Notes under the pieces: generated by a model
What the model was told of the DNA's origin: nothing
The model's input: only the letters and a program-made list of their open reading frames with translations
The model's database searches: none
Virus record (IMG/VR): IMGVR_UViG_3300043823_000274
Coordinates: 1-23,728 of that record
Direction: 5' to 3' (one strand)
Source: a virus
DNA length: 23,728 bases
Part shown: piece after piece, positions 1 through 23,728 of the stretch
Layout of the letters: each line of letters begins with the position of its first letter
How positions within the stretch are numbered: the first letter of the stretch is position 1
Translations under genes and position numbers: made by a program

Positions 1-2
1 CT

Positions 3-779
3 AATCAAGACACAACTAACAAGCCAAGCACTGATCAGGTTTTAAAGGATTTGGAGATGGGAAAAAACATTTCAGATTTAGAATATAACGCCAATAGCGA
101 CGATTCCGCACTGGGATTTGCAAGTGGCGGTAGCTCAACCACTACTACTGGCTTGGGTAACAATTTGTTTCAGTGCATCAACGCATTTAAATGCACTGGC
201 CCAACTTGGTCAAAATCTTTAAAGCCTTACACCATTACCGTTGGTGGAAATCCTCATGGCGTTCAATTATCGCCCCTTCACCAGATTTGCTCTGGAAGCG
301 CATTAGGTCATGCCAAGGGCGGCTTGCCTCGCCATTACCACGACGCAGCCCCTAAAGGTCACCATCCTGAGTTCATTACCGGGCTAACGGGTTACTACGC
401 CTGTGGCGGTGGAACGGGACAGTCGGACGATATTCCTGCCATGCTCCACGATGGCGACTATGTGATGGACGCCGAGACCGTATCCGCTTTAGGCGACGGT
501 TCGAGCAAGGCGGGGCGTGAAGTCCTTGATGGGTTCATGCACAAAATCCCCCACGATAACAAGATTAAGAGCAACCCAGTTCCTGCCAAGATCGCTGACG
601 GCGAGTATGTTTTCCCTGCGGGGTTTGTAACTGCGCTTGGGAAAGGCGATAATAAGGCGGGAGCTAAGATTTTAGATGGTTTACGCGAGAAGTTGCGCGA
701 ACATAAACGCGCAGCACCGATTAACAAGATTCCACCGAAGGCTAAGAGTCCCTTGGATTACATTAGGAAGGCAAAGTAA
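3..779 (+). CDS. Virion-associated protein with two GEYV-type repeats (5'-partial)
   Basis: The frame is open to the left edge, so the gene probably starts outside the window. An internal start at ATG 57 is possible, with AAAGGAT 8 bases upstream. Counted from that ATG (240 residues), the N-terminus is Ser/Thr/Gly-rich with Cys 40, 46, 78 and 116. The C-terminal half carries a duplicated unit, about residues 126-160 and 175-209, each with D-G-(D/E)-Y-V, then A-L-G, K-A-G and L-D-G. Such GEYV-like motifs are seen in phage tape-measure and other structural proteins. The C-terminus is Lys/Arg-rich. The next gene follows the stop codon with no gap. A role as minor virion or ejection protein is inferred from the motif and position; no enzyme motif is visible. 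Confidence 0.65.
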   Translation, partial: NQDTTNKPSTDQVLKDLEMGKNISDLEYNANSDDSALGFASGGSSTTTTGLGNNLFQCINAFKCTGPTWSKSLKPYTITVGGNPHGVQLSPLHQICSGSALGHAKGGLPRHYHDAAPKGHHPEFITGLTGYYACGGGTGQSDDIPAMLHDGDYVMDAETVSALGDGSSKAGREVLDGFMHKIPHDNKIKSNPVPAKIADGEYVFPAGFVTALGKGDNKAGAKILDGLREKLREHKRAAPINKIPPKAKSPLDYIRKAK

Positions 780-2141
780 ATGAGTAACTTACTACAGTCA
801 TCGCAATCGCAAACTACTTGCGCACCAAGTTATTACACTAACTATCTTCAGAATCTAATCTGTAAGGGTCAGCAAGCCCAAGCGGGCGCTCAATACGTTG
901 GGGCGCAACCGCTTCAGCAACAAGCCTTCCAATCTGCCGCCCAAAATCAAGGCGCTTACAGCCCCATCTTCCAACAAGCCCAATCTACTTTGGGATGCGC
1001 GGCTAACCAGAACATCACTGGGGCAGGGGCGGGATATATCCAACAGGCGGCTTCTAAAGGCGGTCTGTGCGCCGCAAGCCCTTACTTGCAACAAGGGGCA
1101 GGGGTAAACGTTCAAGGCGCAGGAAGCCCGTACATTCAACAAGCGGCGGGAATGAACCCCGCTCAGATGGCTCAACAGTACATGAGTCCTTACCTGCAAA
1201 CCGCAGTGCAGAACGTGTCAGACATTGCGCAGCGCAACATTCAGCAGAACCTAGCTCCTCAAGCCACGGCTGCGGCTGTCGGTTCGGGTCAGTTCGGTTC
1301 ACAGCGCGGCGCTCAGGTCTTGGGTCAGATCGAGGCTCAGGCTAACCAATGCCTGAACAACACGATTGCGAGCATGGAAAACACTGGCTACAACACCGCC
1401 ATGTGTACCGCTATCAAGCAACAACAGTTACTTGGTAACTTAGGTTCAATCTCTGGATGTTTGGCCGCCAAACAAGCGAATATAGGCTTACAGGCAGGTC
1501 AGACAGCGGGAACCTTGGCTCAACAACAACAAAATCTGTTGGGAACCTTGGGTCAAACCTCTGGCTGCCTAGCTGCAAAACAAGCCGCTATCAGAACTCA
1601 AGCCGCTCAAGGCTTAACAGGTTTAGGAAGCTGCGTCGCAAAAACCAACATCAATTGTCTGAACGCTTTGGCGACACTTGGTGGTCAGCAACAGACGATT
1701 GCACAGAATCAACAAACCTTCCCATTACAAACATTGTCGTCCTTGGCAAGCATCATGCAAGGCGCTCAAATCCCAATGGGAACGAAACAAACGATGTGTA
1801 TGTCGCCATTGTCTGGCATTGGAACTGGATTGGGATTATTGGCAGGTATTGGTCAAAACCAAGGCAACATTAGTTCTGCAATAAGCGGAATCGGCAAATT
1901 GTTTGGATTGGGAGGTAGCGGTTGTTGTTATAAGGGTTCATGCAGTCAATCTTATTCTGCCAACAATGATATGAATAATTTATGGAAGGATGTGACAGGA
2001 GGACTTGATCCAACTGCTTCGTATTCAAACCCATCAAATTCGCTTTTTATTGACCCCAATACTGGACAATCACTTTATGATCCTACGCAATTGTTAACTC
2101 CATCAGGGTCAAGTTCTGGCAATCCAAATGGCGGCCCTTAA
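780..2141 (+). CDS. Ala/Gln/Gly-rich virion protein with internal repeats and 13 cysteines
   Basis: The protein has 453 residues and is dominated by Ala, Gln, Gly and Asn. Short units such as SPYIQQA recur in the first third. A longer unit beginning LLGNLGSISGCLAAKQA (residues 217-233) is repeated 36 residues later as LLGTLGQTSGCLAAKQA (253-269). There are 13 cysteines, with a cluster at 382, 383 and 388, unusual for a protein that would be assembled in a reducing cytoplasm. The region around 341-380 is Gly-rich and hydrophobic. It starts directly after the preceding stop, so the two are probably translated together. No family is recognised. Composition and place in the late module suggest an internal virion, tail or ejection protein. 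Confidence 0.65.
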   Translation: MSNLLQSSQSQTTCAPSYYTNYLQNLICKGQQAQAGAQYVGAQPLQQQAFQSAAQNQGAYSPIFQQAQSTLGCAANQNITGAGAGYIQQAASKGGLCAASPYLQQGAGVNVQGAGSPYIQQAAGMNPAQMAQQYMSPYLQTAVQNVSDIAQRNIQQNLAPQATAAAVGSGQFGSQRGAQVLGQIEAQANQCLNNTIASMENTGYNTAMCTAIKQQQLLGNLGSISGCLAAKQANIGLQAGQTAGTLAQQQQNLLGTLGQTSGCLAAKQAAIRTQAAQGLTGLGSCVAKTNINCLNALATLGGQQQTIAQNQQTFPLQTLSSLASIMQGAQIPMGTKQTMCMSPLSGIGTGLGLLAGIGQNQGNISSAISGIGKLFGLGGSGCCYKGSCSQSYSANNDMNNLWKDVTGGLDPTASYSNPSNSLFIDPNTGQSLYDPTQLLTPSGSSSGNPNGGP

Positions 2142-2167
2142 TAAATTTTTGAATTGAGGTAATTGAT

Positions 2168-4045
2168 ATGGCAGACGATAAAATTGATATTTCAGGATTA
2201 AGTCCTGATTACACAAAATTGCCTACATACGACGATGAAGGTTTGGCTGCCTTGCAAGCTGCTCAACAAAAATCTCTTGATGCGTTACAGCAACGCTACG
2301 CTCAACCTAACTGGTTTAAAGTAGCAGCAGGTTTTGCTAAACCTCAATTAGGTGGATTTTTGGCATCTTTAGGAAGCGCAAGTGAGGCTCTTGGCGAAAA
2401 TTACGAGCAGCAACGTCAAATGCAAATTCCTATTGCCCAAATGAAAATGGCAATAGAGCAATCAAATTACTTGCTCAAGAATCGCGCTAAATCAAATCAA
2501 ATTATTAAGGATTGGCAAACTCAAAATCCTGACCAAACAACTATTCCAACCAATGTGTTGCGATCAGCGGCTGAGATTGACCCAAATAACCCAACCGTTT
2601 TAACGGCTCAAAAGTCATTGGAAAATGCTCATAATCAATTTAATGATTCTGTTGCCGTTTTAAATGCCCAACGTCAAAGCGGGGCTATTAATGACGCTCA
2701 ATATAACCAACAATTGTCTTCTTTAAGTAATCTTTTGCCAACCTATACGATGACTTCTGGGAAGCAACCAACTATCGGAGCAGCTCAACCCGAAGAAGCG
2801 AAACCTCAAATTTCCCGTCCAACTGTATCTACAGATGATTACTTCTCGGCTACCCATAATTTGTCAGGATTGAAACCCGGTCAACAAACCGCCTCAACAG
2901 CGACAGGGCCGGGAGATTTATTGCAATCTACGGTTAATGATTTAAAGAAAAATCATAATCTTCCCGACGGCTATGGCAAAGACCCTGCCGTGACCGCTCA
3001 ATATGAACACGCTTTACTGAGCGATAATCAAAAGGCTTTAGACCAGAATAATTTAGAAGGTACGGCATTAAATCACCGTACTTTATGGTGGTTTGGGAGT
3101 GGAGATGGATCAAAGATTTTGCAATCTGACCCATCAACTCATTTAGGCGATGTCCTGAGCGATAGCGTACTCAAAGCCAACAATTTGAACAAAAACTCAA
3201 CCGTTGGAGCCTTAAAGTCCAAGATTGCGGGGCAATTATGGGACAACAATGTAAACCCAGATGCCGCTATTGGTGGTCAAACAACGCCACGAACTGGAGG
3301 TCAAGCGCAACCAGATGTACTTACATTTGAAAAAATGGGATTAAGTGGCCCTCAATCCCTTGAACAACAAAAGGCGGTTGCCGCAGCAAGAGAACAAAGT
3401 TTTGCGGATCAGTTTAATCATATTTTGACTGACTATAAACCACAAGTAACTGATGCAAGAGATGCTCGTTTAAATCGAGCATTAAATCTTATGCACAATC
3501 AAGTTGATGGCGACAAAGTAAGAAATGCTATGGGTCAATTATGGAAAGATTCTGGATATGTAAATGCTGTTCAAAATTTAGTGAATGATGGAATCAGCGG
3601 AGGGATAACGCCCGGTGATTTCAACATTCGTTTAAGCGCAAACGTCAATAAATGGCTAACAACCGCCAATGTAGACCCGCAAACAAGAGCTAAATTGCAG
3701 GAAATTAACCGTATTATTATGTCTGATGCTTTAGATGATTTCCGTGAGGGATCAAAAGCTATGGGCGGCGGTCACATCAACCAATCAGAGTTTCAAACTA
3801 TTGCAAGCCGATTCCCTTCTACGGATGACCCTTCAACGGCAGTTTCTCAATGGTTATTGCAACGCAAGGCAAATAATGAATTTAATGCAAATTCATATAA
3901 AAACGCCATAAATTACGCTAATGATCCTGTGTATGGAAAAGCAAATGTCTCTCACATGAACTTCTTTTCTAATTACAAGCCATATCAACAAACTCTTGAT
4001 ACTCACAAAAAGCACTTACAAACTGCTTTAAATTCGGTTTACTAA
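2168..4045 (+). CDS. Large helical putative internal virion or ejection protein
   Basis: The protein has 625 residues. The start at ATG 2168 is preceded by GAGGT at a suitable distance. It is Gln/Asn/Ala-rich, mostly predicted helical, with no signal peptide. A weakly hydrophobic stretch lies near residues 50-75 (around FKVAAGFAKPQLGGFLASLG). I could find no cysteine, in contrast to the gene before it. No catalytic motif such as a lysozyme or transglycosylase signature is visible. Size, composition and its place between two other virion-type genes suggest an internal core or DNA-ejection protein of a short-tailed phage. That assignment is inference only. Confidence 0.6.
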   Translation: MADDKIDISGLSPDYTKLPTYDDEGLAALQAAQQKSLDALQQRYAQPNWFKVAAGFAKPQLGGFLASLGSASEALGENYEQQRQMQIPIAQMKMAIEQSNYLLKNRAKSNQIIKDWQTQNPDQTTIPTNVLRSAAEIDPNNPTVLTAQKSLENAHNQFNDSVAVLNAQRQSGAINDAQYNQQLSSLSNLLPTYTMTSGKQPTIGAAQPEEAKPQISRPTVSTDDYFSATHNLSGLKPGQQTASTATGPGDLLQSTVNDLKKNHNLPDGYGKDPAVTAQYEHALLSDNQKALDQNNLEGTALNHRTLWWFGSGDGSKILQSDPSTHLGDVLSDSVLKANNLNKNSTVGALKSKIAGQLWDNNVNPDAAIGGQTTPRTGGQAQPDVLTFEKMGLSGPQSLEQQKAVAAAREQSFADQFNHILTDYKPQVTDARDARLNRALNLMHNQVDGDKVRNAMGQLWKDSGYVNAVQNLVNDGISGGITPGDFNIRLSANVNKWLTTANVDPQTRAKLQEINRIIMSDALDDFREGSKAMGGGHINQSEFQTIASRFPSTDDPSTAVSQWLLQRKANNEFNANSYKNAINYANDPVYGKANVSHMNFFSNYKPYQQTLDTHKKHLQTALNSVY

Positions 4046-4060
4046 TCGGAGTAGATAACA

Positions 4061-5119
4061 ATGGACATAAAAAATAATTCAAACGATCAATGCGCAGATG
4101 ATGACAGCTTTGATTGTATGGTGAATAAGGTACGTTCTAGCAATCAAAAATCAACGGCTGAAGAACCTAAAAAGGACATAACCCAAACCGATAAGGACTA
4201 TGCAGCTTTAAAGCAAGCAGGTTCTGATGTTGCTGGAGCAGTTGGTGCGCCTAGCGCGTCATCTATTCCCCCAAGAGTATATGGTTATGGTTTAGGAGCG
4301 TTTGCAGGGCCTCCTGCGGCTAATTTTCTTCAACGGTTCTCTCGTGATTCTTTAGAAAAAGCAGCTTTAAATAAACAGTTGGAACAATTAAGTGTCGCTC
4401 AACAACGGGCGCAATTAGCTCAAAAGCAAGCCTCAATTGGTCAAAATGTAACACCAGAAGAGTCGGTCGTTTATCGCAAACCTAGTGGACATGAAAATTA
4501 TATTTCTGCCATGCAAGGAGAAAGCGAAGTCCCCTATGCCCTTTCAAGCCAAGCAACAAGCATGAGGGGAGATGAGCCAACAGGCGCTACCGCAATTATG
4601 CGTGACAATGCCGCGAGAGAGGCTAAGGCTAAAAATATAGCTTCTGGCTATCAATTAACTGGTGAAGATGTAGTGCCAAAAGCTCCGGGTAAGGCTCAAT
4701 TATATTTGCCTGAAGGAATGAAGCTCCCTTCTCAAGAAGCTGCTGATGCGTTGCAACCATCTGTTGGTGCATTAGAAAAAGCGGGTCAAAAATTATCGCA
4801 AGTAGGTGGCGATGTTGGTAGTTACGCTAAATTATTGGCAAATAGTCCATTAGCTAAAGGAATTTTACACGGAGCTAACTTATTAGGAACTGGCTTACAA
4901 TCCATATCTGATATTTACAATAAAGACCCAACTGGATTAGCTATTGACGCTTTTCAGGTTGGTTTGCCTATGGCAACAGGCCCCGCAGGAGTTTTGACAG
5001 GAACGACTGTTAGTGAGGCGGCTAGATATTTGAAAGACAATCCTGATGTAAGAAAAAAATTGAGCGATGAAATGACTACTACGATTAATGCTTTCGGAAG
5101 CGGAGATTTTACCCCTTAA
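4061..5119 (+). CDS. Putative virion protein, last gene of the structural module
   Basis: The protein has 352 residues and starts at ATG 4061 after a GGAG site. The N-terminal 50 residues are charged and hydrophilic. A Gly/Ala/Pro-rich patch follows (around PPRVYGYGLGAFAGPPAA), then a Gln/Ala-rich helical stretch near residues 100-130. The C-terminal third is amphipathic to hydrophobic (about residues 255-330), which could contact membranes. No enzymatic signature is recognised. It is followed within 40 bases by a hairpin series and a strong terminator, so it closes the late transcription unit. A minor virion or ejection component is plausible from context. Confidence 0.55.
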   Translation: MDIKNNSNDQCADDDSFDCMVNKVRSSNQKSTAEEPKKDITQTDKDYAALKQAGSDVAGAVGAPSASSIPPRVYGYGLGAFAGPPAANFLQRFSRDSLEKAALNKQLEQLSVAQQRAQLAQKQASIGQNVTPEESVVYRKPSGHENYISAMQGESEVPYALSSQATSMRGDEPTGATAIMRDNAAREAKAKNIASGYQLTGEDVVPKAPGKAQLYLPEGMKLPSQEAADALQPSVGALEKAGQKLSQVGGDVGSYAKLLANSPLAKGILHGANLLGTGLQSISDIYNKDPTGLAIDAFQVGLPMATGPAGVLTGTTVSEAARYLKDNPDVRKKLSDEMTTTINAFGSGDFTP

Positions 5120-5124
5120 TTTTA

Positions 5125-5157
5125 GCCGAAGTCTCCTCGGCACTTGCCGCAAGGCAA
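5125..5157 (+). other. Two hairpins between the last late gene and its terminator
   Basis: The first hairpin pairs GCCGA (5125-5129) with TCGGC (5137-5141). The second pairs TTGCC (5144-5148) with GGCAA (5153-5157) around a GCAA loop, a GNRA tetraloop. The terminator stem begins at the next base, so three stems lie in a row. They may protect the 3' end of late mRNA; that function is inferred. Confidence 0.5.
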
Positions 5158-5205
5158 CCCTCTCAGCGCGCCCCCTTACAAGATTGCTGAGAGGGTATTT
5201 TTTTT
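5158..5205 (+). terminator. Rho-independent terminator of the late module
   Basis: A perfect 10-bp stem pairs CCCTCTCAGC (5158-5167) with GCTGAGAGGG (5186-5195) around an 18-base loop. It is followed by TA and a run of T. It lies 38 bases after the last plus-strand structural gene and faces the end of the convergent minus-strand operon. Confidence 0.9.
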
Positions 5206-5266
5206 AATGTGAACAAAGCGCCATTAAAAATGCCATCAAAATCATTCCAAAGATGATTTTACCCAT
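5204..5266 (-). CDS. Possible 20-residue hydrophobic micropeptide
   Basis: The frame reads MGKIIFGMILMAFLMALCSH. It is almost entirely hydrophobic with one N-terminal Lys, as expected for a tiny membrane peptide. Its ATG overlaps the stop of the preceding minus-strand gene, and GAGG/GAGGG lies just upstream. It would be the last gene of the minus operon. It is so short that chance is a real alternative, and an inverted repeat at 5238-5260 (AAAATCAT / ATGATTTT) occupies the same bases. Confidence 0.25.
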   Translation of the reverse strand: MGKIIFGMILMAFLMALCSH

Positions 5267-5483
5267 TAGCCCTCACCTCAGCCAGTTTAGCGGCTACTTC
5301 ACGGTTTAGAACCTTTACCACCTCGATACAAGCGTTACGCTCCTCTGCGACGATTCGAGGCTCTACATAGTGAATGTAGGCAAGGGCTAACTTTACCAAG
5401 TCGTCTTGAATGAAGTTGTAATTCTCCTCCAAGTTAGCGTTGATAAAGATTTGATTGATTTCATCGATTGACAAGTGTTCCAT
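5259..5483 (-). CDS. Small hypothetical phage protein (74 aa)
   Basis: I chose the ATG at 5483 over the upstream in-frame TTG at 5498, because GAGGG lies 9 bases before this ATG. The product begins MEHLSIDEINQIF and is acidic and helical, with no membrane segment or cysteine cluster. It lies directly downstream of the Tad2-like gene in the minus-strand operon, separated by one base. The family is not recognised. The position suggests it may be another accessory or host-takeover protein. Confidence 0.6.
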   Translation of the reverse strand: MEHLSIDEINQIFINANLEENYNFIQDDLVKLALAYIHYVEPRIVAEERNACIEVVKVLNREVAAKLAEVRANG

Positions 5484-5484
5484 T

Positions 5485-5790
5485 TTAATTTCCCTCAAAT
5501 AATTTCCAGTCGTCAGACAACATATCGGTCTGAGAGGCTAACCAACCAGACAAGTACGCTTGACGACCTTCTGAATTAACTGTCCACATATCAATATGCG
5601 GAAGGATTTCCATACCATCCAAGCCACGGCTTTCAAGAAACTCTTTGGTAATCGGGCCATTTGGTCGCAAATTTTCCTTCATTACCTTGTATCCTCCTGC
5701 CATAAGCAAAAACATACCTTTCCCGTTCCATCCCTCGCGGGTTACTTGTTTGCCGTTTTTAAGGGCTTGTATCGCTTCTCCAAAATTCAT
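5485..5790 (-). CDS. tad2: DUF2829/Tad2-like protein, probable Thoeris anti-defence sponge
   Basis: The protein has 101 residues and carries the hallmarks of the DUF2829 family: an N-terminal MNFGEAIQALKNGK, then REGWNGKGMF (18-27) and a C-terminal WLASQTDMLSDDW (83-95). The best-studied member, phage SPO1 Tad2, binds and sequesters the cyclic ADP-ribose signal of Thoeris, and some homologues also bind cyclic oligonucleotides of other defences. ATG 5790 has GGAG seven bases upstream and overlaps the nuclease stop codon (ATGA), so translation is probably coupled. The region between the two motifs, about residues 30-80, contains a charged insert that could alter ligand choice. The family call is fairly secure; activity against a particular defence is inferred. 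Confidence 0.8.
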   Translation of the reverse strand: MNFGEAIQALKNGKQVTREGWNGKGMFLLMAGGYKVMKENLRPNGPITKEFLESRGLDGMEILPHIDMWTVNSEGRQAYLSGWLASQTDMLSDDWKLFEGN

Positions 5791-6584
5791 TTTGATACTC
5801 CAAAGTTGTTTTTAAGTTTCCAGTAAGATAATAAGCAATTAAACATCTCCCAACCCTTCTCAAGGTCTTCCTGAGTCCACTCAACGATCTTGACAAGGTT
5901 AGGAATTCGTCGGCTGATAAAGACGTTAGCGCATCGAGCTGCGGGTAGCCCTAAGCCCCACCGATAAGCCGCCAGTTGCATCAAGTGTTCGTCGTAACCC
6001 TTGACCTCATCGTCTTCCGAGAAGTCCTTGGTCTTAACGTCCAACACAATGCCCGTGGGGGCGGTTTGGGATGGCTCACAGTACATATCAACCTTACCCC
6101 CAAAGCGAAGCACAAATGAAGCGAATGAACGCTCCAATAGCCACTTCTCATTGGGATGGGAGTTGAAGAACTTATGAATAGCCTCGTCCGTGGCTAATGC
6201 CTGTTCCTTGTGAACAACGTCACGCTCACCCTTGAACCATTTCTCAATGGACTCATGGATGCGCGTACCGTCCTCAGCCGCCTGTTTAGCGGTTTCCTTG
6301 GAGTCGGCGTTTATACGGGCTATAAAATCCTTCTCAGGCTCGTCAGGGAGCCTTGGCAGGGTAAGGGCTGCCAAGAGCATCTGTTCGAGCTTCCAAGCCT
6401 CTAGAGCGGGCTTGGCGGCGATTTTAAGGATAGTGGTGACCGATGGAACCAAGTTCATCTTACGGGCGTCACGCAGCGTTGTAGGGCGCTGTGAGCCGTC
6501 CTTGGCCTTTACCGTGTACTGGGGTGAGCCGTCCTGACCGTACCAGTGAACGGACTCTGCTGCCCTAGCAATAATTGTTGTCAT
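5787..6584 (-). CDS. RecB/Cas4-like PD-(D/E)XK exonuclease
   Basis: The protein has 265 residues. It shows the ordered motifs of this nuclease fold: DGTRIH (105-110, His 110), a conserved Glu-Arg at 151-152, GGKVDMY (162-168, metal-binding Asp 166), LDVKTKD (181-187, Asp 182 and Lys 184) and QLAAYRWGL (203-211, Gln 203 and Tyr 207). I see no four-cysteine iron-sulphur cluster, so it is closer to stand-alone phage exonucleases than to classical Cas4. It lies two genes downstream of the SSB-like gene, which points to end-resection or recombination-dependent replication. Both of its ends overlap neighbours by four bases (ATGA). The gene is clearly more GC-rich than the gene upstream. Confidence 0.85.
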   Translation of the reverse strand: MTTIIARAAESVHWYGQDGSPQYTVKAKDGSQRPTTLRDARKMNLVPSVTTILKIAAKPALEAWKLEQMLLAALTLPRLPDEPEKDFIARINADSKETAKQAAEDGTRIHESIEKWFKGERDVVHKEQALATDEAIHKFFNSHPNEKWLLERSFASFVLRFGGKVDMYCEPSQTAPTGIVLDVKTKDFSEDDEVKGYDEHLMQLAAYRWGLGLPAARCANVFISRRIPNLVKIVEWTQEDLEKGWEMFNCLLSYWKLKNNFGVSK

Positions 6585-6943
6585 GTGAGTCTCCTTCGGG
6601 TTCTTTTGGGTTTGATTTTTAGCGATTTAATTTTTGACAAAATCCAATCACAATCTGAACGCAAGGTTTCAAAAATAAAAGAGTTTTCAGCATTAACAAT
6701 TTTTTTGTCAACGTATTTCTTTTCCATTTGCTCGTAAATTTCTCTGAGCCGAAAATGAACTTCAATTTCAAATTGACTTGCTATGCGATCTTTTTCCGCA
6801 TATTCAAGGATTTGATTCAAAACTTCAGATAATTCATCTTTATCATTTTCTTTTGCAATTACTGAAAATACAAATTGATTTTTATAATCAACTTGTTCAT
6901 TCGTTGTTTGTGGATAAGCATGAAACTTTATTGTTTTCCACAT
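6581..6943 (-). CDS. AT-rich hypothetical protein (120 aa)
   Basis: ATG 6943 has AGGAGG about five bases upstream, an excellent ribosome site, and its stop overlaps the nuclease start. The product is charged and mostly helical, with a Glu/Lys-rich centre and a very basic C-terminus (KIKPKRTRRRLT) that could bind nucleic acid. No family is recognised. Its codons are much richer in A and T than the SSB-like and nuclease genes on either side, which suggests later acquisition into the operon. Its position between an SSB-like protein and a nuclease leaves room for a recombination-accessory role, but nothing proves it. Confidence 0.65.
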   Translation of the reverse strand: MWKTIKFHAYPQTTNEQVDYKNQFVFSVIAKENDKDELSEVLNQILEYAEKDRIASQFEIEVHFRLREIYEQMEKKYVDKKIVNAENSFIFETLRSDCDWILSKIKSLKIKPKRTRRRLT

Positions 6944-6951
6944 AAGCCCTC

Positions 6952-7578
6952 CTAAAAAGGAATTTCTTCATCGTCGTTTGCATAGCTCGGCGTCGGTTGA
7001 GCCTGAGACAGCTTTTGCCATTCGGGTGACGAGGCAATCTTGGCTTTCAGGTTTTCCGAGAATGTATTGAACATTTCCATATCAGGATTACTCAAGGTAA
7101 ACATTTCGAGCTTATTGATGCCCTGCGGCATACCTTGCTGACGAATCATTGCAGGAACTGGAGTGATTGTAGAGACGTTCATGTACGTCTTTCCGTTAGC
7201 CCCTGCACGTTCGATGACGTTTACCATACCCCATTGACCTAAGACGTTCTTCAGATCAAATCGGTTTAGCTCGTCCTGACTGAATGGCTTACCGCGCCAC
7301 GATTGCAAGTCCTGACGTAGCGTAGCTTTGTCAGACCAACTTAAGGTGTAGTTTTTGAAAATGGCAAAAGGACGACCGTCCCGCATTTTGACTGAACTGC
7401 CACCATCGCTGATGATGCTCAATTCAAATCCAAACATTACCTTGTGCTGAAATTTGACCGTTCCCTGAAATTCGGTCTTCTGTGTACCCAGATCGACGAT
7501 CCGATAGCACCGACCCAAATGCGACCCAGTTGGTGCGCGCTCGAAGTCCCCACCCTTGTTTTCTGCATATAAACTCAT
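6952..7578 (-). CDS. Phage single-stranded DNA-binding protein (SSB-like)
   Basis: The protein has 208 residues from ATG 7578, which is preceded by GGAGG; an in-frame start 33 bases upstream lacks this support. The middle is beta-rich, as expected of an OB-fold (around FQGTVKFQHKVMFGFELSI and YTLSWSDKATLRQDL). The C-terminus is acidic and ends DDEEIPF, the type of tail by which SSB proteins recruit partners. It is the first gene of the minus operon and precedes a nuclease. Family members coat single-stranded DNA during replication and annealing. The assignment rests on overall pattern and the tail rather than on a single diagnostic motif. Confidence 0.7.
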   Translation of the reverse strand: MSLYAENKGGDFERAPTGSHLGRCYRIVDLGTQKTEFQGTVKFQHKVMFGFELSIISDGGSSVKMRDGRPFAIFKNYTLSWSDKATLRQDLQSWRGKPFSQDELNRFDLKNVLGQWGMVNVIERAGANGKTYMNVSTITPVPAMIRQQGMPQGINKLEMFTLSNPDMEMFNTFSENLKAKIASSPEWQKLSQAQPTPSYANDDEEIPF

Positions 7579-7601
7579 AACCTGCCTCCATTGGCATAAA
7601 A

Positions 7602-7617
7602 ACGGCAACATTGCCGT
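7602..7617. promoter_or_regulatory. Palindromic operator candidate between the divergent units
   Basis: ACGGCAA (7602-7608) and TTGCCGT (7611-7617) form a perfect 7+7 inverted repeat with two bases between. It lies just downstream of the predicted minus promoter and upstream of the HTH gene. This is a typical place for a Cro-like repressor to bind. On the minus strand it is followed by T5, so a weak terminator or attenuator is an alternative. Confidence 0.5.
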
Positions 7618-7623
7618 AAAGGG

Positions 7624-7653
7624 ACTATACCATAATTTTTAATAATGTGTTAA
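7624..7653 (-). promoter_or_regulatory. Predicted promoter of the minus-strand operon
   Basis: Read on the minus strand there is TTAACA (7653-7648), an 18-base spacer and TATAGT (7629-7624). Transcription would begin near 7617, inside or beside the palindrome, and give a leader of about 40 bases before the SSB-like gene. Confidence 0.5.
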
Positions 7654-7675
7654 AGTATCCAAAAGGAGGAAAAGT

Positions 7676-7876
7676 ATGAACTTAAAGCAATATTTCAAAG
7701 ATGAGCCATTTGGCGCCAAACGTGAAATGGCTGATTATTTAGGCGTTTCGCCTACATGGATTAGCTTAATCATGCACAAAAAGCGCAAAGTTAGCCCACA
7801 ATTAGCTAAAAAAATAGAAAAAGCCACACAAGGCTTAGTTACAGCAAAAGAGTTAAGACCTGATATTTTTGGTTAA
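7676..7876 (+). CDS. Small Cro/YdaS-like helix-turn-helix regulator (66 aa)
   Basis: The protein has 66 residues and consists mainly of one helix-turn-helix: REMADYLGVSPTWISLIMHK (about 16-35) contains the turn and recognition helix, followed by KVSPQLAKKIEKATQG as the supporting helix. YdaS/Cro-type proteins act as dimeric DNA-binding regulators. ATG 7676 has a strong GGAGG site. It is the first rightward gene and faces the SSB operon across a palindrome, the arrangement of an autoregulating switch. No second repressor or integrase is visible, so this is more likely an early-gene timer than a lysogeny switch. It could also control the genes downstream. Confidence 0.75.
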   Translation: MNLKQYFKDEPFGAKREMADYLGVSPTWISLIMHKKRKVSPQLAKKIEKATQGLVTAKELRPDIFG

Positions 7877-7886
7877 GGAGACGTTG

Positions 7887-8723
7887 ATGAAAGTCAGTAT
7901 TGATAAGGTTCGTTTAGACGGTGGGACGCAATTTCGCAAAACATTGCTAAACAACAAAATATATGAGTACAAGGAAGCGATGGAAGAAGGGGCTAAATTT
8001 CCCCTAATTTCTGTACGTTTTGACGGTAGCGATTATTGGCTATCGGACGGATTCCATAGATATCACGCATTAAAATTATTAGAGATGCGCGAAATTGAAG
8101 TGGACTGCAAATCAGGTACTCGTGAAGATGCGGTATGGGATGCTTTGGCTGCTAATGGCAATCACGGTATCGCTTTAACCGTATCGGAAAAGATCAATAA
8201 GGTTAAAACTGCATTAAGCCTAACAGGAAGCGACAAGAAGTCGAATTACGCCATAGCCAAGGCTTGCGTAGTTTCCGAGCATTTGGTGGCTCGTATTCGC
8301 AACCCTGAGCTAAAAAGCAAGTATGACCAAAAGCGACATGAGTCAGCAGTAAGAAAAAGCCAACAAAATCAAGAAAATCAAATAGATACCGAAAACAGTG
8401 GTAAAAAAACTACTGATCCGATCAGTAATAAATTGATAGCATCTGGTGAAAATGTACAAGTCGATGAGGCGTTTGAGGCAGACGAAGAGGAGTTATTGGC
8501 TTTAAAACTGGAAGAGGAAATGGATCGCAAGTTTATTGCCGATCTTATGGATGCCGACGATAAATTCGCTAAATCCTGTCAAGAAGTCAAAAGGTTACAA
8601 AGTCTTAATGCCAAATTTGATGCGCGAATTAAATCGTTAATGAACGAAAAAAATGCCGCATTGAAACAAATTAAGGCGTTGCAAAAAACAATTGATCGTT
8701 TAGAGCGAGAGCTTGGTAGATGA
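7887..8723 (+). CDS. ParB N-terminal-domain protein with coiled-coil C-terminus
   Basis: I chose ATG 7887 (278 residues) because AAGGAG lies six bases upstream; an in-frame TTG 18 bases earlier overlaps the previous gene. Residues about 1-95 resemble the ParB/Srx-type domain, with LSDGFHRYHALK as the usual G-H-R-like signature and SVRFDG before it. Residues about 95-150 look like a helical DNA-binding segment. A low-complexity linker (Gln/Asn/Lys) follows, then a long Glu/Lys-rich coiled coil to the end. ParB-type domains bind DNA and use CTP, or act as nucleases; the role here is unknown. The linker DNA contains a 38-base palindromic repeat shared with the terS-terL gap. The stop overlaps the helicase start (ATGA). 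Confidence 0.7.
   Translation: MKVSIDKVRLDGGTQFRKTLLNNKIYEYKEAMEEGAKFPLISVRFDGSDYWLSDGFHRYHALKLLEMREIEVDCKSGTREDAVWDALAANGNHGIALTVSEKINKVKTALSLTGSDKKSNYAIAKACVVSEHLVARIRNPELKSKYDQKRHESAVRKSQQNQENQIDTENSGKKTTDPISNKLIASGENVQVDEAFEADEEELLALKLEEEMDRKFIADLMDADDKFAKSCQEVKRLQSLNAKFDARIKSLMNEKNAALKQIKALQKTIDRLERELGR
8401..8438 (-). repeat. 38-base palindromic repeat, copy 1, inside the parB-like gene
   Basis: Its core TACTGATCCGATCAGTA (8411-8427) is an 8+1+8 palindrome flanked by a run of seven A. The reverse complement of 8401-8438 matches 22075-22112 at 36 of 38 bases, including the T7 run. It lies in the low-complexity linker codons, where a new segment would be tolerated. Confidence 0.85.
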
Positions 8724-10261
8724 ATGCCGTAATGAAAGAGGCTTCAAACTTTCCACCGCCGCGAGACTTTCAAGTAAGCGCACACAATGCGCTTAGGGCG
8801 GGTTTCGCGGCGGGGCATCGGTCTCAACTAATCATGGCTCCCACAGGGGCAGGAAAGACGTATCTGGGCATGAGAATCGCGTATGAAGCTATGCAGCGCG
8901 GTAAACGCGCTATATTCCTTTGTGACCGCACCGTTTTGATTGACCAGACATCTGAAACAGCCGATTCTTTTGGGCTACCACACGGCGTTATACAGGCTAA
9001 TCATTGGCGCAGGCATCCGCATGAATTGATGCAAGTGGCATCGGTTCAAACGATTGCCAAGCGCGGTTATTGGCCTGAAGCGGATGTGGTCATAGTCGAT
9101 GAAGCGCATACAACTTATAAGGCTTGGACTGATTATGCGCAAAATAGCAAATCGGCAATCATTGGGTTATCAGCTACACCCTTCACAAAGGGTTTAGGAA
9201 AGATATTTTCCAATTTGATTAACGCTACAACTATGCACGAGCTTACTCAGTCTGGGGTATTGGTTCCATTGCGTATATTCTCTTGTCGACGCCCAGATAT
9301 GACAGGCGCTGAAACTCGTGGCGGTGAATGGACGGATGAGGCGGCAGCGGAACGTGAAATGGCTATTGTCGGGGATGTAGTTCAGGAATGGCATAAGTTT
9401 GCGGATAATCGAAAAACAATTGTATTCGGGGCTACGATCAAACATTGCGAAGAGCTATGTAGGCAATTTAACGATAGCGGAGTATTGGCAGCTTTATATA
9501 CATCTCATACATCCAAAAAAGAACGCGACGAATTGCTTGAAGAGTACCGTAAAGAGGATTCATTGTTGCGTATTCTGATTAGTGTTGAGGCTTTAGCTAA
9601 AGGTTTTGACGTACGGGATGTGGGGTGTATTTGTGACGCTAGACCTTTGCGCAAAAGCCTTTCTACGGCTATTCAGATGTGGGGTCGAGGGATGAGATGC
9701 TCTGAGGAAACCAATAAAGAGAATTGTTATTTGTTGGATTTTAGCGGAAACATAATTAGGTTTTTTGAGGACTTTAACGATATTTATTTTAACGGTTTGG
9801 ATAAGCTGGACGACGGCGAAAAACTGGATAAAAAGATTCGTGAAAAAGAAGAGTGGGAACCAAAATCTTGTCCTAAATGTCAATACACGCCATTTTTAAA
9901 ACGCTGCATGATGTGTGGGCATGAAACCCAATCAAAAAGTCTTGTGGAAGCTCATCCCGGTGTTATGGAAGAAGTACGCTTTTCATTAGACGGAAAAAAG
10001 AAAAAGTTAGCGTCGGATGGCAGGAATTTGTGGGCGCAATTGTGTGGATATGCTCGTATTCATTCTAAGCCTGAAAAACAAGCAGGAAGGGCTTATAACT
10101 TGTATAAAGCAATTACGGGTTTTAGTCCGCCTTGGAATTTTCACATGACAGAAAGTAAAAATTATTCAAAAAATACGTTAATTGTAATTAGAAAATTAGC
10201 TGATGAATATCGCAAATCACAAAGAAAAAAGGAAAAAGCGAATGAACATGGAATTAATTAA
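8720..10261 (+). CDS. Superfamily 2 DEAD/DEAH-type helicase with zinc-binding motif
   Basis: The protein has 513 residues. Visible motifs are Walker A MAPTGAGKT (39-47), motif II VDEAH (126-130), motif III SATP (151-154), and in the second RecA-like domain ISVEALAKGFDVRD (about 287-300) and motif VI QMWGRGMR (309-316). A CxxC-x8-CxxC pair (Cys 374, 377, 386, 389) forms a zinc-ribbon-like element after the helicase core. The family uses ATP to unwind or remodel nucleic acids; phage members act in replication start, branch migration or recombination. It overlaps the ParB-like gene by four bases and precedes the Toprim primase by two small genes, so it probably belongs to the replication set. 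Confidence 0.9.
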   Translation: MNAVMKEASNFPPPRDFQVSAHNALRAGFAAGHRSQLIMAPTGAGKTYLGMRIAYEAMQRGKRAIFLCDRTVLIDQTSETADSFGLPHGVIQANHWRRHPHELMQVASVQTIAKRGYWPEADVVIVDEAHTTYKAWTDYAQNSKSAIIGLSATPFTKGLGKIFSNLINATTMHELTQSGVLVPLRIFSCRRPDMTGAETRGGEWTDEAAAEREMAIVGDVVQEWHKFADNRKTIVFGATIKHCEELCRQFNDSGVLAALYTSHTSKKERDELLEEYRKEDSLLRILISVEALAKGFDVRDVGCICDARPLRKSLSTAIQMWGRGMRCSEETNKENCYLLDFSGNIIRFFEDFNDIYFNGLDKLDDGEKLDKKIREKEEWEPKSCPKCQYTPFLKRCMMCGHETQSKSLVEAHPGVMEEVRFSLDGKKKKLASDGRNLWAQLCGYARIHSKPEKQAGRAYNLYKAITGFSPPWNFHMTESKNYSKNTLIVIRKLADEYRKSQRKKEKANEHGIN

Positions 10262-10529
10262 TGAGCTTGCTGAACAAAGTGGAATTTATAACTCAACGGT
10301 CACTATTACTGCCAAAAAAGGTGAGGAAGCTGAAAGCGAAGAACTTGTTTTAATGGATTTGAAAATTTTTGCAGAGTTGATTGTGTTGAAATGTGTACAA
10401 ACTATTATTGATAACTCTCGTGTCCCCCATGATAAGGATGATCCGGATTTGGATTTTGTGGATTGGGGTTATCAAATAGCCGTAAAGGAATGTGTCAACA
10501 ACATCAAACAACATTTTGGAGTCGAGTAA
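10242..10529 (+). CDS. Small acidic hypothetical protein (95 aa)
   Basis: I chose ATG 10242, which has AAGGA about eight bases upstream; it begins inside the end of the helicase gene. The product begins MNMELINELAEQSG and is acidic, with a hydrophobic helix near LKIFAELIVLKCVQTIID and a Asp-rich patch PHDKDDPDLDF. Its stop overlaps the next start (TAATG). The family is not recognised. Its place between helicase and primase suggests a replication accessory role, by context only. Confidence 0.65.
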   Translation: MNMELINELAEQSGIYNSTVTITAKKGEEAESEELVLMDLKIFAELIVLKCVQTIIDNSRVPHDKDDPDLDFVDWGYQIAVKECVNNIKQHFGVE

Positions 10530-10705
10530 TGGACGATAACATCATTTACTTGCGAGAAATAATGATCAAACACCGCATGAAGCCTACCGAGGCCAAGACG
10601 ATGGAGTGGGCGCTTCACGATCTTGAGGTTCAGCTAGACAAGATCGAGGAAGATATGAAGGTTATTGAATCCCTACTGCAAGATGCTCTGGTGAGGTTGC
10701 GATGA
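10529..10705 (+). CDS. Small helical hypothetical protein (58 aa)
   Basis: ATG 10529 shares a base with the upstream stop and the stop overlaps the primase start (ATGA), so it is locked into the operon by both junctions. The product is one long charged helix, with heptad-like spacing in the second half (LEVQLDKIEEDMKVIESLL), and could form a coiled coil. There is no recognised family. Confidence 0.6.
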   Translation: MDDNIIYLREIMIKHRMKPTEAKTMEWALHDLEVQLDKIEEDMKVIESLLQDALVRLR

Positions 10706-11580
10706 GCTTTTTAGATTTTGCCGCCCAGAATGGGCTAGATATCCCCCTTGGTAAGTTCTACCCGTCCGACAAGATTAAGCGTTGTGGGACGACCGATAAG
10801 CCCAAGTCCGATAACGGGGCGTTCTTCTGGGACGGTCAGCGTGGGTGGGTGATGAATTGGAGCCTTGATCAGAAGGTTCATTGGTATCACGACAAAACCG
10901 CGAAACCTTGGACGGAGGATGAAAAGCAGTATTGGCGAGATCGGCGCAGGGTTGAGGCGATGAAAAAGTCGGAAGCGCAAGTTAAAGCAGCTCAGAAGGC
11001 TATGCGCGACCTGCGGTTTGCCATCTTGCGTGATCACATTTACCTTGACGTCAAAGGGTTTCGGGAAACCGAAGGGCTTGTGCTTGACGAGAAGCTGCTT
11101 GTCCCTATGCGCAATATGCGGACGAACCTTATTCAAGGCTATCAGGCTATTTGGTGGGACAAAACGAAAAAGGATTACGTCAAGAAGATGCTGTATGGCA
11201 TGAAGGCCGCCGAAGCTGTTTTTTATATTGGAAAAACTAAAAATACTGAATACTGGCTAGTCGAGGGATACGCCACAGGATTAAGCCTAGCGGAAGGGCT
11301 TAAGCGGGCTTGTATTCCCGCCACGGTAGTGGTTTGCTTCTCAGCCAACAATCTCGGCACTGTCGCCCGTTATTTGGCTTCTATGGGCAATGTTTATATT
11401 TTTGCCGATAACGATGCCTCCAAGACTGGGCAAAAGGTGGCTGAAGCGTCGGGGTGTCGGTGGGGAATGGCTGAAACTGAGGGGTGGGATGCCAACGATT
11501 TACATCAGCGCAAGGGAATATTGGCGCTTGTTAGAAAAATAATGGAAATAAGGCTTGACCCGCTATTAAAGGCGGTATAG
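10702..11580 (+). CDS. Toprim-domain DNA primase-like protein
   Basis: The protein has 292 residues. The C-terminal half is a Toprim domain: VEGYATGLSLAEGL with catalytic Glu 188, then IFADNDAS with Asp 236 and Asp 238, then GWDANDL (Asp 263, Asp 266). This is the order seen in phage and plasmid primases. The N-terminal part (1-110) is basic with only one cysteine (Cys 28), so it has no classical zinc ribbon. Primases make RNA primers for lagging-strand synthesis; here the helicase is a separate gene rather than a fused domain. It is the last gene of this run and its last codons hold a promoter-like sequence directed at the structured RNA region. Confidence 0.85.
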   Translation: MSFLDFAAQNGLDIPLGKFYPSDKIKRCGTTDKPKSDNGAFFWDGQRGWVMNWSLDQKVHWYHDKTAKPWTEDEKQYWRDRRRVEAMKKSEAQVKAAQKAMRDLRFAILRDHIYLDVKGFRETEGLVLDEKLLVPMRNMRTNLIQGYQAIWWDKTKKDYVKKMLYGMKAAEAVFYIGKTKNTEYWLVEGYATGLSLAEGLKRACIPATVVVCFSANNLGTVARYLASMGNVYIFADNDASKTGQKVAEASGCRWGMAETEGWDANDLHQRKGILALVRKIMEIRLDPLLKAV

Positions 11581-11583
11581 GAT
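11555..11583 (+). promoter_or_regulatory. Predicted promoter for the structured RNA region
   Basis: TTGACC (11555-11560), a 17-base spacer and TAGGAT (11578-11583) lie across the end of the primase gene. Transcription would start near 11590, just before the first hairpins of the structured region. Confidence 0.4.
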
Positions 11584-11589
11584 TACATC

Positions 11590-11760
11590 GTCTGATGTGG
11601 CAGTCAGGCGTAGAGGAAAAAGTATGACCCCAGACCGTTTAAGTGTGGGGCGTGTAGATGAAGCGTTTACCCCTCGAAGGTAAAAATCTTTTTTCTCGAC
11701 GCCCAGTCTGCCCTCGCCAAGGGCCGCTCCACACTTAAATGTTCTGGGGTTTTTCTTTTG
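11590..11760 (+). ncRNA. Structured RNA 1: 22-bp closing stem with a branched interior
   Basis: Bases 11627-11648 pair with 11729-11750 over 22 positions with one mismatch and one G-U pair. Inside are GGGCGT (11648-11653) with ACGCCC (11699-11704), enclosing the hairpin TTTACC (11666-11671) / GGTAAA (11679-11684), then a hairpin GCCCT (11710-11714) / AGGGC (11720-11724). This folds as a branched junction. T5CT4 follows at once, so the whole could end by intrinsic termination. The stem is far longer than an ordinary terminator. The exact 5' end is inferred from a promoter-like sequence. No known RNA family is recognised. A 19-codon frame with a ribosome site overlaps the left arm. Confidence 0.55.
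11624..11683 (+). CDS. Possible 19-residue leader peptide in structured RNA 1
   Basis: The frame from ATG 11624 reads MTPDRLSVGRVDEAFTPRR, preceded by GAGG (11613-11616) seven bases upstream. It runs through the left arm of the long stem and stops in an inner hairpin. If translated, ribosomes would open the stem, as in attenuation leaders. It is too short to judge from codon use and may be chance. Confidence 0.25.
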   Translation: MTPDRLSVGRVDEAFTPRR

Positions 11761-12014
11761 GCACTCAGACCGCCAAACTGGTCGCTCACTCGCGGCTGCG
11801 GTTTGGGGAAAGCTCTACAGTGGGAAAGACGTTGAGATAGAGCTAGGGGTGGCGAAGGCAGCGCCCCAACGTCGAACGGCTACCGAGGTGTCAGGCTCCG
11901 ACTCGACATAAAGGCTCCCCAGAGGCTACGGTCTCTGGGAAGGCTGAGGAATCCCACCAACCCAACAGACTAACTAGGATTAACCGTTAAGTACTCTTAC
12001 TGATATATTTTTTT
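11761..12014 (+). ncRNA. Structured RNA 2: hairpins and a pseudoknot, unknown family
   Basis: No reading frame of note is present but many helices are. A hairpin spans 11773-11806 (CCAAACTG / CGGTTTGG plus an inner stem). AGCTCTA (11811-11817) pairs with TAGAGCT (11838-11844), while GACGTTG (11828-11834) in its loop pairs with CAACGTC (11867-11873), a pseudoknot. A small hairpin GGCG (11851-11854) / CGCC (11862-11865) sits between. CCCAGAGGC (11918-11926) pairs with GTCTCTGGG (11931-11939) around a TACG loop. GTGGGA (11820-11825) may pair with TCCCAC (11952-11957). A T8 run lies at 12007-12014. The function is unknown. Confidence 0.55.
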
Positions 12015-12037
12015 TAAATTTTAACTTGTTATTAGAG

Positions 12038-12043
12038 TATACT
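12038..12043 (+). promoter_or_regulatory. -10-like TATACT upstream of the oxygenase gene
   Basis: TATACT lies 26 bases before the oxygenase ATG, in a very AT-rich stretch after the T8 run that may end the structured RNA. I see no good -35 at 16-18 bases, so this promoter is tentative. Confidence 0.35.
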
Positions 12044-12069
12044 GTGAACAGTTTATTTTGGAGAAAGTT

Positions 12070-12678
12070 ATGGAAACACTAGACGAGTCAGTCCTTTTCC
12101 CTTCTACGGTATACGCGATCAAGAAGCCTGAGTTTCTTGAAGTGGTTAGTAAGGTCTCGGCGCAGTATATGCAAGCGTATAAGCCCAACGAACCTCAGAT
12201 GACAGTTATGACTGGCGGTTTTGCGCATGAACCTGAAGTCAAGGACTTTGCTCAATACGTTTCCCAGACCGCATGGAATATCCTCAAGTCACAAGGATTC
12301 GCTATGGATAATCTTGTGACCTACTTCATGGAAATGTGGACACAGGAACATAACAATCACAGCCACATGGAGTACCACGTTCACGGACTGGGCGCTCAGA
12401 TATCGGCGTTTTACTTTCTGGAAACTCCACCCGAAGGCTGTCGGTTAATTCTCCACGACCCTCGTCCGGCCAAAGTGATTACGAACTTACCAGAGAAGGA
12501 CTTTAGCAAGGTTAGCGCGGCATCCACCCAGATCGTTTTTACCCCAAATGCAGGTACGTTGTTCTTTGCCCCTGCGTGGTTGCCGCACAGCTTCAGCAAA
12601 AATATGGATGAAAAGCCAACGGTATTTGTCCACATGAATTTAGGGGTTGTTGCCGCACCGCAAGCCGAGGTTATATGA
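12070..12678 (+). CDS. 2OG-Fe(II)-dependent oxygenase
   Basis: I chose ATG 12070 (202 residues), preceded by GGAG; an in-frame TTG at 12058 would overlap that site. Family marks are EYHVHG (101-106, His 103 and His 105 as first metal ligand region), ISAFYFLETP (111-120), LILHDPRP (127-133) and GTLFFAPAWLPHSF (162-175) with His 173 as the distal iron ligand, then FVHMN. This matches the phage 2OG-Fe(II) oxygenase group found often in aquatic phages. The enzymes use 2-oxoglutarate and oxygen to hydroxylate a substrate; the phage substrate is unknown (protein or nucleic acid). It is the first gene after the structured RNA region and is coupled to the next gene by ATGA. Confidence 0.8.
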   Translation: METLDESVLFPSTVYAIKKPEFLEVVSKVSAQYMQAYKPNEPQMTVMTGGFAHEPEVKDFAQYVSQTAWNILKSQGFAMDNLVTYFMEMWTQEHNNHSHMEYHVHGLGAQISAFYFLETPPEGCRLILHDPRPAKVITNLPEKDFSKVSAASTQIVFTPNAGTLFFAPAWLPHSFSKNMDEKPTVFVHMNLGVVAAPQAEVI

Positions 12679-12899
12679 AATTTAAAATCCGATTCAACAA
12701 AACGAGGGGTCAAATGGGAAGAGGAACACCAGAACACGCTTGGCGGGTCTTTGCGGATGGCAAAGAGTACATTGTGAAAAATGTCATTATCCTTGTTCCC
12801 TCGAAGGGAGAAAAGGACGAGAACGGTCAGGACTGGAACATCACCGCCGATGGTAGCTTAACGATTGATAGAGATACGAGTACCATCACTATCTCTTGA
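12675..12899 (+). CDS. Small hypothetical protein next to the oxygenase (74 aa)
   Basis: ATG 12675 overlaps the oxygenase stop (ATGA). The 74 residues are beta-rich: HAWRVFADGKEYIVKNVII, then VPSKGEKDENGQDWNI and a C-terminal Thr/Ile/Ser strand. The pattern resembles small phage proteins seen beside oxygenases, but I cannot name a family. Coupling suggests it works with, or is dosed with, the oxygenase. The -35 of the resolvase promoter lies at its stop codon. Confidence 0.65.
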   Translation: MKFKIRFNKTRGQMGRGTPEHAWRVFADGKEYIVKNVIILVPSKGEKDENGQDWNITADGSLTIDRDTSTITIS

Positions 12900-12924
12900 C
12901 AACTCTTAAACTTCCAGTTATAGT
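12896..12924 (+). promoter_or_regulatory. Sigma-70-type promoter P1, upstream of the resolvase
   Basis: TTGACA (12896-12901), spacer ACTCTTAAACTTCCAGT (17 bases) and TATAGT (12919-12924) form a near-consensus promoter. The spacer is shared with three other promoters in the window (near 16431, 17963 and 19401). Transcription would start near 12931. Confidence 0.85.
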
Positions 12925-12953
12925 CTCCTGAAATGACCAAAAAGGAGACTATA
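12919..12953 (+). promoter_or_regulatory. Hairpin that hides the resolvase ribosome site in readthrough mRNA
   Basis: TATAGTCTCCT (12919-12929) and AGGAGACTATA (12943-12953) form a perfect 11-bp inverted repeat. The right arm contains the Shine-Dalgarno AGGAG and ends at the start codon. The left arm is the -10 box and start region of P1, so RNA made from P1 lacks most of the left arm and cannot form the hairpin. Confidence 0.75.
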
Positions 12954-13408
12954 TGATTGTGGGGATAGATCCGGGGAACAGTGGGGCGTTAGTGGCGCTA
13001 TACAACGACGACCCCATTGACCAAATTAAAATGCCCTTGGTGCAACAAGGCAAATCATGGCGAGTCAATTCCAAAGCGGTCGCTAAATTTTTGCGTGAAG
13101 TTTCACCGTGGAAGGTATACATCGAAAACGTCCACTCTATGCCCAAACAAGGCGTAGCCTCTACCTTTACCTTCGGACACGCCGCAGGAGCCGTGTGGGG
13201 CATTTGTGGGGCTTTAAACATTGACGTTGTTTTGGTAGATCCGGCAATGTGGAAAAGAAAAGCAGGGCTTCTTAAATCCACCAAAGACGACTCACGGCTG
13301 AAGGCTCAAGAGATATGGCCTTTGTGGGAATCACTCAACAAGAAAGCATTAGGTCAGGCGTACGCCGAGGCCGCGATGATTGCTTACTTCGGAAACAAGA
13401 ACAAATAA
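12953..13408 (+). CDS. RuvC-like Holliday junction resolvase
   Basis: The protein has 151 residues. It begins with the RNase H-fold strand MIVGIDPGNSGAL (Asp 6), followed by VYIENV (Glu 58) and FGHAAGAVWGI (74-84), then VDPAMWKRKAG (95-105) and the C-terminal helix GQAYAEAAMIAYF, where Glu 139 stands at the usual last acidic position (often Asp). The family cuts four-way DNA junctions symmetrically with two metal ions; phages use it to clear branched DNA before packaging. AGGAG lies about five bases before ATG 12953, inside the 11-bp hairpin. The same control logic is known for the unrelated T4 resolvase gene 49. Confidence 0.85.
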   Translation: MIVGIDPGNSGALVALYNDDPIDQIKMPLVQQGKSWRVNSKAVAKFLREVSPWKVYIENVHSMPKQGVASTFTFGHAAGAVWGICGALNIDVVLVDPAMWKRKAGLLKSTKDDSRLKAQEIWPLWESLNKKALGQAYAEAAMIAYFGNKNK

Positions 13409-13415
13409 TCTATTT

Positions 13416-14351
13416 ATGAACACAATAGAATTTGGTGACTGTCGGGAGATTATGCGTCAATGGGCATTGAACGGTGTCAAGGCTCAGACTTGCGTCACAT
13501 CACCACCCTATTATGGACTTCGAGACTATGGTCACGATGGTCAATTGGGATTGGAGCCTACGCCCGAAGAATATATTGCAAACATGGTTGAGGTGTTTAG
13601 GTGCGTGAAAGACGTACTTGCCGATGATGGCACATTGTGGCTGAACATCGGGGACAGTTACGCAGGAAGCGGTAAAGGCCCTGCGGGCAATTTAGGTAAA
13701 ACATTTAACGAACGTCACATGGAACACACCCACAGTAGCGGATTGGTTCCCAAGGGCTGTAAACCTAAAGACCTCATTGGCATACCGTGGATGCTTGCTT
13801 TTGCGCTTCGCTCCGATGGCTGGTATTTGCGACAGGATATTATCTGGCATAAACCAAACCCAATGCCAGAATCGGTGAAAGATCGTTGTACCAAGGCTCA
13901 CGAGTACATTTTTCTATTGTCAAAGTCAGAACGATACTTTTTCGACAGCGAGGCAATTAAAGAACCTGTGGCCGTAAGTACCGTTTTAAGATTATCGCAA
14001 AACTTAGAAAATCAAATTGGTAGCAATCGCGTTCCTTGCAAAATTAACGGAACTATGAAAGCCGTTGGTAACAATGAAACGCGAAACCGACGAAGCGTTT
14101 GGTCAGTTACGACTCTGCCGTACAAAGGCGCCCATTTTGCTACATTCCCACCGACCCTTATTGAGCCATGTATCTTGGCAGGTAGTCGGATGGACGATAT
14201 TGTGTTAGACCCTTTTATGGGGAGCGGAACAACGGCTCAGGTAGCGTTTGAAAATGGTCGTCAGTACCTTGGCTGTGAATTAAATCCTGAGTATCGCCAA
14301 TTACAACAGCGGCGGTTATCAGAATTAGTATGTCAATTCAAATTAATTTAG
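13416..14351 (+). CDS. DNA methyltransferase, SPPY type (N4-cytosine or N6-adenine, class beta)
   Basis: I chose ATG 13416 (311 residues), since an upstream start would overlap the resolvase. The catalytic motif is TSPPYYGLRDYG (28-39) near the N-terminus, and the cofactor motif DPFMGSGTT (255-263) with GCELNPEY (276-283) near the C-terminus, the class beta order. SPPY is typical of N4-cytosine enzymes but also occurs in adenine enzymes. No target-recognition assignment is possible; residues about 85-240 hold the variable region. No restriction endonuclease is adjacent, so it looks like an orphan modification gene that may protect phage DNA. The ribosome site is weak. Confidence 0.85.
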   Translation: MNTIEFGDCREIMRQWALNGVKAQTCVTSPPYYGLRDYGHDGQLGLEPTPEEYIANMVEVFRCVKDVLADDGTLWLNIGDSYAGSGKGPAGNLGKTFNERHMEHTHSSGLVPKGCKPKDLIGIPWMLAFALRSDGWYLRQDIIWHKPNPMPESVKDRCTKAHEYIFLLSKSERYFFDSEAIKEPVAVSTVLRLSQNLENQIGSNRVPCKINGTMKAVGNNETRNRRSVWSVTTLPYKGAHFATFPPTLIEPCILAGSRMDDIVLDPFMGSGTTAQVAFENGRQYLGCELNPEYRQLQQRRLSELVCQFKLI

Positions 14352-14361
14352 GAGACAAAAA

Positions 14362-14589
14362 ATGAATGAATCAGCCTTCCCAAACAACAGATTCAATGGC
14401 ATGGACTTACGCGACTACTTTGCTGCGAGGGCGATGAAAATGTTTTCCTATCCACAACATTTTAAAGAAGAACAGCCTTGGTTTGGATTTTTTGAGGAAT
14501 ACACAAAGCTAGTATGTAAAGCATCGTATTTAATCGCGGACGGAATGATGGAAGCGAGGAAACAGGCACCTAATGAGATTAAGGAGTAG
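14362..14589 (+). CDS. Small conserved-type phage protein (75 aa)
   Basis: ATG 14362 has GGAG seven bases upstream. The product begins MNESAFPNNRFNGMDLRDYFAARAMK, a pattern common in small phage proteins in which GM-x-LRDYFAA is followed by a helical segment and a C-terminal LIADGMMEAR. I recognise the type but not a function. It lies ten bases after the methyltransferase. Confidence 0.65.
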   Translation: MNESAFPNNRFNGMDLRDYFAARAMKMFSYPQHFKEEQPWFGFFEEYTKLVCKASYLIADGMMEARKQAPNEIKE

Positions 14590-14592
14590 AAC

Positions 14593-14856
14593 ATGGCATA
14601 CAGTGATTACATACATTGTTGCGAGTGCGATTGTAAATTGCTTCCTGACGGTTATGGAAAAATTAGAGATTGGTGGGAAGAAAATTATGGAAAAGAAATA
14701 CGAATCAAATGCCCTGACTGTGAAAGAAAAGCCGCTCCAAAGCGCGAATGGGTAGGGCTGACATCAGACAATTTCAACGATTTCAATCCGCTATTCAAAG
14801 CAGAAGAAGCTGTGCGTTGGGCAGAAGCCAAGCTCAAGGAGAAGAATCATGGGTGA
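14593..14856 (+). CDS. Small zinc-ribbon-like protein (87 aa)
   Basis: ATG 14593 has AAGGAG upstream. Cysteines at 9, 10, 12 and 14 (HCCECDCK) and at 40 and 43 (KCPDCE) could hold one zinc ion in a ribbon, with WW and aromatic residues between. The C-terminal half is a charged helix (AEEAVRWAEAKLKEK). Zinc-ribbon proteins often bind nucleic acids or partner proteins; nothing more specific is visible. The end of the gene carries an 18-base segment repeated at the end of the next gene. Confidence 0.65.
   Translation: MAYSDYIHCCECDCKLLPDGYGKIRDWWEENYGKEIRIKCPDCERKAAPKREWVGLTSDNFNDFNPLFKAEEAVRWAEAKLKEKNHG
14829..14846 (+). repeat. 18-base direct repeat at a gene junction, copy 1
   Basis: CAAGCTCAAGGAGAAGAA occurs here and again at 15100-15117. 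Both copies encode the last residues KLKEK of one gene and supply the AAGGAG ribosome site of the next. Confidence 0.85.
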
Positions 14857-15124
14857 GCCAACCAACTACCCAATGGTTTTTACAGGTCATTACTTAATTG
14901 GCGCCAACCCCAACGACTCCGAGCATGGGTACTGGGACACAGAGGAAGAAGCCATCATTAACTTTGCTTTGCAATTTGCTAAGTTGGCGCAAAACGCACA
15001 GGGAGATTTCTTGTTTATCCGCAAAGCGCCAACGGTAAGTGAAGACGCTGTATTTGGTCACACCGTTAAATGGCGAATGGTTGGAAGATTTTCAATTTGC
15101 AAGCTCAAGGAGAAGAACACATGA
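14849..15124 (+). CDS. Hypothetical phage protein (91 aa)
   Basis: ATG 14849 lies three bases after the repeated segment, overlapping the preceding gene by eight bases. The product has a mixed alpha/beta look (FTGHYLIGANPN, then EEEAIINFALQFAKLAQ, FLFIRKAPTV, WRMVGRFSICKLKEKNT). No known motif is present. The stop overlaps the next start (ATGA). Confidence 0.6.
   Translation: MGEPTNYPMVFTGHYLIGANPNDSEHGYWDTEEEAIINFALQFAKLAQNAQGDFLFIRKAPTVSEDAVFGHTVKWRMVGRFSICKLKEKNT
15100..15117 (+). repeat. 18-base direct repeat at a gene junction, copy 2
   Basis: This is identical to 14829-14846 and has the same role as shared C-terminal codons and ribosome site, followed by CACATG instead of TCATG. Confidence 0.85.
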
Positions 15125-15600
15125 TTATAAAAGCAATGAAGGAAGCTCTTAATGCTTTGCATTTGGTCAAAAAAAATTATTTCAATTTTTGGGAGAAAAT
15201 ATCCCCTGATGATTCTATTTGGAATGATATTGCTGCATCAGATGCAGAGATTTCAAGGGTCATTGAAGAGTTTATAGAAGCAATTAGAGTTTACGAATCA
15301 TCACCGCCTGAAGCTATAACCGAAGCCGAAAAAATTGCATTTGCTTTTGGATGGTTCAAGGCATTGGAGTTACAAGGTTCAAGGAGTCTAGTTATGCGAA
15401 GAAGTGTGACACCTGATGAAAACACGGAAGGCTACCGATTGTTTGATCACGCAACGGAAGCCGAAGAGTTCCTCAAGTCAATTGTGGATAAATTCCCTCG
15501 TGACAAGTACAAAACCCAAGCCGAGGGTACGATGATCACCGATTACGGCAAACCCATAACTTACGTCGTCCGATGGATGATCTGGGGGAGCCATGAGTAA
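15121..15600 (+). CDS. Hypothetical phage protein (159 aa)
   Basis: I chose ATG 15121 because it overlaps the preceding stop (ATGA) and follows AAGGAG. The N-terminal half (about 1-85) is helical and AT-rich in its codons. The C-terminal half (YRLFDHATEAEEFLKS, then ITYVVRWMIWGSHE) is less AT-rich and looks like the C-terminus of the gene before it, with the same TEEEA/TEAEE and VKWRM/VRWMI pattern. The two may share a domain and have arisen by duplication. The function is unknown. Confidence 0.6.
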   Translation: MIIKAMKEALNALHLVKKNYFNFWEKISPDDSIWNDIAASDAEISRVIEEFIEAIRVYESSPPEAITEAEKIAFAFGWFKALELQGSRSLVMRRSVTPDENTEGYRLFDHATEAEEFLKSIVDKFPRDKYKTQAEGTMITDYGKPITYVVRWMIWGSHE

Positions 15601-15931
15601 AGACATACACGACGCAGTGGACTATCTCTACACCCACGGAGCCAAGTACGCCGAAGCCAAAAGCCATCGGGTGTACCTAGAAGAGTTCCGCAAGAGCCAA
15701 AAGGCTATGCTTATGAAGCAGGCTATGGCTTCAGGAGCGGCAAAGTCCTCGGTGGCGGCAGAGATGGAGGCTTACTCCGATCCCGTCTATACGGAGATTT
15801 TAAAGGGCATAGAGGCGGCTGTAAGGCGAGAAGAGGAGCTGAGGTGGGCGTTGGTATCCGCTCAGGCTAGAATCGACGTATGGCGGTCACAAGAGGCGTC
15901 AAATCGAAACATGGAGAAAATCACACTATGA
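15593..15931 (+). CDS. Helical conserved-type phage protein (112 aa)
   Basis: The product is almost all helix: YAEAKSHRVYLEEFRKSQKAM, a short Ala/Gly/Ser region, then AYSDPVYTEILKGIEAAVRREEELRWALVSAQARIDVWRSQEASNR. This pattern is widespread among small proteins of phages infecting Gram-negative hosts, but no function is known to me. It overlaps both neighbours (by 8 and 4 bases), with GGGGGAG upstream of the ATG. Confidence 0.7.
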   Translation: MSKDIHDAVDYLYTHGAKYAEAKSHRVYLEEFRKSQKAMLMKQAMASGAAKSSVAAEMEAYSDPVYTEILKGIEAAVRREEELRWALVSAQARIDVWRSQEASNRNMEKITL

Positions 15932-16119
15932 ACGTCACAAAACAAGACATTATGAGGGTTGCCCAAGTATTCGAGTCTCAGGGCTTGAGTCGGCGCAGGA
16001 TCGCAGTTAATTGCACTCCTGAAGAGCTTGCTAAACTTATGGGTTATCGAGACTATGACAAAAAAGGTTTCCCGAAAGAACATTTATTTATGGGTCAAAT
16101 CGTATATGCGATGAAATAA
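15928..16119 (+). CDS. Small basic hypothetical protein (63 aa)
   Basis: ATG 15928 overlaps the upstream stop (ATGA), which is why I prefer it to an in-frame start 48 bases earlier. The product begins MNVTKQDIMRVAQVFESQGL and includes a possible short helix-turn segment (TPEELAKLMGYRDYDKKGF). No family is recognised. Confidence 0.55.
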   Translation: MNVTKQDIMRVAQVFESQGLSRRRIAVNCTPEELAKLMGYRDYDKKGFPKEHLFMGQIVYAMK

Positions 16120-16120
16120 A

Positions 16121-16393
16121 ATGCACGGTAAATTAAACGATAAAGAACGCGAGTGGGTACTACGGGTCAAGGAGCTTCCCTGTTCAGTCTGTGACGCTCC
16201 TGCCCCGTCAGATGCCCACCATATCCATCAGGGCGACCATTACACGGTCGTGGCACTCTGTCGGGAGTGTCATCAAGGTGCAGTAATGGGCTGGCATGGC
16301 CAAAAGCGGGCTTGGCTCATCCGTAAAATGAATGAAATGGACGCCCTAAATGTAACAATTAGTCGCGTTTTTGCGGCATTGCGACAAAGATAG
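16121..16393 (+). CDS. Ref/HNH-like zinc-binding nuclease-type protein (90 aa)
   Basis: Cys 21 and Cys 24 (CSVC), the His run DAHHIH (31-36), and CREC with a following His (Cys 47, Cys 50, His 51), then GWHGQKRAW, match the zinc-bound ββα-metal fold of the RecA-dependent nuclease Ref (phage P1) and related HNH-like phage proteins. Ref cuts displaced strands at RecA-formed joints; small relatives act in recombination. The start follows the previous stop by one base with no clear ribosome site, so coupling is likely. The length is near the domain size, with no extra DNA-binding region. Nuclease activity is inferred from the fold. Confidence 0.75.
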   Translation: MHGKLNDKEREWVLRVKELPCSVCDAPAPSDAHHIHQGDHYTVVALCRECHQGAVMGWHGQKRAWLIRKMNEMDALNVTISRVFAALRQR

Positions 16394-16424
16394 CTTTACG
16401 TTACAAAAATAATCGCAAATAATC

Positions 16425-16453
16425 GACATTAGTCTTTAACTAGTTGTTATACT
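16425..16453 (+). promoter_or_regulatory. Promoter P4 of the shared-spacer family
   Basis: Spacer AGTCTTTAACTAGTTGT (16431-16447) and TATACT (16448-16453) match the family; the -35 is a poor GACATT. The -35 weakness suggests help from a protein that reads the spacer. Transcription would start near 16460. Confidence 0.65.
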
Positions 16454-16459
16454 CTTATC

Positions 16460-16476
16460 ACCTCGACGTTGAGGGT
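16460..16476 (+). promoter_or_regulatory. 5'-terminal leader hairpin, copy 1
   Basis: ACCTCGACGTTGAGGGT folds with CCTC / GAGG plus a G-U pair, and starts at the expected first base of P4 RNA. The same hairpin occurs at 19430-19446 with one compensatory pair change (T-A to G-C). Confidence 0.65.
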
Positions 16477-16494
16477 TATTTACGGAGCATGACG

Positions 16495-16788
16495 ATGAAC
16501 GCAGTTTTACAGTTTCCCGAAACCGCCAACCACATCATTGACCAATATGTGGTGATCGACCAAAAGATTAAGGCGTTACAAGAACAAGCCGACATCATTA
16601 AAGACGAACTCAAAAAACGATACGGCAAAGGTACGCATCGCGGATTTCAGTATGGAATCAAAATAGACGAATCAACATCAACAACCTTCCTCAAAGACAA
16701 ACTTTTCGAGGACTTGGGTCTTAGTAAAGACGAGCAAAAGTCTTATCACACGAGCAAATCAATATTAAAATTAACCGTAGTAATTTAA
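16495..16788 (+). CDS. Small hypothetical protein behind P4 (97 aa)
   Basis: I chose ATG 16495, seven bases after GGAG. The ATG at 16489 would be only one base from that site. The product begins MNAVLQFPETANHIIDQY and has a coiled-coil-like helix (IDQKIKALQEQADIIKDELKKRYG) followed by a beta/alpha region. It is not recognised. It has its own promoter and is followed by a tetraloop hairpin. Confidence 0.65.
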   Translation: MNAVLQFPETANHIIDQYVVIDQKIKALQEQADIIKDELKKRYGKGTHRGFQYGIKIDESTSTTFLKDKLFEDLGLSKDEQKSYHTSKSILKLTVVI

Positions 16789-16793
16789 CTATT

Positions 16794-16815
16794 GGGGCGG
16801 TACGCCGCCCCTTTT
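16794..16815 (+). terminator. GC-rich TACG-loop hairpin between small genes
   Basis: GGGGCGG (16794-16800) pairs perfectly with CCGCCCC (16805-16811) around TACG, a UNCG-type loop, and is followed by only four T. The next ribosome site follows directly. It may be a weak terminator or an mRNA-stabilising stem. The identical stem occurs at 17423-17440 with a GCAA loop. Confidence 0.65.
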
Positions 16816-16827
16816 AAGGAGAGCGTT

Positions 16828-17136
16828 ATGGATACTCGAATTGTTGGTTACTTTATTTTTGATGAATACCGCGACATTCGGTTTGAATATGAAACAGAAA
16901 CAGAAATGAATTTAGCTTTTGACCATGTTGTCGTAGATTCGTTTTTTACCGCGATGCAGGACGGCAGCAAATTTGACCAGTCTTGGATTAAAAAAGGTCA
17001 AGTTAGAGAGTGGCACATTGATGGAGATTGGGAAGATATTGATGAGCCGTATGGCACGGATGATGACTATGATTTCGAGCCAACATTTGACCCGATTGAA
17101 GATGAACGCAGTTTTTATGCTAAAAAACGCTACTAA
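16828..17136 (+). CDS. Acidic hypothetical protein (102 aa)
   Basis: ATG 16828 is preceded by AAGGAGA. The product begins MDTRIVGYFIFDEYRDIRF and becomes extremely acidic in its C-terminal half, with many Asp and Glu around GDWEDIDEPYGTDDDYDFEP. Strongly acidic small phage proteins are sometimes DNA mimics that block host DNA-binding enzymes. That is a possibility only; no family match is known to me. Confidence 0.6.
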   Translation: MDTRIVGYFIFDEYRDIRFEYETETEMNLAFDHVVVDSFFTAMQDGSKFDQSWIKKGQVREWHIDGDWEDIDEPYGTDDDYDFEPTFDPIEDERSFYAKKRY

Positions 17137-17146
17137 GGAGACGATG

Positions 17147-17413
17147 ATGCAAATTGTAAAAGTTGAAATTAGAAAACACGGCAGTTATGAAGATTACCCA
17201 AACCAGATCGCGGGTATTGTTCAGCTGCAAAGCGATCAGGGCAAGCAAGAGGTTAAGCTATCAGCGAGTGTGGTTAGCGCCATCTTCGCGGTTCTTAAAA
17301 ACGATTTAATTGCGAATAGCAAGGCTCTTGCTGACCAAGTGGAGTCTGCTGCCAACCATGCGGTTCATGCTCCTCTATTGGAAGATCAGAGCGTCATAGC
17401 TGAATCCTTTTAG
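17147..17413 (+). CDS. Small hypothetical protein (88 aa)
   Basis: I chose ATG 17147, six bases after AAGGAG; the ATG at 17144 is closer than usual. The product begins MQIVKVEIRKHGSYEDYPNQ with beta strands, then a helix SASVVSAIFAVLKNDLIANSKALADQVES. There is no recognised motif. It is followed by a GCAA-loop hairpin before the next gene. Confidence 0.6.
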   Translation: MQIVKVEIRKHGSYEDYPNQIAGIVQLQSDQGKQEVKLSASVVSAIFAVLKNDLIANSKALADQVESAANHAVHAPLLEDQSVIAESF

Positions 17414-17422
17414 GATATAGTC

Positions 17423-17445
17423 GGGGCGGGCAACCGCCCCCTTTT
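17423..17445 (+). terminator. GC-rich GCAA-loop hairpin between small genes
   Basis: GGGGCGG (17423-17429) pairs with CCGCCCC (17434-17440) around GCAA, a GNRA loop, followed by C and four T, then a GGAGG ribosome site. The same 7-bp stem is seen at 16794-16811 with a TACG loop. Confidence 0.65.
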
Positions 17446-17454
17446 GGAGGACTT

Positions 17455-17655
17455 ATGGAAATCGATTTTATTTACACCCCCATCGGCACGGACATCACGG
17501 TTCGTTGGAAAAAGGAAGGTTGGAAGCCGCCTTCTGAACAGGCTGAGATTCAAGCCAAGTGGTCGAAGTTTAAAGAAGCGGGCTTAAGACGTTTAGAAGG
17601 TCAGACCGACCCCAAGCCCCAAAGGCAAACCCTTGAGATCAGGAGAGTGAAATGA
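17455..17655 (+). CDS. Small basic hypothetical protein (66 aa)
   Basis: ATG 17455 follows GGAGG. The product begins MEIDFIYTPIGTDITVRWKKEGWKPPSE and then has a charged helix and a basic tail (QRQTLEIRRVK). No motif is recognised. Its stop overlaps the next start (ATGA). Confidence 0.6.
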   Translation: MEIDFIYTPIGTDITVRWKKEGWKPPSEQAEIQAKWSKFKEAGLRRLEGQTDPKPQRQTLEIRRVK

Positions 17656-17960
17656 ACGTACAAGAATTTGACGATGATCACAAACGATATTTGGAGATTG
17701 TATTGGAGTTGGCAGACCCTTACAGTAAACTGGTATCTGATTTAATAAAGAAAGAGAAAATCCCAGTAGTAGTTATGGCGTTGCAACATTTGGGCATTAA
17801 ATTCATAAGCGGCGCTCTCTTGGTTTTAAACCAAGAACAACAAGATGCCAGAAAAATTTTTGATTTAATAGGCCATGCAATATGGTCTGATTATCTGGAC
17901 TTGAGGGAAGATCAAAAAAATGCTTTAGATAAAATGGCTAATTTACGCAGGGGACATTGA
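17652..17960 (+). CDS. Hypothetical protein (102 aa)
   Basis: ATG 17652 overlaps the upstream stop. The product is helical and charged, with a hydrophobic run in the middle (IPVVVMALQHLGIKFISGALLVL, about residues 37-59) that could be one buried or membrane-associated helix. The end of the gene contains the -35 of promoter P2. It is not recognised. Confidence 0.6.
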   Translation: MNVQEFDDDHKRYLEIVLELADPYSKLVSDLIKKEKIPVVVMALQHLGIKFISGALLVLNQEQQDARKIFDLIGHAIWSDYLDLREDQKNALDKMANLRRGH

Positions 17961-17985
17961 CAAGTCTTAAACTATCAGTTAAAAT
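17957..17985 (+). promoter_or_regulatory. Promoter P2 of the shared-spacer family
   Basis: TTGACA (17957-17962), spacer AGTCTTAAACTATCAGT (17 bases) and TAAAAT (17980-17985) lie 25 bases before the next start codon. The spacer matches P1 (12902), P3 (19401) and P4 (16431). Confidence 0.8.
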
Positions 17986-18009
17986 TTAAACTCATATCAA
18001 GGGGGTTTT

Positions 18010-18240
18010 ATGTCAGATTCAAAAAAACAGGCTTTTGAGGTCAATTATGATGGCGATTTTTTTATTGTAGTCGCTGAATACCAATTTTTGGGCGATGTTC
18101 TGGGCTATCAGGTCTTCGTTGAATCCGTCGGTAAAACGTACAAGGTAGACGAACACTTCCCTCCTGCTTTGCTTTCAGAGCTTTTTATAGACCATTTGGA
18201 AGGGATAATCGCTATGAAATTGGAGGACGCACATGATTGA
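18010..18240 (+). CDS. Small hypothetical protein behind P2 (76 aa)
   Basis: ATG 18010 follows GGGGG and promoter P2. The product is beta-rich and acidic (NYDGDFFIVVAEYQFLGD, YQVFVESVGKTYKVDE), ending in a helix. No family is recognised. It overlaps the next gene by eight bases. Confidence 0.6.
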   Translation: MSDSKKQAFEVNYDGDFFIVVAEYQFLGDVLGYQVFVESVGKTYKVDEHFPPALLSELFIDHLEGIIAMKLEDAHD

Positions 18241-18379
18241 TCAAGCCCTGTTATGGCTCAAGGACGCTTGGGAATGGCAAGCGCAATTGAGTTGGTCACA
18301 AGCTTTGCTGATTATTTTGTGCTTCTTGTGGCTCATTGGTTGGGTTTATTACGCGAGTCGAGGAGAGAATGATGTTTAG
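18233..18379 (+). CDS. Small single-pass membrane protein (48 aa)
   Basis: The frame from ATG 18233 gives 48 residues: an amphipathic Trp-rich N-terminus (LLWLKDAWEWQAQLSW) followed by one membrane helix (QALLIILCFLWLIGWVYY) and a short charged tail. The start overlaps the previous gene and the stop overlaps the next start, both as expected in this tightly packed operon. A holin-like or accessory lysis role is conceivable but unsupported by neighbours. Confidence 0.6.
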   Translation: MIDQALLWLKDAWEWQAQLSWSQALLIILCFLWLIGWVYYASRGENDV

Positions 18380-18608
18380 GACACTAGTTATGGATGAGGG
18401 CGCAGAGGACGCACATATTGAGGAGAAATGTTCATGGTCAACTTTATTCGCCGCAATAATTGGGGCTTTTATAGCCGGCTTCGTGATTGGCGCCATGGTA
18501 GAAATGTTCAACGTTCGGGCAGACCTGTCAGTGATGGGAGCGACGCGAGTAGACAGCCAAGCGTGGCGTTGCACCGAGATCAAGAGCAGCTCGACAGGGA
18601 TCAATTAA
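18372..18608 (+). CDS. Small membrane protein (78 aa) overlapping the next gene
   Basis: ATG 18372 (or 18369) follows GAGGAG. The product has an acidic N-terminus (DEGAEDAHIEEK), one strong Gly/Ala-rich membrane helix (LFAAIIGAFIAGFVIGAMVEM, split here: about residues 31-51) and a hydrophilic C-terminus. From 18428 on, the same DNA is read in another frame by the next gene. The membrane helix supports this frame as real. It resembles, but does not match, the nested spanin arrangement: no lipoprotein box is seen. Confidence 0.55.
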   Translation: MFRTLVMDEGAEDAHIEEKCSWSTLFAAIIGAFIAGFVIGAMVEMFNVRADLSVMGATRVDSQAWRCTEIKSSSTGIN

Positions 18609-18640
18609 AGATGCTGCACAGCATCAAGGAAGTCGAATGA
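18428..18640 (+). CDS. Basic protein encoded out of frame within the previous gene (70 aa)
   Basis: ATG 18428 has its own GAGGAG site, and its stop overlaps the next start (ATGA), which is the usual junction in this operon. The product is basic at the N-terminus (MFMVNFIRRNNWGFYSRLR) and ends in a charged helix (LHRDQEQLDRDQLKMLHSIK). It has no family match. About 180 bases are shared with the membrane protein in a different frame. Confidence 0.5.
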   Translation: MFMVNFIRRNNWGFYSRLRDWRHGRNVQRSGRPVSDGSDASRQPSVALHRDQEQLDRDQLKMLHSIKEVE

Positions 18641-18924
18641 AAAGCAAACAAACAGCAGATGCGCCTAAAAAGCCCGTAAAGCGAACAACGGTCAAGAAAG
18701 CTACCAAGGTAGCCCCCAAGCCGGTCAAAGCCGCCCCTAAAGCATCTGGCGCGGTCTATACGATGCCTGTGGAGGTCAAAGAGTGGATCGAAAAGGCAAA
18801 TTCAACAATCAATCACTTAAAAGGCAAAGTTGAGCGGCTTGAAGATGAAAACGCAAAGCTCAAGGCTTGGAAAATATGGGCTGAGAACCGAATTTTGCAG
18901 AGCAGCAAAGAGGAGCAGCGGTAG
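18637..18924 (+). CDS. Lys/Ala/Pro-rich tail plus coiled coil (95 aa)
   Basis: ATG 18637 overlaps the preceding stop. Residues about 1-40 are rich in Lys, Ala and Pro, like the tails of histone H1-type proteins, and could bind DNA. Residues about 45-90 form a probable coiled coil (NSTINHLKGKVERLEDENAKL). A DNA-bridging or scaffold role is possible; the family is not recognised. Confidence 0.6.
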   Translation: MKSKQTADAPKKPVKRTTVKKATKVAPKPVKAAPKASGAVYTMPVEVKEWIEKANSTINHLKGKVERLEDENAKLKAWKIWAENRILQSSKEEQR

Positions 18925-18934
18925 TACCCAAATG

Positions 18935-18979
18935 CCCCTATTTACGGTAGTAATTAGGGGATAACATTGTGTAACAAAA
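18935..18979 (+). repeat. Intergenic hairpin repeat, copy A
   Basis: CCCCTA (18935-18940) pairs with TAGGGG (18955-18960), then ATAACATT and GTAACAA follow. The same order of elements occurs at 19338-19377. Confidence 0.6.
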
Positions 18980-19005
18980 TAATTTAATTTTTAAGGAGAA
19001 CAATT

Positions 19006-19308
19006 ATGCACAACCAAACCATAGGGACTAAATTTGTATTTCAAAAAGGGGTTACTCCGGCACATATTGTTGCTATAGTGTCTGACTATTCGAATGATGA
19101 AAAATGTGAACGAATTTCAATAATTATAAAATACGATAAGAACGTTGAAGACCACATCAATCATGCCCGCGCCGCTAAAACATTGGCAACTGAATTGAAT
19201 TGGAAGGGTAAGTGGATTGGGGGCGATTTAGGCAGATTCTCTAAATATGATTATTTGTGGGTGAACATTACAGAGTTAGGCGAAGATGAAACTTTTGAAG
19301 TAGTCTAA
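19006..19308 (+). CDS. Hypothetical protein between the hairpin repeats (100 aa)
   Basis: ATG 19006 follows AAGGAG. The product begins MHNQTIGTKFVFQKGVTPAH and looks alpha/beta: strands near VAIVSDYS and RISIIIKYD, a helix ARAAKTLATELNWKG, and a final strand. It is a single gene between two related intergenic hairpins, so it may be a separate cassette. It is not recognised. Confidence 0.6.
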   Translation: MHNQTIGTKFVFQKGVTPAHIVAIVSDYSNDEKCERISIIIKYDKNVEDHINHARAAKTLATELNWKGKWIGGDLGRFSKYDYLWVNITELGEDETFEVV

Positions 19309-19337
19309 GTATAAATTGCGAAGGAACAGCGGGAATA

Positions 19338-19377
19338 CCCCTATTGCGCTAATAAGTAGGGATAACATTTCGTTACA
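19338..19377 (+). repeat. Intergenic hairpin repeat, copy B
   Basis: CCCTA (19339-19343) pairs with TAGGG (19357-19361), followed by ATAACATT and GTTACAA as in copy A. It lies directly upstream of promoter P3. Confidence 0.6.
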
Positions 19378-19394
19378 ATTTGTTTGAAAATAGG

Positions 19395-19423
19395 CACACA
19401 ACTCTTTAACTTTGAGTTATTAT
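19395..19423 (+). promoter_or_regulatory. Promoter P3 of the shared-spacer family
   Basis: Spacer ACTCTTTAACTTTGAGT (19401-19417) and TATTAT (19418-19423) match the family, with a poor -35 (CACACA). Transcription would start near 19430. Confidence 0.65.
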
Positions 19424-19429
19424 GTCTCT

Positions 19430-19446
19430 ACCGCGATGTTGCGGGT
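19430..19446 (+). promoter_or_regulatory. 5'-terminal leader hairpin, copy 2
   Basis: ACCGCGATGTTGCGGGT is the partner of 16460-16476. It lies at exactly the same distance from its -10 box (seven bases to the first stem base). The fourth pair is G-C here and T-A there. Confidence 0.65.
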
Positions 19447-19467
19447 TTATTATTGGAGCGATTGAAA

Positions 19468-19875
19468 ATGAAATCAGAACATATTCATGCGTTACGACAA
19501 TATCGTCATGTAGCAAAAGGCTTGCTGCTCTGTGATCCAATTTGGCTGATCGATGATGGCGGTGAAGTGAGCGCGACTACAATAGAAAACATGATGCATT
19601 TTGCGGAAGTGCCCGCCCCACATGGGGTAGCACCGCGCTATGCGATTGAAACACGCGAATGCACAGCTCACGCTGACTGCACAGTATACCGCCTCGTGGA
19701 GTACGCGCATGGCAAAGTTCGATTGATCGAAGAGTACTCTAATCTAGCGGCAGCAGAGGCCGATCGGGACGCGCTATTAATTGCTGACATACTCGAAAGT
19801 TTAGAAAACCAATTCGGGGTGCTTTATTCTCAAGAAGACGCTGACGAATGGATGAGCGAGGAGGGCATCAAATGA
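19468..19875 (+). CDS. Hypothetical protein behind P3 (135 aa)
   Basis: I chose ATG 19468, nine bases after GGAG; an upstream in-frame ATG at 19384 lies before the promoter start and would not be in P3 RNA. The product begins MKSEHIHALRQYRHVAKGLLL and is alpha/beta with an acidic C-terminal helix (ADILESLENQFGVLYSQEDADEW). It is not recognised. It overlaps the next gene by ATGA. Confidence 0.6.
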   Translation: MKSEHIHALRQYRHVAKGLLLCDPIWLIDDGGEVSATTIENMMHFAEVPAPHGVAPRYAIETRECTAHADCTVYRLVEYAHGKVRLIEEYSNLAAAEADRDALLIADILESLENQFGVLYSQEDADEWMSEEGIK

Positions 19876-20090
19876 TAGCCAATAGTTTAATTTTAGAAGC
19901 GCGTGATTTAATTGTGACCACTCGAGATTTCTGCGGCAATGAAATAGAAGCAATTCAAGACCTAGCAGCAGATGAAGGCATACCTAAACAATGGTTAGAA
20001 CTATATGACGCTGCGATTCCGTTAGCAAATAATAAGTGGCGCGGCTTTCAAAAGGCGGCAGGCGTTAAAAGCAAATACTGGCGTTATTAA
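19872..20090 (+). CDS. Small hypothetical protein (72 aa)
   Basis: ATG 19872 overlaps the preceding stop. The product begins MIANSLILEARDLIVTTRDF, is mostly helical and has an aromatic, basic C-terminus (KSKYWRY). No motif is recognised. Confidence 0.6.
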   Translation: MIANSLILEARDLIVTTRDFCGNEIEAIQDLAADEGIPKQWLELYDAAIPLANNKWRGFQKAAGVKSKYWRY

Positions 20091-20100
20091 GGGAATAGTT

Positions 20101-20262
20101 ATGATTAGCGATAAAATAATCGATATCGAGACTGCAATTCAAATAGCGAAAGTATCAATTTCGTTACCAAAATCAAATAAACACACTACGATACAAGCGT
20201 TGGATACGGCTTTAGAAATGCTGAAAGAGTTAGAACAGGAATTGCAGGAGGATTTTAAATAA
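20101..20262 (+). CDS. Small helical protein, last gene before the terminator (53 aa)
   Basis: The frame from ATG 20101 gives 53 residues, MISDKIIDIETAIQIAKVSI at the start and a Glu/Leu-rich helix at the end (ALEMLKELEQELQEDFK). It starts ten bases after the previous gene, with only a weak GGGAA ribosome site, and ends 18 bases before a strong terminator. It is not recognised. Confidence 0.55.
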   Translation: MISDKIIDIETAIQIAKVSISLPKSNKHTTIQALDTALEMLKELEQELQEDFK

Positions 20263-20280
20263 AATAACGATACCCCCTCT

Positions 20281-20306
20281 GGGAGACTTCGGTCTCCCTT
20301 TTTTTT
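20281..20306 (+). terminator. Rho-independent terminator with TTCG loop
   Basis: GGGAGAC (20281-20287) pairs with GTCTCCC (20292-20298) around TTCG, followed by eight T. It is a textbook terminator closing the small-gene region. Confidence 0.95.
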
Positions 20307-20326
20307 ATTTTAAATTTTAGATAGAC

Positions 20327-20367
20327 TTGCAGTCCGCGCTGAAAGTATGCGCACTTGAGGACTGCAA
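20327..20367 (+). promoter_or_regulatory. Leader hairpin in front of the ParB-methyltransferase gene
   Basis: TTGCAGTCC (20327-20335) pairs perfectly with GGACTGCAA (20359-20367), with an inner GCGC (20336-20339) / GCGC (20349-20352). The right arm includes part of the ribosome site GAGG (20357-20360) and ends one base before the start codon, so the fold would limit translation. Confidence 0.6.
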
Positions 20368-20368
20368 T

Positions 20369-21598
20369 ATGTCGAAACAAAACCCAGCCGATAAAATTGA
20401 GCTTTGGAACACAGATAAGCTCATCCCTTTCGCTAAGAACTCGCGTACCCATAGCCCCCAACAGGTCGCCCAAATTGCGGCAAGCATCAAAGAGTGGGGA
20501 TTTACAACCCCAATTCTTGTTGACCCCGAAGGAAGCGTCATAGCGGGTCACGGACGCTTGATGGCCGCGCAAAAGCTAGAGCTGCCCAAGGTGCCTGTGG
20601 TCGTGGCCAAGGACTGGACTGACGCCCAAAAGCGGGCTTACGTCATAGCGGATAACAAATTAGCCTTGAATGCGGGTTGGGATGAAAACCTTCTGAATTT
20701 AGAACTCACTGAATTAGGAGAAGGCGGGTTTGATATATCACTAACGGGGTTCTCCGCTGAGGAATTAGAAGCTTTAAAGCCAATTGTGATGGGCGGCGGT
20801 TTAACCGACGACGATGCCGTACCAGAGGCCGCCGAGGAATCAGTAACCAAGGTTGGTGACGTATGGGTTATGGGCAAGCACAGGCTTTTATGCGGCGACA
20901 GTACCAAGGTTGACGATCTTCGAAAGCTATGCGCCGACCAGTTAGTAGATATGTGGCTAACAGACCCACCGTACAACGTTGCTTATGAGGGCAAAACAAA
21001 AGACGCCCTTACAATCAAAAACGATTCTATGCAGGACGATACTTTTAGACAGTTCCTGCGAGACGCTTACGTTTCCGCAGATACGGTAATGAAGCCCGGC
21101 GCTGTATTTTATATTTGGCATGCTGATTCAGAAGGATACAATTTTCGCGGTGCAGCAAAGGACGCAGGTTGGAAAGTACGCCAGTGCCTGATATGGAAAA
21201 AGTCTTCTATGGTCATGGGACGGCAGGATTACCATTGGAAGCATGAACCTTGCCTGTACGGATGGAAGGAAGGCGCAAGCCACTTGTGGGCAACAGACCG
21301 CAAACAAACCACAATCTTAGAGTTTGATCGTCCTAGCCGTAGCACCGATCATCCTACTATGAAGCCAGTATCCCTATTTGAATACCAATTGCTTAATAAC
21401 ACCAAAGGCGGGGATATTGTACTAGACAGCTTTGGTGGATCAGGAACGACTTTAATAGCAGCAGAGAAGAACGGTAGGGTGGCTAGACTGTTAGAGTTAG
21501 ACCCCAAATACTGTGATGTAATCGTAAAGCGATGGCAGGAATACACAGGTAAGGACGCCACGCTTGAAAGCACGGGAGATAAATTCAATGACCTATGA
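20369..21598 (+). CDS. ParB-domain and DNA methyltransferase fusion
   Basis: The protein has 409 residues. Residues about 10-100 form a ParB/Srx-type domain (VDPEGSVIAGHGRLMAA, with GHGR at 60-63). A methyltransferase follows: DPPYNVAYEG with catalytic DPPY at 199-202, WHADSEG, HEPCLYGWK, and FGGSGTT (355-361) near the C-terminus, the class beta order. DPPY favours N6-adenine methylation. Such fusions are common in phages next to the terminase genes. I chose ATG 20369 (GAGG eight bases upstream), since a TTG at 20327 lies in the hairpin. No endonuclease partner is adjacent. It overlaps terS by 11 bases. Confidence 0.9.
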   Translation: MSKQNPADKIELWNTDKLIPFAKNSRTHSPQQVAQIAASIKEWGFTTPILVDPEGSVIAGHGRLMAAQKLELPKVPVVVAKDWTDAQKRAYVIADNKLALNAGWDENLLNLELTELGEGGFDISLTGFSAEELEALKPIVMGGGLTDDDAVPEAAEESVTKVGDVWVMGKHRLLCGDSTKVDDLRKLCADQLVDMWLTDPPYNVAYEGKTKDALTIKNDSMQDDTFRQFLRDAYVSADTVMKPGAVFYIWHADSEGYNFRGAAKDAGWKVRQCLIWKKSSMVMGRQDYHWKHEPCLYGWKEGASHLWATDRKQTTILEFDRPSRSTDHPTMKPVSLFEYQLLNNTKGGDIVLDSFGGSGTTLIAAEKNGRVARLLELDPKYCDVIVKRWQEYTGKDATLESTGDKFNDL

Positions 21599-22058
21599 TA
21601 TTGATGATTCTGATAATTCGACTACCAAAAAGAAAAACGGGGGAAGAAGGGAAGGTTCTGGACGACCGCCCTTTATTCCTACTGATGCGGAGCGCAAGCA
21701 GGTTGAGACGTTATCTGGCTATGGCGTACCCCACGAGCAAATAGCCGTATTGGTGCGGGACGGTATCCACGACGATACGCTACGGGAACACTTCCATAGA
21801 GAGCTAAAGGCGGGCAAAGCCAAGGCTAATGCGTCGGTAGGTCAGACCCTATTCAAAAAAGCCGTAGGCGGGGATACCACAGCCGCTATCTGGTGGTCTA
21901 AAAGCCAAATGCGATGGAAGGACACCACCACCCATGAAGTCACGGGCAAGGATGGTGAAACCCTGCAAATGGATATTTACCATTCAGTATTCGGAGACCT
22001 GCTTGATAACCTGCGTTTAGAGCGCCAAATGGAAGCGAAAGACTCTAATAAAAGGTAA
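21588..22058 (+). CDS. terS: Terminase small subunit
   Basis: The protein has 156 residues from ATG 21588. After an acidic N-terminus it has a basic hook KKKNGGRREGSGRPPF (17-32) and a helix-turn-helix-like region (AERKQVETLSGYGVPHEQIA, then DDTLREHF), followed by AKANASVGQTLFKKAVGGDTTAAIWW. This is the standard pattern of a phage small terminase. It recognises viral DNA and feeds it to the large subunit for packaging. It lies directly upstream of terL, separated by a 68-base gap that holds a palindrome. Confidence 0.85.
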   Translation: MTYDIDDSDNSTTKKKNGGRREGSGRPPFIPTDAERKQVETLSGYGVPHEQIAVLVRDGIHDDTLREHFHRELKAGKAKANASVGQTLFKKAVGGDTTAAIWWSKSQMRWKDTTTHEVTGKDGETLQMDIYHSVFGDLLDNLRLERQMEAKDSNKR

Positions 22059-22074
22059 TAGTAATCTGAAATAA

Positions 22075-22112
22075 TATCAGTTTATTACTGATCCGATCAG
22101 TAGTTTTTTTAC
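22075..22112 (+). repeat. 38-base palindromic repeat, copy 2, between terS and terL
   Basis: Core TACTGATCCGATCAGTA (22086-22102) is followed by G and seven T. It is a 36/38 match to the reverse complement of 8401-8438. Here it could act as an intrinsic terminator or attenuator before terL, or as a binding site for packaging or ParB-type proteins. Confidence 0.85.
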
Positions 22113-22126
22113 AACAGGTGTGCTGA

Positions 22127-23557
22127 ATGAGCGTTGTTCGTTCGATTGTAAACGATCCTAACACCATGAAAGAGTTCACAAAATTCTCTCGTGAGCAGCA
22201 AATTGCGTGGGCTTGGGAATACAATTGGCTTAAGAAAGCGCACTGGTATCAGGTAGAACCTCGTGAAACATTTTCGTGGAACATTTGGTTGCTATTGGCG
22301 GGGCGTGGAGCGGGCAAAACGCGGGCAGCAGCCGAGACATTGGCGCAGTGGGCATGGAAGAATCACAACACCCGTTGGCTAGTATCAGCGCCTACATCGG
22401 GCGACGTTAAAGCAACGTGCTTTGAGGGTGATTCTGGACTATTAGCCGTTCTTCCGCCAGAACTCATATTGGATTACAACAAAGCTCTACATGAGATCAA
22501 ATTGATCAATGGTTCCCTTATCAAAGGCATCCCCGCTAGTGAGCCTGAACGATTCCGAGGCCCTCAGTTCCACGGCGCATGGTTAGATGAGTTGGCTGCA
22601 TGGGAATACTTGCAAGAGGCATGGGATATGATTCAGTTTGGTGTTCGCTTAGGTAAGCACACCAAGATTATCTGTTCAACCACACCTAAACCCAAAGATG
22701 TCATCTTGGAACTGATTGACCGCGAGGGTGATGATGTAGTTATAACCAAAGCGTCGACCTACGCCAACGTAGCCAACCTTGCCCCATCATTCCAGAAACA
22801 AATCCTTCAGTACGAAGGGACTAACTTAGGACGGCAAGAGATTCACGCTGAGATCATCGACCCCGAAGAGGGCGGTATCGTCAAAAGGGATTGGTTTAGG
22901 CTCTGGGCTAACGGCAAGCCCTTCCCAAGGTTCGAGTTCATTATCCAATCATACGACTGCGCGACCTCCGACAAGACAATCAACGACCCGACTGGCAGTA
23001 TCACTCTTGGAGTGTTCAAACCTCTGGATGGCGGCATGAGCGTTATGATCTTGGATTGTTGGCAAGAGCATCTACAGTACCCGGATCTTCGACCCAAGGT
23101 CATAGAGGAGTACGAGACTGTCTATGGCGAGGGCAAGACCCGTAAACTGGTTGATCTGATTCTGGTGGAGGACAAAAGCGCGGGCATCAGCCTAATCCAA
23201 GACCTTCAACGAGCGCACCTGCCAGTGCTTGCATACAACCCCGGCAAGGCCGACAAGGTTCAGCGGTTGTCCATCGTCGCCAATATCATCAAGGCGGGCA
23301 GGGTATGGGTTCCAGAGTCCTCACAGCGCAAAGGCTATGTGAGGGACTGGGCTGAGGGCATGGTCTCTCAAATCTGCTCCTTCCCTGAGACCGTACATGA
23401 TGAGTTCGTTGACTGTATTAGCCAAGGACTGCGATACTTGCGCGACGCGGGTTGGATCAGCATTGACGCCCAACCGCGAGAAGAGATCACCGAGGAAGAC
23501 ATTACAGACGCTGAAATCTTTAACGCTCGTCAATCGGGGAATCCTTATGCGGCATGA
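22127..23557 (+). CDS. terL: Terminase large subunit
   Basis: The protein has 476 residues. ATPase domain: Walker A AGRGAGKT (58-65), Walker B AWLDE (141-145), motif III CSTTPKPK (173-180). Nuclease domain: YDCATSD (276-282, Asp 277), VEDKSAG (347-353, Asp 349) and HDEFVDC (424-430, Asp 425 and Asp 429), the RNase H-fold acidic set. The enzyme pumps DNA into the procapsid and cuts it. The start has a modest AGGTG site, and a terminator-like palindrome precedes it. It overlaps a tiny membrane-protein gene at its end. Confidence 0.95.
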   Translation: MSVVRSIVNDPNTMKEFTKFSREQQIAWAWEYNWLKKAHWYQVEPRETFSWNIWLLLAGRGAGKTRAAAETLAQWAWKNHNTRWLVSAPTSGDVKATCFEGDSGLLAVLPPELILDYNKALHEIKLINGSLIKGIPASEPERFRGPQFHGAWLDELAAWEYLQEAWDMIQFGVRLGKHTKIICSTTPKPKDVILELIDREGDDVVITKASTYANVANLAPSFQKQILQYEGTNLGRQEIHAEIIDPEEGGIVKRDWFRLWANGKPFPRFEFIIQSYDCATSDKTINDPTGSITLGVFKPLDGGMSVMILDCWQEHLQYPDLRPKVIEEYETVYGEGKTRKLVDLILVEDKSAGISLIQDLQRAHLPVLAYNPGKADKVQRLSIVANIIKAGRVWVPESSQRKGYVRDWAEGMVSQICSFPETVHDEFVDCISQGLRYLRDAGWISIDAQPREEITEEDITDAEIFNARQSGNPYAA

Positions 23558-23657
23558 GTGGGTATTGATCTGGGTTTACTTGGTAACCGTCTTGGCATCC
23601 CTTGGATGGATTGGTTGGATGGTTTTAACGGATTCATCGACAAAGCACGATAGGTAG
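23547..23657 (+). CDS. Tiny single-pass membrane protein after terL (36 aa)
   Basis: The frame from ATG 23547 overlaps the end of terL and encodes MRHEWVLIWVYLVTVLASLG followed by more hydrophobic residues and a charged tail. One membrane helix fills most of it. It has no clear ribosome site and may depend on terL translation. Its function is unknown. Confidence 0.5.
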   Translation: MRHEWVLIWVYLVTVLASLGWIGWMVLTDSSTKHDR

Positions 23658-23685
23658 GATACGATGCGCAAAACAGGGAGGAAGC

Positions 23686-23728
23686 ATGGCTAACGATATT
23701 GACGCGATGAGATATGCGCTTGCTATGC
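23686..23728 (+). CDS. Start of the next late gene (3'-partial)
   Basis: ATG 23686 is preceded by GGGAGG and the first codons read MANDIDAMRYALAM. In many phages the gene after terL encodes the portal protein, but these 14 residues are too few to tell. Confidence 0.5.
   Translation, partial: MANDIDAMRYALAM

Follow-up and report, generated by a model that had tools for sequence, protein, structure and literature searches.

Tad2 proteins are a known counter-defence family of sponges, to which the gene analysed here adds one member. Tad2 has been described as forming tetramers that hold two gcADPR pockets, lined by the β1–β2 loop, the β3–β4 loop and strand β4 of one protomer and by the β1–β2 loop, the β4–α3 loop and helix α3 of another (PMC12043709). 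Cyclic dinucleotides are bound apart from these pockets, via a long β2-to-β5 insertion, and such insertion-dependent binding has already been reported for HgmTad2 and SptTad2 (PMC12043709). A Myroides Tad2 homologue takes His-ADPR as its ligand (PMC13299392), and SPO1 Tad2 takes gcADPR; 3'3'-cGAMP is not bound by SPO1 Tad2 (PMC11722364).

Four characterised members served for comparison. SptTad2 was solved with cGG (PDB 8wjd) and ModTad2 with His-ADPR (PDB 9eib). HgmTad2, deposited as AcrIIA7, was solved with 1',2'-cADPR and with cGG (PDB 8kbi-8kbm). SPO1 Tad2 (gp34.65; PDB 8sme-8smg) is the founding anti-Thoeris member. The window, that is, the whole stretch of DNA analysed, is a virus record of 23,728 bases at its full length, and its Tad2-like gene lies in a leftward operon (Table 1).

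Table 1 Features of the Tad2 gene and its surroundings in the window
Feature	Coordinates	Strand	Basis
Tad2-like protein, 101 aa (PF11195)	5485..5790	-	Pfam, phmmer, AlphaFold model
Codons of residues 19-24 (EGWNGK), within the nearly invariant β1–β2 loop, presumed ligand pocket	5719..5736	-	Conservation and PMC12043709
Codons of residues 31-59, subgroup insert AGGYxVxK..LR.P..PI..xFLESRGL	5614..5700	-	Alignment
Codons of residues 73-80, hairpin SEGRQAYL	5551..5574	-	Alignment and model strands
Small core operon gene, 74 aa	5259..5483	-	tblastn, 82/85 lineage loci; weak DUF2560, below cut-off
PD-(D/E)XK-type exonuclease, core gene	5787..6584	-	PHROG 298, E 1.5e-16
ORFan cargo gene, 120 aa	6581..6943	-	No family above threshold; 4-bp overlap with exonuclease start
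NGO0469-family phage replication initiation protein, first gene of the leftward operon	6952..7611	-	NCBIfam NF046043, E 1.4e-57
Cro/YdaS-type regulator, divergent, adjoining the operon	7676..7876	+	PF15943, E 1.5e-12; PHROG 35 repressor, E 6.9e-14

The window gene is a member of the Tad2 family

The open reading frame is intact, with 101 codons, an ATG start and a TAA stop. A preliminary description made from the DNA letters had assigned it to DUF2829 by the motifs REGWNGKGMF and WLASQTDMLSDDW. Both motifs are present in the frame, and sequence, profile and predicted fold all confirm the membership. Against Pfam PF11195, whose current name 'Tad2-like' replaces DUF2829, the protein scored 81.8 bits (cut-off 25, E 5.2e-23), with residues 1-97 aligned to positions 1-72 of the 73 in the profile. 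In a phmmer search of the PDB the nearest solved protein was SptTad2 (E 1e-18), and only SptTad2, HgmTad2/AcrIIA7, ModTad2 and SPO1 Tad2 were matched at E <1. PADLOC, a library of defence systems, returned no match for the protein.

Relatives are encoded by 331 stretches of viral contigs, the best 80 of the 331 at 42-80% identity, and 311 isolate phage records matched, each below 60% identity. In an alignment of 51 sequences 16 columns are invariant. Together with the 331 viral stretches, this places the Tad2 match well past chance. The conserved R-x-GWNG-K-GM loop and the C-terminal motif W-x-[AP]-S...D...DW, whose columns are invariant or nearly so across the 51 sequences, are both present in the window protein. 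These results indicate that the window gene is an ordinary member of the Tad2 family, from an environmental phage. Elsewhere among the relatives, a 223-kb phage contig carries a tandem pair of Tad2 genes (L072:7678-8276), which are 32% and 49% identical to the query.

Predicted fold and presumed signal pocket

A single chain was predicted with AlphaFold2 from the 51-sequence alignment, giving a mean pLDDT of 93.7 and a pTM of 0.80. Compared with Tad2 structures, as the preliminary description had proposed, the model proved to have the Tad2 fold. Foldseek returned 24 matches at E <0.001, every one a Tad2 chain, with the SptTad2-cGG complex at the top. In VIA-align, ten Tad2 entries scored Z 10.3-12.3 and the next fold 5.4; the superposition on SptTad2-cGG (Z 12.3) covered 95 residues at rmsd 2.7, followed by AcrIIA7/HgmTad2 (11.8), ModTad2 (11.2) and SPO1 Tad2 (10.3-11.1).

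SptTad2 belongs to the same family, is equally long (101 aa), is about 40% identical to the window protein and has an insertion of comparable size and the WLASQTDM motif, and HgmTad2 shares the family and the motifs GWNGKGM and WLASQTDML; HgmTad2 has been solved with its ligands, whereas the window protein is known here from sequence and a model. ModTad2 resembles the window protein in its fold and N-terminal loop but has 88 aa, lacks the insertion and reads W-TPSVSD in place of WLASQTD. SPO1 Tad2 is alike in fold and differs in its length of 89 aa (PMC13299392), in lacking the long insertion and in leaving 3'3'-cGAMP unbound.

Across the 51 sequences the invariant residues are R18, G20-G23, M26, W83, A85-Q87, D89, D94 and W95, and those of the window protein fall within the parts of Tad2 that are said to form the gcADPR pocket (PMC12043709). 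Its own pocket contacts are thus presumed, from conservation and the published description of Tad2. The invariance of residues in the β1–β2 loop and in the β4–α3 region points to sequestration of an ADP-ribose-type signal as the most likely activity of the protein. In all, the window gene probably encodes a Tad2-family sponge that is co-expressed with a replication/exonuclease operon and sequesters a nucleotide immune signal. Thoeris is the likely target of such a sponge, and CBASS is perhaps a further one.

A subgroup insert and the possible binding of cyclic dinucleotides

The preliminary description had also pointed to a charged insert at residues 30-80 that might set ligand specificity. 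An insert does exist, yet its charge is not special: 13 of these 51 residues are charged, against 11 of the 50 elsewhere in the protein. Seven positions, A31, G32, G33, Y34, V36, F51 and L52, are identical in 18 of 18 close relatives, and most of them differ in SptTad2, HgmTad2 and ModTad2. The model shows residues 34-37 of the insert as a strand and residues 49-54 as a helix; the insertion is similar in length to those of HgmTad2 and SptTad2 and different in sequence motif. A role in specificity is plausible and had already been reported for HgmTad2 and SptTad2 (PMC12043709), but the VKSLP-type sequence of these two proteins is absent from the window insert.

A narrower form of the sponge explanation follows the example of HgmTad2 and SptTad2: the protein would be a dual sponge, with the tetramer pocket taking ADPR-type signals and the β2–β5 insert taking cyclic dinucleotides. 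Its 101 aa match SptTad2 (101) and come near HgmTad2 (104), against 88-90 for ModTad2 and SPO1 Tad2, and the modelled strand and helix within the insert, the cGG complex as top structural match and the reported insertion-dependent binding all agree with this. However, where SptTad2 and HgmTad2 have VKSLP and the R-P near residue 31, the window protein has AGGY and NLRPNGPIT, and the shorter SPO1 Tad2 fails to bind 3'3'-cGAMP (PMC11722364). We regard dual binding as a serious possibility that falls somewhat short of probable.

A longer hairpin beside the presumed pocket

A second difference, absent from the preliminary description, lies in the hairpin at residues 72-80. Its length exceeds that in SptTad2, HgmTad2 and ModTad2 by four residues, and it contains a conserved G-R. 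The model has strands at residues 65-71 and 77-80. When the published names are mapped onto the model by fold position, the hairpin would correspond to the β3–β4 loop of the gcADPR pocket. Its GRxA motif occurred in 46 of 78 parsed viral relatives and 1 of 29 parsed genome relatives, counts that are not frequencies, as the viral sample was picked by closeness to the query; all the solved Tad2 sequences that were compared lack it. Alongside it, H65, D67 and W69 stand in place of Y, C/A and Y/K in SptTad2, HgmTad2 and ModTad2, so that the window protein reads HIDMW where SptTad2 reads YFCMY.

With a hairpin longer than in the solved relatives beside the presumed pocket, the ligand could differ. 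The GRxA-hairpin subgroup might be tuned to a signal outside those tested to date, be it a further ADP-ribose conjugate or a different cyclic nucleotide. The four extra residues with their G-R, the three substitutions, the distribution of GRxA and the varied ligand range of Tad2 homologues (PMC12043709, PMC13299392) speak for such tuning; against it, the core loop residues are invariant and extra hairpin length can be neutral, and we hold it to be unlikely. That the GRxA/AGGY subgroup, which environmental phages commonly carry, has a remodelled pocket for a signal not shown to be bound by any characterised Tad2 is quite a long shot. If true, the subgroup could point to a TIR or cGAS-like signal of the hosts that has so far gone unrecognised.

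The window gene is of value because it represents a large environmental subgroup unlike the solved Tad2 proteins in precisely two places, the insert and the hairpin by the presumed pocket. The subgroup offers concrete proteins for asking how one fold is retuned among gcADPR, His-ADPR and cyclic dinucleotides.

Inhibition of Cas9 by an AcrIIA7-type anti-CRISPR protein, with no signal sequestration, is very improbable: the second-best solved relative was deposited as AcrIIA7, but the structures of that protein include complexes with 1',2'-cADPR and cGG, which document sponge activity for AcrIIA7/HgmTad2, and nothing within the window points to Cas9.

Operon context and accessory cargo

The Tad2 frame overlaps the 3' end of the exonuclease gene by 4 bp (ATGA), which bears out the nuclease coupling proposed earlier, and a GGAG Shine-Dalgarno-like sequence lies upstream of its ATG. 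Neighbouring genes of the operon either share 4 bp or lie almost end to end, and a Shine-Dalgarno-like sequence was present at all four ATGs examined. The coupling of Tad2 and nuclease is positional.

Lineage members of the first operon gene end in an invariant C-terminal IPF after acidic residues, like the tip of a single-strand DNA binding protein; a search of solved structures with this gene gave no match. The exonuclease has invariant residues G163/K164/D166, D182/K184 and Q203/Y207 (15 sequences), a PD-(D/E)XK pattern. Only weak Cas4 matches were obtained for it in PADLOC, and a search of the plasmid collection gave none. When its profile was searched against solved structures, the only hits were chains named protein A over a 45-residue stretch, which were taken as chance.

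Searching with the exonuclease and with its alignment yielded 85 lineage loci, a number that excludes the window and one duplicate; some of the 85 are near-copies from related samples. The conserved order is an NGO0469/SSB-like gene, slot A, the exonuclease, slot B and a homologue of the 74-aa gene. Slot A is shorter than 60 bp in 23 of 81 loci and otherwise reaches 1.2 kb, and slot B is below 60 bp in 39 of 82 and otherwise reaches 1.8 kb. The Tad2 profile matched in 4 of the 85 lineage loci, once in the first slot (L100) and three times in the second (L015, L016, L142). Tad2 is therefore an occasional accessory cargo of a conserved core replication/exonuclease operon, and its presence in 4/85 loci, in either slot, is as expected for counter-defence cargo. 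Elsewhere the slots hold an RtcB RNA ligase, a C-5 cytosine DNA methylase, a Band-7 protein, an HNH nuclease and a gp49-like protein (coordinates, listed together: L102:4804-6000, L116:6789-7907, L100:6779-7714, L118:5563-6000, L107:7370-7813). The slots of the exonuclease operon thus show a cargo-island pattern, and the two of them are a place to seek more counter-defence genes.

This distribution bears on the two small neighbours that had been put forward as further anti-defence candidates. The 74-aa gene is a poor candidate, because it is a core gene, present in 82 of the 85 loci with or without Tad2. For the 120-aa ORFan, family profile searches gave nothing above threshold and no relatives were found in viral contigs, so only its position is informative.

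The distribution also makes hardly credible the view that Tad2 serves the recombination operon structurally or as a regulator, as a partner of the exonuclease and with no role against host signals: the 4-bp overlap fits such a role, but the exonuclease operon lacks Tad2 in 81 of the 85 lineage loci and Tad2 relatives occur in phages without this operon.

Two further ideas about the slots were set aside. Repeated gain of Tad2 in the lineage was considered, as the window copy and those of L014-L016 were not grouped in the tree; a single clade was not rejected (AU p 0.43), and repeated gain is therefore not claimed. Recurring mis-frame open reading frames suggested a shared DNA element before the cargo genes, but this DNA is the gene of a small hydrophobic membrane-type protein in another frame. 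That conserved and very hydrophobic frame, of about 45-60 codons, precedes slot cargo genes in other loci (L016:7838-7990, L138:5562-5711, L129:5470-5620, L093, L151, L158) and is absent from the window.

The Tad2 proteins of three lineage phages (L014/L100, at L100:5519-6004; L015:8001-8486; L016) carry a basic C-terminal tail that contains HWTQT and ends in RKPRGKKK or RGSKK. Tails of this kind are also seen on unrelated slot cargo, namely a gp49-like protein (L107) and small proteins (L094, L138), which gives the impression of an exchange of tails between cargo genes.

Proposed mode of action

With family, predicted protomer fold, operon layout and accessory distribution shown, the sequestration of a nucleotide signal can be outlined as follows. 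Tad2 would be expressed along with the phage replication/exonuclease operon, its cargo-slot position giving co-transcription without a role in the recombination machinery. The small α/β protomers would assemble into a homotetramer. Host TIR or cGAS-like enzymes would make a nucleotide signal, which the sponge would bind and hold without cutting it; gcADPR or His-ADPR are the candidate signals, and cyclic dinucleotides might be taken up via the insert. With the signal sequestered in time, the suicide effector would not be triggered, and the phage would be protected.

Other genes in the window

Farther along the window are two N6/N4 DNA methylases (13419-14351 and 20360-21598), the second with an N-terminal ParB_N domain, and a putative 2OG-Fe(II) oxygenase (12058-12678, PF13759).

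Follow-up and report, generated by a model that had tools for sequence, protein, structure and literature searches.

A candidate conditional transcription terminator with a covarying 5' hairpin in a phage genome and its relatives

The window analysed here, a stretch of 23,728 bases from an IMG/VR virus record, carries a compact RNA module that, on balance, probably acts as a promoter-proximal leader attenuator, that is, as a conditional transcription terminator gated by a kissing or pseudoknot interaction. The module comprises a promoter, a hairpin (P0) with segment A as its loop, a stem (B:B'), a segment A' situated 5' of B', and a U-run. Three helices covary among related phage loci, promoter and T-run are kept, folding is predicted to proceed in a consistent order, and the module precedes different downstream partners. 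Since it is kept in varied sequence before different structured RNAs and genes, the module probably decides whether the downstream region is transcribed.

The module in the window

The module lies just 3' of a Toprim-domain gene on the plus strand, and the plus-strand genes downstream of it encode a 2OG-Fe(II) oxygenase, a RuvC-like resolvase, a DNA methylase and, further on, a terminase. Elsewhere in the window, positions 15070–15600 resemble the Pfam family of the anti-CRISPR AcrF3 below threshold (E = 0.0072; 17.2 bits, with the cut-off at 27), probably by chance.

The sigma70-type promoter that the original prediction described as aimed at the stem is present at 11555–11583 (TTGACC at 11555–11560, a 17 bp spacer and TAGGAT at 11578–11583). 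It scores above all 100 shuffles, occurs at a similar offset in relatives, and has a predicted transcription start near 11590. Downstream of it, arms B (11626–11652) and B' (11725–11751) form a 26-bp stem, composed of 9 bp, a 1x1 mismatch and 17 bp, which is followed by the T-run TTTTTCTTTT (11750–11759); a T-run after the stem is also kept in relatives. The two 22-base arms that had been picked out earlier (11627–11648 and 11729–11750) do pair at 21 of 22 positions with one G-U, ahead of the T-run, and lie within this longer stem. Such a count by itself barely exceeds chance (the best of 60 mononucleotide shuffles reached 20), and the weight for the stem rests instead on its covariation in relatives and on the folding energy: the minimum free energy of 11590–11760 is -74.5 kcal/mol, compared to -46.7 +/- 3.9 kcal/mol for dinucleotide shuffles (z = -7.1; 0/200). 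Shuffle energies and partner-swap covariation together rule out a chance hairpin. The interior of the stem folds into small hairpins, as had been proposed, and the predicted fold places a hairpin with the arms GCCCU/AGGGC (11710–11724) between A' and B'.

Like an intrinsic terminator, the stem 11626–11652/11725–11751 is a G+C-rich hairpin immediately followed by a U-run (TTTTTCTTTT). It has neither the short stem nor the small loop of that class, however, and with 26 bp around a 72-nt loop it is far from an efficient textbook terminator.

Two further elements had been overlooked in the original prediction. One is the predicted hairpin P0, GUCUGAU[GUGGCA]GUCAGGC, at 11590–11609, the equivalent of which covaries in relatives (z = 12.4). 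The other is a long form of the A:A' helix, in which A (11599–11622, from the predicted nascent fold) pairs with A' (11688–11712). Segment A in this form overlaps the 3' strand of P0, and the helix crosses the stem B:B' and forms at the expense of P0. The window's A:A' pairing beats 39 of 39 swapped partners, and a long form like it also occurs in loci L034, L044, L006 and L027. Only about 4 bp of match exist between the window's P0 loop and A'; this weak match and the longer A:A' helix make the window a divergent member of the set.

Covariation and conservation in related loci

Pattern scans for the core of RF02932 (Betaproteobacteria-1 RNA), the RNA family that adjoins the module in the window, yielded 123 loci. 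Of these, 60 have a strong stem that runs up to a T-run and sits upstream of the core at a comparable distance. In these 60 loci the elements follow in the order A, B, A', B', with A located 5' of B, and A' located in the loop, 5' of B'. We exchanged pairings among 40 representatives and compared the scores of true and swapped partners. Both helices were strongly partner-specific: B:B' scored 43.8 with its own and 17.5 with swapped partners (z = 21), and A:A' scored 24.7 and 19.4, respectively (z = 8.4), with 0 of 10,000 permutations as high in either case. The comparison leans conservative, because relatedness of the sequences makes swapped partners more alike. Read directly, the A:A' pairs comprise 20 different 7-mers, and each position shows three to five types of standard pair; this count illustrates the variation and is no proof of it, because the pairs were chosen for complementarity.

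The bases flanking A also pair with each other, forming P0 (own score 14.8, swapped 11.1; z = 12.4; 87 distinct modules, a few of them probably spurious). This support is independent of that for A:A', because the flanks played no part in choosing A. In relatives, P0 is a stem of about 5–10 bp with a loop, mostly of 6–10 nt, that corresponds to A. Given that A is the loop of a hairpin, the most fitting interpretation of A:A' in most relatives is a loop-loop kiss. The original prediction was staked on the stem being kept in close relatives: that part fails for the many RF02932 loci from which the stem is absent, and it stands for the loci that have the stem, where the arms covary.

Upstream of the module, the top promoter score has a mean of 10.2 in relatives and 5.5 in shuffles (combined P-value of about 1e-23, which is inflated, because the loci are partly related), and the -10 box falls at a narrow offset from B. 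Inspection by eye, with no T-run required, shows that the strongest stems end in or at a T-run in nearly all cases; the exceptions are L117 and a second stem in L067, and the automatic flag overlooks T-runs that lie inside an extended stem. With promoter placement and T-run stems thus kept, the earlier view of the element as a discrete unit holds up, and its RNA, if made, would be about 165 nt long. A stricter scan of 1.78 Mb of bacterial DNA (both strands) gave 11 T-run stems, one of them with an abutting A:A' of at least 7 bp, and the same scan of the viral loci gave 172 stems, 111 of them with an abutting A:A'; this comparison is a background check and no estimate of enrichment, because the viral loci were chosen for their neighbourhood and are redundant.

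Predicted order of folding

In the window, nascent RNA ending at about 11705–11735 is predicted to hold much or all of the A:A' helix, and from about 11740 onwards B:B' supplants it in the predicted fold. A corresponding succession is predicted in relatives: minimum-energy folds of RNAs cut at A' contain A:A' in 22 of 31 representatives (those whose A:A' is simple, abutting and at least 6 bp long), and folds of full-length RNAs contain B:B' in 41 of 42 representatives, all of these being nested predictions in which pseudoknots fall outside the scoring. The arrangement resembles an attenuator in two respects, namely in having an alternative fold that, by prediction, precedes the terminator, and in lying between a promoter and the part to be controlled, as indicated by the promoter and by copies of the module that stand before gene starts (see below). 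Segments A (11599–11622) and B (11626–11652) do not overlap in the window, and A and B likewise share no bases in most relatives. The helices in those relatives are thus not mutually exclusive through competition for sequence, and may coexist as a pseudoknot.

RF02932 and other regions behind the module

RF02932 is the module's downstream partner in the window (plus strand, 11771–11888; cmscan 96.1 bits, E = 3.6e-17), and its conserved region, judging from an extension seen in relatives, continues to about 11960. It begins about 12 nt past the T-run, and this spacing is near constant in relatives. As the gap between the T-run (ending at 11759) and RF02932 (starting at 11771) is too small for a promoter, RF02932 in the window would need read-through of the module. 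The match to the RF02932 covariance model covers 11771–11888 only, leaving the module outside it; both in the window and in the relatives scanned, the module itself showed no Rfam 15 family match that exceeded the gathering score.

RF02932 immediately follows the module in about 60 relatives as well as in the window. About half of the RF02932 loci have no module, and each of the two also occurs without the other. We accordingly rejected the possibility that the module is a 5' domain of RF02932. In several loci derived from the oxygenase-gene search, the module is present, and RF02932 is replaced by another GC-rich region, designated here type II, with the motif GGGGGCAG ... GGGGTGAAGCACC. A scan for this motif found 66 loci with the core, and nearly all of those extending far enough have the module on its 5' side. 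The A:A' pairing covaries in type II loci as well (z = 3.7, n = 31). Three loci that were first counted as lacking the module (L331, L385 and L386) proved on re-examination to have it, and three non-RF02932 records searched over their whole length contain no RF02932. A scan with a single B' arm recovered 36 loci, in which the module is followed by RF02932, by type II, or by several other kinds of region.

Examples of type II include L070, L075, L079 and L330; L037 matched both of the simple patterns, that for RF02932 and that for type II. Other GC-rich regions without an Rfam assignment occupy the place of RF02932 in L396/L398/L409, L404/L415/L419, L405, L413/L418/L077, L400/L417/L078 and L407/L408. 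None of the non-RF02932 downstream regions has an Rfam match at the gathering score. These GC-rich regions are possibly several undescribed phage RNAs, 'structured' being a judgement from their appearance.

Several features of RF02932 itself were observed in passing. Its 3' domain (e.g. in L015, L008, L009, L012 and L020) contains a direct repeat of 6–10 nt, one copy after GGCTCCG, in a hairpin loop, and the other after CCACCA. The repeat varies between phages and matches within each (own 6.6 nt, swapped 4.4 nt; z = 20.8, n = 74); the equivalent in the window, at about 11890–11960, is weak. Seven complement tests revealed no convincing complement of the repeat in cis (best z = 2.9). RF02932 presumably shares GGTGGCGAAGGC with 16S rRNA, and the idea that it mimics 16S rRNA was considered and set aside. 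In the cultured Acidovorax phage AP1 (L326; OM049504.1), RF02932 lies at locus positions 7950–8073, between the primase gene and the next ORF, without the module. In L327 (MW202545.1, 5195–5676), five tRNA genes lie directly 5' of the promoter of the module and RF02932.

Second copies ahead of genes

Six loci (L111, L293, L354, L383, L397 and L405) have a second type of module copy, located after a TATAGT box. Its P0 is AACGC[TTGGCGG]CGTT, with the loop TTGGCGG facing an A' of CCGCCAA, and the P0 of L397, ATCGC[TTGGCGG]CGAT, shows a compensatory change. Where the sequence beyond this copy was read, the T-run's first T lies about 20 nt ahead of a gene start; the gene in question resembles the ParB-like ORF of the window in L354, L397 and L405. 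A terminator that always worked would bar expression of the gene from the TATAGT promoter, so the terminator there must be conditional; these copies ahead of gene starts provide the strongest argument that the terminator is conditional. The window itself yielded no second copy. A similar arrangement stands ahead of an HNH-like gene in L374.

Alternative explanations

Alternatively, the module might yield an independent small RNA of the phage, about 165 nt long, with an mRNA or a protein as its target in trans. The stem with the T-run would then end the RNA, the kiss would compact it, and RF02932 would be read from upstream early promoters. Such an RNA would account for the complete unit from promoter to T-run and for the module's travelling with different downstream regions. 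Yet nearly all of the module RNA is paired and its unpaired spacers vary among modules, so that no conserved seed is seen, and the near-constant spacing to RF02932 and the copies just before gene starts fit a leader better. We consider this explanation rather unlikely. The related proposal that the element is a processed 5' piece of the neighbouring structured RNA is not supported, as the module also precedes non-RF02932 regions and a ParB-like gene, and about half of the RF02932 loci lack it.

A duplex of about two helical turns suits RNase III, and the stem of the window and those of most modules have about this length. Cleavage of the 20–26 bp stem could detach RF02932 and the genes behind it from the mRNA upstream, with the T-run being incidental. 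A processing site, however, needs neither the T-run that comes after nearly all strong stems nor the promoter that precedes the module, which makes this explanation highly improbable. Slightly more doubtful still is an ordinary strong terminator that closes the primase operon and to which promoter and A:A' are incidental: the position just 3' of the Toprim gene and the terminal T-run would suit it, but A:A' and P0 covary, promoter placement is kept, and copies occur in gene leaders. The original prediction that this is not an ordinary terminator is borne out by the covarying 5' hairpin, which pairs with the terminator loop. Leader-peptide attenuation through a 19-codon frame inside the window's module (11624–11683), whose ATG is preceded by a Shine-Dalgarno-like GAGG, is barely credible and was rejected as a general feature, a comparable frame being missing from most related modules.

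Comparison with known systems

The preQ1-I riboswitch is a pseudoknot coupled to an intrinsic terminator, and the module resembles it in this combination but shows no conserved unpaired aptamer core. By analogy, the nearest functional parallels to a gated leader terminator are the pT181 attenuator and the late transcription of lambda that is controlled by Q (PMC7171158). The lambda late leader has the layout pR'-tR', and we know of no covarying kissing fold in it. Its likeness to the module lies in the succession of a promoter, a short leader, a terminator and a long phage operon that needs read-through; lambda has the antiterminator Q, whereas no Q-like protein was found among the ORFs scanned. 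In the repC attenuator of pT181, the terminator is released by an antisense RNA that forms a kiss (PMC4878617). That system and the module as interpreted here share an intrinsic terminator that acts conditionally within a 5' leader, together with a 5' hairpin and a mechanism that involves kissing loops. In pT181, the antisense RNA kisses the 5' hairpin, and an anti-terminator ties up the 5' portion of the terminator (PMC4878617); in the phage module, the kiss is intramolecular and involves the terminator loop, and no anti-terminator shares bases with B in the window or in most relatives. The HK022 put RNA is likewise a phage nascent RNA that lies near a promoter and controls termination; put suppresses termination downstream of itself (PMC9378689), whereas the module ends in its own T-run.

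Searches of a literature that included few subscription papers gave nothing matching the module, its kind, or 'Betaproteobacteria-1 RNA' by name, which is a weak negative. Among annotated phages, the searches recovered MW202545.1 and Acidovorax phage AP1 alone, and AP1 lacks the module; no copy was found in the plasmids searched. A single B' arm pattern, which fits one subfamily only, had no match in 399 genomes of the order of the Caballeronia record; one pattern scan of genome contigs was too loose, its matches being mostly chance.

Proposed mechanism and significance

Under the attenuator reading, RNA polymerase would initiate near 11590, and the 5' segment (P0 with loop A) would pair with A' once A' emerges, as a kiss in most relatives and as the longer crossing helix in the window. 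Emergence of B' would then allow the B:B' terminator to form, and we infer that transcription would stop at about 11755. The stop would be avoided if the RNA were held in the A:A' state or if the stem were blocked in another way, and read-through would deliver RF02932 and the plus-strand genes downstream. That termination in the window is conditional and regulated, and that A:A' opposes rather than helps it, we likewise infer: A:A' could delay or topologically block B:B' on RNA tethered to the polymerase, or could stabilise B:B'. Neither a Q-like nor an N-like antiterminator was found among the ORFs scanned, which are a part of the ORF set. The short RNA left by termination might, in addition, form kissing contacts with nascent copies in trans, leading to self-regulation according to copy number.

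Conditional terminators are a known form of control. For a version in which the terminator itself bears an intramolecular kissing loop that covaries in dozens of distinct phage loci, Rfam and the literature searched offered no counterpart. We tentatively raise the possibility of a new class of phage transcription switch: its terminator would be controlled by a 5' hairpin that kisses it, loop to loop, within the same RNA; it would be used more than once per genome (ahead of the ParB-helicase-primase operon and behind the primase gene); and it would head a slot occupied by any of several structured RNAs that are unrelated and for the most part undescribed. The module is compact enough for ordinary reporter tests, and it provides a sequence handle on a phage locus at which structurally different RNAs, including the unexplained RF02932, replace each other.

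Follow-up and report, generated by a model that had tools for sequence, protein, structure and literature searches.

The interval at positions 11590-12050 of the window (the whole 23,728-nt stretch of viral DNA that was analyzed) almost certainly encodes the Betaproteobacteria-1 RNA (RF02932), and the RNA found there is ~200 nt long, is multiply pseudoknotted, and spans about 11770-11968. A cmscan search of the whole 23.7-kb window against Rfam 15 returned a single match, RF02932 at 11771-11888 on the plus strand, with a score of 96.1 bits against a gathering cut-off of 49.4 and an alignment covering the full length of the model (positions 1-120 of 120). A preliminary description of this DNA had called the RNA undescribed and had stated that no known pattern fits; the match shows that both statements were wrong. 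None of 14 control genomes contained RF02932, and no tmRNA or tRNA was found in the window either by ARAGORN (0 genes) or among the Rfam matches. RF02932 is a catalogued family whose function is unexplained, and a search of one literature library by family name or accession retrieved nothing relevant. As printed by cmscan, the Rfam model comprises 120 positions and three nested helices. All three helices form in the window, the third with one non-standard (C-A) pair, and the conserved blocks GUGGGAAAG, GGGUGGCGAAG, AG-GCCC, and GAACGGCU are present as well, as seen in the alignment and in columns invariant among relatives. The window RNA thus shares the helices and conserved loops of the model and matches it end to end, while exceeding it in length and in having additional long-range interactions and a 3' domain. 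The model as printed lacks the pseudoknots, the 3' domain, a repeated word, and an upstream hairpin. Since the family label is uninformative on function and these features lie beyond the printed model, part of the claimed novelty survives; as far as we checked, the repeated word, the upstream U-run hairpin, and the co-direction of the downstream gene are apparently new for RF02932. The elements are as follows:

11555..11583, plus strand: promoter-like site TTGACC-17-TAGGAT, upstream of the hairpin; a weak match (9/12), by consensus only
11626..11760, plus strand: long hairpin, with a ~25-bp stem of 11626-11650 with about 11727-11750, then TTTTTCTTTT; fold z -6.07
11773..11806, plus strand: P1 hairpin, 11773-80 with 11799-806; 85% paired, both-side changes in 8/8 pairs
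11795..11821, plus strand: PK0, P1 loop 11795-98 with 11818-21 in the P2 loop; 95.6% paired, both-side changes in 3/4 pairs, mutual information
11811-17 with 11838-44, plus strand: P2, AGCUCUA with UAGAGCU; Rfam consensus structure, mutual information
11828-34 with 11867-73, plus strand: PK1, GACGUUG with CAACGUC; 92.9% paired over the five outer pairs, among the top mutual-information pairs
11846..11867, plus strand: P3, 11846-50 with 11863-67; 91.5% paired, three pairs with both-side changes and three invariant
11857..11884, plus strand: P4, 11857-62 with 11879-84; 98.1% paired, interlocked with P3 and PK1
11885..11967, plus strand: 3' domain (P5, P7, repeated word) beyond the Rfam model; match to covariance model R2, 24.4 bits, E 2e-6
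11889..11908, plus strand: P5, 11889-92 with 11905-08; mutual information, 80% paired with both-side changes across A2, a count leaning towards the hand-set helix
11900..11908, plus strand: repeated word, copy X1, GACUCGACA; read directly in the window, with statistics from the family
11913..11953, plus strand: P7, 11913-22 with 11944-53; 81% paired across A2 (likewise hand-set), read by hand in the window
11918..11939, plus strand: hairpin CCCAGAGGC-UACG-GUCUCUGGG; read directly, present in the minimum free energy (MFE) fold, alternative to upper P7
11959..11967, plus strand: repeated word, copy X2, AACCCAACA; read directly in the window, with statistics from the family

Direct reading of the window places all four stems and hairpins of the preliminary description (P1, P2, PK1, and the UACG hairpin) where it had put them, and its central claim of a structured, pseudoknotted RNA is strongly supported by covariation among relatives. 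It had proposed a search for covarying pairs in homologues; in an alignment of 45 diverse RF02932 copies (A1), the pairings are kept, with 398 compensated cells compared with 144 after shuffling, and 81.5% of cells are paired compared with 61.9% in shuffled and 33-49% in slid versions. Mutual information computed over 134 copies (effective number 94) points to the same structure: the top pairs fall in the proposed helices, and the highest value of all belongs to the P4 pair 11858-11883. The window and its closest relative found, the isolate ctpbd312 (L223, MW202545.1), by themselves show compensated changes in each of P1, PK0, P2, PK1, P3, and P4; PK0 in the window is the swapped form GCUG/CAGU. 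The PK1 pseudoknot, described initially as 7 bp, is real, being 93% paired in the 45 relatives with both-side changes in all five counted pairs; its length is better given as 5-7 bp, because the last one or two pairs compete with the conserved helix P3. P2 is paired in only 28-64% of the A1 copies and is partly out of register in that alignment. The conserved block GGUGGCGAAGGC (window 11846-11867) resembles a conserved stretch of 16S rRNA. The nested fold has an MFE of -79.8 kcal/mol and a z-score of -1.76, with 11 of 200 shuffles equally good; folding energy alone would not prove a structure here, and it is the relatives that prove it.

These data also bear on whether the interval is instead a hidden small gene or its helices are random. 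Two hypothetical proteins are annotated across the RNA in ctpbd312, UOF78433 and UOF78434 (5652-6109, minus strand); the RF02932 RNA with its 3' domain occupies 5757-5946 there. The window has no comparable frame, the longest one contained in 11590-12050 being 40 aa, in agreement with the initial view that the gap holds no credible gene; furthermore, the compensated changes and invariant G-U pairs lie on the plus strand, where the Rfam match is also found. We therefore consider a coding or chance origin to be refuted by the covariation, with a negligible probability left to it, and the two ctpbd312 proteins are probably spurious gene calls.

Conservation continues 3' of the Rfam model through helix P5, a GAAGGC block, helix P7, and then UCCACC. 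We built a covariance model (R2) for it from 44 loci, with the window excluded and the structure set by hand after inspection of the sequences; R2 finds exactly one match in the window, at 11885-11967. R2 also matches ctpbd312 (1.7e-11), the cultured Acidovorax phage AP1 (4e-6), bacterial copies, and several copies outside the training set. P7 contains two mismatches in the window. The UACG hairpin is indeed present, as had been noticed at the outset, but its bases 11918-22 belong to the conserved P7 helix as well, so that two pairings compete for the 5' strand of P7, one with its distal partner and one within the local hairpin; similar alternatives occur in two relatives (L002 and L028), and this alternative pairing is a possible switch. 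RNAalifold applied to a MAFFT alignment of the 3' domain recovered only three pairs, because MAFFT loses the register of the variable helices.

The 3' domain carries a word of ~9 nt that recurs after CUCC in P5 (X1) and after CACC behind P7 (X2), alike within a phage and different between phages. The two copies in the window are identical at six positions and differ by transitions at the other three, and transitions are frequent among the X1/X2 mismatches of other loci as well. Across 71 distinct loci, agreement between X1 and X2 at positions 2-9 is 0.58-0.92 within a locus, compared with 0.30-0.70 between loci, and each position covaries with its counterpart by identity. The summed identity is 431, whereas 249 +/- 12 is expected and the maximum in 20000 permutations is 296 (z about 16), in a test that preserves composition and not relatedness. 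Relatedness does not explain the joint change of both copies in the near relatives L027 and L029, where TCCGGCA has become TCCGTGT at both places. The spacing between X1 and X2 varies from about 47 to 84 nt. A search for a Watson-Crick partner column elsewhere in the RNA yielded none, and the complement of the word is enriched neither in 22 phage sequences, nor in a phage's own genome, nor in the flanks of the RNA.

To place the window RNA among its relatives, we ran pattern scans of IMG/VR, which yielded 17 and 21 contigs and, later, at least 120, with Rfam confirming RF02932 in nearly all those tested. More than 130 distinct copies were collected, most of them on viral contigs; two loci at 33 bits, below the cut-off (L048 and L049), were set aside as probable chance matches. 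RF02932 is found above the cut-off in 5 of 399 Burkholderiales genomes, and a search of 369 genomes of the Betaproteobacteria class found it in the query genome itself and in none other. It is thus mainly a phage RNA, living in the early or replication gene region of tailed phages. In AP1, the cultured carrier identified here, it lies between the primase gene and the one that follows, and AP1 was found only when other family members served as blastn queries; blastn with the 480-nt interval or with one RNA against INPHARED phages and plasmids gave no match, and a search of viral contigs by the primase protein gave nothing. The terminases of ctpbd312 and the window share 79% identity, and RF02932 occupies the same primase-oxygenase interval in this isolate. 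That isolate has five tRNA genes (6215-6696, minus strand) between the primase gene and the RNA, where the window has no tRNA. The bacterial copies lie near a TniQ gene, a TnsB-like gene, a type I methyltransferase, Hma genes, and PADLOC candidate defence genes.

Genes near the RNA, named by reading their sequences (and for the window's own genes by PHROGs matches), include Cro-like regulators and Erf-like, exonuclease-like, ParB-like, helicase, primase, RusA-like, and methyltransferase genes. No protein family among these neighbors accompanies all copies, which makes host machinery or a general target likely. The long hairpin upstream of the RNA in the window was matched in stability by 0 of 200 shuffles. 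Counting hairpins of 60-140 nt with a U-run ending no more than 30 nt from the RNA, we found one just upstream in 62 of 130 loci, compared with 17 of 734 control windows (2%). The upstream gene's stop codon lies within 45 nt of the RNA in 40 loci, and the hairpin occurs in 62 of the 90 others, never together with such a stop codon. Because loci with an opposite-strand upstream gene have the hairpin too, it is not merely the terminator of that gene. In counts confined to ORFs with homologues, the RNA and the nearest downstream gene are co-directional in 90 of 90 loci, while the nearest upstream gene shares the strand of the RNA in 83 of 107 and lies opposite to it in 24 of 107. Naive ORF calling had produced 17 opposite-strand downstream genes, none of which was left after this restriction. 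For two bacterial copies, L215 and L218, the downstream genes run opposite to the RNA. The distance and identity of the downstream gene vary between loci, few copies have an intrinsic terminator just after X2, and the next 400 nt show no enrichment of terminators (29 loci vs. 37 on the opposite strand). The 50 nt following the RNA have an AT content of 0.67, compared with 0.53 overall.

The co-direction, the variable downstream genes, and the lack of an own terminator are in keeping with an element of the early transcript, either cis-acting or processed to a free RNA. Our leading explanation, which we hold tentatively and on the basis of sequence comparison, is that the RNA acts in trans from an early phage transcript and that one common partner recognizes both copies of the word. 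The RNA would be made as part of an early transcript, which in some phages reads through the U-tailed hairpin and in others enters the RNA directly from the preceding gene. It would then work as a separate domain, most likely after processing and via host machinery; the core pseudoknots would form a rigid scaffold, with the two 9-nt copies displayed by the 3' domain for recognition of one and the same partner, RNA or protein, in trans. We favor action in trans because of the opposite-strand bacterial copies, the tRNA neighbors in ctpbd312, and, above all, the repeated word; the failure to find the word's complement in the 22 phage sequences and flanks counts against it. It is conceivable, though we regard it as rather unlikely, that RF02932 RNAs are programmable two-headed recognition RNAs, in which a pseudoknotted scaffold shows a freely evolving word twice to a partner in trans; if so, phages would use such RNAs, as would, in rare cases, Tn7-like or defence-associated elements. 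The present analysis gives a family without a found function a habitat, a full length, pseudoknots, and a two-copy word constraint.

The orientation of the neighboring genes suits a cis-acting element equally well or better, and the scarcity of own terminators fits one too. In such a scheme, the nascent RNA would modify RNA polymerase so that it reads through early-operon terminators (processive antitermination, the activity of the put RNA of phage HK022), a possibility that we judge to be on the unlikely side. It would account for the contrast between strictly co-directional downstream genes and upstream genes in either orientation, for the variability of the downstream gene, for the early-operon location without a dedicated protein, and for the absence of a terminator directly after most copies. 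On the other hand, the RNA sits after, not before, the U-tailed hairpin, there is no excess of downstream terminators to be read through, the opposite-strand downstream genes of L215 and L218 argue against a purely cis-acting leader, and the phage-specific word would be left unexplained. Alternatively, the two copies of the word could be recognized not by base pairing but by a phage-specific protein that binds RNA (or DNA). Phage-specific sites have a known precedent in the boxB elements of lambdoid phages, the identity coupling requires just one common binder, and the missing complement in RNA, flanks, and phage genomes would be expected; we nonetheless consider this unlikely, given that nearly every position of the word varies, that there is no universal accompanying protein family, and that the variable X1-X2 spacing speaks against a fixed DNA geometry. 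Still less probable, in our view, is a replication element, with the RNA priming or licensing the replication of phage DNA where it is encoded: helicase and primase genes lie directly upstream in many loci, including the window, AP1, and ctpbd312, and the AT-rich stretch after the RNA would suit an origin of this kind, but many loci lack helicase or primase genes adjoining the RNA, such a stretch is equally expected of a promoter or leader region, and the bacterial copies stand in defence or Tn7-like surroundings.

The put RNA of phage HK022, which lies downstream of early promoters, is ~70 nt long with two stem-loops, acts in early phage transcripts, and needs no phage protein (PMC9378689). 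The RF02932 RNA resembles it as a structured RNA of early phage transcripts without a dedicated protein, but at ~200 nt with interlocked helices it has neither the size nor the shape of put, which weighs further against antitermination, and we found no sequence or structural relationship between the two. With the c4 antisense RNA (RF01695) it shares a phage location and possibly variable recognition sequences; it differs in giving no Rfam match to that family and in showing no enrichment of a complementary nearby target, either in the flanks or in the phage's own genome. GOLLD and ROOL are associated with phages and, like RF02932, are structured RNAs of bacteria and phages, but they are much larger, and the window contains no Rfam match for them. 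Structures of GOLLD and ROOL have been reported (PMC12286853).

Individual loci show further details of their surroundings. A TniQ gene adjoins the RNA in a Burkholderiaceae MAG (L218) and a TnsB-like gene adjoins it in an Alcaligenaceae genome (L219), and the neighbors at these Tn7-like sites include HipA/HipB-like or type I restriction-modification genes. In L215 and L217, the RNA lies beside HmaB/HmaC genes and the PADLOC candidates PDC-S06 and PDC-S37. One genome (G258) carries three RF02932 copies (L212, L213, and L214), one of them below the cut-off, and two of the three lie close to paired genes that look like imuB and dnaE2.

Follow-up and report, generated by a model that had tools for sequence, protein, structure and literature searches.

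A putative T4-like translational insulator conserved at the head of a phage resolvase operon

Several genes of bacteriophage T4 (e, soc, 49 and I-TevI) have their ribosome-binding sites (RBS) folded into hairpins on early RNA, and the hairpins are bypassed when transcription starts from an internal late promoter (PMC3014915, PMC2988022); the resulting difference for e is about 100-fold (PMC3014915). The same kind of arrangement was reported for mobE of phage Aeh1 and for T4 segB, in which a nuclease gene located in an early unit has an RBS hairpin and a late promoter of its own (PMC2988022). This promoter-dependent unmasking of the RBS is textbook T4 biology, so far known mainly from T4 and from a handful of genes. 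In the transposase genes of IS10 and Tn5, RNA that enters from outside folds so that the RBS is hidden, whereas RNA made from the element's own promoter leaves it free.

Here we analysed a 23.7-kb viral record (IMGVR_UViG_3300043823_000274; positions 1 to 23,728, hereafter the window), in which a replication and DNA-modification block precedes terminase genes at the right end. The genes, promoters and leader parts located below are all on the + strand. The gene of interest (12953..13408) encodes a RuvC-like Holliday junction resolvase of 151 amino acids, with a full-length match to phrog_1770 (residues 1-150; E 1.2e-28). Of the conserved acidic active-site residues, D6 and E58 are present, and the last Asp (in the motif GQAxADA) is replaced by Glu at residue 139 (13367-13369), the sole case among 100 homologues with this motif. 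Upstream lies P0002, a 74-residue gene (12675..12899) that marks the conserved slot described below, and upstream of P0002 is a 2OG-Fe(II) oxygenase gene (12070..12678, ATG at 12070; PF13759, E 5.9e-11), which is the likely source of readthrough RNA.

Two further structures were seen upstream of the oxygenase gene. Positions 11771-11888 match the Rfam family RF02932, Betaproteobacteria-1 RNA (96 bits, E 3.6e-17), which is also present in the relatives L104, L161 and L174; this suggests that the hosts are betaproteobacterial and that phages carry at least part of this RNA family. Between the primase and oxygenase genes lies an inverted repeat that is long but imperfect, CCCCAGACCGTTTAAGTGTGG ... 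CCACACTTAAATGTTCTGGGG, with TTTTT behind it (11628-11760); it may be either a terminator or a structured RNA. The corresponding gap in the complete genome MW202545 holds five tRNA genes.

Promoter and inverted repeat in front of the resolvase gene

The putative promoter P1 consists of TTGACA (12896..12901) and TATAGT (12919..12924) separated by 17 nt, which amounts to 11 of 12 consensus matches. By chance, 0.6 matches of at least 11/12 are expected per window, and two are present; P1 is better supported as a promoter by its family resemblance. Its -10 region lies in the motif AAC-N5-GTTAnnnT (12909..12924), a diverged form of the TCTAAC-N5-GTTAGA dyad that overlaps the extended -10 in front of many genes of the relatives. 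Five such sites occur in the window (12909-12924, 16438-16453, 17970-17985, 19364-19379 and 19408-19423), all on the + strand, with 0.73 expected and five or more in 0/100 shuffles. In this family, a stem-loop (CACTGC..GCAGG, ACCAC..GTGGG or ACCGC..GCGGG) often coincides with the RNA's predicted 5' end. We found 78 leaders of the family outside the P0002 slot, and none of the loci scanned gave an Rfam match for leaders of this type. Two sister promoters within the window have been delimited. One, with its leader (16438..16497), has a 5' stem-loop ACCTC/GAGGG and is the second match in the window (25.6 bits, E 1e-5) to the covariance model R1 described below; the other, TTGACA-N17-TAAAAT (17957..17985), is near-identical to P1 without the masking hairpin and serves as an internal control.

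Transcription from P1 is predicted to start at 12931, 7 nt after the -10 element. At this position, 26 of 30 distinct leaders have a purine, and the base just before it is a pyrimidine in 26 of 30; in the window, the predicted start A12931 is preceded by G. A seven-codon open reading frame, MTKKETI followed by TGA (12933-12956), begins 2 nt past the predicted start and ends in a stop codon that overlaps the ATG of the resolvase gene; this is probably due to chance.

The sequence-only reading from which we started described a perfect 11-bp inverted repeat linking the -10 region with the Shine-Dalgarno (SD) and start region, and both the sequence and tests against chance confirmed it. The left arm, TATAGTCTCCT (12919..12929), covers the -10 element and lies within the stretch that is missing from the predicted P1 RNA. 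The right arm, AGGAGACTATA (12943..12953), extends from the SD AGGAG (12943-12947) to the A of the ATG (12953). The two are separated by a 13-nt loop (12930..12942), and the same space in relatives often holds a CCAC/GTGG stem-loop starting at the predicted start. Under a dinucleotide model of the window, 0.13 perfect repeats of at least 11 bp with loops of 3-25 nt are expected and two were found, the second of which (5157-5196) is a likely terminator. The hairpin itself was considered as a terminator and ruled out, there being no T run after its stem. The 47-nt region folds with -16.3 kcal/mol (z -5.66; 0/200 shuffles as good), while the fold of the 96-nt readthrough segment is unexceptional (z -1.42). 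Pairing of upstream sequence with the SD as strong as in the window was seen for 0.4% of 453 SD-led genes of these phages, when the best of 18 registers was taken for each gene. Neither the window leader nor the leaders of four relatives matched any Rfam family.

Conservation of the element behind P0002

When conservation was sought through resolvase homology, the result at first seemed to refute the proposal. The resolvase alone as a query against viral contigs gave no relative. Among homologues with 39-57% identity gathered from phage records and viral contigs, about 90 distinct leaders (from homologues at most 57% identical) have neither the repeat nor the promoter directly before the gene, and the homologues usually overlap the preceding gene or start close behind one. 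Therefore, the hairpin does not belong to the resolvase gene as such. It follows instead a genomic position, the gap right after P0002. The absence of the repeat from relatives, which had been named as an outcome that would speak against the proposal, is thus found when relatives are chosen by their resolvase but not when they are chosen by position.

At the P0002 slot, we collected 34 leaders (30 distinct) including the window, or 29 distinct leaders without it. Homologues of P0002 often have, directly behind their stop codon, a leader composed of TGTTAnnnT, 6 nt, a purine, CCAC..GTGG, a spacer, GGAG.. and ATG. The genes behind this leader differ among relatives and are unrelated small genes. 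Both P0002 and the resolvase gene are present in 40 loci, and in every one the latter lies downstream on the same strand at a distance of 57 to 2890 nt, so the leader stands at the head of the resolvase operon. Of these loci, the window alone has the resolvase as the first gene behind the leader; in the relatives, the resolvase follows 0.3-2.9 kb further on. The nearest slot relatives are only ~65% identical to the window in P0002, and a scan of the collection for leaders more similar to that of the window returned related promoters and no close sister.

RNA folding showed that most slot leaders pair the -10-to-+1 stretch with the SD. The pairing arm stops at the predicted start, the same point at which the apical stem begins, and about 6 of the 30 leaders pair weakly (L163, L057, L306, L233, L267 and L309). 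Within the promoter family, strong pairing of this kind characterizes only the P0002 slot, with a median arm-SD duplex of -9.5 kcal/mol against -3.6 kcal/mol at the other promoters. The covariance model R1, built without the window, found its best window match at 12916-12955 (26.0 bits, E 7.8e-6), and on 50 kb of MW202545 it gave one strong match, located at the P0002 slot (50 bits, E 3.7e-13). A separate scan for near-identical repeats returned five stretches, two of which, taken as leads, lie directly before an ATG in other phages. Both are -10-like/SD inverted repeats: one, at L082 610-640, accompanies TTGAAT-N17-TATAGT, and the other, at L083 5564-5604, precedes a gene that looks HNH endonuclease-like by eye.

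Compensatory changes, which the sequence-only reading had proposed to look for in relatives, were found at the slot. Across the 29 relatives the outer bases of the -10 region are fixed (TGTTAnnnT), and variation at the three middle positions is accompanied by variation in the SD arm: TAGACT occurs with GGAGAGTC, TATATT with GGAGGATATATG (L130, L155), TACAAT with GGAGATTG (L152), TAGACTTCCC with GGGGAAG (L220) and, in the window, TATAGT with AGGAGACTATATG. Compensated variants appear in at least two well-supported parts of the P0002 tree. In an energy-based permutation test that permits bulges, the leaders' own arms paired better than arms dealt among leaders, which equalled them in 0/50,000 permutations (2/50,000 without the window), and among representatives below 80% identity in 16/50,000 (205/50,000 without the window). 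A strict, ungapped test in a fixed register gave only a modest result, 398/20,000 (636/20,000 without the window); it is weaker because some leaders use bulges. Since MAFFT alignment of all 31 sequences slipped the SD register, pair counts were limited to 15 cleanly aligning leaders. For these, 90.3% of cells are paired in the true register and 38-56% when the arms are slid by 1-3 columns, and their covariation score was matched in 4/500 shuffles.

We also predicted by folding whether the SD is closed (unpaired probability <0.3) in readthrough RNA and open (>0.5) in P1 RNA. This switch is predicted for 64% of slot leaders, compared with 9% of 35 TGTTAGACT-class promoters located elsewhere in the same genomes and 8% of 453 further SD-led genes. 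For the window, the predicted unpaired probability of the SD is 0.00 in readthrough RNA and 0.74 in P1 RNA.

Proposed insulation and its alternatives

The anatomy of the element, its conservation at one slot and the compensatory changes between its arms can be read from the sequences themselves. We propose that the segment from -10 to +1 of P1 doubles as an anti-SD arm. RNA entering from transcription of the oxygenase gene and P0002 would carry the left arm, which would fold onto AGGAG and the start region, and the first gene of the resolvase operon would be translated poorly or not at all from such RNA. RNA made from P1 would begin at ~12931, just past the arm, so that its SD would be open and the RNA translated. 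P1 would thereby make translation of the first gene dependent on its own promoter, the guarded gene being the resolvase in the window and another small gene of the same operon in relatives. We consider it probable that translation of the first gene is barred on readthrough RNA and free on P1 RNA in this way, a form of translational insulation; here the start site, the readthrough, the translational effect and any timing are what we infer. A point against masking is the coupling of transcription with translation, through which the hairpin could be disturbed by ribosomes as they leave P0002.

The chief rival is translational coupling with P0002, in which the SD stays hidden on polycistronic RNA until the hairpin is opened by a ribosome reaching the end of P0002, and the product is made in proportion to P0002. 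P0002 is always immediately upstream, with its stop 3-19 nt before the -10, and a terminating ribosome, which covers roughly 10 nt past the stop, would just reach the left arm in most relatives. In the window, however, 19 nt lie between the stop and the arm, beyond that reach, and the distance is not constant among leaders (3, 8, 13, 14, 16 and 19 nt). Coupling also does not explain why the arm should end where a conserved promoter is predicted to start transcription, and we regard it as rather unlikely.

Two further readings are less likely than coupling. A repressor dimer might bind the dyad over the -10 and SD as a DNA operator, as the arm covers the -10 and the family bears another dyad, TCTAAC-N5-GTTAGA. 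Yet the distance between the arms ranges from ~10 to 30 nt among leaders, G-U pairs and bulges are frequent, the sequence shifts between lineages unlike a protein site, and the arms are not shared by other promoters of the family, as the median pairing energies given above indicate; an operator therefore seems improbable. The repeat might also be functionless, arising by coincidence of composition between a TATA-like -10 and starts of the AGGAG-TATATG kind, which are naturally part-complementary. The ~90 resolvase leaders without the repeat would fit this explanation, as would the weak pairing seen in random genes (median -5.3), but the slot-specific conservation, the compensatory changes and the contrast between slot leaders and promoters of the same class in the same genomes all argue against it, and we think coincidence very improbable.

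The logic of masking and unmasking is supported by relatives at the slot, which keep the pairing through compensatory changes, and by the agreement of the arm with the stretch that the predicted P1 RNA lacks. Promoter-dependent masking is well supported, but on grounds other than those of the sequence-only reading. That reading saw convergent control of a dangerous nuclease, an argument left unsupported by an element that keeps its place while guarding different genes: relatives have unrelated small genes behind the leader, and the repeat stands directly in front of none of the other resolvase homologues examined. A T4-style early/late switch is likewise unsupported, as the upstream oxygenase gene in relatives has its own promoter of the TGTTAGACT class; no clear counterpart of this upstream promoter was seen in the window. 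With upstream and internal promoters of one class, insulation fits better than an early/late switch. We conclude that the sequences give good support to a T4-like translational insulator that is conserved at the head of the resolvase operon.

A broader reading, which we put forward tentatively and to which we give somewhat less than even weight, is that uncultivated phages forming a large and probably betaproteobacterial group possess a promoter class (a TCTAAC-N5-GTTAGA dyad over the extended -10, with RNA that begins with a conserved stem-loop) whose untranscribed -10-to-+1 stretch can evolve into an anti-SD arm, giving a modular translational insulator that keeps its slot as the genes following it are swapped. 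If this is true, the promoter would decide, by omitting the arm, which operon transcripts get translated.

Comparison with known systems

As in T4 e, soc, 49 and I-TevI, readthrough RNA here is predicted to bury the SD and AUG in a stable helix (an 11-bp stem), and a putative internal promoter has its -10 inside the 5' arm and its predicted start, 12931, beyond it, so that its RNA would lack the arm. The product of T4 gene 49 is also a junction resolvase, although of the endonuclease VII type, whereas the resolvase in the window is RuvC-like. The promoters differ as well. The internal promoters of T4 are of the T4 late type (TATAAATA), whereas P1 is sigma-70-like, with TTGACA/TATAGT in the window and an extended -10, TGTTAnnnT, in relatives. 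T4 sets early RNA against a late promoter, whereas the upstream and internal promoters of the relatives here belong to the same class. Furthermore, unlike in the T4 genes, the element keeps its slot while the guarded gene changes, and its effect is a predicted one.

The compensatory changes in unrelated, uncultivated phages suggest that such unmasking is a general way in which phages deal with overlapping transcription units. They also call for caution, in that readthrough RNA need not yield protein, and they provide a simple rule by which any phage genome can be scanned, namely whether the -10-to-+1 segment is complementary to the SD.

Like the locus in the window, mobE and segB are nuclease genes with an RBS hairpin and a promoter of their own, but they encode homing endonucleases inserted into other units and use T4-type late promoters. 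IS10 and Tn5 share the insulating logic of the window leader; there, a mobile element guards against unknown outside promoters, whereas here the readthrough would come from a fixed, neighbouring phage operon.

What the first reader, a model, noticed from the sequence alone, without database searches (positions are those of the whole stretch)
16460..19446. Two mRNAs begin with the same hairpin, supported by a compensatory base-pair change
ACCTCGACGTTGAGGGT (16460) and ACCGCGATGTTGCGGGT (19430) differ at three positions. Two of these form the fourth stem pair (T-A becomes G-C) and the third is in the loop. Both hairpins start exactly seven bases after their -10 box, so the RNA would begin with the stem. 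Such 5' stems are known to slow mRNA decay in bacteria. The following leader through GGAGC is also alike.
Basis: partly seen in the sequence, partly recalled or inferred. Interest (0 to 1): 0.7.

Follow-up and report, generated by a model that had tools for sequence, protein, structure and literature searches.

The report
Phage mRNAs begin with conserved hairpin
In a little-known family of bacterial viruses, most genes under one class of promoter make messages that start with a small RNA hairpin whose pairing, but not its sequence, is kept by evolution, probably a cap-like guard that slows decay of the message from its front end.

Summary
The window holds a third copy (7617-7602, minus strand), and the element recurs in a family of related phage contigs.

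Of 98 distinct promoters found by promoter sequence, 79 carry a >=4-bp hairpin starting 6-8 nt after the -10 box; unrelated registers give 0-8. Of 51 loci found only by protein homology to one downstream gene, 40 have it directly upstream; most others are truncated or have another ORF in front, four of these with the hairpin before that ORF. On the gene tree pair identity changed at least 12 times with pairing kept. Stem, loop sequence and loop length vary; place and pairing do not.

Best explanation: a 5'-terminal stem-loop leaving 0-1 unpaired nucleotides, so RppH and 5'-end-dependent RNase E cannot engage (as in ompA, T4 gene 32, T7 gene 10 leaders). Structure is shown by covariation; the stabilising function is inferred. 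New: a phage-family-wide, promoter-coupled version, with no Rfam match and no report found in the open papers searched. Presence follows the gene (2OG oxygenase and HTH genes lack it).

The parts
16435..16453 (+). promoter core of copy 1 (TTTAACTAGTTGTTATACT; extended -10 TGTTATACT, -10 hexamer 16448-16453)
   Evidence: same motif TNTAAYTNNNNGTTANANT in relatives
16460..16476 (+). 5' hairpin copy 1: A CCTC GACGTT GAGG GT; stem 16461-16464 with 16471-16474, loop 16465-16470
16484..16487 (+). Shine-Dalgarno GGAG of copy 1
   Evidence: sequence
16495..16788 (+). gene downstream of copy 1 (97 aa; an ATG also at 16489); orthologues in 8 related phages all carry the hairpin
16794..16811 (+). strong hairpin GGGGCGGTACGCCGCCCC + TTTT after the stop codon of that gene: terminator or 3' stabiliser
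19405..19423 (+). promoter core of copy 2 (TTTAACTTTGAGTTATTAT; -10 hexamer 19418-19423)
19430..19446 (+). 5' hairpin copy 2: A CCGC GATGTT GCGG GT; stem 19431-19434 with 19441-19444
19455..19458 (+). Shine-Dalgarno GGAG of copy 2
   Evidence: sequence
19468..19875 (+). gene downstream of copy 2 (135 aa, no family match)
7624..7629 (-). -10 hexamer TATAGT of copy 3
7602..7617 (-).
6952..7578 (-). gene downstream of copy 3 (208 aa, phrog_862, function unknown); 40 of 51 homologous loci have the hairpin directly upstream
7638..7656 (+). divergent promoter of the same class, without hairpin, for the HTH repressor-like gene 7676-7876 (phrog_35)
12020..12038 (+). promoter of the same class without hairpin, before the 2OG-Fe(II) oxygenase gene 12058-12678; its orthologues lack the hairpin too
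12906..12924 (+). promoter of the same class without hairpin
17967..17985 (+). promoter of the same class without hairpin

Best explanation
The element is a 5'-terminal RNA stem-loop built into a phage promoter class. RNA polymerase (host type, from the extended -10 promoter) starts at the A six bases after the -10 box; nucleotides +2 to about +15 fold at once into a 4-6 bp hairpin, leaving at most one unpaired 5' nucleotide. The Shine-Dalgarno site, a median of 8 nt further on, stays outside the hairpin. [quoted passage not shown] Shown: place, pairing, covariation, freedom of sequence, gene-specific presence. Inferred: the start site (strongly), protection from RppH/RNase E, and the gain in expression.
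For: Register: of 98 distinct promoters found by promoter sequence, 79 have a >=4 bp Watson-Crick stem starting 6-8 nt after the -10 box (63 at exactly 7); offsets 0-6 and 9-39 give 0-8 each. In 58 promoter hits of 14 records 33 have it, against 1.4 (maximum 5) in shuffles. Covariation on 64 distinct rows: 95.3% of cells paired against 76.0 shuffled, 63 double changes against 15.5, score 0.602 against 0.213; sliding the register by one base drops pairing to 26-47%. Eleven stems and 59 loop sequences of 4-8 nt among 85 leaders chosen by promoter and ribosome site, not by pairing; 82 of them paired. Protein-only retrieval: 40 of 51 loci with the hairpin directly upstream; with the window, pair identity changed at least 12 times on the gene tree, with G-U pairs among the states. 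+1: leaderless relatives L153 and L182 have ATG exactly at the hairpin's first A. Accessibility: probability that the first three nt are all unpaired is 0.016 (median) against 0.72 in shuffles and 0.74 at hairpin-less promoters. Mechanism: RppH needs two, preferably three, unpaired 5' nt and prefers a purine at position 2 (PMC7144940), whereas here position 2 is a paired C; 5' structures stabilise mRNA by hindering RppH and RNase E (PMC3997798); a T7 gene 10 5' stem-loop raises expression 1.5-3-fold and mRNA level in the betaproteobacterium Cupriavidus necator (PMC6146998).
Against: No transcript or half-life data exist. Stems are short, and the folding energy of several whole leaders, including copies 1 and 2, is not better than shuffles. 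In E. coli inactivation of RppH affects only about 10% of mRNAs (PMC3997798). The host, and whether it uses RppH/RNase E in this way, is unknown. The frequent GGT(TTA) just after the stem and the bias of loops to begin with AA or GA are not explained by pure protection. Some promoters of the class lack the hairpin.
Confidence: 0.66

Rival explanations
1. Recognition site: a phage or host RNA-binding protein (translational regulator, or an N-like antiterminator acting on a boxB-like hairpin) binds the 5' hairpin of all these messages and controls them together.
For: One phage uses the hairpin on several operons; loops often begin AAY or GAY and GGT(TTA) often follows the stem. HK022 put and lambda boxB are precedents (own knowledge).
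Against: Loop sequence (59 kinds), loop length (4-8 nt) and stem sequence (11 kinds) all vary, even within one phage; a specific binder normally fixes the loop.
Confidence: 0.15
2. Translation element: the hairpin keeps the leader from folding onto the ribosome site, or acts as a standby site, and raises initiation rather than stability.
For: The Shine-Dalgarno lies outside the hairpin, a median of 8 nt downstream, often after a U/A-rich GGTTTA stretch; A/U-rich leaders and a stem-loop both help in C. necator. In L263, L282 and L284 a second hairpin holds the Shine-Dalgarno.
Against: Distance from hairpin to Shine-Dalgarno varies from 2 to 32 nt, whereas distance to the -10 box is fixed: the element is measured from the RNA 5' end, not from the ribosome site.
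Confidence: 0.12
3. DNA operator: the inverted repeat at +2 to +15 is a binding site for a dimeric repressor or activator; pairing in RNA is incidental.
For: A separate palindrome (TCTAAC-N4-5-GTTAGA) in the promoter spacer looks like such an operator, and an HTH gene lies beside one.
Against: Spacing of the half-sites changes by several bp and sequence is free, which a dimer would hardly allow; G-U pairs replace G-C in several lineages (CGGTC/GATCG).
Confidence: 0.03
4. Transcription-level element: the nascent hairpin helps polymerase leave the promoter or pass early pause or termination sites.
For: Fixed distance from the -10 box.
Against: No fixed partner sequence; promoters of the same class do without it for other genes (oxygenase, HTH).
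Confidence: 0.04

Closest known systems
5'-terminal stabilising stem-loops of E. coli mRNAs (ompA, papA; Emory, Bouvet and Belasco 1992, cited in PMC3997798)
   Same: Hairpin at or close to the 5' end, Shine-Dalgarno left free, thought to block RppH and RNase E
   Different: Those are single host genes; here one promoter class of a whole phage family carries a hairpin at one fixed register. Half-life effect not measured here
T7 gene 10 leader stem-loop
   Same: Phage mRNA that begins with a stem-loop followed by a U/A-rich stretch and Shine-Dalgarno (own knowledge); raises mRNA level and expression also in a betaproteobacterium (PMC6146998)
   Different: T7 uses its own polymerase and one stem sequence; here host-type -10 promoters and many stems kept by covariation
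T4 gene 32 5' leader hairpin (cited in PMC8948821)
   Same: Phage 5' leader hairpin that stabilises an mRNA
   Different: CUUCGG type, one gene; not at a fixed +2 position across a phage family
lambda boxB / HK022 put RNA
   Same: Short hairpins in phage early leaders
   Different: Those keep loop or primary sequence (own knowledge); here both are free

Membership tests
5'-terminal stabilising stem-loop | Stem begins within about 0-2 nt of the RNA 5' end | tested here: met
   Stem starts at +2 if +1 is the base 7 nt after the -10 box; leaderless relatives agree; the start site itself was not mapped by experiment
5'-terminal stabilising stem-loop | Pairing rather than sequence is conserved | tested here: met
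5'-terminal stabilising stem-loop | 5' nucleotides inaccessible, ribosome site outside the hairpin | tested here: met
   P(first 3 nt open) 0.016; hairpin end to Shine-Dalgarno median 8 nt (computed, not probed)
5'-terminal stabilising stem-loop | Prolongs mRNA half-life | not testable with these tools
   needs RNA from infected or reporter cells
boxB / nut antitermination site | Fixed, protein-recognised loop | tested here: not met
   loops of 4-8 nt, 59 sequences
boxB / nut antitermination site | boxA (CGCTCTTTA-like) in the transcript beside the hairpin | tested here: inconclusive
   none seen by eye in the leaders listed; no systematic scan made
Dimeric repressor operator at +2 | Fixed half-site sequence and spacing | tested here: not met
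any Rfam 15 family | Covariance-model match | tested here: not met
   whole window, gathering score: only RF02932, elsewhere; copies 1 and 3, E up to 5: none

The most novel reading that the evidence does not exclude
The 5' hairpin is a family-wide structural cap that makes phage messages resistant while 5'-end-dependent decay of host messages goes on, or is accelerated, in infection, so that the phage shifts the mRNA pool towards itself without a virus-coded capping enzyme; genes of the same promoter class without the hairpin (repressor-like HTH, oxygenase) would be kept short-lived.
Probability: 0.15. Interest if true: 0.85.

Novelty: new variant of a known kind. Interest (0 to 1): 0.62.

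Why it matters
5' stem-loops are known to protect single bacterial messages, but here a whole phage lineage appears to have built one into a promoter class and kept it by compensatory change across many genes. It makes a clear, testable prediction on how phage messages escape RppH/RNase E decay, and gives a natural library of minimal 5' hairpins for expression work. The Rfam release searched here has no matching family.

Tried and rejected
The three bacterial-genome hits were taken as chance: an unrelated spread (Flavobacterium, a MAG titled Legionella, Thermococcus); only the Legionella one was read, and no Shine-Dalgarno and start were seen. Cultured or annotated phages: only MW202545.1 carries the element. 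More distant homologues of the gene behind copy 3 (L241-L244) show no such hairpin in the 160 nt before the gene (by eye). Search for relatives of the small gene 16495-16788 by peptide patterns found none, though orthologues turned up behind the promoter. Promoter pattern in 369 bacterial genomes of one class (that of the Legionella-titled record): none, so neither prophages nor a host were identified. The idea that the AUG in the loop of copy 2 starts a leader peptide was dropped because other loops lack ATG (ACG in copy 1). A general sigma-70 promoter scan of the region was no better than shuffles.

Full report
What is there. The window is a 23.7-kb virus record with phage replication genes, DNA methyltransferases and a large terminase. 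A third lies on the minus strand at 7617-7602. In all three, six bases separate the -10 hexamer from an A, which is followed by a 4-5 bp stem, a 6-nt loop, the other arm, a short stretch and a Shine-Dalgarno site.

Relatives. The terminase led to MW202545.1, a complete 57-kb phage genome from a spring, and the helicase to an IMG/VR contig. MW202545.1 has ACCACGATGTTGTGGGT at the same place. A pattern anchored to the -10 box, with the variable pair left free, found ten viral stretches, all with that pair complementary (A-T; sequences); in hits without such a -10 box complementarity is the exception. Whole records of 13 relatives were searched for the promoter motif TNTAAYTNNNNGTTANANT: every record has it, with few or no hits of the reversed control.

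Tests not based on hairpin sequence. (a) From promoter sequence alone (58 hits, some of them mirror readings of the same palindrome), 33 carry a hairpin whose arm starts 6-8 nt after the -10 box; shuffles give 1.4, at most 5. (b) In a second scan of viral contigs by promoter plus 'AC' at +1/+2, 98 distinct instances: 79 paired, with a sharp peak at offset 7; counts at offset 8 are the same stems read one pair in, or stems shifted by one base. Several of the remainder have one G-U pair (CGGTC/GATCG). (c) From protein homology alone to the gene behind copy 3, 51 loci: 40 have a hairpin at the same place; in four more the promoter and hairpin sit about 130 nt upstream, before an inserted small ORF; two are truncated, four have another coding sequence in front and no promoter found within 330 nt, and one is a distant homologue (43% identity). 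The outer four pairs of the 40 plus the window's are complementary throughout (37 all Watson-Crick, 4 with one G-U), and pair identity changed at least 0, 1, 5 and 6 times at pairs 1 to 4 on the protein tree. The 40 were called by having a stem there, so the fraction 40 of 51, not 41 of 41, is the test. (d) Pair counts on a 64-row alignment. Rows were chosen by promoter, AC/GC start and ribosome site; the three rows that did not pair and near-duplicates were left out, so 95.3% leans slightly high; before that step 82 of 85 leaders pair.

Gene-specific presence. The gene behind copy 1 has the hairpin in 9 of 9 phages including the window, with five different stems; the oxygenase gene has it in 0 of 4 and the HTH gene in 0 of 4, although their promoters are of the same class. 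So the presence of the hairpin belongs to the gene; its sequence does not.

Start site. Two relatives (L153 12611, L182 4163) have the same promoter followed, after six bases, by ATG and no leader. The A of that ATG is the A of the hairpin elsewhere. This is indirect but independent support for +1.

Mechanism. At 37 C the computed chance that the first three nucleotides are all unpaired is 0.016 (median; 0.047, 0.006 and 0.003 for the window's copies 1, 2 and 3), against 0.72 for shuffled leaders and 0.74 for 11 hairpin-less promoters of the same phages. RppH needs two, preferably three, unpaired nucleotides and prefers a purine second (PMC7144940); here the second is a paired C. Structures at the 5' end stabilise mRNA by hindering RppH and RNase E (PMC3997798), T4 gene 32 has a stabilising 5' hairpin (cited in PMC8948821), and a T7 stem-loop increases mRNA and protein in C. 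necator (PMC6146998). A betaproteobacterial host is only suggested, by the RNA family RF02932 in the window and two relatives.

Limits. No expression data; host unknown; the literature search covered open-access papers only, by words, so an earlier description elsewhere could be missed. Counts from IMG/VR contain related sequences; the tree count is the safeguard, for one gene only.

Noticed in passing
window 11771-11888 (+); also L131 6168-6285 and L124 5829-5946: Rfam Betaproteobacteria-1 RNA (RF02932) above its gathering score in the window and in two related phages: this family, named after bacteria, seems to be a conserved phage RNA in this lineage.
   Followed up: partly
promoter spacers, e.g. 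window 16435-16453, 19405-19423, 12906-12924, 17967-17985: A palindrome (TCTAAC-N4-5-GTTAGA type) spans the spacer and -10 box of this promoter class, likely an operator; an HTH repressor-like gene (7676-7876) lies beside one copy.
   Followed up: partly
L246, L248-L251, L256, L261, L272, L281, L287-L290 and others, upstream of the phrog_862 gene: A second leader hairpin follows the first and also varies with pairing kept (GTCCTACGGGAC, GGTCGAATTGACC, TGTCGAAGTAGACA); in L263, L282 and L284 it contains the Shine-Dalgarno.
   Followed up: partly
window 16794-16811; G001 after 44350-, G004 after 11936-, G007 after 1367-, W01 after 57417-: The gene behind copy 1 is followed by a very stable hairpin (often GGGGCTTCGGCCCC without a T run) just before the next gene: perhaps a 3' guard that matches the 5' one.
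   Followed up: partly
L153 12611 and L182 4163: Leaderless genes from the same promoter class, ATG exactly at the presumed +1.
   Followed up: partly
window 18928-18982 and 19333-19383: Two similar intergenic stretches with CCCCTATT...AATTAGGGGATAACATT / ACCCCTATT...AAGTAGGGATAACATT, function unknown.
   Followed up: no
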